Assembly (NCBI GenBank): GCA_025363655.1
Contig: JANYDK010000117.1
Coordinates: 1 to 64,000 of the forward strand
DNA: 64,000 nt
Source of the DNA: Deltaproteobacteria bacterium
Lineage (GTDB): Bacteria > Myxococcota_A > Polyangia > Polyangiales > JADJMO01
Direction of reading: 5' to 3'
Shown: piece after piece, positions 1-64,000 of the stretch
Position numbering within the stretch: the first letter of the stretch is position 1
Layout of the letters: each line of letters starts with the position of its first letter
Notes under the pieces: model-generated
The model's input: only the letters and a program-made list of their open reading frames with translations
Database searches by the model: none
Told to the model about the DNA's origin: nothing
Translations under genes and position numbers: made by a program

Positions 1-64
1 GCGCCAACATCGCCTCGAGGCCCGCGCGCTCGTCGATCGTGAGCTGAACTCGATATCGCTTCAT
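1..64 (-). CDS. N-terminus of probable IS630-family transposase (truncated by window edge)
   Basis: Reverse strand from ATG at 64 reads MKRYRVQLTIDERAGLEAMLA, which resembles IS630-type transposase N-termini; runs off the left edge. Confidence 0.5.
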   Translation of the reverse strand, partial: MKRYRVQLTIDERAGLEAMLA

Positions 65-176
65 GCTCGACGTGCTCGGCGATTCGCGCACGACCGGGCA
101 ACTTTTCACCCATCGCCGGGGGGCTGACGAACTACTAGTTCAGAACAGTCGAGTGCAGAACACTCGGGGCAACCCC

Positions 177-3100
177 TCAGGGGAGATACGAGGTCGCGTC
201 CTTCTCGCCCTTGGCCGCGGGAGCCAATTTTCCGGCCATCGGATCGCCGAGGCTCGCCGGCGCTTTCCACGACTTGTCGAAGAATCCAGCCGCCAGGGCC
301 GTTCCGAAGGAGAGCACCTGCTGACCGCGCGCCGGCGCCAGGTTCTCGTCGAAGACGACGAAATCGGGCAGCAGCTCGGGGAGGCTGAGCGATCGCCAGG
401 TGCCGAGCGCGTCGACGCCTTCGACGACGAGGAGATATTTGTCCCTCGCGCGCGGGTGGGGAACGACGAACGCGGCGCCGAGCTGCGCGCCCGTGTACGT
501 CTGACCGGCGAAGCGGATCGTGTTGCCGTCGATCTGCATCGGCAGCTCGGCCTCGAGCGCGCGGAGCACGCGGTTGCTCTTGGCGTTGCCGACCAAGACC
601 ATCGAGCGCGTGGGGACCGCCGCCGGATCGACCGCGTCGTCGGCGACGAGCGGGTAGTTCACGTCGACGCCCCAACGAAGGCGAGCGAGCGCCTGCGCGA
701 CCTCGTGGTTCGCCGTGGTCTGCGTCGGATCGGAGGCGCCGTAGACGAAGGTCAGCGGCTCGTTCCACACGTCGCGAATCGGACCACTGATCTTGCCCGA
801 TTTCGCCTTCGGATCGTCGATCGGCCCGCTCGCCCAAGCGCCGCCGGTGCGATGGAGGACGATCGGCGCGCCGCTCGCGAAGCTGATCTTCGCGCCATCG
901 ACCGCGACGGTGAGCTCACCCGCGTCCATCAGCTCGGGCTCGCGATCGAGGTGAAGGCCATCGACGCCCTTCGTCTTCACGACGATCGATTTTTTGTTCT
1001 CGACCTTGGCATCGACGGAGCCCCAGCCATCGACGGCGGTGAGGGCATCGACGTGCAACCAAGCGTCGTCGCCGAAGCGCGGCCTGGTGGTCCGGAGTCG
1101 CACGTGTTTTGGATGCGGATCGCGTCGTCGCCCGGCGAACCACTTCACCTGATCGAGATGATCGTAGGCCCAGCCCCAGACGTCGTGTCCCTTGTCGGGG
1201 TGCTCGTGCTTGATGGGAAAGCCGAATTTTTCGTACGCGTCTATGAGAACGCCGCTGTTCTCCTCGGGGAGATCGTGGATGCCGTGCACCACGTAGAGCG
1301 GAAGCCGCATCCCGTTCGCCGCCCACTCGGTGTTGGAGCGGTCCTCGATGAGGAACTCCTCCCAAGGCCGCAGCGGCCTCCCGTGGATGTCTCGGCGAAT
1401 TGCATAACTATGATATCCACACAGCGGCTGCGCGGCGGCGAAGACGTCGGGGTGATGGAGCGGGATCGAAGCCGCCCCGATGCCGCCCATCGAGAAGCCG
1501 GTCATGTAGACGCGATCGGCGTCGAGCGTGGGGAAGCGCTTCTTCGCCCACTCGATCAGATCCATCACCTCTTCTTCGCCGAGCTGCCGGTACATCGCGT
1601 TGCCGTGGGCGTGCGGCGCGAGGACGAAGCTGGCGAGCTTGGTGGTCTGCACCGCTTCGAAGCGGCGCTCCATCTCGCTCATCGTCTTCCCCTCGTCGTC
1701 GCCACCGAAGAAGATGCGCAGCATCGACATCGGTCCGCCGTTCATCCCGTGGAGGCCGACGTGGAGCGGAAGCTTCTTTCCGCCAGGATTTTCCGGGACG
1801 TAGAGGGTGAAGGGCTGCGGCTCTCCGTCGGCGCGGGCGAAGTGCGCGAGGCGGAGCGCCCCGGTCTTGGTCGCGAGCGGATCTTTTCCGACCTCGGCCG
1901 ACTCGAGGAGCGAGACCAGGTCGGCGGCGTCGGCGAGCTGCGACTTCACGTCGTCGTCTCCGCGCGAGACGAACCCCGCGAGCCTCGCTTCGAGGTACGC
2001 CAAGGTCGCTTCGACGTCGTCGGGGATCGCCGCCGGGCGTCCTTCTTTCTTCCACGTCGCCACGAGCTTGCGCGCGCGGACGATCGCTTGTCGCACCGCG
2101 AGCCGCGGATGGAATGGCACGTCGAGCGTGCGACCGAAGGCCATCACGCGGACGGTGAGATCGGCGCCCGCGCTCTCGTCGGCGGAGAGATCGGTCGCCG
2201 CGACTTCGGCGTGAAAATCGTCGACAGTTCGTGGAGAAATCGTCGCGGCGCCGAGCTCGTGAAGCGCGACCTTGGGGGTGCCCATCGCGTCGAGGAGCGC
2301 GCCCTTCACGGTCAGTGGCGTGCCGGTCACCGCGCCTTCGGGGAAGCGCACCGAGGTGGTCAACGCATAGCCCGTCTCGCTCGGCGCGCGCGTGATGCGA
2401 ATGGCGGCGAGGCTCTCGAGCAACTTGCTTCCGGTGGCCGCATCGGCGCCCGGGAGGAGCCAGCGCGCACCGATCGGTGGCTTCAGCGTCGCCCGATCGA
2501 GCAACCTCACGCGCGCGCCCCAACCGCCATCGCGCTGGTGCAACTTGAGCACCACGACGTGATCGCCGGCTGACAAATCGAGCGGAATCAGATCGTCGTC
2601 GTCACGCAGCGCACGCGACGCATCCCTGGAAAATCGCGACACGCCGTCGACGATGAGCTCGACGCCGTCGTCGACCGCCAAGGTGAAGAGGAGCTTGTCG
2701 TCGATGGGTAGCCGCAGCGTCGCCGCCAGGTACGCCATCGTCGGCTTGCCGCCGGAGCCGAGCTCGTGCTCGAGATCGATCGCCGCGCCGCTCTCGGGAC
2801 GCGCCGAGACGACGCTCCAGCTCGCGGCCGCCGACGACCATCCTTTGATCTTGTCCTTCGGCTTACCGTCCTTGCCGAGCTCTCGCGACGGGACGTCGAT
2901 GCGCGTCGGTACGGCAGCACCAAACTTGGGCGCGAAGGCGTGATCGTCGATCGCCGGCGCAGCCTCGTCGATGACGCCGTTCGGCTTCCGCGCCTTCAGG
3001 CGAAGCGCGGTGACGGTGGATTTGTCCTTCTCTGGAAGGCGAAATGGCCCGAGGGCGAGCCACGCGCCGACGTGCCCCTGCGGTCCAGCGACGAGCCCGA

Positions 3101-3359
3101 CACCTTCTTCCGGAGCGATGGTGGCGATCTTCGGCGGAGGCAGCGCAGCTTCGACGCTGCCACCCGAGGCCGCGGCGAGAGGCGTCGACGAAGACGGGCT
3201 CGGAGACGACGCCGAGCCGAGCGGTGAAGGTTGCTCCGAAGGGAGCGGCGCGCGTTGTCCGGCACACGCCGTCGCGACCGCCGTCGCGCCGAGCCACCAA
3301 GTATGTCGCGTCCACCTCCGCACGCGGCGGAGCTTCGTCGGGGAATCGGCACGCGGCAA
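177..3359 (-). CDS. Large secreted/lipoprotein alpha/beta-hydrolase (prolyl-oligopeptidase/esterase-like)
   Basis: 1060 aa; export signal then LPLHVGLHGMNGG...VYMTGFSMGGIGAASIPLHHPDVFAAAQPLCGYHSY (GxSxG nucleophile elbow), KGHDVWGW catalytic His region. Confidence 0.85.
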   Translation of the reverse strand: MPRADSPTKLRRVRRWTRHTWWLGATAVATACAGQRAPLPSEQPSPLGSASSPSPSSSTPLAAASGGSVEAALPPPKIATIAPEEGVGLVAGPQGHVGAWLALGPFRLPEKDKSTVTALRLKARKPNGVIDEAAPAIDDHAFAPKFGAAVPTRIDVPSRELGKDGKPKDKIKGWSSAAASWSVVSARPESGAAIDLEHELGSGGKPTMAYLAATLRLPIDDKLLFTLAVDDGVELIVDGVSRFSRDASRALRDDDDLIPLDLSAGDHVVVLKLHQRDGGWGARVRLLDRATLKPPIGARWLLPGADAATGSKLLESLAAIRITRAPSETGYALTTSVRFPEGAVTGTPLTVKGALLDAMGTPKVALHELGAATISPRTVDDFHAEVAATDLSADESAGADLTVRVMAFGRTLDVPFHPRLAVRQAIVRARKLVATWKKEGRPAAIPDDVEATLAYLEARLAGFVSRGDDDVKSQLADAADLVSLLESAEVGKDPLATKTGALRLAHFARADGEPQPFTLYVPENPGGKKLPLHVGLHGMNGGPMSMLRIFFGGDDEGKTMSEMERRFEAVQTTKLASFVLAPHAHGNAMYRQLGEEEVMDLIEWAKKRFPTLDADRVYMTGFSMGGIGAASIPLHHPDVFAAAQPLCGYHSYAIRRDIHGRPLRPWEEFLIEDRSNTEWAANGMRLPLYVVHGIHDLPEENSGVLIDAYEKFGFPIKHEHPDKGHDVWGWAYDHLDQVKWFAGRRRDPHPKHVRLRTTRPRFGDDAWLHVDALTAVDGWGSVDAKVENKKSIVVKTKGVDGLHLDREPELMDAGELTVAVDGAKISFASGAPIVLHRTGGAWASGPIDDPKAKSGKISGPIRDVWNEPLTFVYGASDPTQTTANHEVAQALARLRWGVDVNYPLVADDAVDPAAVPTRSMVLVGNAKSNRVLRALEAELPMQIDGNTIRFAGQTYTGAQLGAAFVVPHPRARDKYLLVVEGVDALGTWRSLSLPELLPDFVVFDENLAPARGQQVLSFGTALAAGFFDKSWKAPASLGDPMAGKLAPAAKGEKDATSYLP

Positions 3360-3366
3360 GACGACC

Positions 3367-4257
3367 TCAGCTCCCGACGTCGATGACGACGTCTTCTGCC
3401 GCGAAAATCACGCGCGATCGCGGCGCACGCGCGGTGACCCCCGGCCACACGATCGCCTGCGAGAGGACGCCTTTACCGACGACTCGTGCATCGGACTCGA
3501 GGGCGCACTTCTCGAGACGCACGTCTCCTTCGCACTTGGCGTCGACGTCGACGAACGAGTCACCAGAGTCACGAGAGCCCAGCTCATCGAGGCACGCTTC
3601 GAGGTAGCTCTTCGGATCTCCGACGTCGTGCCAGCATCCGACGTAGGCGAGCGTGCGCAGCGTCTCTCCGCGTGCGATCGCCGGCAGATAGAGATCGTCG
3701 ATGAGACACCCACGGCTCGGTGCGCGCGCCGCCAGCTCGCCGCGCAGGAGATGAATCGCCGCAAATTGCGTGCTCCGCGTCTCTTTGCCGAACGACGTCG
3801 TCCGCAGTCGCACCACGCGTCCTTCGTCGTCGATGCCGACGTTGCCGACGCCCGGCTCGAGCTCGCCGCGCACCGCGAGGACGGCGCTGTCGTCGCGACC
3901 GAGCGCAGCATGGAGCGCGCGCACGTCGACGTCGGCGACGATGTCACCATTCCAAATCACCACTGCTTCGGCGCCGGCGAGGTGCGGCGCGACGGCAGCG
4001 AGCCCGCCCGCGGTCCCACGCGGTCCGTCTTTCTCGACCTCCACCCCCACGTCCAAGAGACGCCCGAGGCCCGCCACGTCTTCCGCGCGATGGAAGGCAT
4101 TGGCGACGACGCGCGAGACCCCGCCAAGGCGAAGCGCGGAGGCGGCTCGCCCGAAGGGGGTGCTCCCGACCAACGGAAAACAGGGCTTGGGTCGCAAGGC
4201 GCTCAGTGCAGCGGCGCGCGAGCCGACACCGGCAGCGAGGATGAGCCCGGCAATCAC
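3367..4257 (-). CDS. NTP-transferase family sugar nucleotidyltransferase (mannose-1-phosphate guanylyltransferase-like)
   Basis: MIAGLILAAGVGSRAAALSALRPKPCFPLVGSTPF signature; VIWNGDI. Confidence 0.85.
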   Translation of the reverse strand: MIAGLILAAGVGSRAAALSALRPKPCFPLVGSTPFGRAASALRLGGVSRVVANAFHRAEDVAGLGRLLDVGVEVEKDGPRGTAGGLAAVAPHLAGAEAVVIWNGDIVADVDVRALHAALGRDDSAVLAVRGELEPGVGNVGIDDEGRVVRLRTTSFGKETRSTQFAAIHLLRGELAARAPSRGCLIDDLYLPAIARGETLRTLAYVGCWHDVGDPKSYLEACLDELGSRDSGDSFVDVDAKCEGDVRLEKCALESDARVVGKGVLSQAIVWPGVTARAPRSRVIFAAEDVVIDVGS

Positions 4258-4346
4258 GGGCCACGCGGTATCAGGGCTCCCGTCGGGTGGGAAAGAGAAG
4301 CGCGGAACTTGGCCAGTGGCGAACGCGGCATGGTACCGGCAGTGCG

Positions 4347-4772
4347 ATGCCCAAGCTCTGGACCCTCCGCTGCGTCTCGGCGCTGCTCGTCCTCGCGCTC
4401 GGCGTGGCCTTCGGCGGCGCCTGCAGCGCCGTGTCCACGGGCGTCGACGCCTGCCGACAAATCGAGAGCGCCCGCTGCAACGCGCTCTCGACGTGCGACA
4501 AGGCCAACTTCATCGGCACCGCCGACAGCTGCACGCGCTTCTACGACGTGCAGTGCGGCCGTGGTCTCGCGGACGGCGCGCGCGAGCCGAGCGCACCCGA
4601 GCTGAAGGCCTGCACCGATCGCATCGTCGCCGACTGCACCGTCGCACACGATCCGCTCGCCTCGGTCGAGTGCAAGAAATTCCTCTCCCCCGAGCCGCTG
4701 CCCGACACCGGCACCGCCGACACGGGAACCCCCGACACGACCGTCGCCGACACGACCCCCGAAGCCGACTGA
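4347..4772 (+). CDS. Small Cys-containing lipoprotein with D/T-rich C-terminal tail
   Basis: In-frame ATG at 4347: MPKLWTLRCVSALLVLALGVAFGGACSAVSTGVDAC..., tail PDTGTADTGTPDTTVADTTPEAD. Confidence 0.7.
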   Translation: MPKLWTLRCVSALLVLALGVAFGGACSAVSTGVDACRQIESARCNALSTCDKANFIGTADSCTRFYDVQCGRGLADGAREPSAPELKACTDRIVADCTVAHDPLASVECKKFLSPEPLPDTGTADTGTPDTTVADTTPEAD

Positions 4773-4777
4773 CTCGC

Positions 4778-6082
4778 TCAGCGAGCGCGATGAAGGTGGA
4801 GGCGGAAGCATGCGCCGCGTCCGGGCACGCTCCAGAGGCTGATGCGTCCGCCCATCTGCTCGGCATACTCGCGACAGAGCGAGAGCCCGAGGCCGACGCC
4901 GCCTTGGGTGCGCCGCGACGTGTAGAACGGCTCGAAAATACGCTCCTGTTCCTCGAGCTCGATGCCCGGGCCGTTGTCGCGAATCGAGACGATGGCGTCC
5001 TCGCCGCTCTCGTAGACGTGCACCCGAATGCGCGCGACCGGCAAGGAACGAGCGGCGAGCGCGGCGTTCTCCAGCAAGCGTCCGAGCACCTGATGAAGGA
5101 GCCGGATGCTCGCCATCGCCGTCAGCGGCGCCATCGCATCGTGGACCGTGATGCCGCCCAGCTTCGGTCCGTACTCCGACAACACCGAGCGTGCAGCGGC
5201 GGCGAGATCGATCGGCGCGAGCGTGCGCGCCGGCTGCCCGACCAGCTCCTTGATTTGCCCGAGCAGCCCCTGCAAGCGTGTCAGGCTTCCGCGCGCATCG
5301 GCGAGGGAACCATGGAGCTCTTCCGGCGGCGACTGCGTGAGCTCCGCGGCCGCAGCACGAATGTGATCCTCACGCGCGGCGCCGGTTTGGCCGACGATGC
5401 CGTGGAGGCGCTTCTCGAGCTCTTCGAGCCGTTCACACTCGCGCGCGATGACGTCGAGGTTCATCGACAAGACGGCCAGCGGGTTGCCGAGCTCGTGGGA
5501 GAGCGCGGCGCTGATTCGGGAGACCGACGCGTGATGTGCCGAGAAATCGAGGCGTTCCATCACGCGACGGCGCGCCGAGGCCTTGCCGAATGCAGCCGCT
5601 GCGGCAGCGACGACCTCCGAGGCCGTCACGGGCAATTTGAGATACGAGAGCGCGCCGGCATCGTAGGCTTCGCGGGCACCGTCGCCTTGGCCTCGTTGGA
5701 GAACGGCCACCGCCGCGTCGATGCGCGCCTTGCGACGGACGGCTTCGACCGCGGCACGCGCGCCGTCGGCCGTCGCCTCGACGAGCACCATCGGCGCGAG
5801 CTCGAGCTCGTCGATGCCGACCGTCGACCAACCTGCTGCACGCAACGCCTCCTCCAGGGCAGGGCGGGTCTCGGGCGCGACGTCGAGCGCGACGACCCCT
5901 TCTGGATGCGCCTCTGGGTGCGCGATCGTCCCCTGCGCCGCGAGCGCTTCGTGATCGCCCGAACGCTCGGCTTTCGCCTCGTCGACGCGCGGGTCGACAT
6001 GGCGCGACGGTGGCGGGACCGAAGCCGGACGTTTGCGCTGGGTCATCGAGGGTTCCCCCCCCTCTGCCCTGGATTGTTGCAC
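4778..6082 (-). CDS. Sensor histidine kinase with N-terminal receiver-like region
   Basis: SHELGNPLAVLSMNLDVI (H-box), DNGPGIELEEQERIFEPFYTS and GGVGLGLSLCREY (N/G boxes). Confidence 0.85.
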   Translation of the reverse strand: MQQSRAEGGEPSMTQRKRPASVPPPSRHVDPRVDEAKAERSGDHEALAAQGTIAHPEAHPEGVVALDVAPETRPALEEALRAAGWSTVGIDELELAPMVLVEATADGARAAVEAVRRKARIDAAVAVLQRGQGDGAREAYDAGALSYLKLPVTASEVVAAAAAAFGKASARRRVMERLDFSAHHASVSRISAALSHELGNPLAVLSMNLDVIARECERLEELEKRLHGIVGQTGAAREDHIRAAAAELTQSPPEELHGSLADARGSLTRLQGLLGQIKELVGQPARTLAPIDLAAAARSVLSEYGPKLGGITVHDAMAPLTAMASIRLLHQVLGRLLENAALAARSLPVARIRVHVYESGEDAIVSIRDNGPGIELEEQERIFEPFYTSRRTQGGVGLGLSLCREYAEQMGGRISLWSVPGRGACFRLHLHRAR

Positions 6083-6183
6083 GACTTGCGTAAGGCTACG
6101 AAGGCGCCGCTATCGCACCTTCGCGCCGGGGCCGTGGAACTAGCCCACGCCGCGCGTTTCCGGCACGATTCCACGAGCACCCG

Positions 6184-6984
6184 ATGGGCATTCGACGACG
6201 ACCGATTCGACGCTTCCCAGAGAGAGATGGCTGGCTGCGTCTGAGCACGACCTTGCTCGTCGTCGGAGCGCTGTTCGTGCTGACCGCCATCCGTTCGGTC
6301 GTCCTGCCTTCGCATGGCGTGCGCAACGCTCGCGCGCAGAACGTCACCAAGACGACGGCGAGCCCGGCGCCGGTGACCGCGACCCCCAAGCCTCCGGTCG
6401 CGACGGCCGCGCCCGCGCCAACCGCGACCGCGACCGCGACCGCGACCGCGACCGCGATGCCTGCCGCTGCTTCGCCGTTCGCCGCGATCGGCAATGGCAC
6501 GCACGTCCTCGTCTTCGGCGATTCCTTCGTCGCCGCCGGGTTCGCGCAGCAACTGAAGAAGCTGGTCGAAGCGCGCGGTGGCGCGGTCAAATTCGACGCC
6601 TGGACGAGCTCGACGACCATCGCTTGGGCCGGCGGCTCGCGCCTCAACAACCTCCTCGCCACCTTCAAGCCCGACGTCGTCATCATCTCGATCGGCGCCA
6701 ACGAGGTCTTTCTGCCGGCGCCCGAGTCGCGTGCGCAGTTCGTGCGCTCCATCGTCAAACGCCTCGGCGTTCAGGCCTGCATGTGGGTCGGCACGCCGCT
6801 TTGGAAAGGCGAGACCGGAATCACCGCGGTGACCAAGGCCAACGCCTATCCCTGCGGTTTCTTCGATTCGAACTCGATCGAGGTCGAGCGCGGCACCGAC
6901 AAGATCCACCCCTCGGCCAAGGGCGGGGCGGCGTGGGCAGACGCGGTCTGGTCGGTCTTCGTCAAAGACGCCGCCAAGCCCTGA
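6184..6984 (+). CDS. Membrane-anchored SGNH/GDSL-type hydrolase
   Basis: N-terminal TM, P/T/A linker, then VLVFGDSF, SIGANE, DKIHPSAKG motifs. Confidence 0.75.
   Translation: MGIRRRPIRRFPERDGWLRLSTTLLVVGALFVLTAIRSVVLPSHGVRNARAQNVTKTTASPAPVTATPKPPVATAAPAPTATATATATATAMPAAASPFAAIGNGTHVLVFGDSFVAAGFAQQLKKLVEARGGAVKFDAWTSSTTIAWAGGSRLNNLLATFKPDVVIISIGANEVFLPAPESRAQFVRSIVKRLGVQACMWVGTPLWKGETGITAVTKANAYPCGFFDSNSIEVERGTDKIHPSAKGGAAWADAVWSVFVKDAAKP
6421..6456 (+). repeat. (ACCGCG)x6 hexanucleotide tandem repeat inside the SGNH gene
   Basis: Six perfect copies encoding a (Thr-Ala)n linker. Confidence 0.95.
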
Positions 6985-7040
6985 AAATCTTTGCGGAGTT
7001 TTCGTGGCGCGCGAGGGCGTGCTGCTAGCATCGCCGAAGC

Positions 7041-10000
7041 GTGCGCGGTCGGACGTACGAACTCGACGGGCTCCTCGAGCTCCCTCACCTCCGGGATCTC
7101 GGCGCCCGGCGCGCCAGCTTTCGTCAGGCGCTGGCCAACCTCGCGCGCATCGGCGAGCTCGATGGACCGTCACCGCTCGAAGGCGTCGCCCCCGAGGCGC
7201 TCGGTCGTGGCGTCAAGGTCGCCCTCGAGAGTGGGCTCTTCGACGATCTCGAGTGGCTCTCCGACACTGCCGTTGGCGTCGCGCTCTACGAGCTCGCGGC
7301 CGCGTTGCCTGCCGGGCACGAGAAGCGAGAGCTCGGTCGACGGGTGCTCTCGCGGCTCCACGAAGGCTCGGCGCCGGTCTTCGCGGCGATCGTCACCCGC
7401 ATGGCCCTCGGTACGCGAAAAGGCCTCGCCGGTCCGGCGATCGCCGCGCGCACGTCGCTCCTCTTCGCCCTCCGTGGCGGCATCGTCGACGCCGGACCGC
7501 TCGCCTTCGCCTTCGCCTCGCGTCGCGAGCTCGCCCGAGAGTGGATCGGTCAGCGCTCGACGGGCTCGCTTCCTTCGCGCCGTCTCGCCTCGCGCATCAT
7601 CGAGCACGCGGCCGTGGTCGCCGCTCGTCGCGCCGCACAAGGCGACGATTACGCGCCGCGCGTCTTCGCGACCGAACAGAACGCCATTTCCTTCGCGCGC
7701 CTCCTCGCCGATCGTGAGCCGCTCGTCTGGCGACACGCGGCCGTCGCGCGTGGTCTGCTCGGTGGCGTCTCTTCCGCGCCCTGGAAGGCGATCACCGACG
7801 CGCTCCATCCGCGCTTCACCCCCACCGAGTGGCGACGCGCGGCGGTCTCGATCGTCGCCGCCATCGCCACCAGCCCCGCTCGCGCCTTGCCGCGCGCGCT
7901 CGATCTCCTCCGCGGCGGAATCATCGCGCGCGATCGAGGCCTCGCCGCGACGATGGTCTGGGGTCTTCCGCGTGTCTTCGACGTCGAGCCCGAGGCGGCA
8001 GAGCAGCTCCTCGATGCCGTGGTCGACGTCGACGATGTCGGGGCCGCCGAAGCGATCGCCGCCATCGCGCCCGATTTGAGCGGCGAATCTGGCCGTCGAG
8101 CGGTCGCCACTGCGCGCGCGATCCTCGCCGATCGCATCGCCGCACGGACCAGCAACGTCGGTGAGCCCGACGACGAGCGAATGGTGGCGCACGCGCTCTA
8201 TGAAGAGCTCTCCGCCGAACGCGATCGCAGCGGAACGCTTCGCGACGCGGTCGATCGCGCGCTCGCCGCGTGGGTCTCGGGCGGCGCTCGGGACGCACAC
8301 GCGATCGCCGGCGAAGCGATGGAGACCGCCCGCGTCGGCCTCTCCGCGCTCGAGAGCCTCGACGACGAAGGTGAAGAGAGCGGCGCCGCCGTCGTTCGTC
8401 GCACCGCGGTTCTCCTCCTCCGCGATCTCGACGCCGGACTGCTCGAAGACTCGTCGCTCGGCGATCTTCTCCAGCTCCGGCCGCAGACCGTGCCGAGCCC
8501 GGAATCCGCCTCGATCGCCGATCTCCACGATCGGCTCGGCCTCTGGCTTCTCGCGCGCGAGCGAAGCGGCAAACGGCCGGTCGAGTACGGAATGAGCGGC
8601 AGACGCCTGCGCGCGCTCCTCCATCTCGTCGATCACGAATCGGCCGAACGTGACGACGACGGCGCTCCCAACGCGGCGCGCGTCCGCGGTCGTCGCCTCG
8701 ACGCCGTCCGGGTCCTCCTCGATCGCCTGCCGAGAGATCGGCGCTCGCCCGTGCATCGCACGCTCTGTGCGACCTTGGCGCGCGCCTTCGATGCGCTCGT
8801 CCGCGACGGCACCTGCGAGCCGGTCGACGTGATGATGGTGTCGCTCGCGCTCCTCGAAGAGGGCACCGACCTGGCCACCCTCGGCGAGGCGAGCATGGAT
8901 CCCGACGTCGCCGGTGCGCTCCGGGCGTGCGCGCGTTTCGTCCGTGCGATCACCGACGAGGCCATCCCGCTGGTGACGCCGTCGGCGGGCCCGATGTCCT
9001 TTCCCGCCGCATCGACCGACGATCGACCGGCGCCAGGTGATCAGCGCATCGAGGCGCTCCTCGAGCTCGCGGCCGCGCTCGGTGACGACGGTTCGGGGCG
9101 CGCCGAAGCACTTCGTGCAGTGCTCTCGCGCATCGCTCGTGCGTTGCAGAACGTGCAAGGTGCCCCCGCGCGCAAGAGCCTCCAAGACGGCGCCGGCGGC
9201 TCGTTCGATGCGCTCGCCGGTGCGGCGTCGGCCTACGCGCAGATGGACCAAGGCGCACGTCGACGTGTGCTGGGTGGACGCGACGATCTTCCGACCTCCG
9301 CCGTGGCTGCAGGCCTCGGCAGTCGCCTCGCCCCGCTTCTCTCCCGAGTCTCCGACGTGTCTCTCGAGACGGCGAAGGGAGCCGTGCAAGAGGCGCTCTC
9401 CGATTTGCAGCGCGTGCTTCCTTCGGCCCTCTTTCGCTTGGTCGACGAGGTCTTTCGTCGCGCGCTCGAGAGGCCCTACGAGTCCGATGCGGCCTCGGCG
9501 TCGAACCTTCGCGTCGGCGAAGAGCTCCCGAGCTGGCTCGGCGCGCGTCGCACCATCGGCGGCTTCTACGTCGTCCGTCCGCTCGGCGGCGGCGCGGCGG
9601 CTTCGGTCTTCGTCGCCAAGCGCATCGAAGAGCGTCACGAGGCAGGCGCCGAGCGGTTCGCGCTCAAGGTGCCCGATTACGACGGCGCCGCCGCGCGCAG
9701 CCTCTCCGAGCAGGAGTTCCTCGCCTTTTTCCGCGCCGAAGCCTCCGCGCTCCTCGGCCTCCCGCCCGATCCGAACCTCGCCCGCTTCGTCACCTTCGAT
9801 CTCGCCGCTCGTCCCAAGCCGATCCTGGTGATGGAGCTGATCGAAGGACCGACGCTCGAACGATTCGTCGCCGCCGCCGAGACCAGCAACGGGACGACGA
9901 CGACGCAGCGCGCGCTCGAGATCCTCGACGGGGTCCTCGCCGGTCTCGAGGTGATGCATAAGTACGCTATCGGTCACCTCGACGTGAAGCCCTCGAACGT

Positions 10001-10424
10001 GGTTCTGCGTGAAGGAAAGACGCCTGCGCTCGTCGATTTCGGGCTCGCCGGTCGTCACGTGCGACCGGGTTGCGCCACCGGTCCCTATGGCGCGCCGGAG
10101 GTGTGGGGCATCCTCCCCGACGACTTCACCGGCGAGCCTTCGCCGCTTCCCGCCGACATCTACGCGTTCGGTGCGCTGGCCTTCGAAGTGCTCACCGGGC
10201 GTACGCTCTTCGACGGACCGAACGAGGTCGCGATCATCAGCCGCCACCTGACGCACGACGGGCACCCCGACGCGCTCGACGCCGTCGCCCACGTCCGTCC
10301 GGTGATGGAGTTGATCGAGCAGACCCTACGCCGTGATCCCCGCCAACGTTTGACGGTGCCGCAAGTGCGCGCCGGCCTCCGCGCGCTCATGCCGGCGGTC
10401 GCTCCGCTCGCCTGGCCGCTTTAG
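7041..10424 (+). CDS. Large protein with ~800-aa helical N-terminal region and C-terminal Ser/Thr protein kinase domain
   Basis: GTG start; C-terminal GGFYVVRPLGGGAAASVF, FALKV, HLDVKPSNVVL, DFGLAG, APEVWG. Confidence 0.85.
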   Translation: MRGRTYELDGLLELPHLRDLGARRASFRQALANLARIGELDGPSPLEGVAPEALGRGVKVALESGLFDDLEWLSDTAVGVALYELAAALPAGHEKRELGRRVLSRLHEGSAPVFAAIVTRMALGTRKGLAGPAIAARTSLLFALRGGIVDAGPLAFAFASRRELAREWIGQRSTGSLPSRRLASRIIEHAAVVAARRAAQGDDYAPRVFATEQNAISFARLLADREPLVWRHAAVARGLLGGVSSAPWKAITDALHPRFTPTEWRRAAVSIVAAIATSPARALPRALDLLRGGIIARDRGLAATMVWGLPRVFDVEPEAAEQLLDAVVDVDDVGAAEAIAAIAPDLSGESGRRAVATARAILADRIAARTSNVGEPDDERMVAHALYEELSAERDRSGTLRDAVDRALAAWVSGGARDAHAIAGEAMETARVGLSALESLDDEGEESGAAVVRRTAVLLLRDLDAGLLEDSSLGDLLQLRPQTVPSPESASIADLHDRLGLWLLARERSGKRPVEYGMSGRRLRALLHLVDHESAERDDDGAPNAARVRGRRLDAVRVLLDRLPRDRRSPVHRTLCATLARAFDALVRDGTCEPVDVMMVSLALLEEGTDLATLGEASMDPDVAGALRACARFVRAITDEAIPLVTPSAGPMSFPAASTDDRPAPGDQRIEALLELAAALGDDGSGRAEALRAVLSRIARALQNVQGAPARKSLQDGAGGSFDALAGAASAYAQMDQGARRRVLGGRDDLPTSAVAAGLGSRLAPLLSRVSDVSLETAKGAVQEALSDLQRVLPSALFRLVDEVFRRALERPYESDAASASNLRVGEELPSWLGARRTIGGFYVVRPLGGGAAASVFVAKRIEERHEAGAERFALKVPDYDGAAARSLSEQEFLAFFRAEASALLGLPPDPNLARFVTFDLAARPKPILVMELIEGPTLERFVAAAETSNGTTTTQRALEILDGVLAGLEVMHKYAIGHLDVKPSNVVLREGKTPALVDFGLAGRHVRPGCATGPYGAPEVWGILPDDFTGEPSPLPADIYAFGALAFEVLTGRTLFDGPNEVAIISRHLTHDGHPDALDAVAHVRPVMELIEQTLRRDPRQRLTVPQVRAGLRALMPAVAPLAWPL

Positions 10425-10456
10425 TCCGGCGACCGAACGACGCGAGATCGACCGGC

Positions 10457-12286
10457 TCAACGGCCGAACTGCAGTCCGATCGTCGGGCCGAGATAGAAGT
10501 GCACGCCGTCGGCGAGCGTCTGCGGGGGTGAGGCAATCTTCACCGCGACGTTGCCGAACTTCCCGTTGCGCAAGCCGCCGTCCTCGGTTTGCACGGTGCC
10601 GGTCATCTCGGCCCACGCCATCACGCCGAGCGTGAATTTCGTGCCCGGCGTGCCGCCGAGGAGGAGGCCCGCGTCGACCATCATCGCCGGCGCGAACTTG
10701 GTGACGTCGGACGGCGCCCACTTGTCGCCGAGCGCGTCGCGTTCGTAGCCGAACGATCGATAGACGCCGCCGACCGCGAGGCCGAAGGTGAAGCGCACCG
10801 CGTCGTCCTTGCTGGTGATGCGCGCGCCCGGACCGGCGAACACCGCCCAGCCCTTGAATTTGTGCGTTTCCTTGCGCTCGACTGCGTCGGTGATGGTCGA
10901 GCCAGCGGTCGGCGGCGCGCTGGTCGACGAGCCGAAGGTGCGATCGACCGAGTAAGGAACGTCGAAGAGGAAGGCGCTCGCGAGCTCGAGCCCGAAGACG
11001 TCCCACGAGTAGCCGACGTTCAGTTTGGTGCCTGCAGCGAAGGGGATGCCGTTGTTCGAACAGCTCCCGAGGCCCGACTCCGAGCAAGTGGTGCCGAGGG
11101 TCGGTCCACCTGCGAGCGGGAAGACGCCGACGAGGTTGAACTTCGCGTAGAGGCCGCGGAACGGATTGCCGCCGACGCCGCTGCCGTTCTTCTCCGCGAG
11201 CGTCACCGGCTCGATGACGGTGCGACCCTTGTCGACGACGACGAGATGTTTGTATGGCTCGTATCCGGCGGCGACGACGGAGACCTCGTAGGTGCCAGGC
11301 GCGAGCTCGCCTTCCCACGTCCCGGTGCCCACTTTTTTCCCGTCGATCGAGATGTCACCGATGGCGCCGAGCGACTGTACGCGGAGCTTGCCGCGAAGGG
11401 CGAGGGCGGCGAGCGCGACGTCGGCGTTCTGCTTCACCACGACGTCGATGGTGCGCTTCTGGGAGGCGACGCCATCGGCCTTGAGCTGGATGACGTGCGG
11501 ACCGGCGGAGAGATCTCCCGCCCACGGCGCCGGGCCCTCGTCGACGTCGTCGATGAAGACGTGCACCGCGATGCCGCCCTCTTCGCGCACCGCCACGTGT
11601 CCCGTCGTCACCTGCGCGGTCAGGGTCACCGTCAGCGACTGCGCCTCTTTGGCGATGGTGGTGACGTCCTTCTCGAAAGGATCGAACGCGTCCTTGGTGA
11701 CGCGGAGCTTGTGCGTTCCAATGTCGGCGCGGAACGGCTTGGCGAGCGGCGTGACCCCCACGAGGCGACCATCGAGCTCGATCGTCGCTCCGGCTTCGTT
11801 CACCGACACGTCGAGGGTGCCCGTGAGGATGCGGAGCTCGGTGAGCGCCTTTCCGATGGCGTCTTTCTCTTTTTGCGAAAGCTGCGCGAGGTGTTGATCG
11901 AGGAGCTTCTCGTAGGCGTCGTGGGCCAGCGCGAAGTGCTTGAGGTCACGATGGCACTGGGCGATGTTGCGGAGCGCGCTCGGGCGCGGATTGAGCTTGT
12001 ACGAGGCGTCGAACTCGATGAGCGCGCCGTCGTAGACCTTCTCGGCGTAGAGCTTGAGACCGATCTCGAAGTGCCTTTTCGCCTCCGCTTCTTCCGGCGT
12101 CATCGGCGCGGGCGGCGGTGGCGCAGGCGGTGCGGTCGTCGATCCGGTCGGCTTCGCCTTCGGCTTCGGCGGCGCTGCCGGCGGCTTGGCGAAGACAGCG
12201 CTGGCGACGCAGGTCACGAGGACGAAGGCGGCGAAAACCGGGCCTCCTCTCGTCGAGGCCGATCTCCAGCCGCGGGTCCTGCGCAT
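10457..12286 (-). CDS. TPR plus PEGA-domain exported protein with C-terminal beta-rich domain
   Basis: Start at MRRTRGWRS; signal peptide; TPR-like AKRHFEIGLKLYAEKVYDGALIEFDASYKLNPRPSALRNIAQCH; PEGA-like GATIELDGRLVGVTPLAKPFRADIGTHKLRVTKDAF. Confidence 0.8.
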   Translation of the reverse strand: MRRTRGWRSASTRGGPVFAAFVLVTCVASAVFAKPPAAPPKPKAKPTGSTTAPPAPPPPAPMTPEEAEAKRHFEIGLKLYAEKVYDGALIEFDASYKLNPRPSALRNIAQCHRDLKHFALAHDAYEKLLDQHLAQLSQKEKDAIGKALTELRILTGTLDVSVNEAGATIELDGRLVGVTPLAKPFRADIGTHKLRVTKDAFDPFEKDVTTIAKEAQSLTVTLTAQVTTGHVAVREEGGIAVHVFIDDVDEGPAPWAGDLSAGPHVIQLKADGVASQKRTIDVVVKQNADVALAALALRGKLRVQSLGAIGDISIDGKKVGTGTWEGELAPGTYEVSVVAAGYEPYKHLVVVDKGRTVIEPVTLAEKNGSGVGGNPFRGLYAKFNLVGVFPLAGGPTLGTTCSESGLGSCSNNGIPFAAGTKLNVGYSWDVFGLELASAFLFDVPYSVDRTFGSSTSAPPTAGSTITDAVERKETHKFKGWAVFAGPGARITSKDDAVRFTFGLAVGGVYRSFGYERDALGDKWAPSDVTKFAPAMMVDAGLLLGGTPGTKFTLGVMAWAEMTGTVQTEDGGLRNGKFGNVAVKIASPPQTLADGVHFYLGPTIGLQFGR

Positions 12287-12381
12287 CGCGCCCCATCCTA
12301 CCCAAGGAACGCGCGGGTGCGTCGACTCCCGCGCGAGTGCCACCGATGACGGGGCTTCTCCGTGGTTCCGTCGTGGTGCAG

Positions 12382-12411
12382 TGTATAAAGTGGCTATGTG
12401 ATCTCGGTCAG
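12382..12411 (-). promoter_or_regulatory. Possible sigma70-like promoter upstream of the PEGA/TPR gene
   Basis: Reverse strand CTGACC-18 nt-TATACA in a locally AT-richer patch; motif match only. Confidence 0.25.
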
Positions 12412-13979
12412 TACGCGCTGGAGACGCCGGTTCCACCGAACTGTGGCTCGGTCGACGTCGTCGAGGGCGCGGCGCTCGTCACGCCTGGCACGACGCTCGA
12501 CGACGCCTTCGCCGACGAAGCCACCGGGGGCAGCTTTCCGAGGAACTTGCCGGACATCGCCGAGCCGAGCGGCTTCTTCGTGCTCGCGCTCCCGCTCGAG
12601 GACGCGCCGGCGACTCCAGTCGCATTCGTGTCGGCGGCGAGCTGCGAGCTCGAGACCGACGGGCTCGCACCGGTGACGGCGCGCGACGGATCGCCTCCGT
12701 TCGTGGGCGCACTGCCCGAGCTCCCGCCGCGATAGGTCACCGCGTAGAGTCCCGCGCCAGCCATCATCAAGACGATGGCGACGGCGATGAATCCACGACT
12801 GCCGCGCGCACGCGGAGACGACGGCGTCGGCTCGTCTTCGTGACGTAGTCCGAGGGCGGGCGCTTGCACCGAGACGCCCGATTCGGTGGGCGGCGAGATT
12901 CGAATGCGCGGGTTCGAGCCGGACGCCGCGAGTAGTGGCTGCGTGGCCGCGACGGCGCCGCGATGTGCATTGCGCGAACCACCTTCGCCCGCCGGAATGA
13001 CGATCGCATCGGGGCCAGTTCCATCGACCTCGCCGTGGATCACCCGCGCGCCGTCACGCGCATCACGCGCTTCACGTGAGTGGGGCGAAGTGGCGAACGC
13101 CTCGGGCAACGCATCGTGGAGCATCCGCGCGAAGGTCGCGCAGTCGGGAATGCGCAGCTCGACGTCGTGCTCGAGCGCTTGGTCGACGATGGCGATCACC
13201 GACGCCGGCACCCACGGCGCGATCTCCGAGAGCGGTGGCGGCTTCTTCAAGACGATGGCGAAGATGGTCTGCTCGTAGGTCTCGAGCTGCTCGTACGCCT
13301 GTCGGCCGGACAGCATCTCGTAGAGGCAAGCGCCGAGCGACCAGACGTCGGTGCGCGCGTCGATCGGCTGTCCCTGCGCCTGTTGCGGCGACATGTATTG
13401 CGGCGTGCCGACCGCCGAGCCCCAACGCGTGATCGGGCGCTTCGGATCGGGGTTCTCGTCGCCCTCGGTGAGCACCTTGCTGATGCCGAAGTCGACCAAC
13501 TTGACGGTGACGTGCCCGTCGTCGCGCACGCTGAGGAAGACGTTGGCGGGCTTGAGATCACGGTGAATGACGCCCGCCGCGTGCGCCTTCGAGAGACCGC
13601 GCGCCGCTTGGTGGGTGATGTCGACGGCGAGCTCGGGGGAGAGGCGCTCTTCGCGATCGAGTCGCGTCGCCACGTCTTCGCCGGTGAGGAACTCCATCAC
13701 CATGTAGAGGCCGAAGACGTCGTCTTGGCCGACGTCGAAGACCTGCACGATGTGGTCGCTCTCGACCCGACTGGCCGCCCGCGCCTCCTGGCGGAAACGT
13801 GCAGCCAGGTCGGTCCCGCTCTTCGCGTGATGCGCGGCGATGATCTTGATGGCGACCCGCTTGCCGATCTCGACGTGGGTCCCTTCGTACACCGAGCCCA
13901 TCCCCCCCTGGCCGAGGAGGCGCTTGACCAGGAATTTCCCGGCGAGCGTCGCCCCGAGGGGCGAGGGAAGCTCCGACAT
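12408..13979 (-). CDS. Transmembrane Ser/Thr protein kinase (PknB-like)
   Basis: LLGQGGMGSVYEG, VAIKII, VIHRDLKPANVFL, DFGISKV, then TM and Ser/Ala/Thr-rich tail. Confidence 0.95.
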   Translation of the reverse strand: MSELPSPLGATLAGKFLVKRLLGQGGMGSVYEGTHVEIGKRVAIKIIAAHHAKSGTDLAARFRQEARAASRVESDHIVQVFDVGQDDVFGLYMVMEFLTGEDVATRLDREERLSPELAVDITHQAARGLSKAHAAGVIHRDLKPANVFLSVRDDGHVTVKLVDFGISKVLTEGDENPDPKRPITRWGSAVGTPQYMSPQQAQGQPIDARTDVWSLGACLYEMLSGRQAYEQLETYEQTIFAIVLKKPPPLSEIAPWVPASVIAIVDQALEHDVELRIPDCATFARMLHDALPEAFATSPHSREARDARDGARVIHGEVDGTGPDAIVIPAGEGGSRNAHRGAVAATQPLLAASGSNPRIRISPPTESGVSVQAPALGLRHEDEPTPSSPRARGSRGFIAVAIVLMMAGAGLYAVTYRGGSSGSAPTNGGDPSRAVTGASPSVSSSQLAADTNATGVAGASSSGSASTKKPLGSAMSGKFLGKLPPVASSAKASSSVVPGVTSAAPSTTSTEPQFGGTGVSSAY

Positions 13980-14020
13980 GAAAGGACTCTAGTATGACGC
14001 GATTCGGGCCGCAGAACCAA

Positions 14021-14104
14021 GCTTCGGCAACCGAGCGGAGCGAGATTGACCGAAGCGGCCAAAGTTGCGAGCCAATCTTGGCAAAACGAGAAGTTTCTCG
14101 GCCG
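14021..14104 (+). repeat. Copy A of dispersed structured intergenic element
   Basis: gcttcggcaaccgagcggagcgagattgaccgaagcggccaaagttgcgagccaatcttggcaaaacgagaagtttctcggcc; near-identical to 21538-21620 (reverse) and 38556-38648. Confidence 0.9.
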
Positions 14105-14107
14105 AAC

Positions 14108-15520
14108 TCAGAGAGAAGCCGCCAGCTGGTTCGCTTGGCGCACACAGTCGGAGATGCCGACGCCATCGTAGGCGCTACCGAGCAGATGCAGTCCTGGGTG
14201 TCCGCGCAACAACTCGCGAATGCGAGCCATTTTCGCGGGGTGACCGACGCGCGGTTGCGGGCTCGCACGGACGAAGCGCGAGACGAAGTCGACGATTGGG
14301 GCCGCTTCGACGTGGAGGACGCGCTTCGCCTCGGCACGGGCGAGCGCGATCAGCGACGCGTCGTCTCCGTCCATCGCCGCGCTGCCGAAGAAAAAGCGGA
14401 GGAGGACCATCCCCGAGGGAGCACGTCCCGCCCACTTGCTGGTCACCCACGTCGAGGCGAGCGCGCTCATCGCCGAGGTGCGCGCCGACGCGGGGACGAT
14501 GTAGCCGGTGGCATCGAGTGGATGCGCGATGGCGTCGCGCGGGAACGCGAGGAACACCGTGCACGACGATCCATAAACTATGGATGCAAGCTCGTCGGCG
14601 AGCGGTTCGGAGTGGGGACGGAGGAGCGTCGCCGCGGCGTGCGCCGGTCCGGTGACGACGACCTGATCGGCCGCGATCGGTTCGCTGCCGTCGATGCCGA
14701 CCTCGTATCCACCGCCCTCGCGTCCGCCCTCACGTCCGCCCTCACGTCGCGAGATGCGGAGGACGTGCGCGCCATAGCGAACCCGATCGCCGAGCCGCGC
14801 CGTGAGCGTGTCGACGAGCTCGCCGATGCCTCCGGCGAGGCCGATGAACGGGCTCGAACGCACCGCGCCGCCCTTGGGAGACATCTTTCGACCGGCGAAG
14901 AAGACGCCGCCGCGCTTCTCCAACGCCGCGAGCTGGGGCACCGTCGCGAGCATGCTGAGATCGGAGACCTCGCCGGTGTAGAGCCCGCCGAGGAGCGGTC
15001 CGGCGAGCGCCTCTTCCACTTCGCGTCCGAAGCGCCGCGTGATCCAGGCATCGAGCGCTTCGTCGTCGCCGGTCTTCGGATCGCGTCCGAAGCCGATGGG
15101 CAGGAGCGGCTCGAGCAGCGCGCGCAACTTGCCACGCCACGAGAGGAGCGGCGTGCGCAGCAGCGGCCGAACGCGCGTCGGCAAGCCGAGGATCAGTCCA
15201 TCGGGGAGCGCCACCAGCGAGCCATCGCGCTGGGCGACGTAGACGCGGCGGTTCTGTGGGAGCGTCTCGACCAGACGATCGCCGAGGCCGAGCGCGCGCG
15301 AGAGCTCGGTCGCCGCTGGCTTGGCCGCCACCCACGAGTCACCGGCGTGATCGATGAGGAAGCCATTTTTCCGAGTCGTTCGCAGGTTGCCGCCGGCGCG
15401 GGCCGAACCTTCGAGCACGAAGACGTCGTGCCTCGAGGATCTCTGGGAGAGCGCGAACGCGAACGCGAGGCCGCTGATCCCCGCGCCGACGACGACGATG
15501 CGCGATCGCCTCTCGGCCAT
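14108..15520 (-). CDS. hemG: Protoporphyrinogen oxidase (FAD-dependent, HemY/PPOX type)
   Basis: IVVVGAGISGLAFAFAL dinucleotide-binding motif, ARAGGNLRTTRKNGFLIDHAG, C-terminal LLGSAYDGVGISDCVRQA; next to hemE. Confidence 0.9.
   Translation of the reverse strand: MAERRSRIVVVGAGISGLAFAFALSQRSSRHDVFVLEGSARAGGNLRTTRKNGFLIDHAGDSWVAAKPAATELSRALGLGDRLVETLPQNRRVYVAQRDGSLVALPDGLILGLPTRVRPLLRTPLLSWRGKLRALLEPLLPIGFGRDPKTGDDEALDAWITRRFGREVEEALAGPLLGGLYTGEVSDLSMLATVPQLAALEKRGGVFFAGRKMSPKGGAVRSSPFIGLAGGIGELVDTLTARLGDRVRYGAHVLRISRREGGREGGREGGGYEVGIDGSEPIAADQVVVTGPAHAAATLLRPHSEPLADELASIVYGSSCTVFLAFPRDAIAHPLDATGYIVPASARTSAMSALASTWVTSKWAGRAPSGMVLLRFFFGSAAMDGDDASLIALARAEAKRVLHVEAAPIVDFVSRFVRASPQPRVGHPAKMARIRELLRGHPGLHLLGSAYDGVGISDCVRQANQLAASL
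14712..14747 (+). repeat. 12-bp tandem repeat x3 (ccgccctcrcgt) in hemG
   Basis: Three copies encoding GREG units (RREGGREGGREGGG). Confidence 0.9.
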
Positions 15521-16551
15521 CAGCCGGGGTGCCGGAACTCGTGCACGAAGTCGACCAGCCGCTGCACCGACTCGACCGGCGTCTCGGGGAGGATGCCGTG
15601 CCCGAGGTTGAAGACGTAGCCGACGCCGCGCATCCGCTGGAGGATGTCGGCGGCGCGCGCCTCGATGACCGGCACAGGCGCGAAGAGGATCGTCGGATCG
15701 AGGTTGCCCTGGAGCGCGACGTCGTCACCGAGCATGGCGCGCGCGTCGTCCATCGGCAGTCGCCAATCGACGCCGATCACGGTGCCACCCGCCTTTTTCT
15801 GCAGCGGAAGCAGCGTCGTGGTCCCGGTGCCGAAATGGATCACCGGCACGCCCGTGGTCTCGATGTCCTTCAAGATCTTGGAGACGTGGGGGAAGATGTA
15901 CTGCTGATAGTCGTCGGGCCCGAGCTGACCGACCCACGAGTCGAAGAGCTGCACGACCTGCGCGCCGGCGACGATCTGCGCGCGAAGATACTTCCGCACG
16001 ACCTCGGCGAGCTTCTCCATCAAGAGATGCCAAGCCTCGGGCTCGCCGTACATCAGCTTCTTCGTCTTCACGAAGTGCGCCGATTTTCCGCCTTCGATGA
16101 GGTAGCTCGCGAGCGTGAAGGGAGCACCCGCGAAGCCGATCAGCGGCACCTTGCCGTTGAGCTCCTTGCGGATGAGCTTGATCGACTCGAGCACGTACCC
16201 GAGCCCGTCCTCCGGATCGATCACCCGCAAGCGCTCGATGCCGGCACGATCGCGGATCGGATCGTGGACGACGGGTCCCTCGCCCTTGGCGAACTCGAAG
16301 GGCGCGCCCATCGGTTCGAGCGGCAGGAGGATGTCGGCGAAGAGAATGGCCGCGTCGACGCCGAGGCGGAGCGGCTGCATCGTCACCTTCAGCGCCAGCT
16401 CCGGCGTCTTGCAGAGCTCGAGCAGCGTGTACTTCTCGCGCAGCGCTCGGTACTCCGGCATGTAGCGGCCTGCTTGGCGCATCATCCAGATGGGCATCAC
16501 GTCGACGGCCTCGCGGCGGCAGGCGCGGAGGAAGCGATCGGTCTCGGTCAT
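15520..16551 (-). CDS. hemE: Uroporphyrinogen decarboxylase
   Basis: RFLRACRREAVDVMPIWMMRQAGRYMPEYR and GFAGAPFTLASYLIEGG; stop overlaps hemG ATG as TGATG; start at MTETDRF. Confidence 0.97.
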   Translation of the reverse strand: MTETDRFLRACRREAVDVMPIWMMRQAGRYMPEYRALREKYTLLELCKTPELALKVTMQPLRLGVDAAILFADILLPLEPMGAPFEFAKGEGPVVHDPIRDRAGIERLRVIDPEDGLGYVLESIKLIRKELNGKVPLIGFAGAPFTLASYLIEGGKSAHFVKTKKLMYGEPEAWHLLMEKLAEVVRKYLRAQIVAGAQVVQLFDSWVGQLGPDDYQQYIFPHVSKILKDIETTGVPVIHFGTGTTTLLPLQKKAGGTVIGVDWRLPMDDARAMLGDDVALQGNLDPTILFAPVPVIEARAADILQRMRGVGYVFNLGHGILPETPVESVQRLVDFVHEFRHPG

Positions 16552-16658
16552 CGGCGGGATCCGTGCCACGGGGCTTTCGGGTCGCAAAGGCGTTTGCCGT
16601 TGTGACGATGGTCTGACAGTCGCTCTGCCCTTCGATTGCTACGTTCTGCAAAGCCGAA

Positions 16659-17648
16659 ATGGACGTCGCCGTCGTCGTGAATTTGAAAGCCCGCAAGGGC
16701 TCCGAGTCGGTCGGTCGGATGGTGCGCGATCTTCTTCCGCGTGCACGCGTGTCGGTCACGCGCTCGATGGATGACGTGCGCAACTTCATTTTGAAGGAAA
16801 TTGCGCCTCGTCCGCCGGCGCTCCTCCTCTCGGGCGGTGGTGACGGGACCGCCGTCGCGCTCCTGAACGAGCTTCGAGAAATGGACGTCGCCATCCCCAC
16901 CATCGGGGTCCTGCCGCTCGGCACCGGCAATGGTTGGGCGCGGGTCACCGGGGCGCCGCGCGCTCGCGAGGCCGTCACCCGTATCGCCGGCCTCCGTGGG
17001 CTCCCCCCGCCGACGCGTCGCTTCGGACTGGTCGAGGTCGATGGTCAGGTCGCGCCCTTCGCCGGCACCGGCTGGGACGCTGAGATCGTCAGCGATTTCA
17101 AAGCGCAGATGTCCGAGCTCCCGATGACCCAGCAGCTCGAGGCTGGCCTCTTCGGCTACATGAAGGGGCTCTTCACGCGGACCATTCCGCGTCACGTCTT
17201 CGGCAACGGCCCCGCCAACGTGGTGCTCACCAACCTCGGCGAAGACGCGATGACCGTCGACGAGAACGGCCGGGCCATTCCCTTGCGCGGCGGCGAGCGC
17301 GGCGCTGTCCTCTATCGCGGTCCTGCCAGCGTCGCAGCCGCGGCCACGACCATGGAATGGGGCTTTGGTTTCCGCGCTTTCCCCTTCGCCCATCTCGTGC
17401 CGGGCCGGCTCTCGACGCGGGTCTACGGCGCCTCCGTCGTCGAGGCCACGCGCAACATGTTCAAGCTCTGGCGCGGCGAGCACCCGATGCCGAAGATGCA
17501 CGACTTCTTCCTCACGGCGGGGCGCATGGAGTTCGATCGCGTCGTGCCCTTCCAATGTGGCGGCGACGTGCAAGAGCCGCGACGCTCGTTCGACTTCCGC
17601 ATCGCCAGCGACACGGTCGACCTCGTCGACTGGCGTCGCCTCTCTTGA
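16659..17648 (+). CDS. Diacylglycerol/lipid kinase family protein
   Basis: VVVNLKARKGSE, LLSGGGDGTAVALLNEL, PLGTGNGWAR. Confidence 0.85.
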   Translation: MDVAVVVNLKARKGSESVGRMVRDLLPRARVSVTRSMDDVRNFILKEIAPRPPALLLSGGGDGTAVALLNELREMDVAIPTIGVLPLGTGNGWARVTGAPRAREAVTRIAGLRGLPPPTRRFGLVEVDGQVAPFAGTGWDAEIVSDFKAQMSELPMTQQLEAGLFGYMKGLFTRTIPRHVFGNGPANVVLTNLGEDAMTVDENGRAIPLRGGERGAVLYRGPASVAAAATTMEWGFGFRAFPFAHLVPGRLSTRVYGASVVEATRNMFKLWRGEHPMPKMHDFFLTAGRMEFDRVVPFQCGGDVQEPRRSFDFRIASDTVDLVDWRRLS

Positions 17649-17663
17649 GCGCGCCCGAGAGCG

Positions 17664-18086
17664 TCACTCACCGATCACGGTGATCAGCACCTCGCGTCGA
17701 TGCGGCGCGGTGCGGTGCTCCCAAAGATAGATCGCCTGCCACGTCCCGAGCGCGAGCGAGCCGCCTCGCACCGGTACTTGCTCGCTCGTGCGCGTGAGCA
17801 CGGTGCGCACGTGTGCCGGCATGTCGTCGGGGCCTTCGTCGTCGTGCTCCCAAGGGCCGAAGCGAGGCCGTTCCGGCGCCACGTCGTCCATCCAACGTTG
17901 CAGGTCGCGTAACACCGCGGGGTCTGCATTTTCTTGAATGACCAAGCTCGCCGAGGTGTGGCGAAGGTAGAGAGAGCAGAGTCCCGTCTTCACCTTCGAC
18001 GCACGAACTATCGAGGAAACTTGGGCCGTGATGTCGGTGAAGCCCCGTCCGTGGGTCCCGATCGACAGGTGTTCTTGGGCGATCAT
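17664..18086 (-). CDS. YjbQ/UPF0047 family protein (start uncertain; ORF open to 18242)
   Basis: IGTHGRGFTDITAQV...SLYLRHTSASLVIQENADPAVLRDLQRWMD...GTWQAIYLWEHRTAPHRREV. Confidence 0.85.
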   Translation of the reverse strand: MIAQEHLSIGTHGRGFTDITAQVSSIVRASKVKTGLCSLYLRHTSASLVIQENADPAVLRDLQRWMDDVAPERPRFGPWEHDDEGPDDMPAHVRTVLTRTSEQVPVRGGSLALGTWQAIYLWEHRTAPHRREVLITVIGE

Positions 18087-18259
18087 GAGGACTGGAGACT
18101 GCACATTCGGCCCTTCCCATGCCAGCCGGAACTGAGTATGCAGGCGCCGGAACGCATGGTCGAAGACCTCTGCGCTCGAAATCGGCATAGCTCTCTTCGA
18201 GCGAAGTGTGCCGCTGCCTGCGGTCGTCGGGACCGCCCTCACGAGAAGGAAAGCCCTCC

Positions 18260-18910
18260 ATGAACCGGAAGATCCTGATTGCCGCCGCCCTCGTTCTCGG
18301 TACCGCCTACTCCTTCGCCTGCGGCGGCGACGACGCGACGAAGAACACCAACACGATGCCGACCTCGTCGGCGACCGTGACGGCTCCCCCGGTCGACACC
18401 GGCTCGGCCGCTCCGACCGCCACCGAGACGGCCTCGGCCGCGCCGACCGTCACGGCCGAGCCCCCGAAGCCGAAGAGCCTCTTCGAGCGCCTCGGTGGCA
18501 AGGACGCCATCAGCAAGGTCGTCGACGACTTCTTCGCGATCGTGAAGGACGACAAGCGCATCAACAAGCACTTCGCCGCCGTCCTCAAAGACAAGAAGAA
18601 GACCGAGACCCTCCGCGACAACGTCATCGCCTTCATCTCCAAGACCGCCGGCGGCGACGCCGAGTACAAGGGCAAGGACATGAAGGAAGCCCACAAGAAC
18701 ATGAAGCTGAAGGACGCGGACTTCGACGCGTTCGTCGAGGACCTCGTCAAGGCGCTCGACAAGAACAGCGTCGGGCAGACCGAGAAGGACGAGCTCGGCA
18801 AGGCGCTCGCCGACATGAAGGCGGACATCGTCGCCCCGGCTCCCGCCCCCAAGGGCGCGACCACGGCCAAGCCGGCCGGCACCGCCGCGGCGCCCAAGGC
18901 CTCGAAGTAA
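18260..18910 (+). CDS. Exported group 1 truncated haemoglobin with T/A-rich linker and A/P/K-rich tail
   Basis: MNRKILIAAALVLGTAYSFACGGDD signal; SLFERLGGKDAISKVVDDFFAIVKDDKRINKHF ... EAHKNMKLKDADFDAFVEDLVKALD globin signatures. Confidence 0.85.
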   Translation: MNRKILIAAALVLGTAYSFACGGDDATKNTNTMPTSSATVTAPPVDTGSAAPTATETASAAPTVTAEPPKPKSLFERLGGKDAISKVVDDFFAIVKDDKRINKHFAAVLKDKKKTETLRDNVIAFISKTAGGDAEYKGKDMKEAHKNMKLKDADFDAFVEDLVKALDKNSVGQTEKDELGKALADMKADIVAPAPAPKGATTAKPAGTAAAPKASK

Positions 18911-18937
18911 TCCTTCGTTTCGCGTTTCGTTCTCGCG

Positions 18938-18976
18938 AAATCCCCCGCCGAAAAAGCGGGGGATTTTGCTTTTTTG
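18938..18976 (+). terminator. Rho-independent terminator of the globin gene
   Basis: AAATCCCCCGC-cgaaaaa-GCGGGGGATTT stem-loop followed by tgcttttttg. Confidence 0.93.
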
Positions 18977-19030
18977 TCGACCGCGGGAAGATCGTTCGTA
19001 ACTTTTTGGTTGGAAGAGCCACGTGCTCTG

Positions 19031-19663
19031 GTGACTCGTCTTCCTGCCGCGCTGCCCTTCCCGCAGATCCTCCGCAGCGAGGAGGTCGACGCACGTGAAG
19101 CGGAGCGAGCGATCCTCGCGGCCCTCTACGCGCAGCATGGTCCGCGCGTGCATCGCTTTCTCCGCGACCTCCTCGGCGACCCGGCCCTCGCTGCCGACGC
19201 CACGCAGGAGACGTTTGCGCGGGCCTTCCACCTCTTCCCCGAGGTCCTCCGCGATCGCGAGCGCGCTGCACCCTGGCTCTTCGGGGTCGCGCGCAATGTC
19301 TCGCTCGAGCTCCGCAAGGCACGCGGGCGCGCGGGTAAGGTCTTCGTTCGCGAGCCCACCGACGGTGAAGGACACGCACACGCACACGCACACGCGGACC
19401 CTTCGCCCTCTCCGGAGACCGAGCTCTTGGGGCACGAGGCCGCTCGCATCGTCGCCGCCGCGCTCGCGAAGCTCTCGGAAGATCGCCGCGCGCTCCTCTT
19501 GCTGAGGATGGATCACGGGCTCTCCTACGACGAGATCGCGACCTCCCTCGGCTTCACGTTGGCGAAGGTGAAGGTCGAGCTCCACCGCGCGAGGGAGGTG
19601 CTCCGCGAGACCTTCCGAGCCTACGCCGATGGCGCTGCCGATACGCGGGGAGGAGCCCGATGA
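19031..19663 (+). CDS. ECF-type RNA polymerase sigma factor
   Basis: In-frame GTG at 19031 (longest ORF from 18974 would overlap the terminator); ADATQETFARAFHLFPEVL region 2 and LLLLRMDHGLSYDEIATSLGFTLAKVKVELHRAREVL region 4. Confidence 0.88.
   Translation: MTRLPAALPFPQILRSEEVDAREAERAILAALYAQHGPRVHRFLRDLLGDPALAADATQETFARAFHLFPEVLRDRERAAPWLFGVARNVSLELRKARGRAGKVFVREPTDGEGHAHAHAHADPSPSPETELLGHEAARIVAAALAKLSEDRRALLLLRMDHGLSYDEIATSLGFTLAKVKVELHRAREVLRETFRAYADGAADTRGGAR
19372..19395 (+). repeat. (ACACGC)x4 repeat in the sigma factor linker
   Basis: Encodes HAHAHAHA between sigma2 and sigma4. Confidence 0.9.
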
Positions 19664-20232
19664 GCGAGAGTTTCGAGGCGAACGAGCTGCACGAGATGCA
19701 CGGGACGGATGAGATGAGCCAACTGGACGACCTCGACGACGACGAGTCCCTCGAGCGCGAGCTCTTCGCGGTGCGCGTCGAGGTCGCGCCGTCTTTCGCG
19801 CCGTCTTTCGCGCTCGATGTCGAAGACGTCTTTCGTCGCGTCGAAGTGCAGCGCGCTCGGCTCGCCGCGGACGAGGCGGTCGTTCGCTCGCGTCCTCTGC
19901 GCGTCGCCTGGGCCGTCGCCGCCGCTGCGCTCTTCGCCACCTACCTCGGCCTCGGTCTCGGTTCTTCGGCGAGCATCATGAGAGACGGCGAAGGTGACCA
20001 AGGCTCCACGTCGCGGGCGAGCGAGGGCGATGTCTCCAGCCTCGTTTGTCGCGACGACGAGTGCGTCACGCGTCCGTGCATGAGCGTTCAGGCCGCGAAC
20101 GCGAGCCTCGCGACCACGAGCACCAAGTCGGACGATTGCGTGTCGTGGTCGTCGTCGCGCGCGGTGCCTGCACGTCGCCTCGACGAAATCGCCAGCCTCG
20201 AATCCGTAACTTTCACTCCGGCGCGGCCATGA
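19660..20232 (+). CDS. Putative anti-sigma/regulatory single-pass membrane protein with Cys-containing C-terminal domain
   Basis: ATGA overlap with sigma gene; one TM (VAWAVAAAALFATYLGLGLG), C-terminal VCRDDECVTRPC...DDC. Confidence 0.65.
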   Translation: MSESFEANELHEMHGTDEMSQLDDLDDDESLERELFAVRVEVAPSFAPSFALDVEDVFRRVEVQRARLAADEAVVRSRPLRVAWAVAAAALFATYLGLGLGSSASIMRDGEGDQGSTSRASEGDVSSLVCRDDECVTRPCMSVQAANASLATTSTKSDDCVSWSSSRAVPARRLDEIASLESVTFTPARP

Positions 20233-20251
20233 ACGTGCCGGAGGTGACGTC

Positions 20252-21526
20252 ATGCGATCGATGTTCGGGCTCGTTTTTGCGGGCATTCTCGGGTTGGGTT
20301 GTGGGCAGGTGGAGCCACGCGGGGAGCCGCCCTTCGCCGGCGCTGCGGCCGAGGGTGCGCCTTCAGCGCGTCCCGTTCGATACGCGGTGCCGATCGATGG
20401 GCTACGGGCGATCGGGCGTGAAGATGCGCCGGTCACCGTCGTCACCTTCACGGACTACGAGTGCCCGTTCTGTGCACGCGCAGAGGCGACGGTCGCCGCG
20501 TTGAAGGCCGAGCTCGGCGACGATCTGCGCGTCGTCATCGCCGAGCATCCGCTGCCGATGCACAGCAATTCGCGCGAGGCGGCGCTCGCCGCGTTGTCGG
20601 TGCCGCCTGATCGGTTCGCCGAGATGCACGCTGCGCTCTTCGCTCCGAACGCACCGCACACAGGTGAAGCGCTGGTTCATCTGGCGAGCGGGGTGGGCGT
20701 CGACGAGAGCGCGTTTCGTGCTCGATTCGCTGGAAAAGAAGCGCACGCCGCGCTCACGGAGGCCGAAGATCTGGCCGCTTCGCTCCACGTCAACGGGACG
20801 CCGACGTTCTTCGTCAACGGCATCCGCATCGATGGCGCGCAGCCGCTCGATCGCTTCGTGACGGTCGCGCGCGAAGAGTTGGCCTACGCGCGTGGCCTCC
20901 TCGCCAAGGGCATCGCACCGAATCGCGTGTACGCCGCGCTCCTCGCCGAGGCCCGGGAAAACCCACCCGCGATGCCCGCGCCTTCGCCCGCGCCCGCGCC
21001 CGAGCTCACCTTCGTTCCCGCGGCGAAGGAGACCGGCGGTGCTGCGTATCTCGGCGCCCTCGATGCTCCACGCTCGCTCGTCGTCTTCGTCGACTACGAG
21101 TGCCCTTTCTCGAAGCGTCTCGACGCGCAGCTGCGGACTTTCTCCGCCGAGCACTCCGACGTCCGCGTCGTCGTTCGCAACCGGCCGCTCTCGTTCCACG
21201 TCAACGCGCGGCTCGCGGCGCAGGCGGCGATCGCGGCCGAGCTCCAGGGAAAGCTCGAGCCGTACGCGCAGGCGCTCTACGCCCACGGCGACGCGCATGG
21301 GCGTGCCGAGCTCGTCGCCTACGCCGACCAGTTGGGCCTCGATCGAGCGCGTTTTCTCGCTGATCTCGACTCTACGGCGGTCGCCAAGCGGCTCGCCGAC
21401 GACGAAGCATGGGCGGAGAAACTGGGCGTCACCGGCACCCCCACGTCCTTCGTCGACGGCCAACGCATCGTCGGCGCCCAACCGCCGGCAACGTTCGCCT
21501 TGGCGCTGTCACGACCGAGCGAGTGA
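20252..21526 (+). CDS. Lipoprotein with two tandem DsbA/thioredoxin-like domains
   Basis: LGLGC lipobox; domain 1 FTDYECPFCAR...NGTPTFFVNG; domain 2 FVDYECPFSKR...TGTPTSFVDG. Confidence 0.88.
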   Translation: MRSMFGLVFAGILGLGCGQVEPRGEPPFAGAAAEGAPSARPVRYAVPIDGLRAIGREDAPVTVVTFTDYECPFCARAEATVAALKAELGDDLRVVIAEHPLPMHSNSREAALAALSVPPDRFAEMHAALFAPNAPHTGEALVHLASGVGVDESAFRARFAGKEAHAALTEAEDLAASLHVNGTPTFFVNGIRIDGAQPLDRFVTVAREELAYARGLLAKGIAPNRVYAALLAEARENPPAMPAPSPAPAPELTFVPAAKETGGAAYLGALDAPRSLVVFVDYECPFSKRLDAQLRTFSAEHSDVRVVVRNRPLSFHVNARLAAQAAIAAELQGKLEPYAQALYAHGDAHGRAELVAYADQLGLDRARFLADLDSTAVAKRLADDEAWAEKLGVTGTPTSFVDGQRIVGAQPPATFALALSRPSE

Positions 21527-21537
21527 AAGAAACGTCG

Positions 21538-21620
21538 AACGAGAAGCTTCTCGTTTCGCCAAAGATTGCCACGCAACTTTGGCCGCTTCGGTCAATCTCG
21601 CTTCGCTCGGTTGCCGAAGC
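21538..21620 (-). repeat. Copy B of dispersed structured intergenic element
   Basis: Reverse complement matches copies A and C; contains perfect palindrome AACGAGAAGCTTCTCGTT (21538-21555). Confidence 0.92.
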
Positions 21621-23698
21621 TAGAGCGCACCACGGATCGCCAGAGACGGTCCGTGGAAGACGTCGACGCCGCCGAAATCGGTGCGGCGTTCGGCGCCGGC
21701 GTCGCTGTTGTTGCGATGAATCGAGGTGTAAATGACGTCGGCGCGATAGAGCGCGCGGAGGTCGAGGCGCACCCGACTTCCCCGCGGCAGGAGTCGCCAG
21801 CGCAACCCGAGACCGAGGCCGCCGTTGAAGACGAACGCCGTCTCGTGGAAGTCTTCGTGGTTCGCGGCGACGTCGCCGCCGAGCGGATCTTTCAGGAAGT
21901 AGAACGAGCTCGGCCCTGCGCCGCCGAAGAGGGCGACGTCGAGGAAGGGCGAGAAGCGCGGCGCCTCGCCGACGCCGAAACGCGCGGTGCCACCGGCCAT
22001 GTAGTACCGCGACGTCACGTTCTGCGCCGGGCTCTCGCGCGAGAACGTGAAGGCCTTCACGTTCGGATCGGCCGAGGTGTTGGTGAGCTCGTAGAGAATG
22101 CGCGGCAGCGTGTATTTCACGTAGCGCACGCCGACGACGAGCTCTTCCATCCAGGCCTTCATCGACGCGTCGCCGACCGCCCAGAGAATGTCGTAGCCGA
22201 CGTCGACCTGCGTGTACTGGAGCTTGAGGGGCGAGGTGTCGATGACGTTGTCGACGTTGGTCGCCTGCACCTTGCGCACTTCGCCGGCCGTGAAGGTGGC
22301 GATTTTCGCGGAGCTGCGGATGCCGAGGATGCCGAGTCCGAAGTCGATGACGTCGCTGGCGGCGCCGTGGATGCCGAGCTGCGAGGTGAGCGACGTCTGC
22401 TCGATGGTGCCGCCCGAGCTGAACGCGCGGTCGGTCGAGTAGCCGAAGCCGAGAAAGCCGGCCGACGGGAGGTTGATGGCGTCGAAGGTGATGTCGAGGC
22501 GCGCGGAGGCGAGGATGATCGGCTTGACCTTGTAGTCGAGCTTGAACGACCTCCCGCGGTAGTCGAGCGTCTCCTTGCCGTTGTCGTACGTCTGCTGCGC
22601 CTGGAGCGGCACGTTGTTGTAGATGAAGGCCTCGCCGCCGGCCTTGAGATCGATGCGGAAGCTGTCGAGCGTGATGCCGACGATTTGATCGACGACGCTC
22701 TCTTTGAAGAGGAACCCCGGAGAGTCGTCGACGTCTTCCTTGAAGGCCCGCGCGAGGATGTTGGTCATTCCCTCGAGGAGCGGGATTTGCCGGCTGATTC
22801 GCTCTTTGATCGACGCGATGTACGCCGGCAGTTGCCACGCCTGACGAATCGCCTTCAGCGAGGGGTGCTCGACCAGATCTTTCGGCGCATCGGGCAGCGA
22901 ACGCACCGTCTGGATGGCGATGATCGGCGCGAGCGCGAGCGCTTCGAGCTCGAGACGGAAGGCCACCGACAACGCGGTCAGCGCCTCGCGCGCCACCTGC
23001 GCCCGCGCCTCGGTGTCGAGCTGCGCATCACTGGCCAGCAGCTCGGCGTCGCGCGTGATGTCGCGCTTCGAAGCGTCGACCGCCGCCGCCGCAGCCGAGA
23101 CCTGACGCTGCTTCTCGTAGAGCTCGGGCGCCCGCTTCTTCTTGTCGTCTTCGCTCGCCGAGGCGAGCTCGTCGTCGAGCTCTTTGTGCGCCTGCACCGC
23201 CTTGCCGAGCGCGTCGATGGCGTCGCGGTAGGCCGTCCAATGCGCTTTCACGAGCGGCGCGCGCGGCACGAGCCCGGCGACGGCGTCGAGGATCGACGGA
23301 TACATCGCCTTCTCGGGCGGCGGCGCGTACTCGCGCAACGTCTGCTCGATGTAGAGGCGGTAAATCTTGAGGATGGGGACTTCGAACTCGCCGGTGTTGT
23401 ACGGCGCGCTCTCGAGGATCTTCTCTTTGACAGCGCGCGCGTCGGCCTCGCGAAGCGGCAGTCGTCGCACCCAGAGATCGCCCGGGGTGTAGGGCGACCC
23501 GACGAGAATGCGATCGACGAGCTCGAGGGTTCGCGCCAGATCTTCCACGCGATCGAGCGACACCCGGAGACTCGCGTCTTCGTGGGCATAGGCACGCACC
23601 GCGCGGACGTTTTGCTGCACTCCGCAGCCGAGCGCGAACGGCGCTGCGAGGACCGCGCCGCAGAGCATCGCGCGCATCATCTGGCTACGCCTCTTCAT
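21620..23698 (-). CDS. Large lipoprotein of unknown function, helical N-terminal and beta-rich C-terminal region
   Basis: Start at MKRRSQ; FALGCGVQQ lipobox; strong coding frame to TAG at 21620. Confidence 0.75.
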   Translation of the reverse strand: MKRRSQMMRAMLCGAVLAAPFALGCGVQQNVRAVRAYAHEDASLRVSLDRVEDLARTLELVDRILVGSPYTPGDLWVRRLPLREADARAVKEKILESAPYNTGEFEVPILKIYRLYIEQTLREYAPPPEKAMYPSILDAVAGLVPRAPLVKAHWTAYRDAIDALGKAVQAHKELDDELASASEDDKKKRAPELYEKQRQVSAAAAAVDASKRDITRDAELLASDAQLDTEARAQVAREALTALSVAFRLELEALALAPIIAIQTVRSLPDAPKDLVEHPSLKAIRQAWQLPAYIASIKERISRQIPLLEGMTNILARAFKEDVDDSPGFLFKESVVDQIVGITLDSFRIDLKAGGEAFIYNNVPLQAQQTYDNGKETLDYRGRSFKLDYKVKPIILASARLDITFDAINLPSAGFLGFGYSTDRAFSSGGTIEQTSLTSQLGIHGAASDVIDFGLGILGIRSSAKIATFTAGEVRKVQATNVDNVIDTSPLKLQYTQVDVGYDILWAVGDASMKAWMEELVVGVRYVKYTLPRILYELTNTSADPNVKAFTFSRESPAQNVTSRYYMAGGTARFGVGEAPRFSPFLDVALFGGAGPSSFYFLKDPLGGDVAANHEDFHETAFVFNGGLGLGLRWRLLPRGSRVRLDLRALYRADVIYTSIHRNNSDAGAERRTDFGGVDVFHGPSLAIRGAL

Positions 23699-23953
23699 CT
23701 TCACGCGAACCGTACCAGAGGTGAGCGAGCGCTTGCGGCGGCATCCCCATTGCCCCGCACACGCCCGAAAAAGCACCGACTTTGGACGGTCGCCGAGCGG
23801 TCTCATTCACCACGTTCGTGGCCACGGTGTCCTCCCTCGAGAAGCGGGAAGTGCGTCATCCCATCGCCGCCCCGCGTTGTGCGCGATCGCAACGTTCGTC
23901 CAAAAACCTTACTGTTCGCGAGCAGAAGAATCTTGCGCTTGGAGTCGCGGGCC

Positions 23954-24286
23954 GTGACCTCGCGCAATTCCCTGCACGAAACCATTAACCATCAGGCCCG
24001 GCTGGCCGTACCGAAAGGCGTGCGGGTCGTCATCCACTCTTCTCAGCCCTTCGAATCGGTCACCTCCAACCCCCTCGGGAAGGACCAGGCGCCTCACAGC
24101 ATCTGGACATGGTCCGACGGCAGTTGGCTCCTCGTTCGTTTCCTCGACGACGGCGGCAACATCGCCGTCACGAGTCCGACGATCTCTGCCGCGCTCCTCG
24201 AGAGCGGTGAGATGTTGGTCGTTCGCGTCGACCCCGTCGTGCTCCGTTCGGAGCAGGCCAACGATCGTCGATCCCAACTCCTGTGA
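23954..24286 (+). CDS. Small hypothetical protein (GTG start)
   Basis: In-frame GTG; NSLHETINHQARLAVPKGVRVVIHSSQPFESVTSNPLGKDQAPHSIWTWSDGSWLLVRFLDDGGNIAVTSPTI...; end of the 906-aa ORF, downstream of the antisense gene. Confidence 0.55.
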   Translation: MTSRNSLHETINHQARLAVPKGVRVVIHSSQPFESVTSNPLGKDQAPHSIWTWSDGSWLLVRFLDDGGNIAVTSPTISAALLESGEMLVVRVDPVVLRSEQANDRRSQLL

Positions 24287-24424
24287 GCCTCTCGATGCAC
24301 TCGAGATCGCTCTGCCTGCGTCCGCCGACTCCCGACGAGTGAGTTCGGCGAGGTGTGCCTGTGCGACGTCGCGTCGCGGTCCGATCTCGCTGGCGGAAGC
24401 CGCTCGACGGCGCTAAAGCGCGCC

Positions 24425-27016
24425 ATGCATAAGCGCACGCTGCTCCTCGGCTCCCTCGCAGCTCTCACGATGGCGTGTGGAGGTTCCGACGACGTCGCCC
24501 CGGTCGATGACACCGGCGTCGACGCGGCGATCGACTCGACCGTGGGCGACATTGGCACCGACTCCAGTGACTCGGGCAGCGATACGGGCACCGACTCCCG
24601 CGGCGACCTGGGCGTCGACGCGCCGCGCACCGATGCCGACGTCGGTGTCGACTCGGGCGACTCGGGCGACACCGGTACGCCGATCACCCCACTCTCCCCC
24701 GGAGACGCCGGTTGCACGGTGACCAAGGGCGACGCGGACAAGCTCTACGTGACGGGCGTCGCGCTCCTCCAACCTGCTCCTCTCGCCGCGGGTGAGCTCC
24801 TGGTCGTCGGTGACAAGATCACCTGCGTCGGCGCGAGCTGCGCATCGGCGACGGGCGCCTCGACGGCGACGAAGATCGCCTGCACCAAGGGCATCGTCCT
24901 CCCGGGCTACGTCGACGCACACAACCACGTCGACTGGAACGTCCTTCCGACCTGGCGTCACTCGCAGTATTTCGAGGACCGCTACCAGTGGCGCGGCTCC
25001 GACGCCTACAGCAAGCAGATCGCCGCCGCGCACACGGCCATCGGCGGCGCGCTCGAATGTCCCGCGGTGAAGTACGCCGAGGTCCGCGCCATCGTCGGTG
25101 GCACCACGTCGATTCAAGGCACTGCCGTCAGCGCCGGCGCGATCCCCTGCATTTCCGGCCTCGTTCGCAACATCGATCTCGGTGGCACGGCGGCCGCTCT
25201 CGGCGTCGGCCCCGCCGAGACCGACATCAACATGGTGACCTCGATCGCCACCGCCAAGACCGAGCGCGACAACGTCTACACGTCGGGCAAATCGATCGCC
25301 TACATCCCGCACGTCGGCGAAGGCTACGATCGCCCGCAGCGCGGCGAGTTCGACGCCGACGAAGGGCACTCGTTCTACGGCTCCAAGAGCGCGTTCATCC
25401 ACTCGGCCGGCGGCCGGGCGCGCGAGTACGTGAAGATGGCAGCGACGGGCACCAAGCTCATCTGGTCGCCCCGCTCCAACCTCGAGCTCTATGGTGACAC
25501 CGCGCACGTCGCCATCGCCAAGCACCTCGGCATCGAGATCGCCCTCGGCTGCGACTGGTCGCCGTCGGGTAGCTGGCAGATGACCGAAGAGCTCCGCTGC
25601 GCCCGCGAGGTCGACGAGACCAGCATGGGCAAGAACTTCACCGAGGACGACCTCATCTTCATGGCCACCGCCGCCTCGGCCGATGCGGTCGGCGTCGGGG
25701 ACAAGGTCGGTCGTCTCGCCGTCGGCTACGTCGCCGACTTCCAAATCGTCTCTGGCGACATCACCAAGCCTTCGCACTCGGCGATCGAGGCCGGTCCCAA
25801 CGAGACCGCGCTCGTCGTCATCGGCGGCAAGCCGCAGTACGGCGAGGCCAAGCTCCTCGACGCGCTCGTCGACACCGCCCTCTGCGACGACGTTCCGCTC
25901 TGCGCCGGCGTCACCAAGAAGGTCTGCGTTCGCGCTGTCGCCGCCGACGACACGCTCCCCGCGCTCACCAAGAAGCTCTCCGACGCGCTCGTCGCGGCCA
26001 AGGCCAAGGCCGCCGTCGCCGATCAGTTCGAGTTCGAGGTCGCGCCGTTCGCGCGCTGCGTGTTGCCCTTCACTTGCAAGCTCGGCAACGACGCCTATAC
26101 CGGCAAAGCGACCACCGGTGACAGCGACGGCGATGGCACGCCCGACACCAAGGACAACTGCCCGACGCTCTTCAACCCGCACCAGGACGACTTCGACGTC
26201 GACGGTAAGGGCGACGAGTGCGACGAGTGCCCGAACAAGGCCGGCACCGACTGCGGCCTGACCGATCTCGACGGCGACGGCACGCCCAACGCGACCGACG
26301 TCTGCCCCTTCACGGCGGGCACCACCGCCGACGTCTGCGCGCCGTGCGGCACCGCCACCACCGCCTGCGCCATCGACGAGATCGCCACCCTGCGCGATCC
26401 GAGCAAGCCGATCCGCATCGAGGTCGGCGCCAACGGGGCCTTCAAGGGCCTCACCGTCCTCGGCCTCTGGAAGTCGGGCACCAACAACGGCGCGTTCCTC
26501 CAGTCCGCGCTCGGCAACAAGTACGGCGGGCTCTTCTACTTCAACGGCACCGCTGCCGCGCCGACGGTCGCGGTCGGTGACATCGTCGACGTCGCCGGCC
26601 AGTACACGGTCTTCGACGGCCTCGCCGAGATGCAGAAGAGCACCACGACGCCGCTCACCCTCACCAAGACGGGCACCGGCACCGATCCGACGCCGACGCT
26701 CGTCTCGGTGAGCGAGATCTGGACGGGCGGGCCGCGCTTCGAGGAGCTCGTGGGGACTCTCATCGAGCTCCACGACGTCGCAGTGCGTGCCGACACGACC
26801 TTCCCCGAGGTCAACATCGGCGACGACGCCGGCGCCTTCGGTGGCACGCTGCGCCTCGCCGGCAGCGCGTACGGGCTCGCGGCCCCCTGCGCCGGCACGA
26901 CGTTCACCAAGCCGACTGTCGGCACCAAGTACGCGAAGATCGTCGGCCTCCTCGACCGTCGCAACAGCCTCGCGAAGATCCTCCCGCGTTGCGCGAGCGA
27001 GCTCGTCACGAAGTGA
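24425..27016 (+). CDS. Lipoprotein metal-dependent amidohydrolase with TSP3-like repeats and C-terminal beta domain
   Basis: LTMACGGSDD lipobox; VDAHNHVDW, HVGEG, FIHSAGG, LGCDWSPSGS metal-site motifs; DSDGDGTPDTKDNCPTLFNPHQDDFDVDGKGDECDECP and DLDGDGTPNATDVCP TSP3-like repeats. Confidence 0.88.
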   Translation: MHKRTLLLGSLAALTMACGGSDDVAPVDDTGVDAAIDSTVGDIGTDSSDSGSDTGTDSRGDLGVDAPRTDADVGVDSGDSGDTGTPITPLSPGDAGCTVTKGDADKLYVTGVALLQPAPLAAGELLVVGDKITCVGASCASATGASTATKIACTKGIVLPGYVDAHNHVDWNVLPTWRHSQYFEDRYQWRGSDAYSKQIAAAHTAIGGALECPAVKYAEVRAIVGGTTSIQGTAVSAGAIPCISGLVRNIDLGGTAAALGVGPAETDINMVTSIATAKTERDNVYTSGKSIAYIPHVGEGYDRPQRGEFDADEGHSFYGSKSAFIHSAGGRAREYVKMAATGTKLIWSPRSNLELYGDTAHVAIAKHLGIEIALGCDWSPSGSWQMTEELRCAREVDETSMGKNFTEDDLIFMATAASADAVGVGDKVGRLAVGYVADFQIVSGDITKPSHSAIEAGPNETALVVIGGKPQYGEAKLLDALVDTALCDDVPLCAGVTKKVCVRAVAADDTLPALTKKLSDALVAAKAKAAVADQFEFEVAPFARCVLPFTCKLGNDAYTGKATTGDSDGDGTPDTKDNCPTLFNPHQDDFDVDGKGDECDECPNKAGTDCGLTDLDGDGTPNATDVCPFTAGTTADVCAPCGTATTACAIDEIATLRDPSKPIRIEVGANGAFKGLTVLGLWKSGTNNGAFLQSALGNKYGGLFYFNGTAAAPTVAVGDIVDVAGQYTVFDGLAEMQKSTTTPLTLTKTGTGTDPTPTLVSVSEIWTGGPRFEELVGTLIELHDVAVRADTTFPEVNIGDDAGAFGGTLRLAGSAYGLAAPCAGTTFTKPTVGTKYAKIVGLLDRRNSLAKILPRCASELVTK

Positions 27017-27079
27017 GCAGTTGAAGAGCCAGTGCGACGGCCCAATTCGCGCAGCCGAACGTCACCGCTGTCTCCACGC

Positions 27080-27094
27080 TGCACGAGTCGTGCA
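27080..27094. promoter_or_regulatory. Operator-like perfect palindrome TGCACGA-g-TCGTGCA
   Basis: 7-bp arms around one central base in the intergenic region. Confidence 0.35.
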
Positions 27095-27123
27095 ACGCGC
27101 GTGCTGTCATCGGCGCATGACGA

Positions 27124-27150
27124 GTCGAGAAATCGTGCTGATTTCTCGAC
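27124..27150. other. Perfect 11-bp stem-loop between the amidohydrolase and the 35-aa lipopeptide ORF
   Basis: GTCGAGAAATC-gtgct-GATTTCTCGAC; no T-tract after it. Confidence 0.7.
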
Positions 27151-27209
27151 GGCTGCGCGGCTGCGCCTTCACGACCACTCCTGGCATCACGTGTGCTGAA
27201 GGGGATGGC

Positions 27210-27317
27210 ATGAAGAACACCCTCCGCCTCACCCTCATCCTCGGAATCCTCGCCGCCCTCACCGTCTCGACGACCGGCTGCGACCTCGGGTCGATCCTCG
27301 GAAGTCTCGGCATCTGA
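27210..27317 (+). CDS. 35-aa predicted lipopeptide
   Basis: MKNTLRLTLILGILAALTVSTTGCDLGSILGSLGI; signal peptide plus lipobox-like Cys. Confidence 0.5.
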   Translation: MKNTLRLTLILGILAALTVSTTGCDLGSILGSLGI

Positions 27318-27330
27318 CGGCGCCGTCGAT

Positions 27331-28338
27331 TCAGGAACGACGCGGCGGCTTCCGTGCCGGTTCTCGCCACTTCGCGCGCCGCAAGCTCCCGAGCAACGTC
27401 AGCGGCTCGTCGCTCTGCCGGAACCGGAGGACGTCGCCGATGGTGATCGAATAGACCTCGTGAGGTCCATCGACGAAGACGCGCCCTTCGCCCATCTTCG
27501 CCCGCAAGATCAACTCGTGACCCGGATCGACGAGGCCGCGCGGCATCGCCAACGTGCCGCCCGCCGGCGTGTACGGCTCGCGGATCACGAACTGCAATTT
27601 CTCGCTGACCATCGGGAGCACCTTGCCACCGGCGCTCCGCTGCGCGGCCGTCGACCCTGCCGCCGGGCCGATCCACATCCCCGAGGACTTCTGCTCTTCG
27701 ACGGTGCGCTCGTGCTCGAGGAGGTAGCGCGTGGTCGCCGCTGGGGACGCGCAACAGACGAGCGCTTCGTTGAGCACGTGCTTGGTGAGGAGGACGTCGT
27801 TCTTCGACACCTGCATGCGCGTCAGCCGATGGACGCGGAGTGCTCCCGAGAGCGCCCGCTCGAGCACTTCGAGCACCTGCCCCATGCGACCGGAGCAGAA
27901 GAAGCCGACGCTGTAGTCGGGGGCGGAGTTGATGGCGAGCACCGGCGTGTCGCGGATGCCGTGCGACGCCGCGAGCAACGTGCCGTCGCCGCCGACGGTG
28001 ACCACGAGATCGTGCCCCCTCGGATCGACGACGCGAAACTCGTCGAGCTCGGCGGCGGTGACCATCGTCGCGTGGCAACGAAGCTTGGAGAGCGCAAGCT
28101 CGACCTCGTGGATGGTCGACTCGTGCTGGACGTGCGCGCCCTGCATACGCCGCACGGTGAGATCGTTCGAGCGCAACAGCTCTTCGACGCGTTCGTGCCG
28201 ACCGATGTCGCGCCCCTCGCGGTGCACCCGGAGCGCGCTCTTCTTCGCCAACACCAGCACCCGCGGCGGGCCGTTCGGGCGAATCGGCGGCTCCGGCGCC
28301 TCGTCCTTCGATGCCCTCTTCGGCGCCTTGCGCTTCAT
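27331..28338 (-). CDS. nadK: NAD kinase
   Basis: LVVTVGGDGTLLAASHGI, VLAINSAPDYSVGFF, NEALVC; family signatures. Confidence 0.88.
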   Translation of the reverse strand: MKRKAPKRASKDEAPEPPIRPNGPPRVLVLAKKSALRVHREGRDIGRHERVEELLRSNDLTVRRMQGAHVQHESTIHEVELALSKLRCHATMVTAAELDEFRVVDPRGHDLVVTVGGDGTLLAASHGIRDTPVLAINSAPDYSVGFFCSGRMGQVLEVLERALSGALRVHRLTRMQVSKNDVLLTKHVLNEALVCCASPAATTRYLLEHERTVEEQKSSGMWIGPAAGSTAAQRSAGGKVLPMVSEKLQFVIREPYTPAGGTLAMPRGLVDPGHELILRAKMGEGRVFVDGPHEVYSITIGDVLRFRQSDEPLTLLGSLRRAKWREPARKPPRRS

Positions 28339-29036
28339 GCGGTGCGGCCTTGCAGACGCGAGGCGAGCCGACGGATGCCGAGCTCCGTCTTGGCGTCGGG
28401 GAGAAGACCTCTCTCACACCAATCGAGCGCCTCGTCGAGCGGTACGTGGTGGATGCGAGCCCCATGTTCCAGCGGCGATCCGTCGCCTTCCGGCGGCTCG
28501 TAGGCGTCGGGATCGACCTCGCACTCGTAGATGTAGATGACCTCACCGATGATGCCCGACGACGGCAACATCGCGCCGCCGAGCTGGTGCACCTTCGCCT
28601 CGGCGACGCGAAGACCGAGCTCTTCGTGCGTCTCGCGCACCACGCAACGCACGAGGCCCTCGGGCGTGCGCTCGTCCTTCTCGACGAGCCCGGCGCAAAT
28701 CTCCCACAGCTCTCCGTGCGCGACGCCATCGGGCAACGGAATCGGCGACCCGATGATCGGATCGGGTCGCAACGCCAAAGGAGGTCGCACCGCGGAGCGG
28801 AGGATCACGTGACGAACCCCCTCGCGCTGAAAGTGCGGCACCACCGCCACCGCGTCCTGATTCCAGCGCTCGACGGTGTCGTAGCGAAAGTGCGCGCTCG
28901 CGACGGGCGCGTCCCCATAGCGCGCGACGAGCGACAATCGCTTCACGCGCAGGTAGCCCTCGTCGCATTTCGACGTGGCCGTGGTGTCCCCGACGATCGT
29001 CAGGCGAACGGAGGGAAGAGCAGGAGGAAGTGACAT
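28335..29036 (-). CDS. NUDIX hydrolase
   Basis: GLVEKDERTPEGLVRCVVRETHEELGL Nudix box; ATGA overlap with nadK; start at MSLPP. Confidence 0.88.
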   Translation of the reverse strand: MSLPPALPSVRLTIVGDTTATSKCDEGYLRVKRLSLVARYGDAPVASAHFRYDTVERWNQDAVAVVPHFQREGVRHVILRSAVRPPLALRPDPIIGSPIPLPDGVAHGELWEICAGLVEKDERTPEGLVRCVVRETHEELGLRVAEAKVHQLGGAMLPSSGIIGEVIYIYECEVDPDAYEPPEGDGSPLEHGARIHHVPLDEALDWCERGLLPDAKTELGIRRLASRLQGRTA

Positions 29037-29074
29037 GCTTCGCCGGATAGTAGGCGAACGCCTGTGCAGCGATC

Positions 29075-29962
29075 CTACGGAAATCCTGGCTTCGTCTCCC
29101 CGGTTGCCCACTTCCAGCGGAGCCCGAGAATTCCATAGGCGCTCAGAAAAAACCCGAGCTCATCCGGGCTCTTCACCGCCATCGTCAACAGCCCGAGCGC
29201 TTCGAGATGATCGGTGAGCACGATCTGGAGCGCGGGACCGATGCGGTAGACGGGGCCGGTGTCGCGGCCGGGGAGGAAGACGGCCTCGCCGAGCGCGCCG
29301 ATCTTCACGGCGTCGCGCGGTCCGAGGCCGAGGACGTAGCCGAGGCGGGCGAAGGCGATCTTCGGCGGCTGCATGATGGCGCGCATCGACTCTTCGTAGA
29401 GGTGCACGCCGGCCGGGGCGCCGTCGACGATGAAGAGCGAGGCTTCCCAAACCGCGAAGCCGCCAGGCGCAGGGAGCGCGCCGCTGAGGGTCGCTTCGTA
29501 GTCGACGTAATGGGCGCGATCGCCTTGGCGCTGGTCGAGCTCGTCGTGCGTGTGGTGCGGCGACGCTTGGAGGAAGCCGCGACGGTAGGAAGCAGAGTCG
29601 CGGACGCCGATCGCGAGGTCGAGGAAGGGGAGCGACCCGCGGAGGCCGGCGTAGACGCCCGCGAACTCGAAGGTGCTGATCGGATAGGCCTCGACGCCGA
29701 CCCAGGCCCAGTGCGGAAGGCCGTAGCCAGCGGCGACCTGGACCTTGCCGTAGCCGACGCCGGCGTCGATGCGGCTGGAGGCGAAGAGGCGCGGCTTGCC
29801 GGCTGCCCACGGCGAGATCTCGAGGTTCGGATCGGCGAGATCGGTGCGGGCGCCTTCGACGGGCAGGACGGTCGGCTCGGGATCGGCGTGCGCGCGGCTC
29901 GCCGCCATCGTCGCGAGGACGAAGAGCGCGGCAGAGACGGGAAGGAGCAAGCGGATGCGCAT
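29075..29962 (-). CDS. Exported outer-membrane-like hypothetical protein
   Basis: Signal peptide MRIRLLLPVSAALFVLATMAASRAHA, then beta-strand-like repeats. Confidence 0.7.
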   Translation of the reverse strand: MRIRLLLPVSAALFVLATMAASRAHADPEPTVLPVEGARTDLADPNLEISPWAAGKPRLFASSRIDAGVGYGKVQVAAGYGLPHWAWVGVEAYPISTFEFAGVYAGLRGSLPFLDLAIGVRDSASYRRGFLQASPHHTHDELDQRQGDRAHYVDYEATLSGALPAPGGFAVWEASLFIVDGAPAGVHLYEESMRAIMQPPKIAFARLGYVLGLGPRDAVKIGALGEAVFLPGRDTGPVYRIGPALQIVLTDHLEALGLLTMAVKSPDELGFFLSAYGILGLRWKWATGETKPGFP

Positions 29963-30096
29963 CGCCGAGGCGCCCGATTGGTCGAGCTGGGGCCGGTCGT
30001 CCACTCGTCGGCCGCTCTCCCGAGGTCCTCGCCACGGGGAGGCTGAAAAACAAGCTCCGCGCGGTGGCCGGACGGAATTTGCGCTACCATGGCGCG

Positions 30097-30804
30097 ATGG
30101 GGATCATCGACCGGGCCAAGCGGGCCATCTCTTCCAACGTCAACGCGATGATCGACAAGGCGGAAGACCCGCGAAAGATGGTCGAGCTCACGCTCGACGA
30201 GATGTCCGACCACCTCAAGCGGGCGAAGCAGGACGTCATCGCCGCGGTCGCTGCCGAAAGGCAGATGCGGAAGAAGTGCGATGAGCAGAAGGTCAACGTC
30301 GATCGTTGGGAGCAACGCGCGATGCTCGCGGTGCAGGCCGGTGACGACGCGCTCGCACGCGAAGCGCTGAAGCAGAAGGCGCGCGTGACCGCGGAGTACC
30401 AAGAGGCCGAGAAGCGCCGCGAAGAGCAGCTCGGTCACGCGTTGAAGATGCGCGACGAGCTCGCCGCGATGGAGCTCAAGTTCAAGGAGCTCTCGGCGAA
30501 GAAGGGCACCATCGCCGCCAAGGCCGAGATCGCCAAGGCCGGCGGTGGGGTCGAAGCGCTCGGCGCCAAAGCGGGAGCGAGCAACTCCTTCGAAGCGATG
30601 CGCAACATCGAAGACAAGATCGACCAGCAGGAGGCCGAAGGCGCGGCGATGCGCGAGCTGCAGGACGACGACATGAAAGAGGCCGAGCTGGAGTCGAAAT
30701 TCCGCCGGCTCGAAGGCAAAGGCGCGCAAGGGGCGGAGTCGGCGGTGGTCGAAGACGAGCTCGCCGCGCTCAAGCAGCGCGTCCGTATCAAGACCGACAA
30801 GTGA
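30097..30804 (+). CDS. pspA: Phage shock protein A (PspA/IM30 family)
   Basis: MGIIDRAKRAISSNVNAMIDKAEDPRKMVELTLDEMSDHLKRAKQDVIAAVAAERQ. Confidence 0.93.
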   Translation: MGIIDRAKRAISSNVNAMIDKAEDPRKMVELTLDEMSDHLKRAKQDVIAAVAAERQMRKKCDEQKVNVDRWEQRAMLAVQAGDDALAREALKQKARVTAEYQEAEKRREEQLGHALKMRDELAAMELKFKELSAKKGTIAAKAEIAKAGGGVEALGAKAGASNSFEAMRNIEDKIDQQEAEGAAMRELQDDDMKEAELESKFRRLEGKGAQGAESAVVEDELAALKQRVRIKTDK

Positions 30805-33800
30805 ACGCGCTCGTCGTCGCGCTCCGATGGATGGGCAAGAGCCCACCGACCGAGACGCCGGCCGAGCCCCTCGCTACCGCGGTGCGAGGAGCGATGGCGC
30901 GGGCGTCGGCGGCCGGTGCTTGTCTCGTCGGCGTGGTCGCCGACGGCGCGACGTTCGGGTTCGAGGCCGACGCCATCGAAGAAGCGGTCGAGCTCGCGCT
31001 CTCGCTCGTGCGCACCGACGAGGGGCCGTCGCATTGGAAGGCTGGCGTCGGCGTCGGCACGCTCAGCTCGGTGCGAGAAGAAGGCACGTTCGAGCGTCTC
31101 TCCGTCGGTCCTGGCATTGCTCGAGCCGCGGCGCTCGCGCGGGTCGCTCGGGCGGGCGAGGTGGTGGTCGATTTGCTCGTCGGAGAAGCCCGTTCCGGTG
31201 CGCTTCTCTCCACCGGCAGGCGCGTCGCTACCGACGGTTTTCGACGTTTTCGCGGCGTCGTCGTCGATGGCAGCGAACCGTGGCGTCGTGACGGTGGCCT
31301 CACTGCGAGCCTGCGCGTGCCCGAGGTCATCGGTCGGCAAGGCTCGTTGCGCGAGCTCGAGGCGCTGCGCGCTGGAGGTCTCGCCGTCGTCCGCGCGCCG
31401 CCCGGCGTCGGTGGAACACGTTTCCTCGACGAGGTCGCGACGATGGCGCCGCGGGTGCTCCGCGTGTCGCCGGTCGGTTGCGGGGTCGAGCCGCTCGCCG
31501 CGTTACGCATCGCGGTCTCTCGCGCGCTCGAAGCCGAGCTGCGTGCGTCGTCGCCGGGAAGGGTGCGCGCACCTTCGCCACGTGTGGCCGAGTCGATGCG
31601 GCGACTGGCTGGCGGCGAAGGGGTCGATCTCGACGCCGCGGGCGAGATCGTCGCTGGCCTCCTCGGAGGCGACACCGAAGAGCCGACGCCGCCGCTCGTT
31701 CTCGTCGACGACGCGATGGCGGTCGATCGCGCCTCGCTCGAGGCCATCGGGCTCGCGGGCTCGGGCCCGAACGCGGGCTTCGCCGTCGTCGCTCGCCTCG
31801 ATCACGGTGAGCCGATACCGAAGGCGCTCGCTTCCCTGGTGACCGAGGTCGATCTCACGCTCAAGCCTTTGCAGCCGCACGAAGCGAGCATGGTCCTCGA
31901 AGATCTCTGCGGAGGGTCGAGCGCGCTGACCGACGAGGTGAAGAAGCGTTGGGGGCGGCGTGGCGCCGGCGTGCCGCTCGCGATCGTCGAGTCGGTGCGT
32001 CACGGCCTCGCGGTCGGTGAGCTGGCGGTGCGCGACGGCGTCATCACGCCACGGGGCAAGGCCTCGGGTCGCGGTCGCGCGCTCTCGGCGCAGGGCTGGA
32101 TCGGTCGTCGCCTCGGCGCCCTCTCGGTCGATCGCCCGCACGAGGCCTCGCTGGTGTCGCTCGTCGCGCTCGCGGGTGCTTCGACGCTACGTCCGCGCAT
32201 CGAAGGCGCCGCGGCAGAGCTCGGTCTCCCCCGCGGCGAGACCTTCGACGCGATGCTCGAGCGCCTGCTCCGCGAAGGTTGGCTTCGCGCCGAAGGCGAT
32301 CGCTTGTCGCCCGGCTCTCGCTCTTTGCGTGACGTCACCATCGAGCGCACCGATCCCGGGACCAAGCGGCTCCTTCATGGAGCGCTCGCGGCGTCCTTGA
32401 GTCGCGCCGCGCATGGCCTCGACATCGCGGAGGCAGCGCATCATGCCGCGCTCGCCGGCGATCATCGCCAGGCAGCAGAGATGGCCGTCCGCGCGGCCGA
32501 TCGTCTACGCACTGCGGGTCTCGTCGAATGGGCCGATGCGCTCTCGGCCTTTGCCCGCGCGGAAGGGGACTCGCCGCGTTCGTCGCGTCAGCTGCCGCCG
32601 AACAGCACGACGAATCCCGTGCGCCGCGCGCCTCCTCCTTCGGCGGCTGGTGCCCCGGCCCACGTGACGACGCCGTCGCCCCCGCCGGCCGCGGCCCAGG
32701 TTCTCCTCTCGCGGCGTCCCTCGACGCTCGGAGGCCCGACCGTCCCGCCCATCGAGCTCGATCCGTTCGATGCCGAAGAGGGACCGGTGACGATGCGCGT
32801 GTCGCCGCTGCCACCTTCGGCGTCGCTCATTCCCGCCCCCTCTGCGCGTGGTTCCGAGCCGAGCGGAGCGATCGAGCCGATCGAGCTCGAGGGATTCGAC
32901 GCGCCGGCTCGCTCCGCCCTCCCCGAGCCGCCACGTCCGCTTCCGCCGCCGACCCCCTCGGTGCGCCCGCCGCCGCTCCCGCCGTCAGCTCGACCTGCTC
33001 CGCCGCCACCGCCGTCGGCTCGGCCTCTTCCTCCACCTCCGCCGTCAGCTCGTCCCGCTCCTCCGCCGTCAGCTCGACCTGCTCCGCCTCCTTCCTCGAT
33101 TCGTCCCGCTCCTGCTGCGGCGTCTGCACCGTCTGCAGTCGCGGCTCCCGCAGGGCCGCCTGGACCACCGCCGCGTCCACCTGCGCGTCCCCCTGCACAG
33201 CCGCCGCCGCGGGCTGGATTTCCGACGGCAAGTGCAGCGACGCCCGCCGCGCCGAATGTCTCGGGTCCGCCTTCGGGTCCGGTATCGGCTCCCGTGGTGC
33301 CGCGACCAGCCTTCGTCGCGCCTGCTGCTTCGGCCGCTCGCCCGCAGCGTCCGCCGTTTTCGCCGCAGATGAAGGTCACCGGCATGACCGGGCTGATGCC
33401 GGCTGTGCGGGCGACGGGTGACGCGCCGCCCGTCGAGGTGGCGATGCGCGAGCTGACGCCGATCGCGCCCGAAATGCGGCCCGTGACGATCGAGCCGCCG
33501 CCGATGCCACCCTCCGTACGCGGAATCGGTCGATGGGCGGACGATGCGCGAGCGGCCCTGCGCGCGCGTGACTTCGTCGCCGTCGAAGCTTGCCTCGCCC
33601 AACTCGAGGCCGCCGGCACCGGATCGAAGACGGCGATCGACCGTGTCCGAGGCATCACCGCGCTCGCCAAGGGCGATCTCCCTGCGGGGCTGCGGTTTCT
33701 GCGACGTGCGCGCGCGGACGCGAAGGAGCCACGCAGCGTCGCCAAAGCGACCCTCGCCTATGCCGTAGCGCTCGGTGTCGCGGGTCGTCGCGAAGAGGCC

Positions 33801-33926
33801 ATCGTCGAGGCCCTCGAGGCGCTCGCGTGCGAACGGGCGCTCGGCCCCGCCAGCGTCGGAATGGACGCCTGCCGAGCGCTCGTCGAGCGCCTGCTCGACT
33901 CTTCCGCAGCTCCTCGAGGGGCCTGA
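30801..33926 (+). CDS. Cyclase-homology-like / degenerate AAA_16-type ATPase with long Pro-rich tract
   Basis: GTGA overlap with pspA; GVGVGTLSS...SVGPGIARAAALARVARAGEVVV; VVRAPPGVGGTRFLDEV (no P-loop Lys); PLVLVDDAMAVDRASLEAI; PSARPAPPPPP repeats. Confidence 0.75.
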   Translation: MNALVVALRWMGKSPPTETPAEPLATAVRGAMARASAAGACLVGVVADGATFGFEADAIEEAVELALSLVRTDEGPSHWKAGVGVGTLSSVREEGTFERLSVGPGIARAAALARVARAGEVVVDLLVGEARSGALLSTGRRVATDGFRRFRGVVVDGSEPWRRDGGLTASLRVPEVIGRQGSLRELEALRAGGLAVVRAPPGVGGTRFLDEVATMAPRVLRVSPVGCGVEPLAALRIAVSRALEAELRASSPGRVRAPSPRVAESMRRLAGGEGVDLDAAGEIVAGLLGGDTEEPTPPLVLVDDAMAVDRASLEAIGLAGSGPNAGFAVVARLDHGEPIPKALASLVTEVDLTLKPLQPHEASMVLEDLCGGSSALTDEVKKRWGRRGAGVPLAIVESVRHGLAVGELAVRDGVITPRGKASGRGRALSAQGWIGRRLGALSVDRPHEASLVSLVALAGASTLRPRIEGAAAELGLPRGETFDAMLERLLREGWLRAEGDRLSPGSRSLRDVTIERTDPGTKRLLHGALAASLSRAAHGLDIAEAAHHAALAGDHRQAAEMAVRAADRLRTAGLVEWADALSAFARAEGDSPRSSRQLPPNSTTNPVRRAPPPSAAGAPAHVTTPSPPPAAAQVLLSRRPSTLGGPTVPPIELDPFDAEEGPVTMRVSPLPPSASLIPAPSARGSEPSGAIEPIELEGFDAPARSALPEPPRPLPPPTPSVRPPPLPPSARPAPPPPPSARPLPPPPPSARPAPPPSARPAPPPSSIRPAPAAASAPSAVAAPAGPPGPPPRPPARPPAQPPPRAGFPTASAATPAAPNVSGPPSGPVSAPVVPRPAFVAPAASAARPQRPPFSPQMKVTGMTGLMPAVRATGDAPPVEVAMRELTPIAPEMRPVTIEPPPMPPSVRGIGRWADDARAALRARDFVAVEACLAQLEAAGTGSKTAIDRVRGITALAKGDLPAGLRFLRRARADAKEPRSVAKATLAYAVALGVAGRREEAIVEALEALACERALGPASVGMDACRALVERLLDSSAAPRGA
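32930..33230 (+). repeat. Pro-rich low-complexity coding tract
   Basis: Degenerate DNA repeats around ccgccgtcagctcgacctgctccg encoding PPPPPSARPxPPP units. Confidence 0.8.
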
Positions 33927-33952
33927 GGCGCCTGAGGCGCCCGAAGCGCCCT

Positions 33953-33985
33953 TGAAGTGCCCCTGAAGTGCCCCTGAAGTGCCCC
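33953..33985 (+). repeat. 11-bp tandem repeat x3 (tgaagtgcccc)
   Basis: Three perfect copies just 3' of the stop at 33926. Confidence 0.95.
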
Positions 33986-34088
33986 CGTCGAGGCCGACAC
34001 GCTCGGCACTTGCGCCGAGGCCACGCGCGTACGAAGAACTGCTTCGGGGCAATCGCTTCGCACGAGCTGTCTTCCTGGAGAAACGCAC

Positions 34089-35288
34089 ATGGCCAAGCTG
34101 AGCAAGGAACTCGTCATCGTCGGCGCCAAGCGCACTGCTTTCGGCACCATGGGAGGCGCGCTCAAGGGCGTGTCGGCCAACGATCTCGCAGCGCACGCGG
34201 CCAAGGCCGCCCTCGCGCAGAGCGGCGTCGCTGCCGCGGAGATTGGTCACGTCGTCGTCGGCAACGTCATGCAGACGAGCGCCGACGCCATCTACTGCGC
34301 GCGCCACGTCGGTCTCAAGACCGGCCTCCCCATCGAGGTCCCCGCGCTCACCGTCAACCGCCTCTGTGGTTCGGGCTTCGAGGCGATCATCGACGGCGCG
34401 CAGCTCCTCCTCCTCGGCGACGCCGACGCAGTGCTCGTCGGTGGCACCGAGAACATGACCCAGGCCCCGCACATCCTCCGCGGTGGTCGCGACGGCTTCG
34501 CCTTCGGCAAGGCGCCGAACCTCGAAGACTCGCTCTGGAGCGCGCTCACCGACAGCTACTGCAATGCGCCGATGGCGATCACCGCCGAGAACCTCGCGGT
34601 GAAGTACGGCATCAGCCGCGAGCAGGTCGACGAGTACGCGCTTCGCAGCCAGGCGAAGTGGGCCGCCGCGCAGGAATCAGGCGGTTTCAAGGATGAAATC
34701 GCGCCCCTCGATCTCCCGGGAAAGAAGGGGGCGCCGCCGGTCGCCTTCGCCGTCGACGAGCACCCGCGTCCGAAGTCGACGATGGAGACCCTCGGCAAGC
34801 TCGCGCCTGTCTTCAAGAAGGACGGCGTCGTCACCGCGGGCAACGCCAGCGGCATCTGCGACGGCGCGGCGATGCTCGTCCTCACCACCGCCGAGTTCGC
34901 CAAAGCGAAGGGTCTCACTCCGCTCGCGCGTCTCGTGCAGTGGGGTGTCGCCGGCGTCGAGCCGACGTTGATGGGCATCGGCCCCGCGTACGCCATTCCC
35001 AAGGCCCTCGATCGCGCGGGCCTCAAGCCGAGCGACGTCGATCTCTTCGACATCAACGAAGCCTTCTCCGCGCAGTGGCTCGCCTGCCAGAAGCACCTCG
35101 AGCTCCCCCTCGAGAAGTGCAACGTCAACGGCGGCGCCGTCGCACTCGGTCATCCGCTCGGCGCTTCGGGCGCGCGCATCACCACCAACCTCGTCTACGA
35201 GCTTCGTCGCTCGCAGAAGAAGATCGCGGTCGGCAGCGCCTGCATCGGCGGCGGCCAGGGCATCGCCGTCGTGCTCGAGCGCGTCTGA
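34089..35288 (+). CDS. Acetyl-CoA C-acyltransferase (thiolase)
   Basis: VNRLCGSGFEAI, GGTENMTQAP, NGGAVALGHPLGASGARI, CIGGGQGIAVVLE thiolase signatures. Confidence 0.97.
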   Translation: MAKLSKELVIVGAKRTAFGTMGGALKGVSANDLAAHAAKAALAQSGVAAAEIGHVVVGNVMQTSADAIYCARHVGLKTGLPIEVPALTVNRLCGSGFEAIIDGAQLLLLGDADAVLVGGTENMTQAPHILRGGRDGFAFGKAPNLEDSLWSALTDSYCNAPMAITAENLAVKYGISREQVDEYALRSQAKWAAAQESGGFKDEIAPLDLPGKKGAPPVAFAVDEHPRPKSTMETLGKLAPVFKKDGVVTAGNASGICDGAAMLVLTTAEFAKAKGLTPLARLVQWGVAGVEPTLMGIGPAYAIPKALDRAGLKPSDVDLFDINEAFSAQWLACQKHLELPLEKCNVNGGAVALGHPLGASGARITTNLVYELRRSQKKIAVGSACIGGGQGIAVVLERV

Positions 35289-35340
35289 GAGACTGAGAGT
35301 CTGAGAGACTGAGAGTCTGAGAGTCTGAGAGTCCGAGAGA
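35285..35340 (+). repeat. 8-bp tandem repeat x7 (ctgagag[a/t], last copy ccgagaga)
   Basis: Seven contiguous units starting within the thiolase stop codon region. Confidence 0.95.
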
Positions 35341-35346
35341 CGGCGC

Positions 35347-35646
35347 TCAGGCGGTTCGGACGGCGCGCTGCTTCCCGGTCACCGAGCGTGAACCGGGGTG
35401 CGTGCCGTCCAAATCGCTGGCGCCGTGGAGAATTGCCTGAATCTTGATGGCGCGACCGATGGCCTCGAGGAGACCACCGCGCGCCATCAATGCGACCGCG
35501 AAGCGAAGCCGATCGTCGGGCGACGAGAGGCTGCCAAGGCCGATTTCGTGGAGGATCTCGGCCACGAGCGTGCGCGCCCGTTGAGGTCCGAGCGTGCTCA
35601 CGACCTTGTTCAGCGCCACGTCGGTCACGAGATCGGCTTCTTTCAC
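35347..35646 (-). CDS. Small hypothetical protein
   Basis: 99 aa, GTG start; GTGA overlap with the upstream small gene. Confidence 0.6.
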   Translation of the reverse strand: MKEADLVTDVALNKVVSTLGPQRARTLVAEILHEIGLGSLSSPDDRLRFAVALMARGGLLEAIGRAIKIQAILHGASDLDGTHPGSRSVTGKQRAVRTA

Positions 35647-36110
35647 TGCAGTTCCTTCGACCGTTTGCTGATGCGCGACGCGGCGTCGATCGAGATTTTC
35701 TTCATCGTGTCGATGAACTGCGGGGCATCCATTCCCGAGGTGAGGAACGTGTAGCGGTAGCCGCGGTGCTGCGCGGCGATGACGTCGGCGCTTTCGCTCT
35801 CACCGAGCGAGCGACCGATCGCCTTCTCGAGGCTGACGGCGTCCATCTTCGCTTGTGCGGCGAGGAGCCCGTCGAACGCGGCGATGAGATCGATGTAGTC
35901 GTCGAACGCAGTCGCGATTTGCGCCGGCGTCGCCACCGACAGGAGCTTGTCGAGCTCGAGCGCATCGATGCGCGCGTGCTGGGCTTCCTCGAGCCAGTGC
36001 ATCTTCAGCAGCCGGGCGAAGAGCGGGTCGATCGCGCTGTCACGCACCGAGCCCGTGTAGTGGTCCTCGTCTTCCAGCCAAAGGCACCAGCTGGCGAGGT
36101 TTTTCTGCGA
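35643..36110 (-). pseudogene. Probable 5'-truncated ferritin-like/EXXH helical protein gene
   Basis: Frame open from just after TAG at 36111-36113; NLASWCLWLEDEDHYTGSVRDSAIDPLFARLLKMHWLEEAQHARIDALELD looks internal; only late GTG (36047) available. Confidence 0.45.
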
Positions 36111-36132
36111 CTACGTGCGACGTGTGCGTCGT

Positions 36133-37206
36133 TCACCGCGGCTGGATGTAGCCGAGGCGCGAGAGGAATCGTGCGATCGCGGAAAACCCTTCGCGTCGGC
36201 CAAATTGGAGCAGGTGGGCTCCGGGGAAGCGCGCCATCTCGGCTCCGAAGTGTCGCGCCAACGTCTGCGCGTGCGTCGGGTGGGTGATGCGATCGCCTTC
36301 GGCGACGACGACGAGCATCCGATCGCCAGGGATGACCGGCTTGCGGGCGAGGGGGCGAACCAGATCGAGCGCGCGCTTGCCGGCGTCGACGAGCTTCGAG
36401 GGGACGACGGTGCCCCGCATCGCCTCGTGCTCGACGACGACGTCGGTGAGATCGGCGAGCGGGATGAAGGGAATGGCGAACGCGAGCTCGGACATCGCGG
36501 TCGAAGCGAGCGCGGTGGTGTAGCCGCCGAGGCTCATCCCCGCGAGTCCGACCGACGGCGCGCCGTGACGCCCGAGCCACTCGACGAGCGCGCGAAGATC
36601 CCAAATCGCCTGGCCGAGCGCCTCGTTCGTGCGCGCGACGTCGGCCGTGGGAAAGAGCGGCGTGCGTTTGCGTCCGGCAGGCGCGCGAAGGGCATGGAAG
36701 GGCAACGTGAAGAGCGCGACGTCGAGCCCGAGCCCGTAGAGCCACGACGTCGCCCAGGCGCGCTCCTCGAAGGAGAAGGTGCCGGCGCGATAGCCGTGGA
36801 TGCAGACGAGGGTGGGTCGCGGCGTCGCGTGACGAAAGAGGCGCGCGTGACCGGAGGTGTTCTCGTGCCACGCGAGATATCGATCGCGGTGCTCGGGCCT
36901 CGCCGGGATCCATCGCGAGGCCCACGAGACGTCCGTCACCGAGCCGCGCTTCTCGCCGTGCTCGTCGTGCATCTCGCGGACGAAGCGCTCGTGCATCCGT
37001 GCGATCGGCGGTGGAGCGGCATAGAAGGCGTCACGATCGACCTCGGCATAGCGCTCGGCGACGCCTTCGAGATACGCGAGGCGTTCGGTCGGCGTAGGCC
37101 CGCGCTTCGACGCGCGCTTGGCGAGCTCTTGCGCGATGCGCACGACCGCGACGTCGAATCCGGCACCGGCGCTGGCGAGGATGGGGCGAGCGAGCCGCTG
37201 GAGCAT
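36133..37206 (-). CDS. Alpha/beta hydrolase
   Basis: TLVCIHGYRAGTFSFEERAW, VGLAGMSLGGYTTAL, MLVVVAEGDRITHP, catalytic-His region. Confidence 0.85.
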   Translation of the reverse strand: MLQRLARPILASAGAGFDVAVVRIAQELAKRASKRGPTPTERLAYLEGVAERYAEVDRDAFYAAPPPIARMHERFVREMHDEHGEKRGSVTDVSWASRWIPARPEHRDRYLAWHENTSGHARLFRHATPRPTLVCIHGYRAGTFSFEERAWATSWLYGLGLDVALFTLPFHALRAPAGRKRTPLFPTADVARTNEALGQAIWDLRALVEWLGRHGAPSVGLAGMSLGGYTTALASTAMSELAFAIPFIPLADLTDVVVEHEAMRGTVVPSKLVDAGKRALDLVRPLARKPVIPGDRMLVVVAEGDRITHPTHAQTLARHFGAEMARFPGAHLLQFGRREGFSAIARFLSRLGYIQPR

Positions 37207-37344
37207 GCGAGCAGCATAGCCCGAGCCGCGAACGTCGCAGGGCTGGTGCTAGAGCGTGCCGATCATCGCGAGCCCGATGCGATCGGCAGACACCCACGGC
37301 ATCGGCACGACGCGAACCGAGAGGTCGTTGCGTACCAGCACCGT

Positions 37345-38505
37345 CTAGTTTCTGCGCCCCGCCGCCACCCACGCACCCAAGGCTGCGAGGACGAACGCCA
37401 CCGGGGCGCACGCGACGCCCAAGGCGACTGCCACCGGCGCGACCACTCCGAGGGCGAAGAGCAGCGCGATCAGCGCCAAAATCGCCGAAAGACCGGCCTC
37501 GAGGACGAACGGGCGATCTGGTGCGTTGCGACCTCCTCCGGCGAGGCCGACGACGGCGGCGCTGATCGGGAAGCTCATGATCACGCCGAGCACCAAGAGG
37601 AGCGCCGCGTACTCTGCGCCCGGACCGCTGCGATCGATTTCGCCGAAGTCGATGTGCGCGCTGCGGCCGATGGCGACGGCGCCGGAGAAGCCGAGCACCA
37701 TGCCGCCGACGTTGCCGAGCGCGCCGAGGACGATCCAGATGGGGCGCACCGAGCCGCGTGAGAGTTGTTCGCGGGCGAGGCCGACGAGGGACTCGCGGCT
37801 CATCGCGCGGAGCGAGCCATGCATCGAGGTGCGGCCGCGCCCGACGCGGCTGATGCCGAAGGCGGCGAGCGCGGTCGAGACGACGGCGATGATCAGCGCG
37901 ACCGACATGCCGCCGGCGCCGCGTGTGCGGAGCGCGACCTCGACGGCGCCGCGCGCGATCATCACCGAGAGCGCGTAGCGGCCGAAGGGAGTACCCCCCA
38001 GCTTGCCGTCGAAGGCCGAGCGCGAGAGGCCGTAGCCCCAGGTGGCGGCGAGGGCGATTTCGTCGACCGTCATGATCGAGGCACGCACGCCGCTCGAGAG
38101 CGCGCCCTTTTCGAGGATGACATAGGTGAGGAGCCGGCCCATCGAGAACGCGGCGCCCGTCACTGCGGCGGCGAGCGGTGGATCGACGTCGTCGTGGAGC
38201 GCTTGCGAGATCACCATCCACACCAGCACCACCAACGTCAGCACCGTGAGCGGCCCGACGATGCCGAAGCCGACGAGGGCCATTCCGACGCCCTCGGCGC
38301 CGCTCAGGCGACCGCCGACGAGGAAGTCCATCACCAGCGATTCGACGGCGCGCAGCACCACCGCCGCGACGACGCCGCCGAGGAGGAGGACGATCCAGCT
38401 CTGCGCTCCCCAGCGCGTGTGTCCGCGGTATCGATGCCTCGCGAGCGCCACCAGCCCGATCGCCACGAGGGCGATGACGAGCGGCGGGAGGACGGCGAGC
38501 TTCAT
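37345..38505 (-). CDS. Polytopic membrane protein of unknown function
   Basis: 386 aa with about 9-10 hydrophobic segments. Confidence 0.75.
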   Translation of the reverse strand: MKLAVLPPLVIALVAIGLVALARHRYRGHTRWGAQSWIVLLLGGVVAAVVLRAVESLVMDFLVGGRLSGAEGVGMALVGFGIVGPLTVLTLVVLVWMVISQALHDDVDPPLAAAVTGAAFSMGRLLTYVILEKGALSSGVRASIMTVDEIALAATWGYGLSRSAFDGKLGGTPFGRYALSVMIARGAVEVALRTRGAGGMSVALIIAVVSTALAAFGISRVGRGRTSMHGSLRAMSRESLVGLAREQLSRGSVRPIWIVLGALGNVGGMVLGFSGAVAIGRSAHIDFGEIDRSGPGAEYAALLLVLGVIMSFPISAAVVGLAGGGRNAPDRPFVLEAGLSAILALIALLFALGVVAPVAVALGVACAPVAFVLAALGAWVAAGRRN

Positions 38506-38555
38506 CGCTGACCGTCCCTCGTAGCGCGGGGGGCGGCTGGATGGCTAGAAGTTAG

Positions 38556-38648
38556 GCTTCGGCAACCGAGCAGAGCGAGATTGACCGAAGCGGCCAAAGT
38601 TGCGAAGCAATCTTTGGCGAACTGAAGGGCGAAACGAGACGCTTCGGC
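38556..38648 (+). repeat. Copy C of dispersed structured intergenic element
   Basis: gcttcggcaaccgagcagagcgagattgaccgaagcggccaaagttgcgaagcaatctttggcg...; 8-bp gcttcggc also present at the far end. Confidence 0.92.
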
Positions 38649-39425
38649 TCAGGGGTAGTGGAAGCCGATGTGCGCGAGCGCGGTCGCCATGAAGCCGGTG
38701 CCGCTCTGATCGCTGGAAAACTGCGGGTTCCCGCCGAGGCCTTTGCTCTTGAGGAAGAGCGCGTCGAGCGTACCGTCGAGGCCGACCTCGATGTTGCTGC
38801 TGACGTAGTACTGGAAACCCGCGCGTGCACCGACGTCGATGCCGTTGATGCTCACGAGATCGCAGGCCGCGCCGCAGACATCGGTGTTCAACTTCGCAGC
38901 CCAAGCGTAGCCGACCGTGAGGCCGAAGCGCGGCCAGAAACGGCCCGAGCCCGGCTGGTAGGCAAACTCGCCGCCGGCGGTCCAGAGGTTGTACTGCGGC
39001 GTCGTCAGCGCGCGGAGGCGACCACCGAGCTGGAAGGTGATGAGCTCGACGCCGGCGCCGAGACCGAATGCGGGACCCGCCGGTGTGCCGGTGTCGGACC
39101 CGCCGGTCAGCGACTTGGGGATGCTGGCGAGACCGAGGCCGATTTCGGGTTGGATGTAGACGAAGTGGAGGCCCACGCCGGTGTCCTGGGCGCTCGCTTG
39201 ATCGAGCGCTGCCGCCGTCGAGCCCGCGGGAGGAGGAGGCGTGGCGCTGCCGACCGTGCCCGGCTCGGGCATCGGCGGCGGGGGAGGGGGCGCGCCGTTC
39301 GGATCGCCGCCCGCAGGATCGGGGGTGAGGTCGGTGGCGGACGCGTTGGCAGCGGAGGCAGTGACGAGCAGAAGCGCCGCGAGGCCTGTCAGGACCCGAA
39401 GTGAAGACACGTGGAAACTCCTCAT
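38649..39425 (-). CDS. Outer-membrane beta-barrel-like exported protein
   Basis: Start ATG at 39425 (MRSFHVSSLRVLTGLAALLLVTASAANA); Pro-rich segment; beta-strand pattern to C-terminal GFHYP. Confidence 0.75.
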   Translation of the reverse strand: MRSFHVSSLRVLTGLAALLLVTASAANASATDLTPDPAGGDPNGAPPPPPPMPEPGTVGSATPPPPAGSTAAALDQASAQDTGVGLHFVYIQPEIGLGLASIPKSLTGGSDTGTPAGPAFGLGAGVELITFQLGGRLRALTTPQYNLWTAGGEFAYQPGSGRFWPRFGLTVGYAWAAKLNTDVCGAACDLVSINGIDVGARAGFQYYVSSNIEVGLDGTLDALFLKSKGLGGNPQFSSDQSGTGFMATALAHIGFHYP

Positions 39426-39468
39426 GTTCGAGCCATCCTTTTTCACCACTGCGACTGCGAACCGCGCT

Positions 39469-39780
39469 TCAACTCCCCGAGCTCCTCGAACGTGGACGTG
39501 CCGGAGTCTTCGGGAGTGAACGATCTCTACGGGGAGAAGCTGACACTCGCTCGTTCTGTTCCTCATCGGGGACTTCTCGGGCGAGCTCTCCCCCTTCGTC
39601 TTCGACGTGCTCGGCGGGAATTCGATACGACTCGGAGACCCAGTTGCCCAGATCGATGGCTCTACATCGGACGGAACAGAAGGGATAGGCCGGGTTTTCC
39701 GCGAGATTCTTCGCTCCCTTGCCGCAAATGGCGCATCTGCGGAGCGGGCTACTGCCTGCTGCATCCATGACGTCTGACAA
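39469..39780 (-). CDS. yacG: DNA gyrase inhibitor YacG-like zinc protein
   Basis: RRCAICGK...NPAYPFCSVRCRAIDLGNWVSESYRIP. Confidence 0.88.
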   Translation of the reverse strand: MSDVMDAAGSSPLRRCAICGKGAKNLAENPAYPFCSVRCRAIDLGNWVSESYRIPAEHVEDEGGELAREVPDEEQNERVSASPRRDRSLPKTPARPRSRSSGS

Positions 39781-39840
39781 CGTAGCACCTGACCTCCCCG
39801 AATTCGCCCGCTCGTGGCCAGTCCACTAGGATCGTCCGTC

Positions 39841-40887
39841 ATGCGCGCACGCCGGGTCGCCTTCGCTCTGGTGGTCTCGGGTGCGCTCTCGGGCTTCTCC
39901 TGTTCGCCGAGGCCGCATGGGTTGCCGCAGGGTAATGGCGGACCGTCGAAGCTTCTCGAGCCCTTGCCGCCGCCGCCACCCGGCTCGGTCGTCGTCCACG
40001 GCCCGTTGGTGGTCGAGGCCGTCGATCCCGTTCGTGCCGAGATTGGCTGGGATCGCGAGCTGGTGCGGGCGAGCCGGCTCGTCACCTACGACGTCGTCGT
40101 CTCCCAACTGCGGGCGACGTGTCCGGAAGACGTCGCGCCCAAGCGCACCGCCGATGCGATGGGTTGCCTGGCGATCGCCGACGCGGTGCTCCCCGCGAGC
40201 TGCACCAGCGACACGGTGCACGCGCGCATCGAGGTGACGGTGACCTATGGCATCGAGGTGCAGCAGCGTTGCGCCGGCGACGGCGCGCCCTACGCGGTGC
40301 CCGAGGCTGGCGACCCGAAGCAGCTCCTCGCCGGTCACGGATCGGCTTGTTTTTCCAGTCGAAACAAGTTCAAGCCGGAGGCGACGTGGACCTCGCTCTA
40401 CGCGCTCACCGAGCTCTCGATCGTCGAGAAGCCGTTGCTCGTCGTCAGCGATGCGGCCCCGCTCGTCGGCGTGCTCCTCGATCCCGCGTCGCCGCCGCGC
40501 GCCTGTCGTGACGACGGCGTCTTCCTCGATGGCACTCCCGGCGCGGACGCGCAGAGCCCGTCGACGGCGACCACCAAGAGCTCGGAAGAGCTCGCGCATC
40601 TTCTCTCTGCGCGAGGCCCGCTCCCAGGCGAGGGCACGTCGCTCGGCGTCACCGGTGGTGCGTTTCGGACCGAGCAAGAGCTGTGGGAAGCGTGTCGTCC
40701 GGCGGCGCCGCTGTCGCCGACCGATCCGAAGAACCAACTGCTCCCGGCGCTGCGTTGTCAGCTCTTGCGGCAGCTCGATCGCTTCGTGCGCGAGGTCGAG
40801 GACGCAGCGCGCCCGCAGACGCCCAAGGGAGCCAGCGCAGCCCCATCTACCAGCGGGTCCAGCGGAACCGGCACGGTGAAGCCGTGA
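39841..40887 (+). CDS. Lipoprotein of unknown function
   Basis: MRARRVAFALVVSGALSGFSCSPRP lipobox; strong coding frame. Confidence 0.7.
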   Translation: MRARRVAFALVVSGALSGFSCSPRPHGLPQGNGGPSKLLEPLPPPPPGSVVVHGPLVVEAVDPVRAEIGWDRELVRASRLVTYDVVVSQLRATCPEDVAPKRTADAMGCLAIADAVLPASCTSDTVHARIEVTVTYGIEVQQRCAGDGAPYAVPEAGDPKQLLAGHGSACFSSRNKFKPEATWTSLYALTELSIVEKPLLVVSDAAPLVGVLLDPASPPRACRDDGVFLDGTPGADAQSPSTATTKSSEELAHLLSARGPLPGEGTSLGVTGGAFRTEQELWEACRPAAPLSPTDPKNQLLPALRCQLLRQLDRFVREVEDAARPQTPKGASAAPSTSGSSGTGTVKP

Positions 40888-41273
40888 GCGCGCGTCGCAT
40901 CGGATGGGCGTCGCTCGTGGCCTGCACCTCGCTCGGTCTCGCCTACGCGCTGCATGCCATCGCCGCAGCGCCGCGTCCTCCGCTCGAGATTTGGGGCGTG
41001 GTCGGGGGCGACGACGTGACGCTCGATGGCGCCGTCGCCTCTCCGAAGCCGAACAGCACGTCGCGGCCCTTCCTCGGCGATCCACTCGTCGGCGGCGCGC
41101 CGGTCACGCGTGAGCTTCCGGCGGGAGCCCACTCCATCACCGTGCGCCTCGCGGGGTGCAGCGAACGAAGCTTTCGCATCGAGCTCCAAGGGACGAGCAA
41201 GCGTTCGATCGTCATGCTCCCGCCCGTGGCCAGCCATTGCCAGCTCCCGCCTCCGCCGCCGCGCGCGAAGTGA
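40884..41273 (+). CDS. Exported small PEGA-like hypothetical protein
   Basis: GTGA overlap with preceding gene; N-terminal hydrophobic segment; VTRELPAGAHSITVRLAGCSERSFRIEL. Confidence 0.6.
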   Translation: MSARRIGWASLVACTSLGLAYALHAIAAAPRPPLEIWGVVGGDDVTLDGAVASPKPNSTSRPFLGDPLVGGAPVTRELPAGAHSITVRLAGCSERSFRIELQGTSKRSIVMLPPVASHCQLPPPPPRAK

Positions 41274-41306
41274 AACTGCACGGAATGCCTGAAATTCAGG
41301 CCGATT

Positions 41307-42635
41307 TCAAAACGCGAGGTTGAAGCCGAGCGAGGGCTGGAGGCCGACGTGCGAGCCGTCGGGATCGCCGAAGAAGCCGTGCAGTCGGAACTGCGCGTCG
41401 ACCAAGAACGTCTTCGTCTTGTAGATCTCGAGCCCGACGACCGCGGCGGTGATGAAGTTGTTCTTGGAGGCGATGCGTCCGTAGCCGAGACGCATGCCGA
41501 GGTAGGGGTTCAGCCAACGGCGTCGTCCGCCGCCGAGGTAGTCGCTGTAGAAGTCTCCGCCGGCGGTGGCGAGGAAGGCCTGCAGCCCGTCGAAGGGGCC
41601 GCCGTCGCCGGTCTTGCGCATGCCGTCGAGGTCGATGGTGAACGAGCGCGCGAACTGGATGGAGAGCCCGAAGCCGACGTACTTGTCGCGCACACCTTCG
41701 CCACGCGCGTCGACCATGTACGTCGCGCGGAGGCCGGGGAAGAGCTTGGCGGTCGGCTCGTCGAGGATGTCGTCGGGGCGCGTGGGGACGATGCGCAGGT
41801 AGACCGTGCTCCGCGAGGTGCGATCTTTCAGCCACGTGAGGTTGCCCTTCACCTGATCGATCTGCGTGCGGATGCGCGCGAGCTCCTGCTCGATTTGCAG
41901 GATCTCCTTCACGTCCTTGGCTTTCTCCAAAATCTCCTCGTAGCGATGCATCGTCTTCTGCAGGCTCTCGAGGAGGAGGGTGCTGTCGTGGAACTCCTTG
42001 CCGACGTCACGCGCGGTGACTTGGCGCGCCTTGATGCGACCGACGCCGTTGACGCCTTCGAGGAAGGCATCGACGCGCGCCGACGGAATGCGAAGGACGA
42101 AGTTGGCCTCGGCGTTGTTGCCGTCGGCGTTGAGCTCGTCGCCGGTGATGTTGCCGCCGACTTCTTTCACCATCGCGCGGACCCGTTCGCGAGCGTCTTG
42201 GATGCGCTCGACCTCGAGCGTCAGGCGCGCTTCGATGTCGAACATCTCGATCGCCGCGCCAGACGTGTTGGCGGCCGTGGTCGTGTTGGTGGGGACCGAT
42301 TTGGTCATGTCGGCAGGGGGACCGCCCGATCCACCACCACCGCTGCTGCCATTGTCGCCATCGGAGGACTCGGCCACCTTCATCGAGTCACCCGAGCTAC
42401 CGGCGACGGTCACCTTCTCGTCGGAGAAGGCATAAGCCTCCGTCGTGGTGGCCGTTCCGGTCGCGGCCATCGGGGCGGGCGGCGGGCCGCTCGGCTCGTT
42501 TTTGCGCGGAAGATCGTAGGCCGCCGCCTTCGACATGCCCGCGCTCCCGCAGGCCGAGAGGAGGAGGATGAACACGAGCGGCAGCGAACAAGCCGAAGCA
42601 AAGCGGAAGTGGCGGCGGACGTGGCGGACGTGCAT
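41307..42635 (-). CDS. DUF4349-like lipoprotein fused to C-terminal outer-membrane-like beta domain
   Basis: LLLSACGS lipobox; LTLEVERIQDARERVRAMVKEVGGNI...LRIPSARVDAFLEGVNGVGRIKARQVTARDVGKEFHDS...coiled-coil; C-terminal SLGFNLAF. Confidence 0.75.
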   Translation of the reverse strand: MHVRHVRRHFRFASACSLPLVFILLLSACGSAGMSKAAAYDLPRKNEPSGPPPAPMAATGTATTTEAYAFSDEKVTVAGSSGDSMKVAESSDGDNGSSGGGGSGGPPADMTKSVPTNTTTAANTSGAAIEMFDIEARLTLEVERIQDARERVRAMVKEVGGNITGDELNADGNNAEANFVLRIPSARVDAFLEGVNGVGRIKARQVTARDVGKEFHDSTLLLESLQKTMHRYEEILEKAKDVKEILQIEQELARIRTQIDQVKGNLTWLKDRTSRSTVYLRIVPTRPDDILDEPTAKLFPGLRATYMVDARGEGVRDKYVGFGLSIQFARSFTIDLDGMRKTGDGGPFDGLQAFLATAGGDFYSDYLGGGRRRWLNPYLGMRLGYGRIASKNNFITAAVVGLEIYKTKTFLVDAQFRLHGFFGDPDGSHVGLQPSLGFNLAF

Positions 42636-42731
42636 CGAGCGTCTCCCAGTCGAAGCTTTTTTGCGTCCCAAACGTGGGCCGTGCCGCCACAACGGTGCCG
42701 GAAACGAAACCTTACACCCTGCGCAAAGTGC

Positions 42732-45071
42732 TCAAAGCGAGATGTCGAGCTGCGAGAAGAGGAACGTGTATTGATCGGCCAGCTCTTCGAGCTGCTTTCC
42801 TCGCGGCTTTCCTGCGCCGTGGCCGGCCTTGCTCTCGACGCGGAGGAGGATCGGCGCCTCCGACGACGTCGCCGCTTGGAGCCTCGCCGCCATCTTGCGC
42901 GCGTGGAGCGGCTCGACCCGGCTGTCGCTGGCGCCAGTGAGCACGAGCGTCGCCGGATACGCCGTGCCGTCGTTCACGTGGTGGTAGGGCGAGTACGCGC
43001 GTAGCCAGGCGTACTGCGTCGGATCGTCGCTCGAGCCGTATTCGGGCACCCAGAGCTTGGCGAGGAGGAAGCGCTGGTAGCGGAGCATGTCGGTGAGCGG
43101 CACCGCGCAGATGACGGCCTTGAAGAGATCGGGACGCTGCGTCTCGAGCGCGGCGACGAGGAGCCCGCCGTTGGAGCCACCTTGAATGGCGAGGCGTTTT
43201 TTCGAGGTCCACTTCAATTCGATCAAGCGCTCGGCGACGGCGATTTGGTCGTCGAAGGTGTGCTGCTTCTGACCGAGCATGCCGGCGCGATGCCAGGCCT
43301 CGCCGTACTCGGCGCCGCCGCGGAGGTTGCTCACGACGTAGACGCCGCCGTGCTCGAGGAAGGCGAAGACGTTGCGGTTGAAGACGGGCGTCTGCGTGAG
43401 GTTGAAGCCGCCGTAGCCGTAGAGCAGCGCCGGCGCGGTGCCGTCTTTCGGCGCGCCCTTCTTGGCGACGACGAAGGCGGTGACGATCGCCCCGTCTTTC
43501 GAGGTCGCTTCGATCTGCTGCACTTCGTATTGCGTGGTGTCGACGACGGTCTGCTTCACCGCGGTGAACGTCTCGGGGGGCGCGCCGACGAGCGACAGGT
43601 TCGACGCTTTCGAGAGGTCGCCGAGCAGCTTGGCCTTCGCCAGCGCTTCCTTGGTGATCGGCTTGATGCCCCTCAGACGGAGGATCGACGGAGGCAGGAG
43701 GAACGACTGCACCTCGAAGAGCGCTTCGTCGCCGTCGTGCTCGCCGTGCGGCACCGAGGCGCTCGAGCTCGGTGGCAGCTCGAGCGTGTCGACGAGCGTG
43801 CCGTCCAGCAGGTGGCGCTCGATGACCGAGTGGGCCCTGTCGAGATAACCGACGAAGAGGATTCCTCCCGCGATGTCGAAGTCACGAAGTGGCTGTTTTT
43901 CTCGCTCGGCGACGATCTCTTTCCAATGCGCCCGCTCGGGCTTCTTGGGGTCGATGGCGTAGAGTCGGAAGTTGGGCGCGCCGTCGTTGCTCCGCAGGAA
44001 GACGCGCTCCTCGCCGCCGTGCGAGTACGGCATCGGCGAGAAGAGCGCGTCGGGGCCGTCGACGAGGGTGACCCACGGGGCGTCTTTCTTCGTCAGATCT
44101 TTGAGGTAGACGCTCGAGCGCGAAGGGCCGTGCCCGACGTACATCACCAGCAGCTTGCCCGAGGGCGAGAGCATCGGCGCCGGCCAGTCGGTCATCGCCA
44201 ACTGGTCGCCGAAGACGAGCGGATCGGTCTTCGGATCGGCGCCGAGCGTGTGGAAGTAGACCTTGCGGTGGTAGCCCTCTTCGTCCTTCGGCACCGAGCC
44301 GATCGCCGGTTGGCGTACGTAGTAGAAGGACTTGCCGTCGGGCAGCCAGGAGACGTACGTGGCGCGTGTGCGCGGGATCGCGTCGGCGAGATCTTTGCCC
44401 GTCGTGACGTCGCGCACGTGCAACGTCGAGAGCTCGTCGCCGCTGGTGCTGACGCCGTAGGCGACGCGATCGCCGTCGTCGGAGACGTACCACCAGTCGA
44501 GCGCGGTGGTCTTCTCGGCGGTGTCGCCGAGGTTCGTCGGATCGAGCAGAGGACGATCGACGCCGCTCGCGCCCTCGCGCACGAAGACGACGGGCTGATC
44601 CATCTTCCCTTCGCGTTTGACGTGGAAATAGCGCTTGATGCGCTGTCCCTTGGCGTCCTTCTGGTGCGTCGTGCGCACCACCGGCGAGCCGACGAAGCCG
44701 ATCGCGAGGAGCTCGTCGAGGCGCGCGTGCAGCTTCGTGCGACGCGGATCGGCGTCGAGCACCGCGCGCGTGCGCGCGTTCTCTGCGGTGGTCCACTCCT
44801 CGACCTCTTTCGAAGCGCCGTCCTCCAGCCAGCGATAGGGATCGGGGACTTGCTCGCCGTGGTACGTGTCGAAAACGTCGTCGATGCGGGTCTTCACGAG
44901 GAGCCTCTGGGGACGTGGGGTCACGGCCTTCGGATCGGATTTTCCGGGAGTTCCCGGCAAGACGGAGGGCAGCGGAGGCAGCGAAGGTTCATGTGCCTGC
45001 TGCGCGGGAGCACACGCAGGGAGTGACCAAGCCGCGCCGCAGACCACGAGCGTGAGCAGGCGCATGCGCAT
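42732..45071 (-). CDS. Prolyl oligopeptidase (S9 family), lipoprotein
   Basis: SLPACAPAQ lipobox; DPYRWLEDG, LLYGYGGFNLTQTP, GGSNGGLLVAA, SRVEPLHARKMAARLQ. Confidence 0.95.
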   Translation of the reverse strand: MRMRLLTLVVCGAAWSLPACAPAQQAHEPSLPPLPSVLPGTPGKSDPKAVTPRPQRLLVKTRIDDVFDTYHGEQVPDPYRWLEDGASKEVEEWTTAENARTRAVLDADPRRTKLHARLDELLAIGFVGSPVVRTTHQKDAKGQRIKRYFHVKREGKMDQPVVFVREGASGVDRPLLDPTNLGDTAEKTTALDWWYVSDDGDRVAYGVSTSGDELSTLHVRDVTTGKDLADAIPRTRATYVSWLPDGKSFYYVRQPAIGSVPKDEEGYHRKVYFHTLGADPKTDPLVFGDQLAMTDWPAPMLSPSGKLLVMYVGHGPSRSSVYLKDLTKKDAPWVTLVDGPDALFSPMPYSHGGEERVFLRSNDGAPNFRLYAIDPKKPERAHWKEIVAEREKQPLRDFDIAGGILFVGYLDRAHSVIERHLLDGTLVDTLELPPSSSASVPHGEHDGDEALFEVQSFLLPPSILRLRGIKPITKEALAKAKLLGDLSKASNLSLVGAPPETFTAVKQTVVDTTQYEVQQIEATSKDGAIVTAFVVAKKGAPKDGTAPALLYGYGGFNLTQTPVFNRNVFAFLEHGGVYVVSNLRGGAEYGEAWHRAGMLGQKQHTFDDQIAVAERLIELKWTSKKRLAIQGGSNGGLLVAALETQRPDLFKAVICAVPLTDMLRYQRFLLAKLWVPEYGSSDDPTQYAWLRAYSPYHHVNDGTAYPATLVLTGASDSRVEPLHARKMAARLQAATSSEAPILLRVESKAGHGAGKPRGKQLEELADQYTFLFSQLDISL

Positions 45072-45253
45072 GCTCGCGGTCTAGTTCGTCATCGCGAGCG
45101 AGGCATCCAAGTCGCAACCACGATCGAGTTGTCGTGGATTTACAACGCACTGCGGCACATCAACAAGTGCGATAAGTATATGGATTTGCACGTAAAATAT
45201 CGATCGTGCCGCGCTGCGTAGTGCCTGGCCGGCCGATTGCTCTGTCGCTGGAG

Positions 45254-45613
45254 ATGTCTACGTATCGACTCCTCTCTGCTCTCTTGGCCTCGACGTTCCT
45301 CGTCGTCGGCTGCGGCTCTTCCGACGACACGACCACCAACCCGACCGATACCGGCAACACGCCCGACGTGGTCGCCGACAGCCCGACCGACACCGCGAAG
45401 GTCGACTCGGCCGTCGACGCGCCCACCGATTCCCCCACCGACTCGGCCAAGGACGACGTGGCGACCGACGCTGCGACCGACGCGACCGATGGCGCGACGG
45501 ACGCTGCCAAGGACGCTTCCGACGCTGCCACCGACGCCGACGCGGCTTCCGATGCTGCCCTCGACGCCGACGTGCTCGGTGACGTTCTCGGCGACGTGCT
45601 CGAAGCGGGCTGA
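45254..45613 (+). CDS. Acidic D/A/T-repeat lipoprotein
   Basis: MSTYRLLSALLASTFLVVGCGSSDD then low-complexity TDA/SDA repeats. Confidence 0.65.
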   Translation: MSTYRLLSALLASTFLVVGCGSSDDTTTNPTDTGNTPDVVADSPTDTAKVDSAVDAPTDSPTDSAKDDVATDAATDATDGATDAAKDASDAATDADAASDAALDADVLGDVLGDVLEAG

Positions 45614-45632
45614 TTCCGAATCACCGACGAAA

Positions 45633-46781
45633 CTAGCGACGGCCGCGCTCGGGTTGCCACTCGAGCGCGCGCTGTACCGCTGCCGCTGGTTGCACGACGC
45701 CCCACCCCTGGCGATCGACGCCGACGTGCGGCATGCGCCTGGCGGTGGCGATGAGGATTCGTTTGATCGCCGAGGGTGTGAGCTCGGGCTTGGCCTCGAG
45801 CATCTGCGCGACGATCGACGAGACGATGGGCGCCGCGAAGGAGGTTCCGTCGACCTCTTTGTAGTGCTTCGAGATCACCTTCTGCCCGCTGCGCTTCGCG
45901 GCGATGATTTGCCGCAATTGGTAGGGTTGCAGGTGCTTGGCCGCGTCGAGCTCGGGGTCGACGCCGTGGCTCTGTCCGAGGATTTGGTGAAGCTCGTGAT
46001 CGTCGGCGACGGTCATGTCGGTGATCAGCGCAGCCTGCGCCGCGGTCGGCGTGTCAGGGAGAATCGGCGCTGCGATCTTGATCGCCGGCGCGATCACCTC
46101 GGGCTTCTGCACGCCGTCGATCGTCGGTCCGTACGACGAGTGGTAGGGCACGAACTTGTCGAGCGAGCCCTGCTCGTCGTCGAAGCCGCCGACGGTGATG
46201 ACCGCGGGCGTGCTCGCAGGAGGGACGACCGCGTGATCATGGGTGTGCCCCGCGTTGCCTGCCGCGCAGACGACGACGATGCCCATGCGTAGCGCAGCTT
46301 CGGCGGCGCGCGAGAGGCTGTCCCAGAGGTGCGAAGCCTCGTAGTCGCCGCCGGCCGAGATGTTGAGGATGCCGATGCCGAGGCGGTGCGCGTTGGCGCA
46401 GACCCAGTCGATGCCGAGGGTGAGGTCTTCGTGGCGGATGCGCGAGACGGAGCCGACCTTCACCAGCACGAGCTCGGCTTCGTGCGCCAAACCCTTGTAT
46501 TTACCGCTCGAAAGCGCGCCGTTGCCGCACGCGACGGCGGTCGTCATCATCCCGTGCCACGACGAGACGTCGGCGGGCGGCAGCTCGTGCGGCCCCGGCG
46601 AGTTCATGAGGACGTCGTGGTACTCCTTGATGCGCCGGTGCGGCTTCACCAAGTCGGCGTGCGCGTAGAAGCCGGCGTCGAGGAAGGCGATGGTGACGCC
46701 ACGCCCGGTGAAGCGCTCGTCGGCGCCGAGCCGCGCGCCGATGGCCTTGATTTTGGTTTCGAGAGTTCGGCTGGTCGGCAT
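45633..46781 (-). CDS. Subtilisin-like serine protease (S8), no evident signal peptide
   Basis: VTIAFLDAGFYAHADLV, SSWHGMMTTAVACGNG, GTSFAAPIVSSIVAQML. Confidence 0.9.
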   Translation of the reverse strand: MPTSRTLETKIKAIGARLGADERFTGRGVTIAFLDAGFYAHADLVKPHRRIKEYHDVLMNSPGPHELPPADVSSWHGMMTTAVACGNGALSSGKYKGLAHEAELVLVKVGSVSRIRHEDLTLGIDWVCANAHRLGIGILNISAGGDYEASHLWDSLSRAAEAALRMGIVVVCAAGNAGHTHDHAVVPPASTPAVITVGGFDDEQGSLDKFVPYHSSYGPTIDGVQKPEVIAPAIKIAAPILPDTPTAAQAALITDMTVADDHELHQILGQSHGVDPELDAAKHLQPYQLRQIIAAKRSGQKVISKHYKEVDGTSFAAPIVSSIVAQMLEAKPELTPSAIKRILIATARRMPHVGVDRQGWGVVQPAAAVQRALEWQPERGRR

Positions 46782-46945
46782 GCTTGGTTCACTCCGTGCC
46801 AAAGCACGTTCTCGTCATGCAGCTCGCATGTTGTCGCACCTTTTCGCAGGAGGCCGGGGCTCCTGTCCATCGGTTCGTCGTCCAAGTGCTACAATCGCTC
46901 CGCCCGAGAGGCTCGGGCAAAGGGGAGAGAGGCGTTGTCGGGCGA

Positions 46946-47890
46946 ATGAATTCGAAGAGTCTGCGCGTCGCGGTGGTCGACATGAACGCTGGGCACGTCA
47001 ATCAGGCCATTCGCTGCCTGGGCGTCTTGATCGATCAGTTGGCGGGTCGGGTCGAGCAGACCAACCCGGGCCTCAGGGTCGAACGCGTGCACGTCTCGCC
47101 CCGCGACAAAGGCGACGTGCCGCCGAGCGACTGCGACATCTACATCTGTTCGGGCGGCCCCGGCTCTCCCTTCGACGGCGACGGCGAACGTTGGGTCGAC
47201 GACTTCTCCCACGTCCTCGACGACGTGGTCGACAAGAACCACGAGAGCGACGACGCACCGGGCGCGCTCTGCATTTGTTACTCGTTCGAGATGGCCATCC
47301 GTCACTTCGGCGTCGCCGAGGTGGCACCGCGCGCGACGCGTAAATTCGGCGTGATGCCGATTTACACCACCGACGACGGCCGCAAGCATCCGCTCCTCGC
47401 GCCCTTCGGCGATCGCCTCTTCGCCTTCGAGCATCGCAACTGGGAGGCCATCGGCCTCGACGAGTCGAAGCTGGAGCGCCACGGCGGTACGCTCCTCGCG
47501 CGCGAGAGTCGTGACGGGTTCTCCAAGGGCGCAGCGCTGATGGCCCTCGAATTCGCGCCCGGTGTCGAGGGCGTGCAGTTTCACCCGGAGGCCGATCGTC
47601 CCGGCGTGATGGCGTGGGTGGCGCGTCCCGAGCAGGCGGACGCGTTCAAGCTCGCGTATGGCATCACGACGTACGAGCGCATGCTGAAGACGCTCGACGA
47701 TCCGAACCGCCTCGCGCGCACCTTCGCGCTCCTCATTCCCGGATGGCTGACGCGTCGTTTCAACCGCATCGCCGTGGCCCGCGGCTGGAACCCGCTCCCG
47801 CCGCCGGTGCACGACATGCAGATGTTCGACTCGGTGGCGACGATCAAGGCGGCGAAGCCGGTCACTCAGCCGGAGCCACCGAAGGCGTGA
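46946..47890 (+). CDS. Type 1 glutamine amidotransferase-like protein
   Basis: DIYICSGGPGSP, ALCICYSFEMAIRHFGV nucleophile region, VQFHPEAD. Confidence 0.88.
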   Translation: MNSKSLRVAVVDMNAGHVNQAIRCLGVLIDQLAGRVEQTNPGLRVERVHVSPRDKGDVPPSDCDIYICSGGPGSPFDGDGERWVDDFSHVLDDVVDKNHESDDAPGALCICYSFEMAIRHFGVAEVAPRATRKFGVMPIYTTDDGRKHPLLAPFGDRLFAFEHRNWEAIGLDESKLERHGGTLLARESRDGFSKGAALMALEFAPGVEGVQFHPEADRPGVMAWVARPEQADAFKLAYGITTYERMLKTLDDPNRLARTFALLIPGWLTRRFNRIAVARGWNPLPPPVHDMQMFDSVATIKAAKPVTQPEPPKA

Positions 47891-50800
47891 CGCCGCGTTT
47901 GATGCGCAAGCGATCCATCGCCAGGTAAATCACCGGCGTCGTGAAGAGCGTCAGGAGCTGAGAGAGAATCAGCCCGCCGACGATGGTGATGCCGAGGGGC
48001 CTGCGCAGCTCGGCGCCGGCGCCGCTCCCGAGGGCGAGGGGCAGGCCGCCGAAGAGCGCGGCGAGCGTGGTCATCAAGATCGGCCGGAAGCGGAGGAGGC
48101 ACGCTTTTCGAATCGCCTGCAGCGGCGTCAGCCCTTCCTCGCGCTCGGCCTCGATGGCGAAGTCGATCATCATGATCGCGTTCTTCTTCACGATGCCGAT
48201 GAGGAGGAGAATGCCGACGATGCCGATGATCCCGAGCTCGGTGCCGGTGACGAGGAGCGCCAGGAGCGCGCCGACGCCGGCCGAGGGGAGCGTGGAGAGA
48301 ATCGTGATCGGGTGGATGAGGCTCTCGTAGAGCACGCCGAGGACGATGTAGACGGCGATGATCGCGGCGAGAATCAGCATCGGTTGCGATCCGAGCGAGT
48401 CTTTGAAGGCCTGCGCGGTGCCGCTGAAGGCGCCTTGCACCGAGGGTGGAAGACCGATGCCGAGCTCGGCGGCGTGGATCGCATCGACGGCCTGTCCGAG
48501 CGTGGCCCCAGGCGCGAGGTTGAAGGAGATGGTCGTCGAGGGGAACTGCCCTTGGTGATTGACCGAGAGCGAGGTCATCTTCGGCGACGGCGTCGTCACC
48601 GCCGAGAGCGGCACCGGCCCTCCAGGCGAGCCGACGAAGACGTTGTCGAGCGAATCGGGCGAGCGTGACGGCTCGGGCGCGAGCTCGAGGATGACACGGT
48701 AGGGGTTCGCTTGCGTGTACGTGGTTGCGACCTGGCGCTGACCGAAGGCGTCGGAGAGCGACGCGTCGATCGCCGCCGGCGTGACCCCGAGGCGCGCGGC
48801 GGTGTCGCGATCGATGAGGAGATCGAGCTCGCGTCCAGCCGTCTGCTGATCGGAGGCGACGTCGGCGACGACGGGGACCTTGCGCAGCGCCTCGAGGACC
48901 CGCGGCGCCCAGGTGAGGAGCTCGCCGAGATCGGCGTCTTGGAGCGTGTATTGGAACTGCGTGCGCGTCGGGCGCCCGCCGATGCGGACGTCCTGCCCGG
49001 CCTGCATGAAGAGGCTGATTCCTTCGGCCTTCGCGAGGTTCGGACGAAGGCGGGCGATGACTTGATCGGCGCTGACGTTGCGCTGCGAACGCGGCTTCAG
49101 CGCGGCGAAGATGCTCCCGGTGTTGCCCGACGAGCCGCCCGGTCCGGCGCCGAGGAAGGAGACGAAGTGGGAGACGTCGGGATCGGCGCGGACGATTTCG
49201 TTGAGCGACTGCTGCCGCTTGAGCATCGCCTGGAAGCTGATGTCCTGCGGCGCCTCGGAGAAGCCCATCAGTTGGCCGGTGTCCTGCTGCGGGAAGAGGC
49301 CGCGCGGAACGAACCAATAGAGGGCGACGGTGACGACGATGGTCGCCAGCGTCAGCAGCTGTACGAAGATGCGATGACCGAGGACCCAGTCGAGGGCGAT
49401 TTCGTAGACGCGAAGAATACCCTCGAAAAACCGCTCTGCGGCGCGATCGAAGATGCCGCGTCGCACGGGGGCGGGATCGTGTTTCAGGAGCTGCGCGCAC
49501 ATCATCGGCGTCAGCGTCAGCGAGACGACGGCGGAGATGATGATCGCGACGCTGAGCGTGACCGCGAACTCGCGGAAGAGCCGCCCGACGATGCCACCCA
49601 TCAAGAGGATGGGGATGAAGACGGCGAGGAGCGAGGTGGTGATGGAGATGACGGTGAAGCCGATTTGCTTGGCGCCGCGGAGAGCCGCCTCGACCGGCGA
49701 GACGCCTTGCTCGACGAAGCGGGCGACGTTCTCGGTGACGACGATGGCGTCGTCGACGACGAACCCGGTGGAGATGGTCAGCGCCATCAGCGAGAGGTTG
49801 TCGAGGTTGTAGTCGAGCATGTACATCGCGCCGAAGGTGCCGATCAGCGAGAGCGGCACGGCGATGGTCGGGATGATGGTGGCGCGCGCGCTCCGCAAGA
49901 AGACGAAGACGACGGCGATCACCAGCAAAACACTGAGAATCAGCGTGCGCATGACGTCGTCGACCGAGGCGCGGATGGTCTCGGTGCGATCGATGGCGAC
50001 CTTCATGTCGATCGCCGGGGAGATCGACGCGCGGAGGGTCGGCAACATCGCCTTCACCGCCTCGGTGGTCTCGATGATGTTGGCGCCGGGTTGACGACGG
50101 ATGACGAGGAGCACCGCGCGCTTGTCGTCGCACCAGGCAGCGACGCGGTTGTTCTCGACGTCGTCGATGACGCGGGCGACGTCGGAGAGGTGGAGCGTGC
50201 CCCCTTCGGGCGTCGAACGAAGGACGATGCTCTCGAACGCCTTGGCGCCGACGAGCTGATCGTTGGCCTCGATCGGCAGCGTCGTCGCGCCGTCCTGCAT
50301 CGCGCCCTTCGGCACCGAGACCGTCGAGCCGGCGAGGGCGAGCCGAACGTCTTCGAGGGTGAGCCCGACGCCGGCGAGCGCCGCGGGATTGACTTGCACC
50401 CGCACGGCCGGTTGCTGTCCGCCGCCGACGAAGACCTGGCCGACGCCGGGGACCTGCGAGACTTTCTGCGCGAGAAACGTGTTTCCTTGCTCGAAGATCT
50501 TGCTCAGCGGCACCACGTCCGACGAGAGCGCGACGATCAAGATCGGGAGGTCGGCCGGGTTGACCTTTCGATAGTTGGGCCGGCTCGGCATGTTGGTCGG
50601 GAGCTCGCCGCCGGCCGCGCCGATCGCCGCTTGCACGTCGCGCGCGGCGGCGTCGACGTCGCGATCGAGGTCGAACTGCATGGTGATCGAGACGCTGCCG
50701 ACCGAGCTCGTGGAGGTGATCTCGGTGATGCCGGCGATGCGTCCGAAGCGACGTTCGAGCGGGGTCGCGACCGACGCGGCCATCGTCTCGGGGCTCGCCC

Positions 50801-50957
50801 CGGGGAGGTTGGCGTTCACCTGAATGGTCGGAAAATCGACCTTCGGCAGCGGCGCGACGGGGAGGAGCCGATACGCGACCATCCCGGCGATGAAGACCGC
50901 GAGCGCGAGCAGCGAGGTCGCGATCGGCCGACGGACGAACGGCTCCGAGAAATTCAC
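47862..50957 (-). CDS. mdtC: RND efflux transporter permease (MdtC-like)
   Basis: FVRRPIATSLLALAVFIAGMVAYRLLPVAPLPKVDFPTIQV; LMALTISTGFVVDDAIVVTENV; MIDFAIEAER; ATGA coupling. Confidence 0.9.
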   Translation of the reverse strand: MNFSEPFVRRPIATSLLALAVFIAGMVAYRLLPVAPLPKVDFPTIQVNANLPGASPETMAASVATPLERRFGRIAGITEITSTSSVGSVSITMQFDLDRDVDAAARDVQAAIGAAGGELPTNMPSRPNYRKVNPADLPILIVALSSDVVPLSKIFEQGNTFLAQKVSQVPGVGQVFVGGGQQPAVRVQVNPAALAGVGLTLEDVRLALAGSTVSVPKGAMQDGATTLPIEANDQLVGAKAFESIVLRSTPEGGTLHLSDVARVIDDVENNRVAAWCDDKRAVLLVIRRQPGANIIETTEAVKAMLPTLRASISPAIDMKVAIDRTETIRASVDDVMRTLILSVLLVIAVVFVFLRSARATIIPTIAVPLSLIGTFGAMYMLDYNLDNLSLMALTISTGFVVDDAIVVTENVARFVEQGVSPVEAALRGAKQIGFTVISITTSLLAVFIPILLMGGIVGRLFREFAVTLSVAIIISAVVSLTLTPMMCAQLLKHDPAPVRRGIFDRAAERFFEGILRVYEIALDWVLGHRIFVQLLTLATIVVTVALYWFVPRGLFPQQDTGQLMGFSEAPQDISFQAMLKRQQSLNEIVRADPDVSHFVSFLGAGPGGSSGNTGSIFAALKPRSQRNVSADQVIARLRPNLAKAEGISLFMQAGQDVRIGGRPTRTQFQYTLQDADLGELLTWAPRVLEALRKVPVVADVASDQQTAGRELDLLIDRDTAARLGVTPAAIDASLSDAFGQRQVATTYTQANPYRVILELAPEPSRSPDSLDNVFVGSPGGPVPLSAVTTPSPKMTSLSVNHQGQFPSTTISFNLAPGATLGQAVDAIHAAELGIGLPPSVQGAFSGTAQAFKDSLGSQPMLILAAIIAVYIVLGVLYESLIHPITILSTLPSAGVGALLALLVTGTELGIIGIVGILLLIGIVKKNAIMMIDFAIEAEREEGLTPLQAIRKACLLRFRPILMTTLAALFGGLPLALGSGAGAELRRPLGITIVGGLILSQLLTLFTTPVIYLAMDRLRIKRGVTPSVAPAE

Positions 50958-53900
50958 GACGGCTCCGTCGCCGCGACCGTGACTGGCTTCTTCTCGCTGC
51001 GATCGCCGCCCTCACCCCGCTCACCGCCCTCACCGCGCTCACCCCGCAAGAAGCGTGAGAGGCGGACCATGTAGAGGTAGACGACCGGCGTCGTGTAGAG
51101 CGTGAGCACCTGAGAGACCAAGAGCCCGCCGACGATGGTGATGCCGAGCGGGCGGCGCAGCTCGGCGCCGGTGCCGTGCTCGAGCGCGAGCGGGAGTCCG
51201 CCGAGGAGGGCGGCCATCGTCGTCATCATGATCGGCCGAAAGCGCATGAGACACGCTTGGTGAATCGCCTCCTCCGGTGAGAGCCCTTGCTCACGCTCCG
51301 CCTCGAGCGCGAAGTCGATCATCATGATCGCGTTCTTTTTCACGATCCCGATGAGGAGGACGATGCCGATGAGGGCGATGACGGTCAGCTCGGTGTGCGT
51401 GACGAGGAGCGCGAGGATGGCGCCGACGCCGGCCGAGGGGAGCGTCGAGAGAATGGTGATCGGGTGGATGTAGCTCTCGTAGAGCACGCCGAGCACGATG
51501 TAGACGGTGATGAGCGCGGCGAGGACGAGGATCGGTTCGCTCGCCAGCGACTCGCCGAACGCATACGCGGTGCCCTGAAATTCCGCGTGAACACTCGCCG
51601 GCAAGCCGATGCGTGTCTCCGCGGCGCGGATGGCGTCGACCGCAGTTCCCAGCGAGACGCCGGGCGCGGTGTCGAACGAGAGCGTGACGACGGGAAACTG
51701 TCCCTGGTGGTTCACCGCCAGCGGCGCCGCCACCTTCTCGAAGTGCGCGAACGCCGAGAGCGGCACGATGCCGCCGGAGATCGCGCGCACGTAGATTCGT
51801 GAGAGCGCTTCGACGTTCTGTTGGTCGCTCGGCTGCACCTCGAGGATGACGCGGTACTGGTTCAACTGCGTGAAGATCGTCGACACCTGACGCTGCCCGA
51901 AGGCGTCGTAGAGGACGTCGTCGATTTGCTGCGGCTGTACGCCGAGGCGCGAGGCGGTGTCGCGATCGATGACCACCGAGAGCTGCTCGCCGCCGACGAC
52001 GCGATCGCTGGCGACGTTCTTCAGCTCGGGGAGCGCGACCATCGCCTTCTGCATCTCGTCGGACCAGACGCGGAGCTCTTCCAGGTCGGCGTCTTCGAGC
52101 GTGAACTGGTACTGCGTGCGGCTCGTCTTGCTCTCGATGGTGAGGTCTTGCACCGGCTGCAGGTAGGTGATGAGACCGGAAATCTGCTGCAATTTAGGGG
52201 CGATTCGCGCGATCACCGAGGCCGCGTCGCCGTCGCGCTCCTCGCGGGGCTTGAGCGTGATCGAGAGTCGTCCAGTGTTGCCGGTGGCGTTGACCCCGTC
52301 GGCGCCGATGAACGAAGCGACCGCGGCGACGTCCGGGTCTTCGCGCACCACGTCGGCGACCTGACGCTGCAGCTCGACCATTCGCCCGAACGACACGTCG
52401 GCGCGCGCCTCGGTGACGCCGAGGACGAGGCCGGTGTCCTGCTGAGGAAAGAAGCCCTTGGGCACGATCAGCGCGAGCCAGGCCGTGACGGCGACGGTCG
52501 CGATGGTGGCGAACAAGGTCAGCGGTTGGTGGCGCAGCACCCAGCGGACGCCGACGTCGTAGCCGTCGACCACGCGCGTCCAGAACTTCTCCGACACGCG
52601 ATGGAACCAACCCTGCGACTCGCCGGGGTGGTGCGACTTCAGCAAGTACGCGCACATCGTCGGCGTCAGCGTCAGCGAGAGCACCGCGGAGACGCCGATC
52701 GCCGCCGCGAGGGTGACCGCGAACTCACGAAAGAGCTTGCCGATAAGCCCTTGCATGAAGAGCAGGGGAATCAGCACCGCGACCAGCGACACCGTCAGCG
52801 AGACGATGGTGAAGCCGATTTGCTTCGCCCCCTTGAGCGCCGCATCGAGCGGCTTCTCGCCCTGCTCGAGGTAGCGCGAGATGTTCTCGATCATGACGAT
52901 GGCGTCGTCGACGACGAAGCCGGTCGAGATCGTCAGCGCCATCAGCGAGAGGTTGTCGAGGCTGTAGCCGAGCGCGTACATCACGCCGAAGGTGCCCACG
53001 AGCGAGAGCGGAACGGCGATGCCGGGGATGATGGTGGCGCGGAAGCTACGTAAAAATACGTAGATGACGAGCACCACCAGGCCGATGGTGAGGACCAGCG
53101 TGAACTGGACGTCGCGCACCGACGCACGTACGGTCTCGGTGCGATCGCTCAGCACGCGCACCTCGAGCCCTTGCGGCAGCGTCGCCTGCAGCTTCGGCAA
53201 GAGCGCCTTCACCCGATCGGCGACCTCGATGATGTTGGCGCCCGGTTGGCGCTGCACGTTGAGGATGATCGCGCGCTTGCCGTCGGCCCAACCCGCCAGT
53301 TGGGTGTTCTCGACGCCATCGCCGACGTGCGCGATTTCGCGCAGACGCACCGGCGCGCCGTTCTTGTAGGCGATCACCACCGGTTCGAATGCCGCTGCAT
53401 TTCCCAGCTGATCGTCGGTAGCGAGGGTGAAGTTCTGCCGCGCTCCGTCGAGGTCGCCCTTCGGCTGGTTGACGTTGGCGGCGACGATCGCGAGGCGCAC
53501 GTCCTCGAGGGTGAGGTTGCTCCCGGCGAGCGCCGCCGGATCGACCTGCACGCGCACGGCAGGCTTCTGTCCGCCGCCGATGGTGACGAGCCCGACACCC
53601 GAGACCTGCGAGACCTTCTGCGCCAAAATCGAGTCGGCGAAGTCGTCGACCTTCTCCAGCGGCAACGTGTCGGAGCTGATGGCGAGGGTGAGAATCGGCG
53701 CGTCGGCGGGGTTGCTCTTGCTGTAGACGGGCGGCGCGGGGAGCGTGCGCGGCAAGAGCGCCGAGGCCGCGTTGATCGCCGCCTGCACGTCTTGCTCGGC
53801 GGAGTCGATCGAACGATCGAGCGTGAATTGCAGGGTGATTTGCGACCAGCCGAAGCTGCTGATCGACGTCATCTGCGTCAGCGACGGCACCTGTCCGAAC

Positions 53901-54109
53901 TGTCGTTCGAGGGGCGTCGTCACCGACGAGGCCATCGTGTCGGCGCTCGCACCGGGCAGGTACGTGCTGACGACGATGGTCGGATAGTCGACCTGCGGGA
54001 GCGCCGAGACCGCCAGCTGCCTGTAGGCGACGATGCCAGCGAGGAGGAGCCCGATCATGAGCAGCGCCGTAGCGATCGGGCGCCGGATGAAGGGCTCGGA
54101 GATGCTCAC
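50954..54109 (-). CDS. mdtB: RND efflux transporter permease (MdtB-like)
   Basis: FIRRPIATALLMIGLLLAGIVAYRQLAVSALPQVDYPTIVV; VVDDAIVMIENI; paralogous to downstream gene. Confidence 0.9.
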   Translation of the reverse strand: MSISEPFIRRPIATALLMIGLLLAGIVAYRQLAVSALPQVDYPTIVVSTYLPGASADTMASSVTTPLERQFGQVPSLTQMTSISSFGWSQITLQFTLDRSIDSAEQDVQAAINAASALLPRTLPAPPVYSKSNPADAPILTLAISSDTLPLEKVDDFADSILAQKVSQVSGVGLVTIGGGQKPAVRVQVDPAALAGSNLTLEDVRLAIVAANVNQPKGDLDGARQNFTLATDDQLGNAAAFEPVVIAYKNGAPVRLREIAHVGDGVENTQLAGWADGKRAIILNVQRQPGANIIEVADRVKALLPKLQATLPQGLEVRVLSDRTETVRASVRDVQFTLVLTIGLVVLVIYVFLRSFRATIIPGIAVPLSLVGTFGVMYALGYSLDNLSLMALTISTGFVVDDAIVMIENISRYLEQGEKPLDAALKGAKQIGFTIVSLTVSLVAVLIPLLFMQGLIGKLFREFAVTLAAAIGVSAVLSLTLTPTMCAYLLKSHHPGESQGWFHRVSEKFWTRVVDGYDVGVRWVLRHQPLTLFATIATVAVTAWLALIVPKGFFPQQDTGLVLGVTEARADVSFGRMVELQRQVADVVREDPDVAAVASFIGADGVNATGNTGRLSITLKPREERDGDAASVIARIAPKLQQISGLITYLQPVQDLTIESKTSRTQYQFTLEDADLEELRVWSDEMQKAMVALPELKNVASDRVVGGEQLSVVIDRDTASRLGVQPQQIDDVLYDAFGQRQVSTIFTQLNQYRVILEVQPSDQQNVEALSRIYVRAISGGIVPLSAFAHFEKVAAPLAVNHQGQFPVVTLSFDTAPGVSLGTAVDAIRAAETRIGLPASVHAEFQGTAYAFGESLASEPILVLAALITVYIVLGVLYESYIHPITILSTLPSAGVGAILALLVTHTELTVIALIGIVLLIGIVKKNAIMMIDFALEAEREQGLSPEEAIHQACLMRFRPIMMTTMAALLGGLPLALEHGTGAELRRPLGITIVGGLLVSQVLTLYTTPVVYLYMVRLSRFLRGERGEGGERGEGGDRSEKKPVTVAATEPS
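51011..51046 (+). repeat. 9-bp tandem repeat x4 at the 3' end of the mdtB-like gene
   Basis: ctcaccccg/ctcaccgcc/ctcaccgcg/ctcaccccg encoding GERGEGGERGEGG. Confidence 0.9.
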
Positions 54110-55344
54110 GGGGACGAACCCTTGGGAGCTGCGCTGGCGGCGCTGGCGGCGCCCTTGCCTGCGCTGCTCGAACCATACGGTCTGGCGACGATCTTCGCGC
54201 CCGGCTTGAGCGCGCTCTGACCGTCGGCGACGACCTTCTCTCCGGCCGCGAGCCCCGAGGCGATGACGGTGAAATCGCCCTGCGTGAAGGCGATTTCGAC
54301 CGGACGCAGCGCGACCTTGTCGCTCTTCTCGCCTTCGACGACGTACGCGTAGGTGCCTTGCGGACCGCGCTGGACGACGGTCGAGGGGACGACGAGCACG
54401 CCCTTCTTCACCCCGAGCGAGAGGCGCGCCTTCACGAACTGATTCGGCCAGAGCACGCGATCGGGGTTCTGGAAGATGGCCTTGAGCTTGATGGTCGACG
54501 TCGCGGCGTTGATTTGGTTGTCGACGAGGGCCAGCTCACCGACCGCGATCAACGTCGTCCCGTCACGGCTGTAGGCCTCGACGCGGAGCGGTCCGTCTTT
54601 CATCGCCAAGGACACGCGCGGCAAGTCGTCTTGCGGGAGCGTGAAGAGCACGGCGATGGGGTCGATTTGCGTGATGACGACGATGCCGCCTTGATCACTC
54701 TGGTGGACGACGTTGCCGACGTCGACGAGGCGCACGCCGGTGACGCCGTCGATCGGCGATTTGATCTTGGCGAAGTCGATCTGCAGCGCGGCGCTGGCGA
54801 TGGCTGCGCGATCGGCGAGGAGCACGGCCTCGTCCTTGGCGACTTCGGCGCGCGCGTCGTCGACGCCTTGCTGCGAGCCGACACCGTCGCCGAGGAGCTT
54901 GAGGTTACGAGCGAGGATCAGCTTTGCGTTGGTCAGCACCGCTTGATCGCGCGCTTGGTTGGCCTGCGCGAGCTGCGCTTGGATGGCGTACGGTCGAGCG
55001 TCGATCTGCGCGAGCAAATCGCCCTTTTTCACCGTCTGGCCTTCTTTGAAGACGATGGTGTCGAGGCGGCCGTCGACCTGCGGCTTGACCGTGACGGTGT
55101 TGAACGCGCTCACCGAGCCGAGGCCGTCGACGACGATCGAGAGATCGCGCTTGGCGACGGTGGTGACGGGCACTGGAACGACGCGTTCCCCCGAGCTCGA
55201 GGGCGCCGCGCTCGCCCTGAACGCCGACGTCTTCATCCGCACCCAGAGCCCGATGCCGAGCACACCGATGAGCGCCACCACGACGAAGGGCCAACGCCTT
55301 CCGCGCTTTGGACGTGCTTTCATCGGTTCGACGGGCTCGGCCAT
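54106..55344 (-). CDS. mdtA: RND periplasmic adaptor subunit (MdtA-like)
   Basis: VDGRLDTIVFKEGQTVKKGDLLAQIDARPYAIQ; KSPIDGVTGVRLVDVGNVV; ATGA overlap with mdtB-like gene. Confidence 0.92.
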   Translation of the reverse strand: MAEPVEPMKARPKRGRRWPFVVVALIGVLGIGLWVRMKTSAFRASAAPSSSGERVVPVPVTTVAKRDLSIVVDGLGSVSAFNTVTVKPQVDGRLDTIVFKEGQTVKKGDLLAQIDARPYAIQAQLAQANQARDQAVLTNAKLILARNLKLLGDGVGSQQGVDDARAEVAKDEAVLLADRAAIASAALQIDFAKIKSPIDGVTGVRLVDVGNVVHQSDQGGIVVITQIDPIAVLFTLPQDDLPRVSLAMKDGPLRVEAYSRDGTTLIAVGELALVDNQINAATSTIKLKAIFQNPDRVLWPNQFVKARLSLGVKKGVLVVPSTVVQRGPQGTYAYVVEGEKSDKVALRPVEIAFTQGDFTVIASGLAAGEKVVADGQSALKPGAKIVARPYGSSSAGKGAASAASAAPKGSSP

Positions 55345-55453
55345 TCGGGAGATAGAGTAGCGCAGCGTCTCGCGCGCCCCTCCGAGGTTCTAGGCCGCAG
55401 CCGACCACGCGTGTTTGGAGTTTTGTATTTCCCGCGCGAAAACGGGTGTGACG

Positions 55454-55786
55454 TCAGCGCGCGGCGCGACGTCGCGTCGGCATCGGCTCGGCGCGCTCGG
55501 TCTTCGAAACCGGCAGAACGCCCGAAGTCGCCTCTTCGCTCGTGGGCGGCGGAGCGGGCATCGTCTGCAACGAGGCGTGCGCCACGCGGACGATGGTGAC
55601 CGTCTCGCCAGGCTCGAGGTGGACGTCGAGCTCGCGGGAGCAGGAGTAGTCCATCCCGCCATTTTCGAAGCGAAGGGCGACGACCCAGCCGCCGTCACGC
55701 CAGAGCCAGAAGGTTCGGGAGACGCCGCCGTCCGTCTCGCGGATCACGCGAGAGGGCGCACGCTCGGCCCGGAGGATGAACACCAT
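55454..55786 (-). CDS. Small hypothetical protein
   Basis: 110 aa, MVFILRAERAPSRVIRETDGGVSRTFWLWRDGGWVVALRFENGG. Confidence 0.6.
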   Translation of the reverse strand: MVFILRAERAPSRVIRETDGGVSRTFWLWRDGGWVVALRFENGGMDYSCSRELDVHLEPGETVTIVRVAHASLQTMPAPPPTSEEATSGVLPVSKTERAEPMPTRRRAAR

Positions 55787-55860
55787 CTGACTCTAGCAAC
55801 GTACCGCGTGACGCCGAGCCCGCAAGCCCTGCGAGGAACGATCGTACGAGAAAATGGCTG

Positions 55861-57048
55861 TCACACGCGCGGGACGGGACGGAGCGTGGTGAGCACCACG
55901 AGATCATCCCGATGCACCACCACCTCGCCCGGTCGACCGAGCGTGGCTTCCACCTCTTGCCCGCGTTTTCCTGCGATGCGCGCCACGTCGACGGCCGCCA
56001 GTTGCGCGAGGCCCCGCGCGATCTCGCGGCCCTGGGCGTCGACGATCTGGACCGCCTCACCGACGCCGAAGCTGCCTCGCACCCCGAACACGCCCACCGC
56101 AAGCAGACTGCCGCCTCGCCGCTCGAGCGCCTCGCTGGCGCCCGCGTCGACGATGACCGCGCCACGCGGACGGAGGGTGAAGAGGATCCAATGCTTGCGC
56201 GCGGCGAGGCGATCTTGCGGGAGAAACAGTGTTCCCACGTCTTCGCCATCGAGGAGGAGATCGAGCGTGTCCTTCGCGCGCGCGTCGGCGATCACCACCG
56301 TCGCGCCGGCGAGCGAGCCTTTTTTCGCGGCCTCGAGCTTCGAGGCCATGCCGCCGGTGCCGACCTTGTTCTTGCCATCGCCGACCATCGCCTCGGGGGC
56401 GACGCCGACGAGCGGCAACGCTTCGCGATCGACGTCGGTGACGACGCGCACGCGTTCGCCCTTGGCATCGAGGAGCCCTTCGACGTCGGAGAGGAGCACG
56501 AGCAAATCGGCGGAGGTGAGCGCGGCGACGAGCGCGGCGAGTTGATCGTTGTCACCGAAGCGGATCTCGTCGACGGCGACCGTGTCGTTCTCGTTGATGA
56601 TCGGCACGACGCCCGCTTCGAGGAGCGCATCGAGGGCGCCACGTGCGTTGTTGGCGCGCGCGCGATCGGCGAGATCGGCGTGCGTCAGGAGCACCTGCGC
56701 GACGCGGCCCGGACGCCCGCCGATGGTCACGGCCTCGAACGCCTCTTCGTAGCGACGCATGAGTCGGCTCTGCCCCGCGGCGGCCGCCGCTTGCAGCTTC
56801 GCCATCTCTTTCGGCCTTGATTTCCAGCCTAGCGCGCGAAGGCCGAGGGCGATGGCCCCGGAGCTGACGAGGACGACCTCGCGCGGCGCACCACGCTCGT
56901 TCGCGCGCGCGACCCACGCGGCGAGGCGCGCGTAGACGTCGGGATCGCTCGCCAGCGTGCTGGAGCCGATCTTCACCACCGCGCGGTGGGCCTTCTTCAC
57001 GAGTGAAGCGCGGAGTGTGGCGACGTCTTCGGTGCTGCGCTTCTTCAT
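55861..57048 (-). CDS. proB: Glutamate 5-kinase with PUA domain
   Basis: VVKIGSSTLAS, VVLVSSGAIALGLRALGW, IINENDTVAVDEIRFGDNDQLAALVA, GTGGMASKLEAAK. Confidence 0.96.
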   Translation of the reverse strand: MKKRSTEDVATLRASLVKKAHRAVVKIGSSTLASDPDVYARLAAWVARANERGAPREVVLVSSGAIALGLRALGWKSRPKEMAKLQAAAAAGQSRLMRRYEEAFEAVTIGGRPGRVAQVLLTHADLADRARANNARGALDALLEAGVVPIINENDTVAVDEIRFGDNDQLAALVAALTSADLLVLLSDVEGLLDAKGERVRVVTDVDREALPLVGVAPEAMVGDGKNKVGTGGMASKLEAAKKGSLAGATVVIADARAKDTLDLLLDGEDVGTLFLPQDRLAARKHWILFTLRPRGAVIVDAGASEALERRGGSLLAVGVFGVRGSFGVGEAVQIVDAQGREIARGLAQLAAVDVARIAGKRGQEVEATLGRPGEVVVHRDDLVVLTTLRPVPRV

Positions 57049-57707
57049 GGCTCGAATCGGTGGACGTGGCCGACGACGTCGTCGAGGGCGGCATCGAGGC
57101 GACGGTCGATCACCTCGGGGAGCTTGGAGGCGGAGATGAGGAGCGAGTCGATCGCGCGTTGAATGGTGCCGCGGTAGTCCTCGGGGGCGTCGCGCTCTTC
57201 GACGGGGCCAGTGGCGAGCCCGAGCTCGGCTGCCTTCTGCACCGCGCGATCGAGGATGCCGCGAATGGCGATGGCCTCTTCCGCTTCGATGCGCACCGAG
57301 CGGAGAGCGCCACCAGCGCGATGCACCGAGAGATAACGATCGAGGAGCCGCCCGAAGGCGAGGGTGTCGAAGCCGTCGCGCATCGGCGCATAGACGACGC
57401 CGAGCGGCGCGACCCGCCGGACCGCGCGCCGACCGACCCAGGCGAGCGCTTCGCGGGTGAACGTGCTGCCGCGGCCGGCCACCGGAGGGCGCGGATCGCT
57501 GAGGATCGCGCGCGCGTCGGAGGTGAGCGCGAGGCCGTGACGGGCACAGACGTCGAAGGCGAGCGCACCACGGAGCGCCTTGAGGATGCGGCGAGGGACG
57601 ACCGGAAAGGGAACGACGCCGGTGAGCGCGCTCGCTGCGGCATAGACGGCGAATCGCCCGGCGGCGGGCGGCACTTTGGCGAGTGGCATCGGAGGCGCGG
57701 AGGACAT
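57045..57707 (-). CDS. Conserved-looking hypothetical protein coupled to proB
   Basis: ATG at 57707; ATGA overlap with proB. Confidence 0.7.
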   Translation of the reverse strand: MSSAPPMPLAKVPPAAGRFAVYAAASALTGVVPFPVVPRRILKALRGALAFDVCARHGLALTSDARAILSDPRPPVAGRGSTFTREALAWVGRRAVRRVAPLGVVYAPMRDGFDTLAFGRLLDRYLSVHRAGGALRSVRIEAEEAIAIRGILDRAVQKAAELGLATGPVEERDAPEDYRGTIQRAIDSLLISASKLPEVIDRRLDAALDDVVGHVHRFEP

Positions 57708-57797
57708 CGCGGTTCTCTTTCGCTTAGGCCCGACCTCGCGGGGCCGAAAGGGCAGCGTGCGGTTCTCACCGTGGCAGCCGTGGTAGCGTTGCCGGCG

Positions 57798-58661
57798 ATG
57801 GCTGGCGCGAAGGACGCGGGCGCGACGGGCGCGACGGGCGCGAGCGTGACGACGAGGCAGGGCTCCGCCGCAAAGGGACCGCTCGCTCGCTGGTTCGTCT
57901 TCCGCGCGCTCGCCGGGCTGGCGCCGAAGCTCGCCCTTGTCGACGCCGCCATCGGCATGCTCGTCGCCCTCGCCGTCGCCTCGACGTGGCGCGCAGCAGG
58001 TGGACCGCGCGCAGCCTTCGAGCAGGTCGTGCCCATGCTCGGCACCGGGCTCCGCTGGTCGGTCGCCTTGCCCCTCGCGTGGGGCGCGCTCTCGGCCATC
58101 GACCGGGACGAAAAAGAAGGGCTCATTGCCCTCGCGAGGCGCCGCGGCGTGTCGCTCCGTCGTTGGATCGTCGGTCGCGCGCTCGGCGCCGGCGTCCTCG
58201 TCGCCTTCGTCATCGGCGTGCCGATGATGGTCGTCGCCTTCGTCCTCGCCGGTTTCGGTGGAGGCCTCGAAGGCTCGATGGCGCGGCTCTCGCTCATCTT
58301 CCCGTCGTTCGTCGTCGCCGTCGCCAATGGCTTGATTTTCGGGCTCGGCGGCGTCGTCCTCGGCGCCATCGTCACCTCGCGCGGCCTCGTCGTCGCCGTC
58401 CTCCTCGGCGCCGCGGCGCTCGGCTCGCTCGTCGATCTCGCGCTCCCTGGCCCGGTCGGTGTCACCGCCCACCAGCTCATCTCGCCGATCCTCGCCCTCG
58501 AAGATTTGCAGGCGCTCCTCTTCGCCGAGCCGCACGCCGACGTGCCCCTCCGCGGAGCCTCTGCGCTCGCCGCCGTCCTCCTCTTCAGCGCGCTCGGCGT
58601 CTACGGCGCTGCCTATGCGCTGAAATCTCGCCTGCCCGCCGAGGACGCGCTCTCGACATGA
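57798..58661 (+). CDS. ABC-2-like permease
   Basis: About 6 TM segments; DRDEKEGLIALARRRGVSLRRWIVGRALGAGVLVAFVIGVP. Confidence 0.75.
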   Translation: MAGAKDAGATGATGASVTTRQGSAAKGPLARWFVFRALAGLAPKLALVDAAIGMLVALAVASTWRAAGGPRAAFEQVVPMLGTGLRWSVALPLAWGALSAIDRDEKEGLIALARRRGVSLRRWIVGRALGAGVLVAFVIGVPMMVVAFVLAGFGGGLEGSMARLSLIFPSFVVAVANGLIFGLGGVVLGAIVTSRGLVVAVLLGAAALGSLVDLALPGPVGVTAHQLISPILALEDLQALLFAEPHADVPLRGASALAAVLLFSALGVYGAAYALKSRLPAEDALST

Positions 58662-59683
58662 CCGCACCCATCTCGAACGTCTCGAACGCCTCGAACGCCG
58701 CGAATGCCGCGAATGCCCTGCGCGGACCGACGGGTTGGTTCGGCGTCCTCGCGGGAGGTCGGCTTCGCGGCATCAACGTGCCGTGCTTTTCGCCACTCAC
58801 GTTGATCCTCGACGCCGACCTCGACGAACAGCCTCCGCGCGCCGGCGTCCTTGCCCTTCGGCTGCTCGCCGGCATCGGTCGACCGAGCGCGGGGACGGTC
58901 CGCGTCTTCGGCGTCGATCCTGGGAATGATCCCGAGCTGCGCCGTCACATCGCGCTCGTCGGCGACGACGTGCTCCTCGAGCCTGGTCGCGACGCGATCG
59001 ACTCTGCGCTGGAAATCGCGACCATTCGCCGCCTCTCGCCGCTCCCCACTCGAGCGGCGCTGGCGGCGATCGTCGAAGGTCTCGCGCCCTCGGCCGCACG
59101 CCGACGTCTCTCTCGCGTCATCGCGGGTGCCGAGCGTGCACGCCTGCTTCTCCTCTCGTACCCCGAGCGCGAAGTCGATCCGCGCGAGCGTGACGAGTGG
59201 GCGAAGCTGGCGAGGTCAGTGCTTGCACGCGGCGCGCACGTCGTCGTCGCCACCACCAAGCTCGACGACTGGCTCGGCGTCGCCGACGACGTCAGCGCCC
59301 ACGCCTTCGTTCTTCGAGGCGGCGTCGTCGCCACCGGTGGGCCGGCGCACGCGCTTCCTTGGTCGGTACCTCCCGATCACGCGCCGCGCGTCGTCACCGT
59401 CGTCCTCGATCCCGATCCCAAGCTCGAGCCGACCGACCAAGATCACGACGCGACGCCCCCGGCTGCGCGCCTCCTCTCCGATCTGGTGAAAGATCCCGAT
59501 GTCGGACCGCACCTCGCGGCCATCGAGCCGATCGGCCCGCACGAGGTTCGTCTGCACACGCGTGCGCCGCGAGAGCTCGCGCGCGCCATCGGTCGTCGTG
59601 CCGCGGCCGGGCTCGCGGTCCGTCGCCTCAGCGTGCACGGCGCGGCAGCGAGCGCCCTCGCCGTCGCCGGGGCCCCGCGATGA
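58658..59683 (+). CDS. ABC ATPase-like protein lacking catalytic motifs (pseudo-ATPase)
   Basis: ALRLLAGIGRPSAGTVRVFGVDPGNDPELRRHIALVGDDVLL matches the ABC fold context, but no GxxGxGKS/T; LLLLSYPEREVDPRER replaces LLLDEPxxGLDP. Confidence 0.7.
   Translation: MTAPISNVSNASNAANAANALRGPTGWFGVLAGGRLRGINVPCFSPLTLILDADLDEQPPRAGVLALRLLAGIGRPSAGTVRVFGVDPGNDPELRRHIALVGDDVLLEPGRDAIDSALEIATIRRLSPLPTRAALAAIVEGLAPSAARRRLSRVIAGAERARLLLLSYPEREVDPRERDEWAKLARSVLARGAHVVVATTKLDDWLGVADDVSAHAFVLRGGVVATGGPAHALPWSVPPDHAPRVVTVVLDPDPKLEPTDQDHDATPPAARLLSDLVKDPDVGPHLAAIEPIGPHEVRLHTRAPRELARAIGRRAAAGLAVRRLSVHGAAASALAVAGAPR
58673..58717 (+). repeat. 9-bp tandem repeat x5 encoding SNV-SNA-SNA-ANA-ANA
   Basis: tcgaacgtc/tcgaacgcc/tcgaacgcc/gcgaatgcc/gcgaatgcc. 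Confidence 0.92.
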
Positions 59684-60414
59684 GCGAGGTCGTCGAAGCA
59701 GCGCCCGCGCCGCGCCGTCTTCCCGGACTGCGCGCGCTCGCGTTGGCGCCGATGGTGCTGCTCGCCTTCGCCGCGCCTGCGATTTTCGTCCTCGCGCGTG
59801 GCCACATGGTGATCGGCGAAAGCCAGCTCGGTCGCGTCGTCGTCCGCGCGTTTGGCGGCATCTCTCTGCCGGTGCTCGCCTCCGTGATCGCTGCGCTCAC
59901 CCTCTCGCGTGACGCCATCGTCCGTCGTCGCGCCGACCTCCGCGTGGCTGCTGGCGAGGAGCCTACTCGCGCTCTCGCAAGGCCGCTCACGCATGCCCTC
60001 GTCTGCATCGTCGCCTCGGCGCTGCTCGGCTCGCTCGTCGTCGTCGCCGCGCTCCGCGTGCACCTGCACCTCGGTTCTGCACGAGAAATCGTGCTCGATG
60101 TCCTCGGCACGACGTGGGCAGTCTCGCTCGGCGGCGTGGCTTGGCTCGCCCTCGCCGCCGCGCTCGTCGTCCGCAGTGGACGCGGGGTCACCGCCTTTCT
60201 CCTCATTCCACTCGACCTCGTCTCCCGCCTCCTTCCGGGCGCAGCGCAGTGGTTCGTGCCTTCCTCGCACGTCGCCAACTTGCTCGGAGCTCCGCCTCCC
60301 GAGGGTTTCGTGCACGTGCCGGTGTTGCCGCAGCTCGCGAGCGTCGGCGCGCTCGTCGTCTTCGCCGCCCTCGGCCTCGCGATCACGGCTCGTCGCTATC
60401 GCGGCGTTCCCTGA
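59680..60414 (+). CDS. Second membrane permease of the ABC-2-like cassette
   Basis: About 6 TM segments; ATGA overlap with the pseudo-ATPase gene. Confidence 0.75.
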   Translation: MSEVVEAAPAPRRLPGLRALALAPMVLLAFAAPAIFVLARGHMVIGESQLGRVVVRAFGGISLPVLASVIAALTLSRDAIVRRRADLRVAAGEEPTRALARPLTHALVCIVASALLGSLVVVAALRVHLHLGSAREIVLDVLGTTWAVSLGGVAWLALAAALVVRSGRGVTAFLLIPLDLVSRLLPGAAQWFVPSSHVANLLGAPPPEGFVHVPVLPQLASVGALVVFAALGLAITARRYRGVP

Positions 60415-61853
60415 GCGTGCGCCGCGCGCACCCAATCGCGCATCGTTTCTCGCGGGACCCCGATCGCTCGCGCCGCGGCGGCGATGCTCCCGTGATGACG
60501 AACGAGCAGGGCCGCATCGTCGGCGTCGCGCGTCGGGCGGACGGGCCTTGGCGGTGGCGCCGAGGAAGGGCGATTGCGTAGCGCCCGCGCGATGTCGTCA
60601 GCCCCAATCGAAGTACCCTGCACACACGCCGCCGCGCGATAGACGACGTTGCGGAGCTCGCGAACGTTGCCCGGCCACGCCTCGCTCACCAGCCTCGAGA
60701 CGGCGGCCTGGGTCAGCACTTTCTCTCCGAGCTCGCTCCGACTCCGCGCGAGAAGAGCCCCCGCGAGCGCTGCGATGTCGGCGCGGCGCTCTCGCAATGG
60801 AGGTACGTCGACCACCAGGACGGCGATGCGGTGAAAGAGGTCCTCGCGAAACGTCCCCTCTTCGATGCGTTGCTCGAGCGGTGACCAGGTCGCGGCGACG
60901 ACCCGCACGTCGACCGCACGCGGCGCCCGTGCCCCCAATCGACGCACCTCGCCGGTCTCGAGCACGCGCAAGAGCTTGGCTTGCATGTCGAGCGGCAACT
61001 CGCCGAGCTCGTCGAGGAGAAGTGTTCCGCCGTGCGCGAGCTCGAAGACGCCCGCACGCGCCGCCGCAGCGCCGGTGAACGCGCCTCGCTCGTGCCCGAA
61101 GAGCTCTGCCTCGGCCAGCTCGCGCGGCAACGCGCCGAGGTTGATTGCTTGAAACGGGCCATTTTTCCGGCCCGAAAGTGAGTGAAGGGCGCGCGCGACG
61201 ACCTCCTTCCCGCTCCCGCTCTCTCCGCGCACGAGCACCGGCGCCGACAGTTGGGCGTAGACGCGGACCGCGGCTGCCATCCGTCGCATCGACAGCGCGC
61301 GACCGATCGCCCCCGGCAGCACTTCGCCGTCGTGCTCACGACGTGTTCGCGGCGAGGAGGCCGGTGGTTCCTCGTCACCGTCCTCTTCGCCCACTTCACC
61401 CACTTGCATGGAGCCGCCCGACCTCGTCCCGACGGCCTCGATCGCGAGGGAGCTTCTCCCGACCATGGCGCACATCCCGACGTCGAGCGAGGCCGCTTCG
61501 ATGCGTGCGCCGCCCATCCAAGTGCCGTTTTTGCTGCCCAAATCGACGATGCGCGCACGACCACGCCGTACCTCGATGCGCGCGTGCCGGGCGCTGACGG
61601 TGGGATCGGCGACGTCGACCCGAATCTCATCCGGTTCGCTCGCCCCCTCTTCGGGCCGCGCCCATCCGCCGCCGACGACCAACGTTCCCTCGAGTGGCAG
61701 CGCGACGCGCACCGAGGGACCGCTCGCCGCTTCGATGATCAGCGAGAGAGGTGACAGCGCTCGCTCCTCCCCGCCGAGGCCGACGGTGCGAGGCTGCGAC
61801 GCGACCTCGTGCGAGTGGGAAAAGGCGAGGGGACTTTGGGCGCTCGTGTTCAT
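60396..61853 (-). CDS. FHA-domain sigma-54-dependent transcriptional activator
   Basis: FHA: SARHARIEVRRGRARIVDLGSKNGTWMGG; AAA+: GESGSGKEVVARALH, GHERGAFTGA, GGTLLLDELGELP; C-terminal Fis-like HTH. Confidence 0.95.
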   Translation of the reverse strand: MNTSAQSPLAFSHSHEVASQPRTVGLGGEERALSPLSLIIEAASGPSVRVALPLEGTLVVGGGWARPEEGASEPDEIRVDVADPTVSARHARIEVRRGRARIVDLGSKNGTWMGGARIEAASLDVGMCAMVGRSSLAIEAVGTRSGGSMQVGEVGEEDGDEEPPASSPRTRREHDGEVLPGAIGRALSMRRMAAAVRVYAQLSAPVLVRGESGSGKEVVARALHSLSGRKNGPFQAINLGALPRELAEAELFGHERGAFTGAAAARAGVFELAHGGTLLLDELGELPLDMQAKLLRVLETGEVRRLGARAPRAVDVRVVAATWSPLEQRIEEGTFREDLFHRIAVLVVDVPPLRERRADIAALAGALLARSRSELGEKVLTQAAVSRLVSEAWPGNVRELRNVVYRAAACVQGTSIGADDIARALRNRPSSAPPPRPVRPTRDADDAALLVRHHGSIAAAARAIGVPRETMRDWVRAAHAQGTPR

Positions 61854-61924
61854 CGCCCGGTCATCGCCGAGGCGTGGTGGTCAGTTGCGTGCGCTGTTCG
61901 GCGAGCGCACGATTCGGCGCGAAC

Positions 61925-63097
61925 ATGTCCGGGACGCCGCGGACCATCCTCCACGTCGACATGGACGCCTTCTACGCGTCCGTCGAGATCCGCGACGACC
62001 CATCTCTCGCCGGCAAACCGCTCATCGTCGGCGGTCACCCAACGCGCGGTGTCGTCCTCACCTGCAGCTACGAAGCACGAAAATTCGGCGTCCGCAGCGC
62101 GATGTCGATGTTCGAGGCACTGCAGCGTTGCCCCGACGCCACCGTCGTCCCGCCCCGAGGGAGCGCCTACGCGACGGCCTCGCGCACCTTGTTCGACCTG
62201 CTCCACACGTTCACGCCGCTCGTCGAGGGCCTCTCGCTCGACGAGGCCTTCCTCGACGTCACCGGCTCCGCCCGCCTCTTCGGCGACGGCGTCACCATCG
62301 CTCGACAAATCAAGGCTGGAATCGAACGCGCGACCGGCGGTCTCAAGGCCAGCGTCGGCGTCGCAGCGTGCAAGTACGTGGCGAAGGTCTGCAGCGATCT
62401 CCGCAAGCCCGACGCCCTCGTCGTCTGCCCGCCTGGCGAAGAAGCGGCCTTCCTCGCGCCGCTCGGCGTCGAGCGTCTCTTCGGCGTCGGCCCCAAGACC
62501 GCCGAACGCTTGCACGCGCGGGGCATCCGCACCATCGGCGACGTGCAGCAGCGGTCCCTGGAGGAGCTCGTCCGCCTCCTCGGCGAAGACTCCGCCGCGC
62601 ATTTCCACGCGCTCGCCATTGGTGACGACGACCGCGAGGTCGAGCCCGGCCGGGACGCCAAGTCCATCGGCAGCGAATCCACCTTCGATCGAGACCTCGT
62701 CGGCCCCGAGCCGCTCCGCGAGCCGATCCTTCGTCACTGCGAGGAGGTCGCCCGCCGTCTTCGTGCCGAGGGTCTCTCTGCCGGCGCGCTCGTCCTCAAA
62801 GTGAAGCGCGCCGATCACAGCTTGGTGACCCGCCGCTCGGTCGCCACGGTGCCGATGCTGGAAGCCCGCGAGCTCTACGATCTGGCCTTGCGTCTCCTCG
62901 ACAAGCTCGACTTGCGTCGTGTGCGTACGAGGTTGGTCGGTGTTTCGGCCTCGGCGCTGCGGCCGATCGAGCCGGTGCAGAAGGAGCTCTTCGCCGACAC
63001 CGTCGAGGTGAAGAGGCCGCGGGCGCTCGGGGCGGTGATCGACGCGATTGCGGGGAAGTTCGGCGATGGGGCGATTCGGCGGGCGGGAGGGCGGTGA
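61925..63097 (+). CDS. dinB: DNA polymerase IV (Y-family)
   Basis: ILHVDMDAFYASVEIRDDP, CSYEARKFGVRSAMSM, SLDEAFLDVTGS. Confidence 0.95.
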   Translation: MSGTPRTILHVDMDAFYASVEIRDDPSLAGKPLIVGGHPTRGVVLTCSYEARKFGVRSAMSMFEALQRCPDATVVPPRGSAYATASRTLFDLLHTFTPLVEGLSLDEAFLDVTGSARLFGDGVTIARQIKAGIERATGGLKASVGVAACKYVAKVCSDLRKPDALVVCPPGEEAAFLAPLGVERLFGVGPKTAERLHARGIRTIGDVQQRSLEELVRLLGEDSAAHFHALAIGDDDREVEPGRDAKSIGSESTFDRDLVGPEPLREPILRHCEEVARRLRAEGLSAGALVLKVKRADHSLVTRRSVATVPMLEARELYDLALRLLDKLDLRRVRTRLVGVSASALRPIEPVQKELFADTVEVKRPRALGAVIDAIAGKFGDGAIRRAGGR

Positions 63098-63174
63098 CCG
63101 TCGCCCTTGGGGATGGCTGTCACCCATCCGCGCGAAAGCCGAGGTAGTCGGTAGGAGAAGGTCTGTCGGTCAAA

Positions 63175-64000
63175 ATGCCCCGTGCTCTCGTGCTCGTTCT
63201 CCGCTGTCTGGCAGTCGTCGCCGTTGGGGTCACGCTTGCGCGAAGATCCGTTGCCGAGACGCCCGAATGGGTCACCGAGACGCACGTTTGTCTCGAGGCC
63301 GCCCAACGAGACGACGCGGTCGGTCTCCGCGAGTGTTCCCAGAGGCTCGTCCACCTCGCGCCGAAACAGGCCGTAGCCTGGGATTGGGCGTGCATTTCCG
63401 CGATGCGCGACGGTCGCTTCGACGACGCCGACGATGCGCTCGCCAAAGCTCGTGCGCTCGGGCTCGACGATCGAACGTTTCGGACGCGCCAGGACCGCCT
63501 CGATCACCTCCGCGGTTTTCGCCTCGGTTGGGGGGGACGAATCTTCTTCGCTTGGCTCGCGATATTGGTTGGTCTGTTCGGCATCGGTCACCTGCTCAGC
63601 CACCGAACGTTGCAGGTGCTCGCACAGGCGCCACGCGAAGCGACGGGGCGTCCACAGGCAGGGACGCTCCGCCTTTTCCGCGTCTATCGGATGGTGCTCT
63701 CGGCGTGCACCGCCTACTTCTACGTCTCACTTCCCGTCATTCTGGCCCTCGTCGGAGGGCTCATCTGGCTCGCGGTCAGCGCCCTCAAATACGCCTACGG
63801 ACAAGCCATTCTCTTCGTCGTCGGTTGGGTCGTCGCCAGCGTCACTCTCTTCGTCACCACCCTCGCGGCGATGATTCAAGGTCTCCTCGCCACGCGCGAA
63901 GATCACGACCCGGGCATCGCCATCGATCTCGAGGCGATCCCCGCGCTGCGAACCCTCCTCTTCGAAGTCGCGCGCAAGGTCGGCACGCGCCCCGTCGATT
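63175..64000 (+). CDS. Partial membrane protein, possibly M48-like peptidase family (runs off right edge)
   Basis: Open frame from ATG 63175 with no stop in window: MPRALVLVLRCLAVVAVGVTLARRSVAETPEW...TPR-like region, 3 TM, ...LRTLLFEVARKVGTRPVD; missing from the ORF track because it is not terminated. Confidence 0.7.
   Translation, partial: MPRALVLVLRCLAVVAVGVTLARRSVAETPEWVTETHVCLEAAQRDDAVGLRECSQRLVHLAPKQAVAWDWACISAMRDGRFDDADDALAKARALGLDDRTFRTRQDRLDHLRGFRLGWGGRIFFAWLAILVGLFGIGHLLSHRTLQVLAQAPREATGRPQAGTLRLFRVYRMVLSACTAYFYVSLPVILALVGGLIWLAVSALKYAYGQAILFVVGWVVASVTLFVTTLAAMIQGLLATREDHDPGIAIDLEAIPALRTLLFEVARKVGTRPVD

Follow-up and report, generated by a model that had tools for sequence, protein, structure and literature searches.

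We describe a repeat of 73 nt; a covariance model (CM) search of the host genome (9.04 Mb) found at least 150 copies. It is apparently a real, nearly genome-specific family of REP-like repeats, undescribed within the open literature, whose placement at stop codons is unusually exact. The repeat is probably a REP/BIME-like, non-autonomous interspersed element that was moved in trans and that accumulated these copies in one lineage; this reading of its mobility draws on one genome of the species and on the corresponding loci of relatives. The original prediction, made from the window (the whole 64,000-nt stretch of DNA that was analysed), was of a structured element that is dispersed in intergenic DNA and belongs to no named family. 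This description is borne out by the copy number, by the covariation of the stems, and by the lack of any match above the gathering score in Rfam 15. Far from being limited to three copies without covariation, the family is large and its stems covary, and no known IS end or repeat family matched it in what could be searched.

The repeat unit and its copies in the window

The unit consists of two bulged hairpins and a tail of about 9 nt. Its consensus is AGCTTCGGCAACCGAGCGGAGCGAGATTGACCGAAGCGGCCAAAGTTGCGAAGCAATCTTTGGCGAAACGAGA, with AGCTTCGG and GAAACGAGA as its ends. Hairpin 1 is GCTTCGG-CAA / TTG-A-CCGAAGC and hairpin 2 is GCCAAAG-TTGC-GNA-GCAA-N-CTTTGGC. Both of these stems, including their bulges, had been drawn correctly from the window. 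In contrast, the original prediction of a three-hairpin element does not hold, as the unit has two. The third hairpin (CGAGAA-GT-TTCTCG, at 14087-14100 on the + strand beside copy A) also accompanies copy B but is absent from copy C, and it is detectable at just 7 of 131 sites, so we rejected it as a feature of the family and consider it local.

The CM and the underlying alignment were built from 35 copies of the host genome, including those in the window. In this alignment, 7 of the 21 base pairs have changed on both sides, versus a mean of 1.5 after shuffling (0 of 500 shuffles matched this), and pairing cells make up 96.4%, versus 19-44% in slid controls. For example, GCTTCGG/CCGAAGC of hairpin 1 also occurs as GTTTCGG/CCGAAAC and as GATTCGG/CCGAATC, and CAAAG/CTTTG of hairpin 2 is replaced by CAAGG/CCTTG. 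Among the copies that could be parsed, the tip is a GC-GNA-GC triloop in 116 of 126 for hairpin 2 and in 93 of 111 for hairpin 1. The DNA mini-hairpin d(GCGNAGC) is unusually stable, which favors a role as single-stranded DNA. This is suggestive only, because the consensus stands out from shuffled sequences to the same extent whether it is folded as DNA or as RNA (z about -4 for both).

The window contains three full copies, as originally predicted: copy A at about 14020-14092 (+ strand; 84.7 bits, E = 3e-17), copy B at about 21548-21621 (- strand; 100.9 bits, E = 7e-21), and copy C at 38556-38627 (+ strand; 98.6 bits, E = 2e-20). (These E values are within the window, and the three copies partly built the model that scores them.) The cores of A, B, and C span 14021-14091, 21549-21620, and 38556-38627, and any two of the copies are identical at 63-67 of 72 aligned columns. 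The prediction missed a half copy at about 10423-10455 (+ strand; 27.9 bits, E = 2e-4), which has hairpin 1 only and belongs to an older subfamily (TCCGGCGACCGA...); genome-wide, the count is of course far above three. The existence of a half copy with hairpin 1 alone suggests that each hairpin is a module that can be separated from the other.

In copy A, hairpin 1 (14021-14056, + strand) has stems of 7 and 3 base pairs, separated by a bulged A in the 3' arm, and a GC-GGA-GC tip, as supported by covariation and by both DNA and RNA folds. Based on the alignment and the fold, hairpin 2 (14058-14082, + strand) has decayed relative to the family consensus, and its sequence is GAGCCAATC-TTGGC. According to our gene calls, copy A lies between a protein kinase gene (12408-13979, - strand) and hemG (14108-15520, - strand), and its 3' end points at the stop codon of hemG. 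The element is indeed oriented opposite to hemG, but it does not end 4 nt away, as had been proposed: the model ends at 14091, which is 16 nt from the stop codon that begins at 14108, and the proposed limit of 14104 takes in part of the right flank. Copy B sits between convergent genes (20261-21526, + strand, and 21620-23680, - strand), and its "AG" completes the TAG stop codon of the minus-strand gene (a gap of -1). Copy C sits between two minus-strand genes (37345-38505 and 38649-39449), and its 3' end points at the stop codon of the latter. The half copy is flush with the TAG stop codon of the gene at 7041-10424 (+ strand).

Copy number and occurrence in other genomes

All of the CM matches that we list in the host genome have E below 0.003, and 150 is a lower bound. 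These 150 scored copies form 135 sites, and among the matches listed, 15 sites have two head-to-tail copies. A search of the host genome with a 16-mer, allowing up to 2 mismatches, found 73 forward and 59 reverse matches, versus 12 and 17 for a reversed-pattern control. The older subfamily begins with CTGTCCGGCGACC. Copies or arrays lie at the starts or ends of six contigs (C14, C35, C48, C61, C70, and C138); since arrays reach the ends of contigs, longer arrays probably broke the assembly, which would mean that the copy number is underestimated. One copy (C58:268-339) has flanks that themselves form an inverted repeat (gggcgacggcg / cgccgtcgccc), and it looks as if it had inserted into the loop of an older hairpin.

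Outside of the host genome, the repeat is nearly absent. BLAST detected a full copy in none of the 55 other genomes of the order that were searched, and when the CM was run on 289 genomes of the class, just one other genome had a full copy (G266, 66 bits). Two genomes from the same family (G002 and G004) have partial CM matches that are centered on hairpin 2, and G236 has one marginal match. In a set of 317 genomes, the core AGTTGCGNAGCAATCT was found at 82 places in the host and at 4 in G002; a single occurrence in a distant genome is probably due to chance, and no other genome has it. We also discarded a match to AGTTGCGAAGCAATCT in a distant member of the class (G066, locus L162), which lies beside a tRNA-like gene, lacks both stem 1 and matching arms, and is apparently a chance match. 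Among 84,980 species genomes (genome_contigs), from which the host genome is perhaps missing, our initial pattern had no match and the core of hairpin 1 matched one contig, JANXMC010000324.1 from a Myxococcales metagenome-assembled genome, which is probably the same record as the G266 contig. Carriage by viruses was considered and rejected, as no match was found in viruses. Confinement to one genome, with single copies elsewhere, is as expected from a recent expansion.

The partial matches in the sister genus (G002 and G004) belong to a different, composite repeat with multiple hairpins that encloses the hairpin 2 module (L248:2128-2350, L266, L274, and L253). In G002, the core and the bulge of hairpin 2 are kept and the arms differ (GCGAGAG/CTCTCGC). 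In L248, tandem units of the composite repeat recur every 89 nt. The presence of the hairpin 2 module within this composite repeat suggests that modules have been exchanged. Another kind of repeat was seen in a relative from the same family (G003), where a short tandem repeat, (GTCGTCA)n, lies soon after the stop codon, downstream of the ParB orthologue (L293); a similar run is present at L305.

Placement at stop codons

The main feature of the family, which was absent from the original prediction, is that its 5' end abuts stop codons. We computed the context of the copies on the stretches around them, with genes called by a codon-usage script that was trained on 204 kb of the host genome. Where the upstream gene is in the sense orientation, the element begins (at its first G) -2 to +5 nt from the stop codon at 42 of 62 sites. 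A simple model that places copies at random within this intergenic space, ignoring promoter and terminator constraints, would give 9.3 (z about 12). On the convergent side, 14 of 53 sites are flush (7.4 expected), so it is the 5' end rather than the 3' end that is stop-adjacent (Fisher p = 1.3e-5). Even so, of the 16 sense sites that lie between genes of the same direction and have 90 nt or more of additional intergenic DNA, 11 are flush. At gaps of -2 and -1, TAG accounts for 18 of 20 stop codons, compared with a genomic background of 32 of 152 (p = 2e-9); this excess arises because the element contributes the AG of the stop codon.

Comparisons to relatives show what the insertions did to the upstream proteins. 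The host's ParB ends with ...LLEKLLK-TAG at the element, while in four relatives that lack the element it ends with ...KILK-TGA, ...KILKA-TGA, ...KIFR-TGA, or ...KILR-TGA. Of 12 further genes, 11 were matched in relatives, with no element after the stop codon at the matched loci, and an amidase gene had no close match in relatives. Most of the close matches of these 11 genes end at the same residue as the host protein or a few residues away; among the weaker matches, there are also paralogues and proteins with longer tails. As the relatives' proteins mostly end alike without the element, insertion left these host proteins essentially intact.

These observations suit an element whose surviving insertions would mainly be those that spare the upstream protein, with the leading "AG" helping, since T + AG would yield a TAG stop codon. 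The survival of stop-preserving insertions is the most economical of the three placement ideas that remain, the others being a role of the hairpin on the sense strand and insertion that is coupled to transcription or translation. Alone, it is not obviously enough to explain a peak that is a few nt wide, and the narrowness of the peak suggests, in addition, that insertion has a preference or that a hairpin immediately behind the stop codon has a role on the sense strand. A simple DNA target does not account for the placement. We found no diagonal signal of target-site duplication around the copies, and a target motif of TGA or TAG was rejected because stop trinucleotides are not in excess 5' of antisense copies (8 of 61, versus 5-7 of 61 in shifted controls). 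Together, the lack of a flanking duplication and the lack of enrichment for stop trinucleotides imply that placement is not explained by a DNA motif. Nor do antisense copies turn out to be flush when partial, decayed units are included in the count (32 of 46, versus 27 in shuffled controls, with a maximum of 34), and we rejected this idea as well.

If the element were instead kept mainly for a function at the 3' ends of mRNAs, with hairpins after the stop codon that block 3'-5' exonucleases or slow terminating ribosomes, then its dispersal would be secondary. The stop-adjacent position of the 5' end would fit, the stems covary and are stable as an RNA fold, and 3'-proximal REPs are thought to work as RNA (PMC3733652). 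Nevertheless, we consider this unlikely. Between same-direction genes, the orientation of the element is nearly balanced (40 sense and 31 antisense), and another 20 sites are between divergent genes; orthologues manage without the element; and old copies are no more often flush, as the numbers of flush sites fall from 20 to 14 to 10 from the best-scoring third of the copies to the worst.

Even less likely, in our view, is that insertion is linked to the mRNA or to the termination of translation (for instance, at stop codons that are cut or at which ribosomes stall), with the reading frame guiding the choice of site. The 5' junction is marked by a stop codon only if it coincides with the end of a gene, as the antisense copies illustrate. 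Furthermore, the 50 best-scoring copies include 25 sense sites, of which 20 are already flush, which implies that flushness arises early. The different repeat of the sister genus also starts right after TGA (TGA|GGGGC) at the four loci that we read. Against this, there is no candidate enzyme or intermediate here, selective survival of stop-preserving insertions could mimic the pattern, and some copies are inside genes or far from stop codons. That both repeats are targeted to stop codons by sensing the end of translation, via the mRNA or the ribosome and not via the DNA sequence, seems similarly improbable.

Mobility and relation to known repeats

Under our preferred reading, that of a REP/BIME-like element moved in trans, the family would have dispersed to new sites and also multiplied locally through head-to-tail duplication. 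A single-stranded form might fold into the two hairpins and be mobilized in trans by some enzyme, possibly one that is now lost. A HUH/Y1-type nuclease would suit hairpin ends without target duplication. The ends of the element are only briefly alike (AGCTTC-like), and with no terminal inverted repeats beyond this similarity and no target-site duplication, a MITE of a DDE transposon was rejected. An intrinsic terminator was rejected as well (no U-tract was seen), as was an integron attC site (no GTTRRRY core was seen by eye).

We found one gene for a Y1_Tnp (RAYT-like) protein in the host genome, whose draft is 96% complete. The gene is flanked by perfect inverted repeats of 63 bp (C70:53278-53340 and 53857-53919; L062:3279-3341 and 3858-3920), which belong to a family with 9 strong matches, several of them as inverted pairs. 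Like the 73-nt repeat, this is a hairpin repeat of the same genome with inverted pairs at several loci, but the two have no sequence similarity. No copy of the 73-nt repeat lies in the 7 kb around the gene. By the usual RAYT logic, a gene that is flanked by its own repeat family serves those repeats, and with unrelated flanking repeats, we rejected this RAYT as the mobilizer of the 73-nt repeat.

REPs and BIMEs are high-copy, mostly intergenic hairpin repeats, with bulged stems in some families (PMC3733652; PMC2817692), and GTAG REPs lie near the 3' ends of genes and can supply a TAG stop codon (PMC3733652). The 73-nt repeat likewise has palindromic hairpins and a high copy number and is mostly intergenic, close to the 3' ends of the neighboring genes. 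However, it has two unequal hairpins per unit instead of one palindrome of 20-40 bp, forms head-to-tail arrays, and has its 5' end within a few nt of the stop codon. There is no unpaired GTAG or CGTC tag at its consensus ends, and counts in the flanks show none; nor is there a cognate Y1 transposase that is flanked by the repeat. As it failed the tests for a tag and for a RAYT, we did not file it as a GTAG or CGTC REP. That it is an ordinary REP family whose RAYT transposase was lost or was missed in the draft genome is the least probable account, even though bulged hairpins, placement at 3' ends, and the supply of TAG are REP features, because the consensus has neither tag at either end and the sole RAYT-like gene has its own repeats. 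A further RAYT gene may nonetheless have escaped a draft that is 96% complete.

MIRUs have a similar unit length, are both dispersed and in tandem, and are found at stop codons in operons; they contain short ORFs, which overlap the genes on either side, and no palindromes. The 73-nt repeat resembles them in its site at stop codons, its tandem arrays, and its unit length, but it has two covarying hairpins and, as judged by eye, no evident ORF.

REP-like repeats have been tied to mRNA stability, translation, and genome plasticity, and most of the described families are tagged with GTAG or CGTC. A young, abundant, and tagless family at stop codons, with GNA tips, is a natural test of how such repeats spread and of why they settle at the ends of genes.
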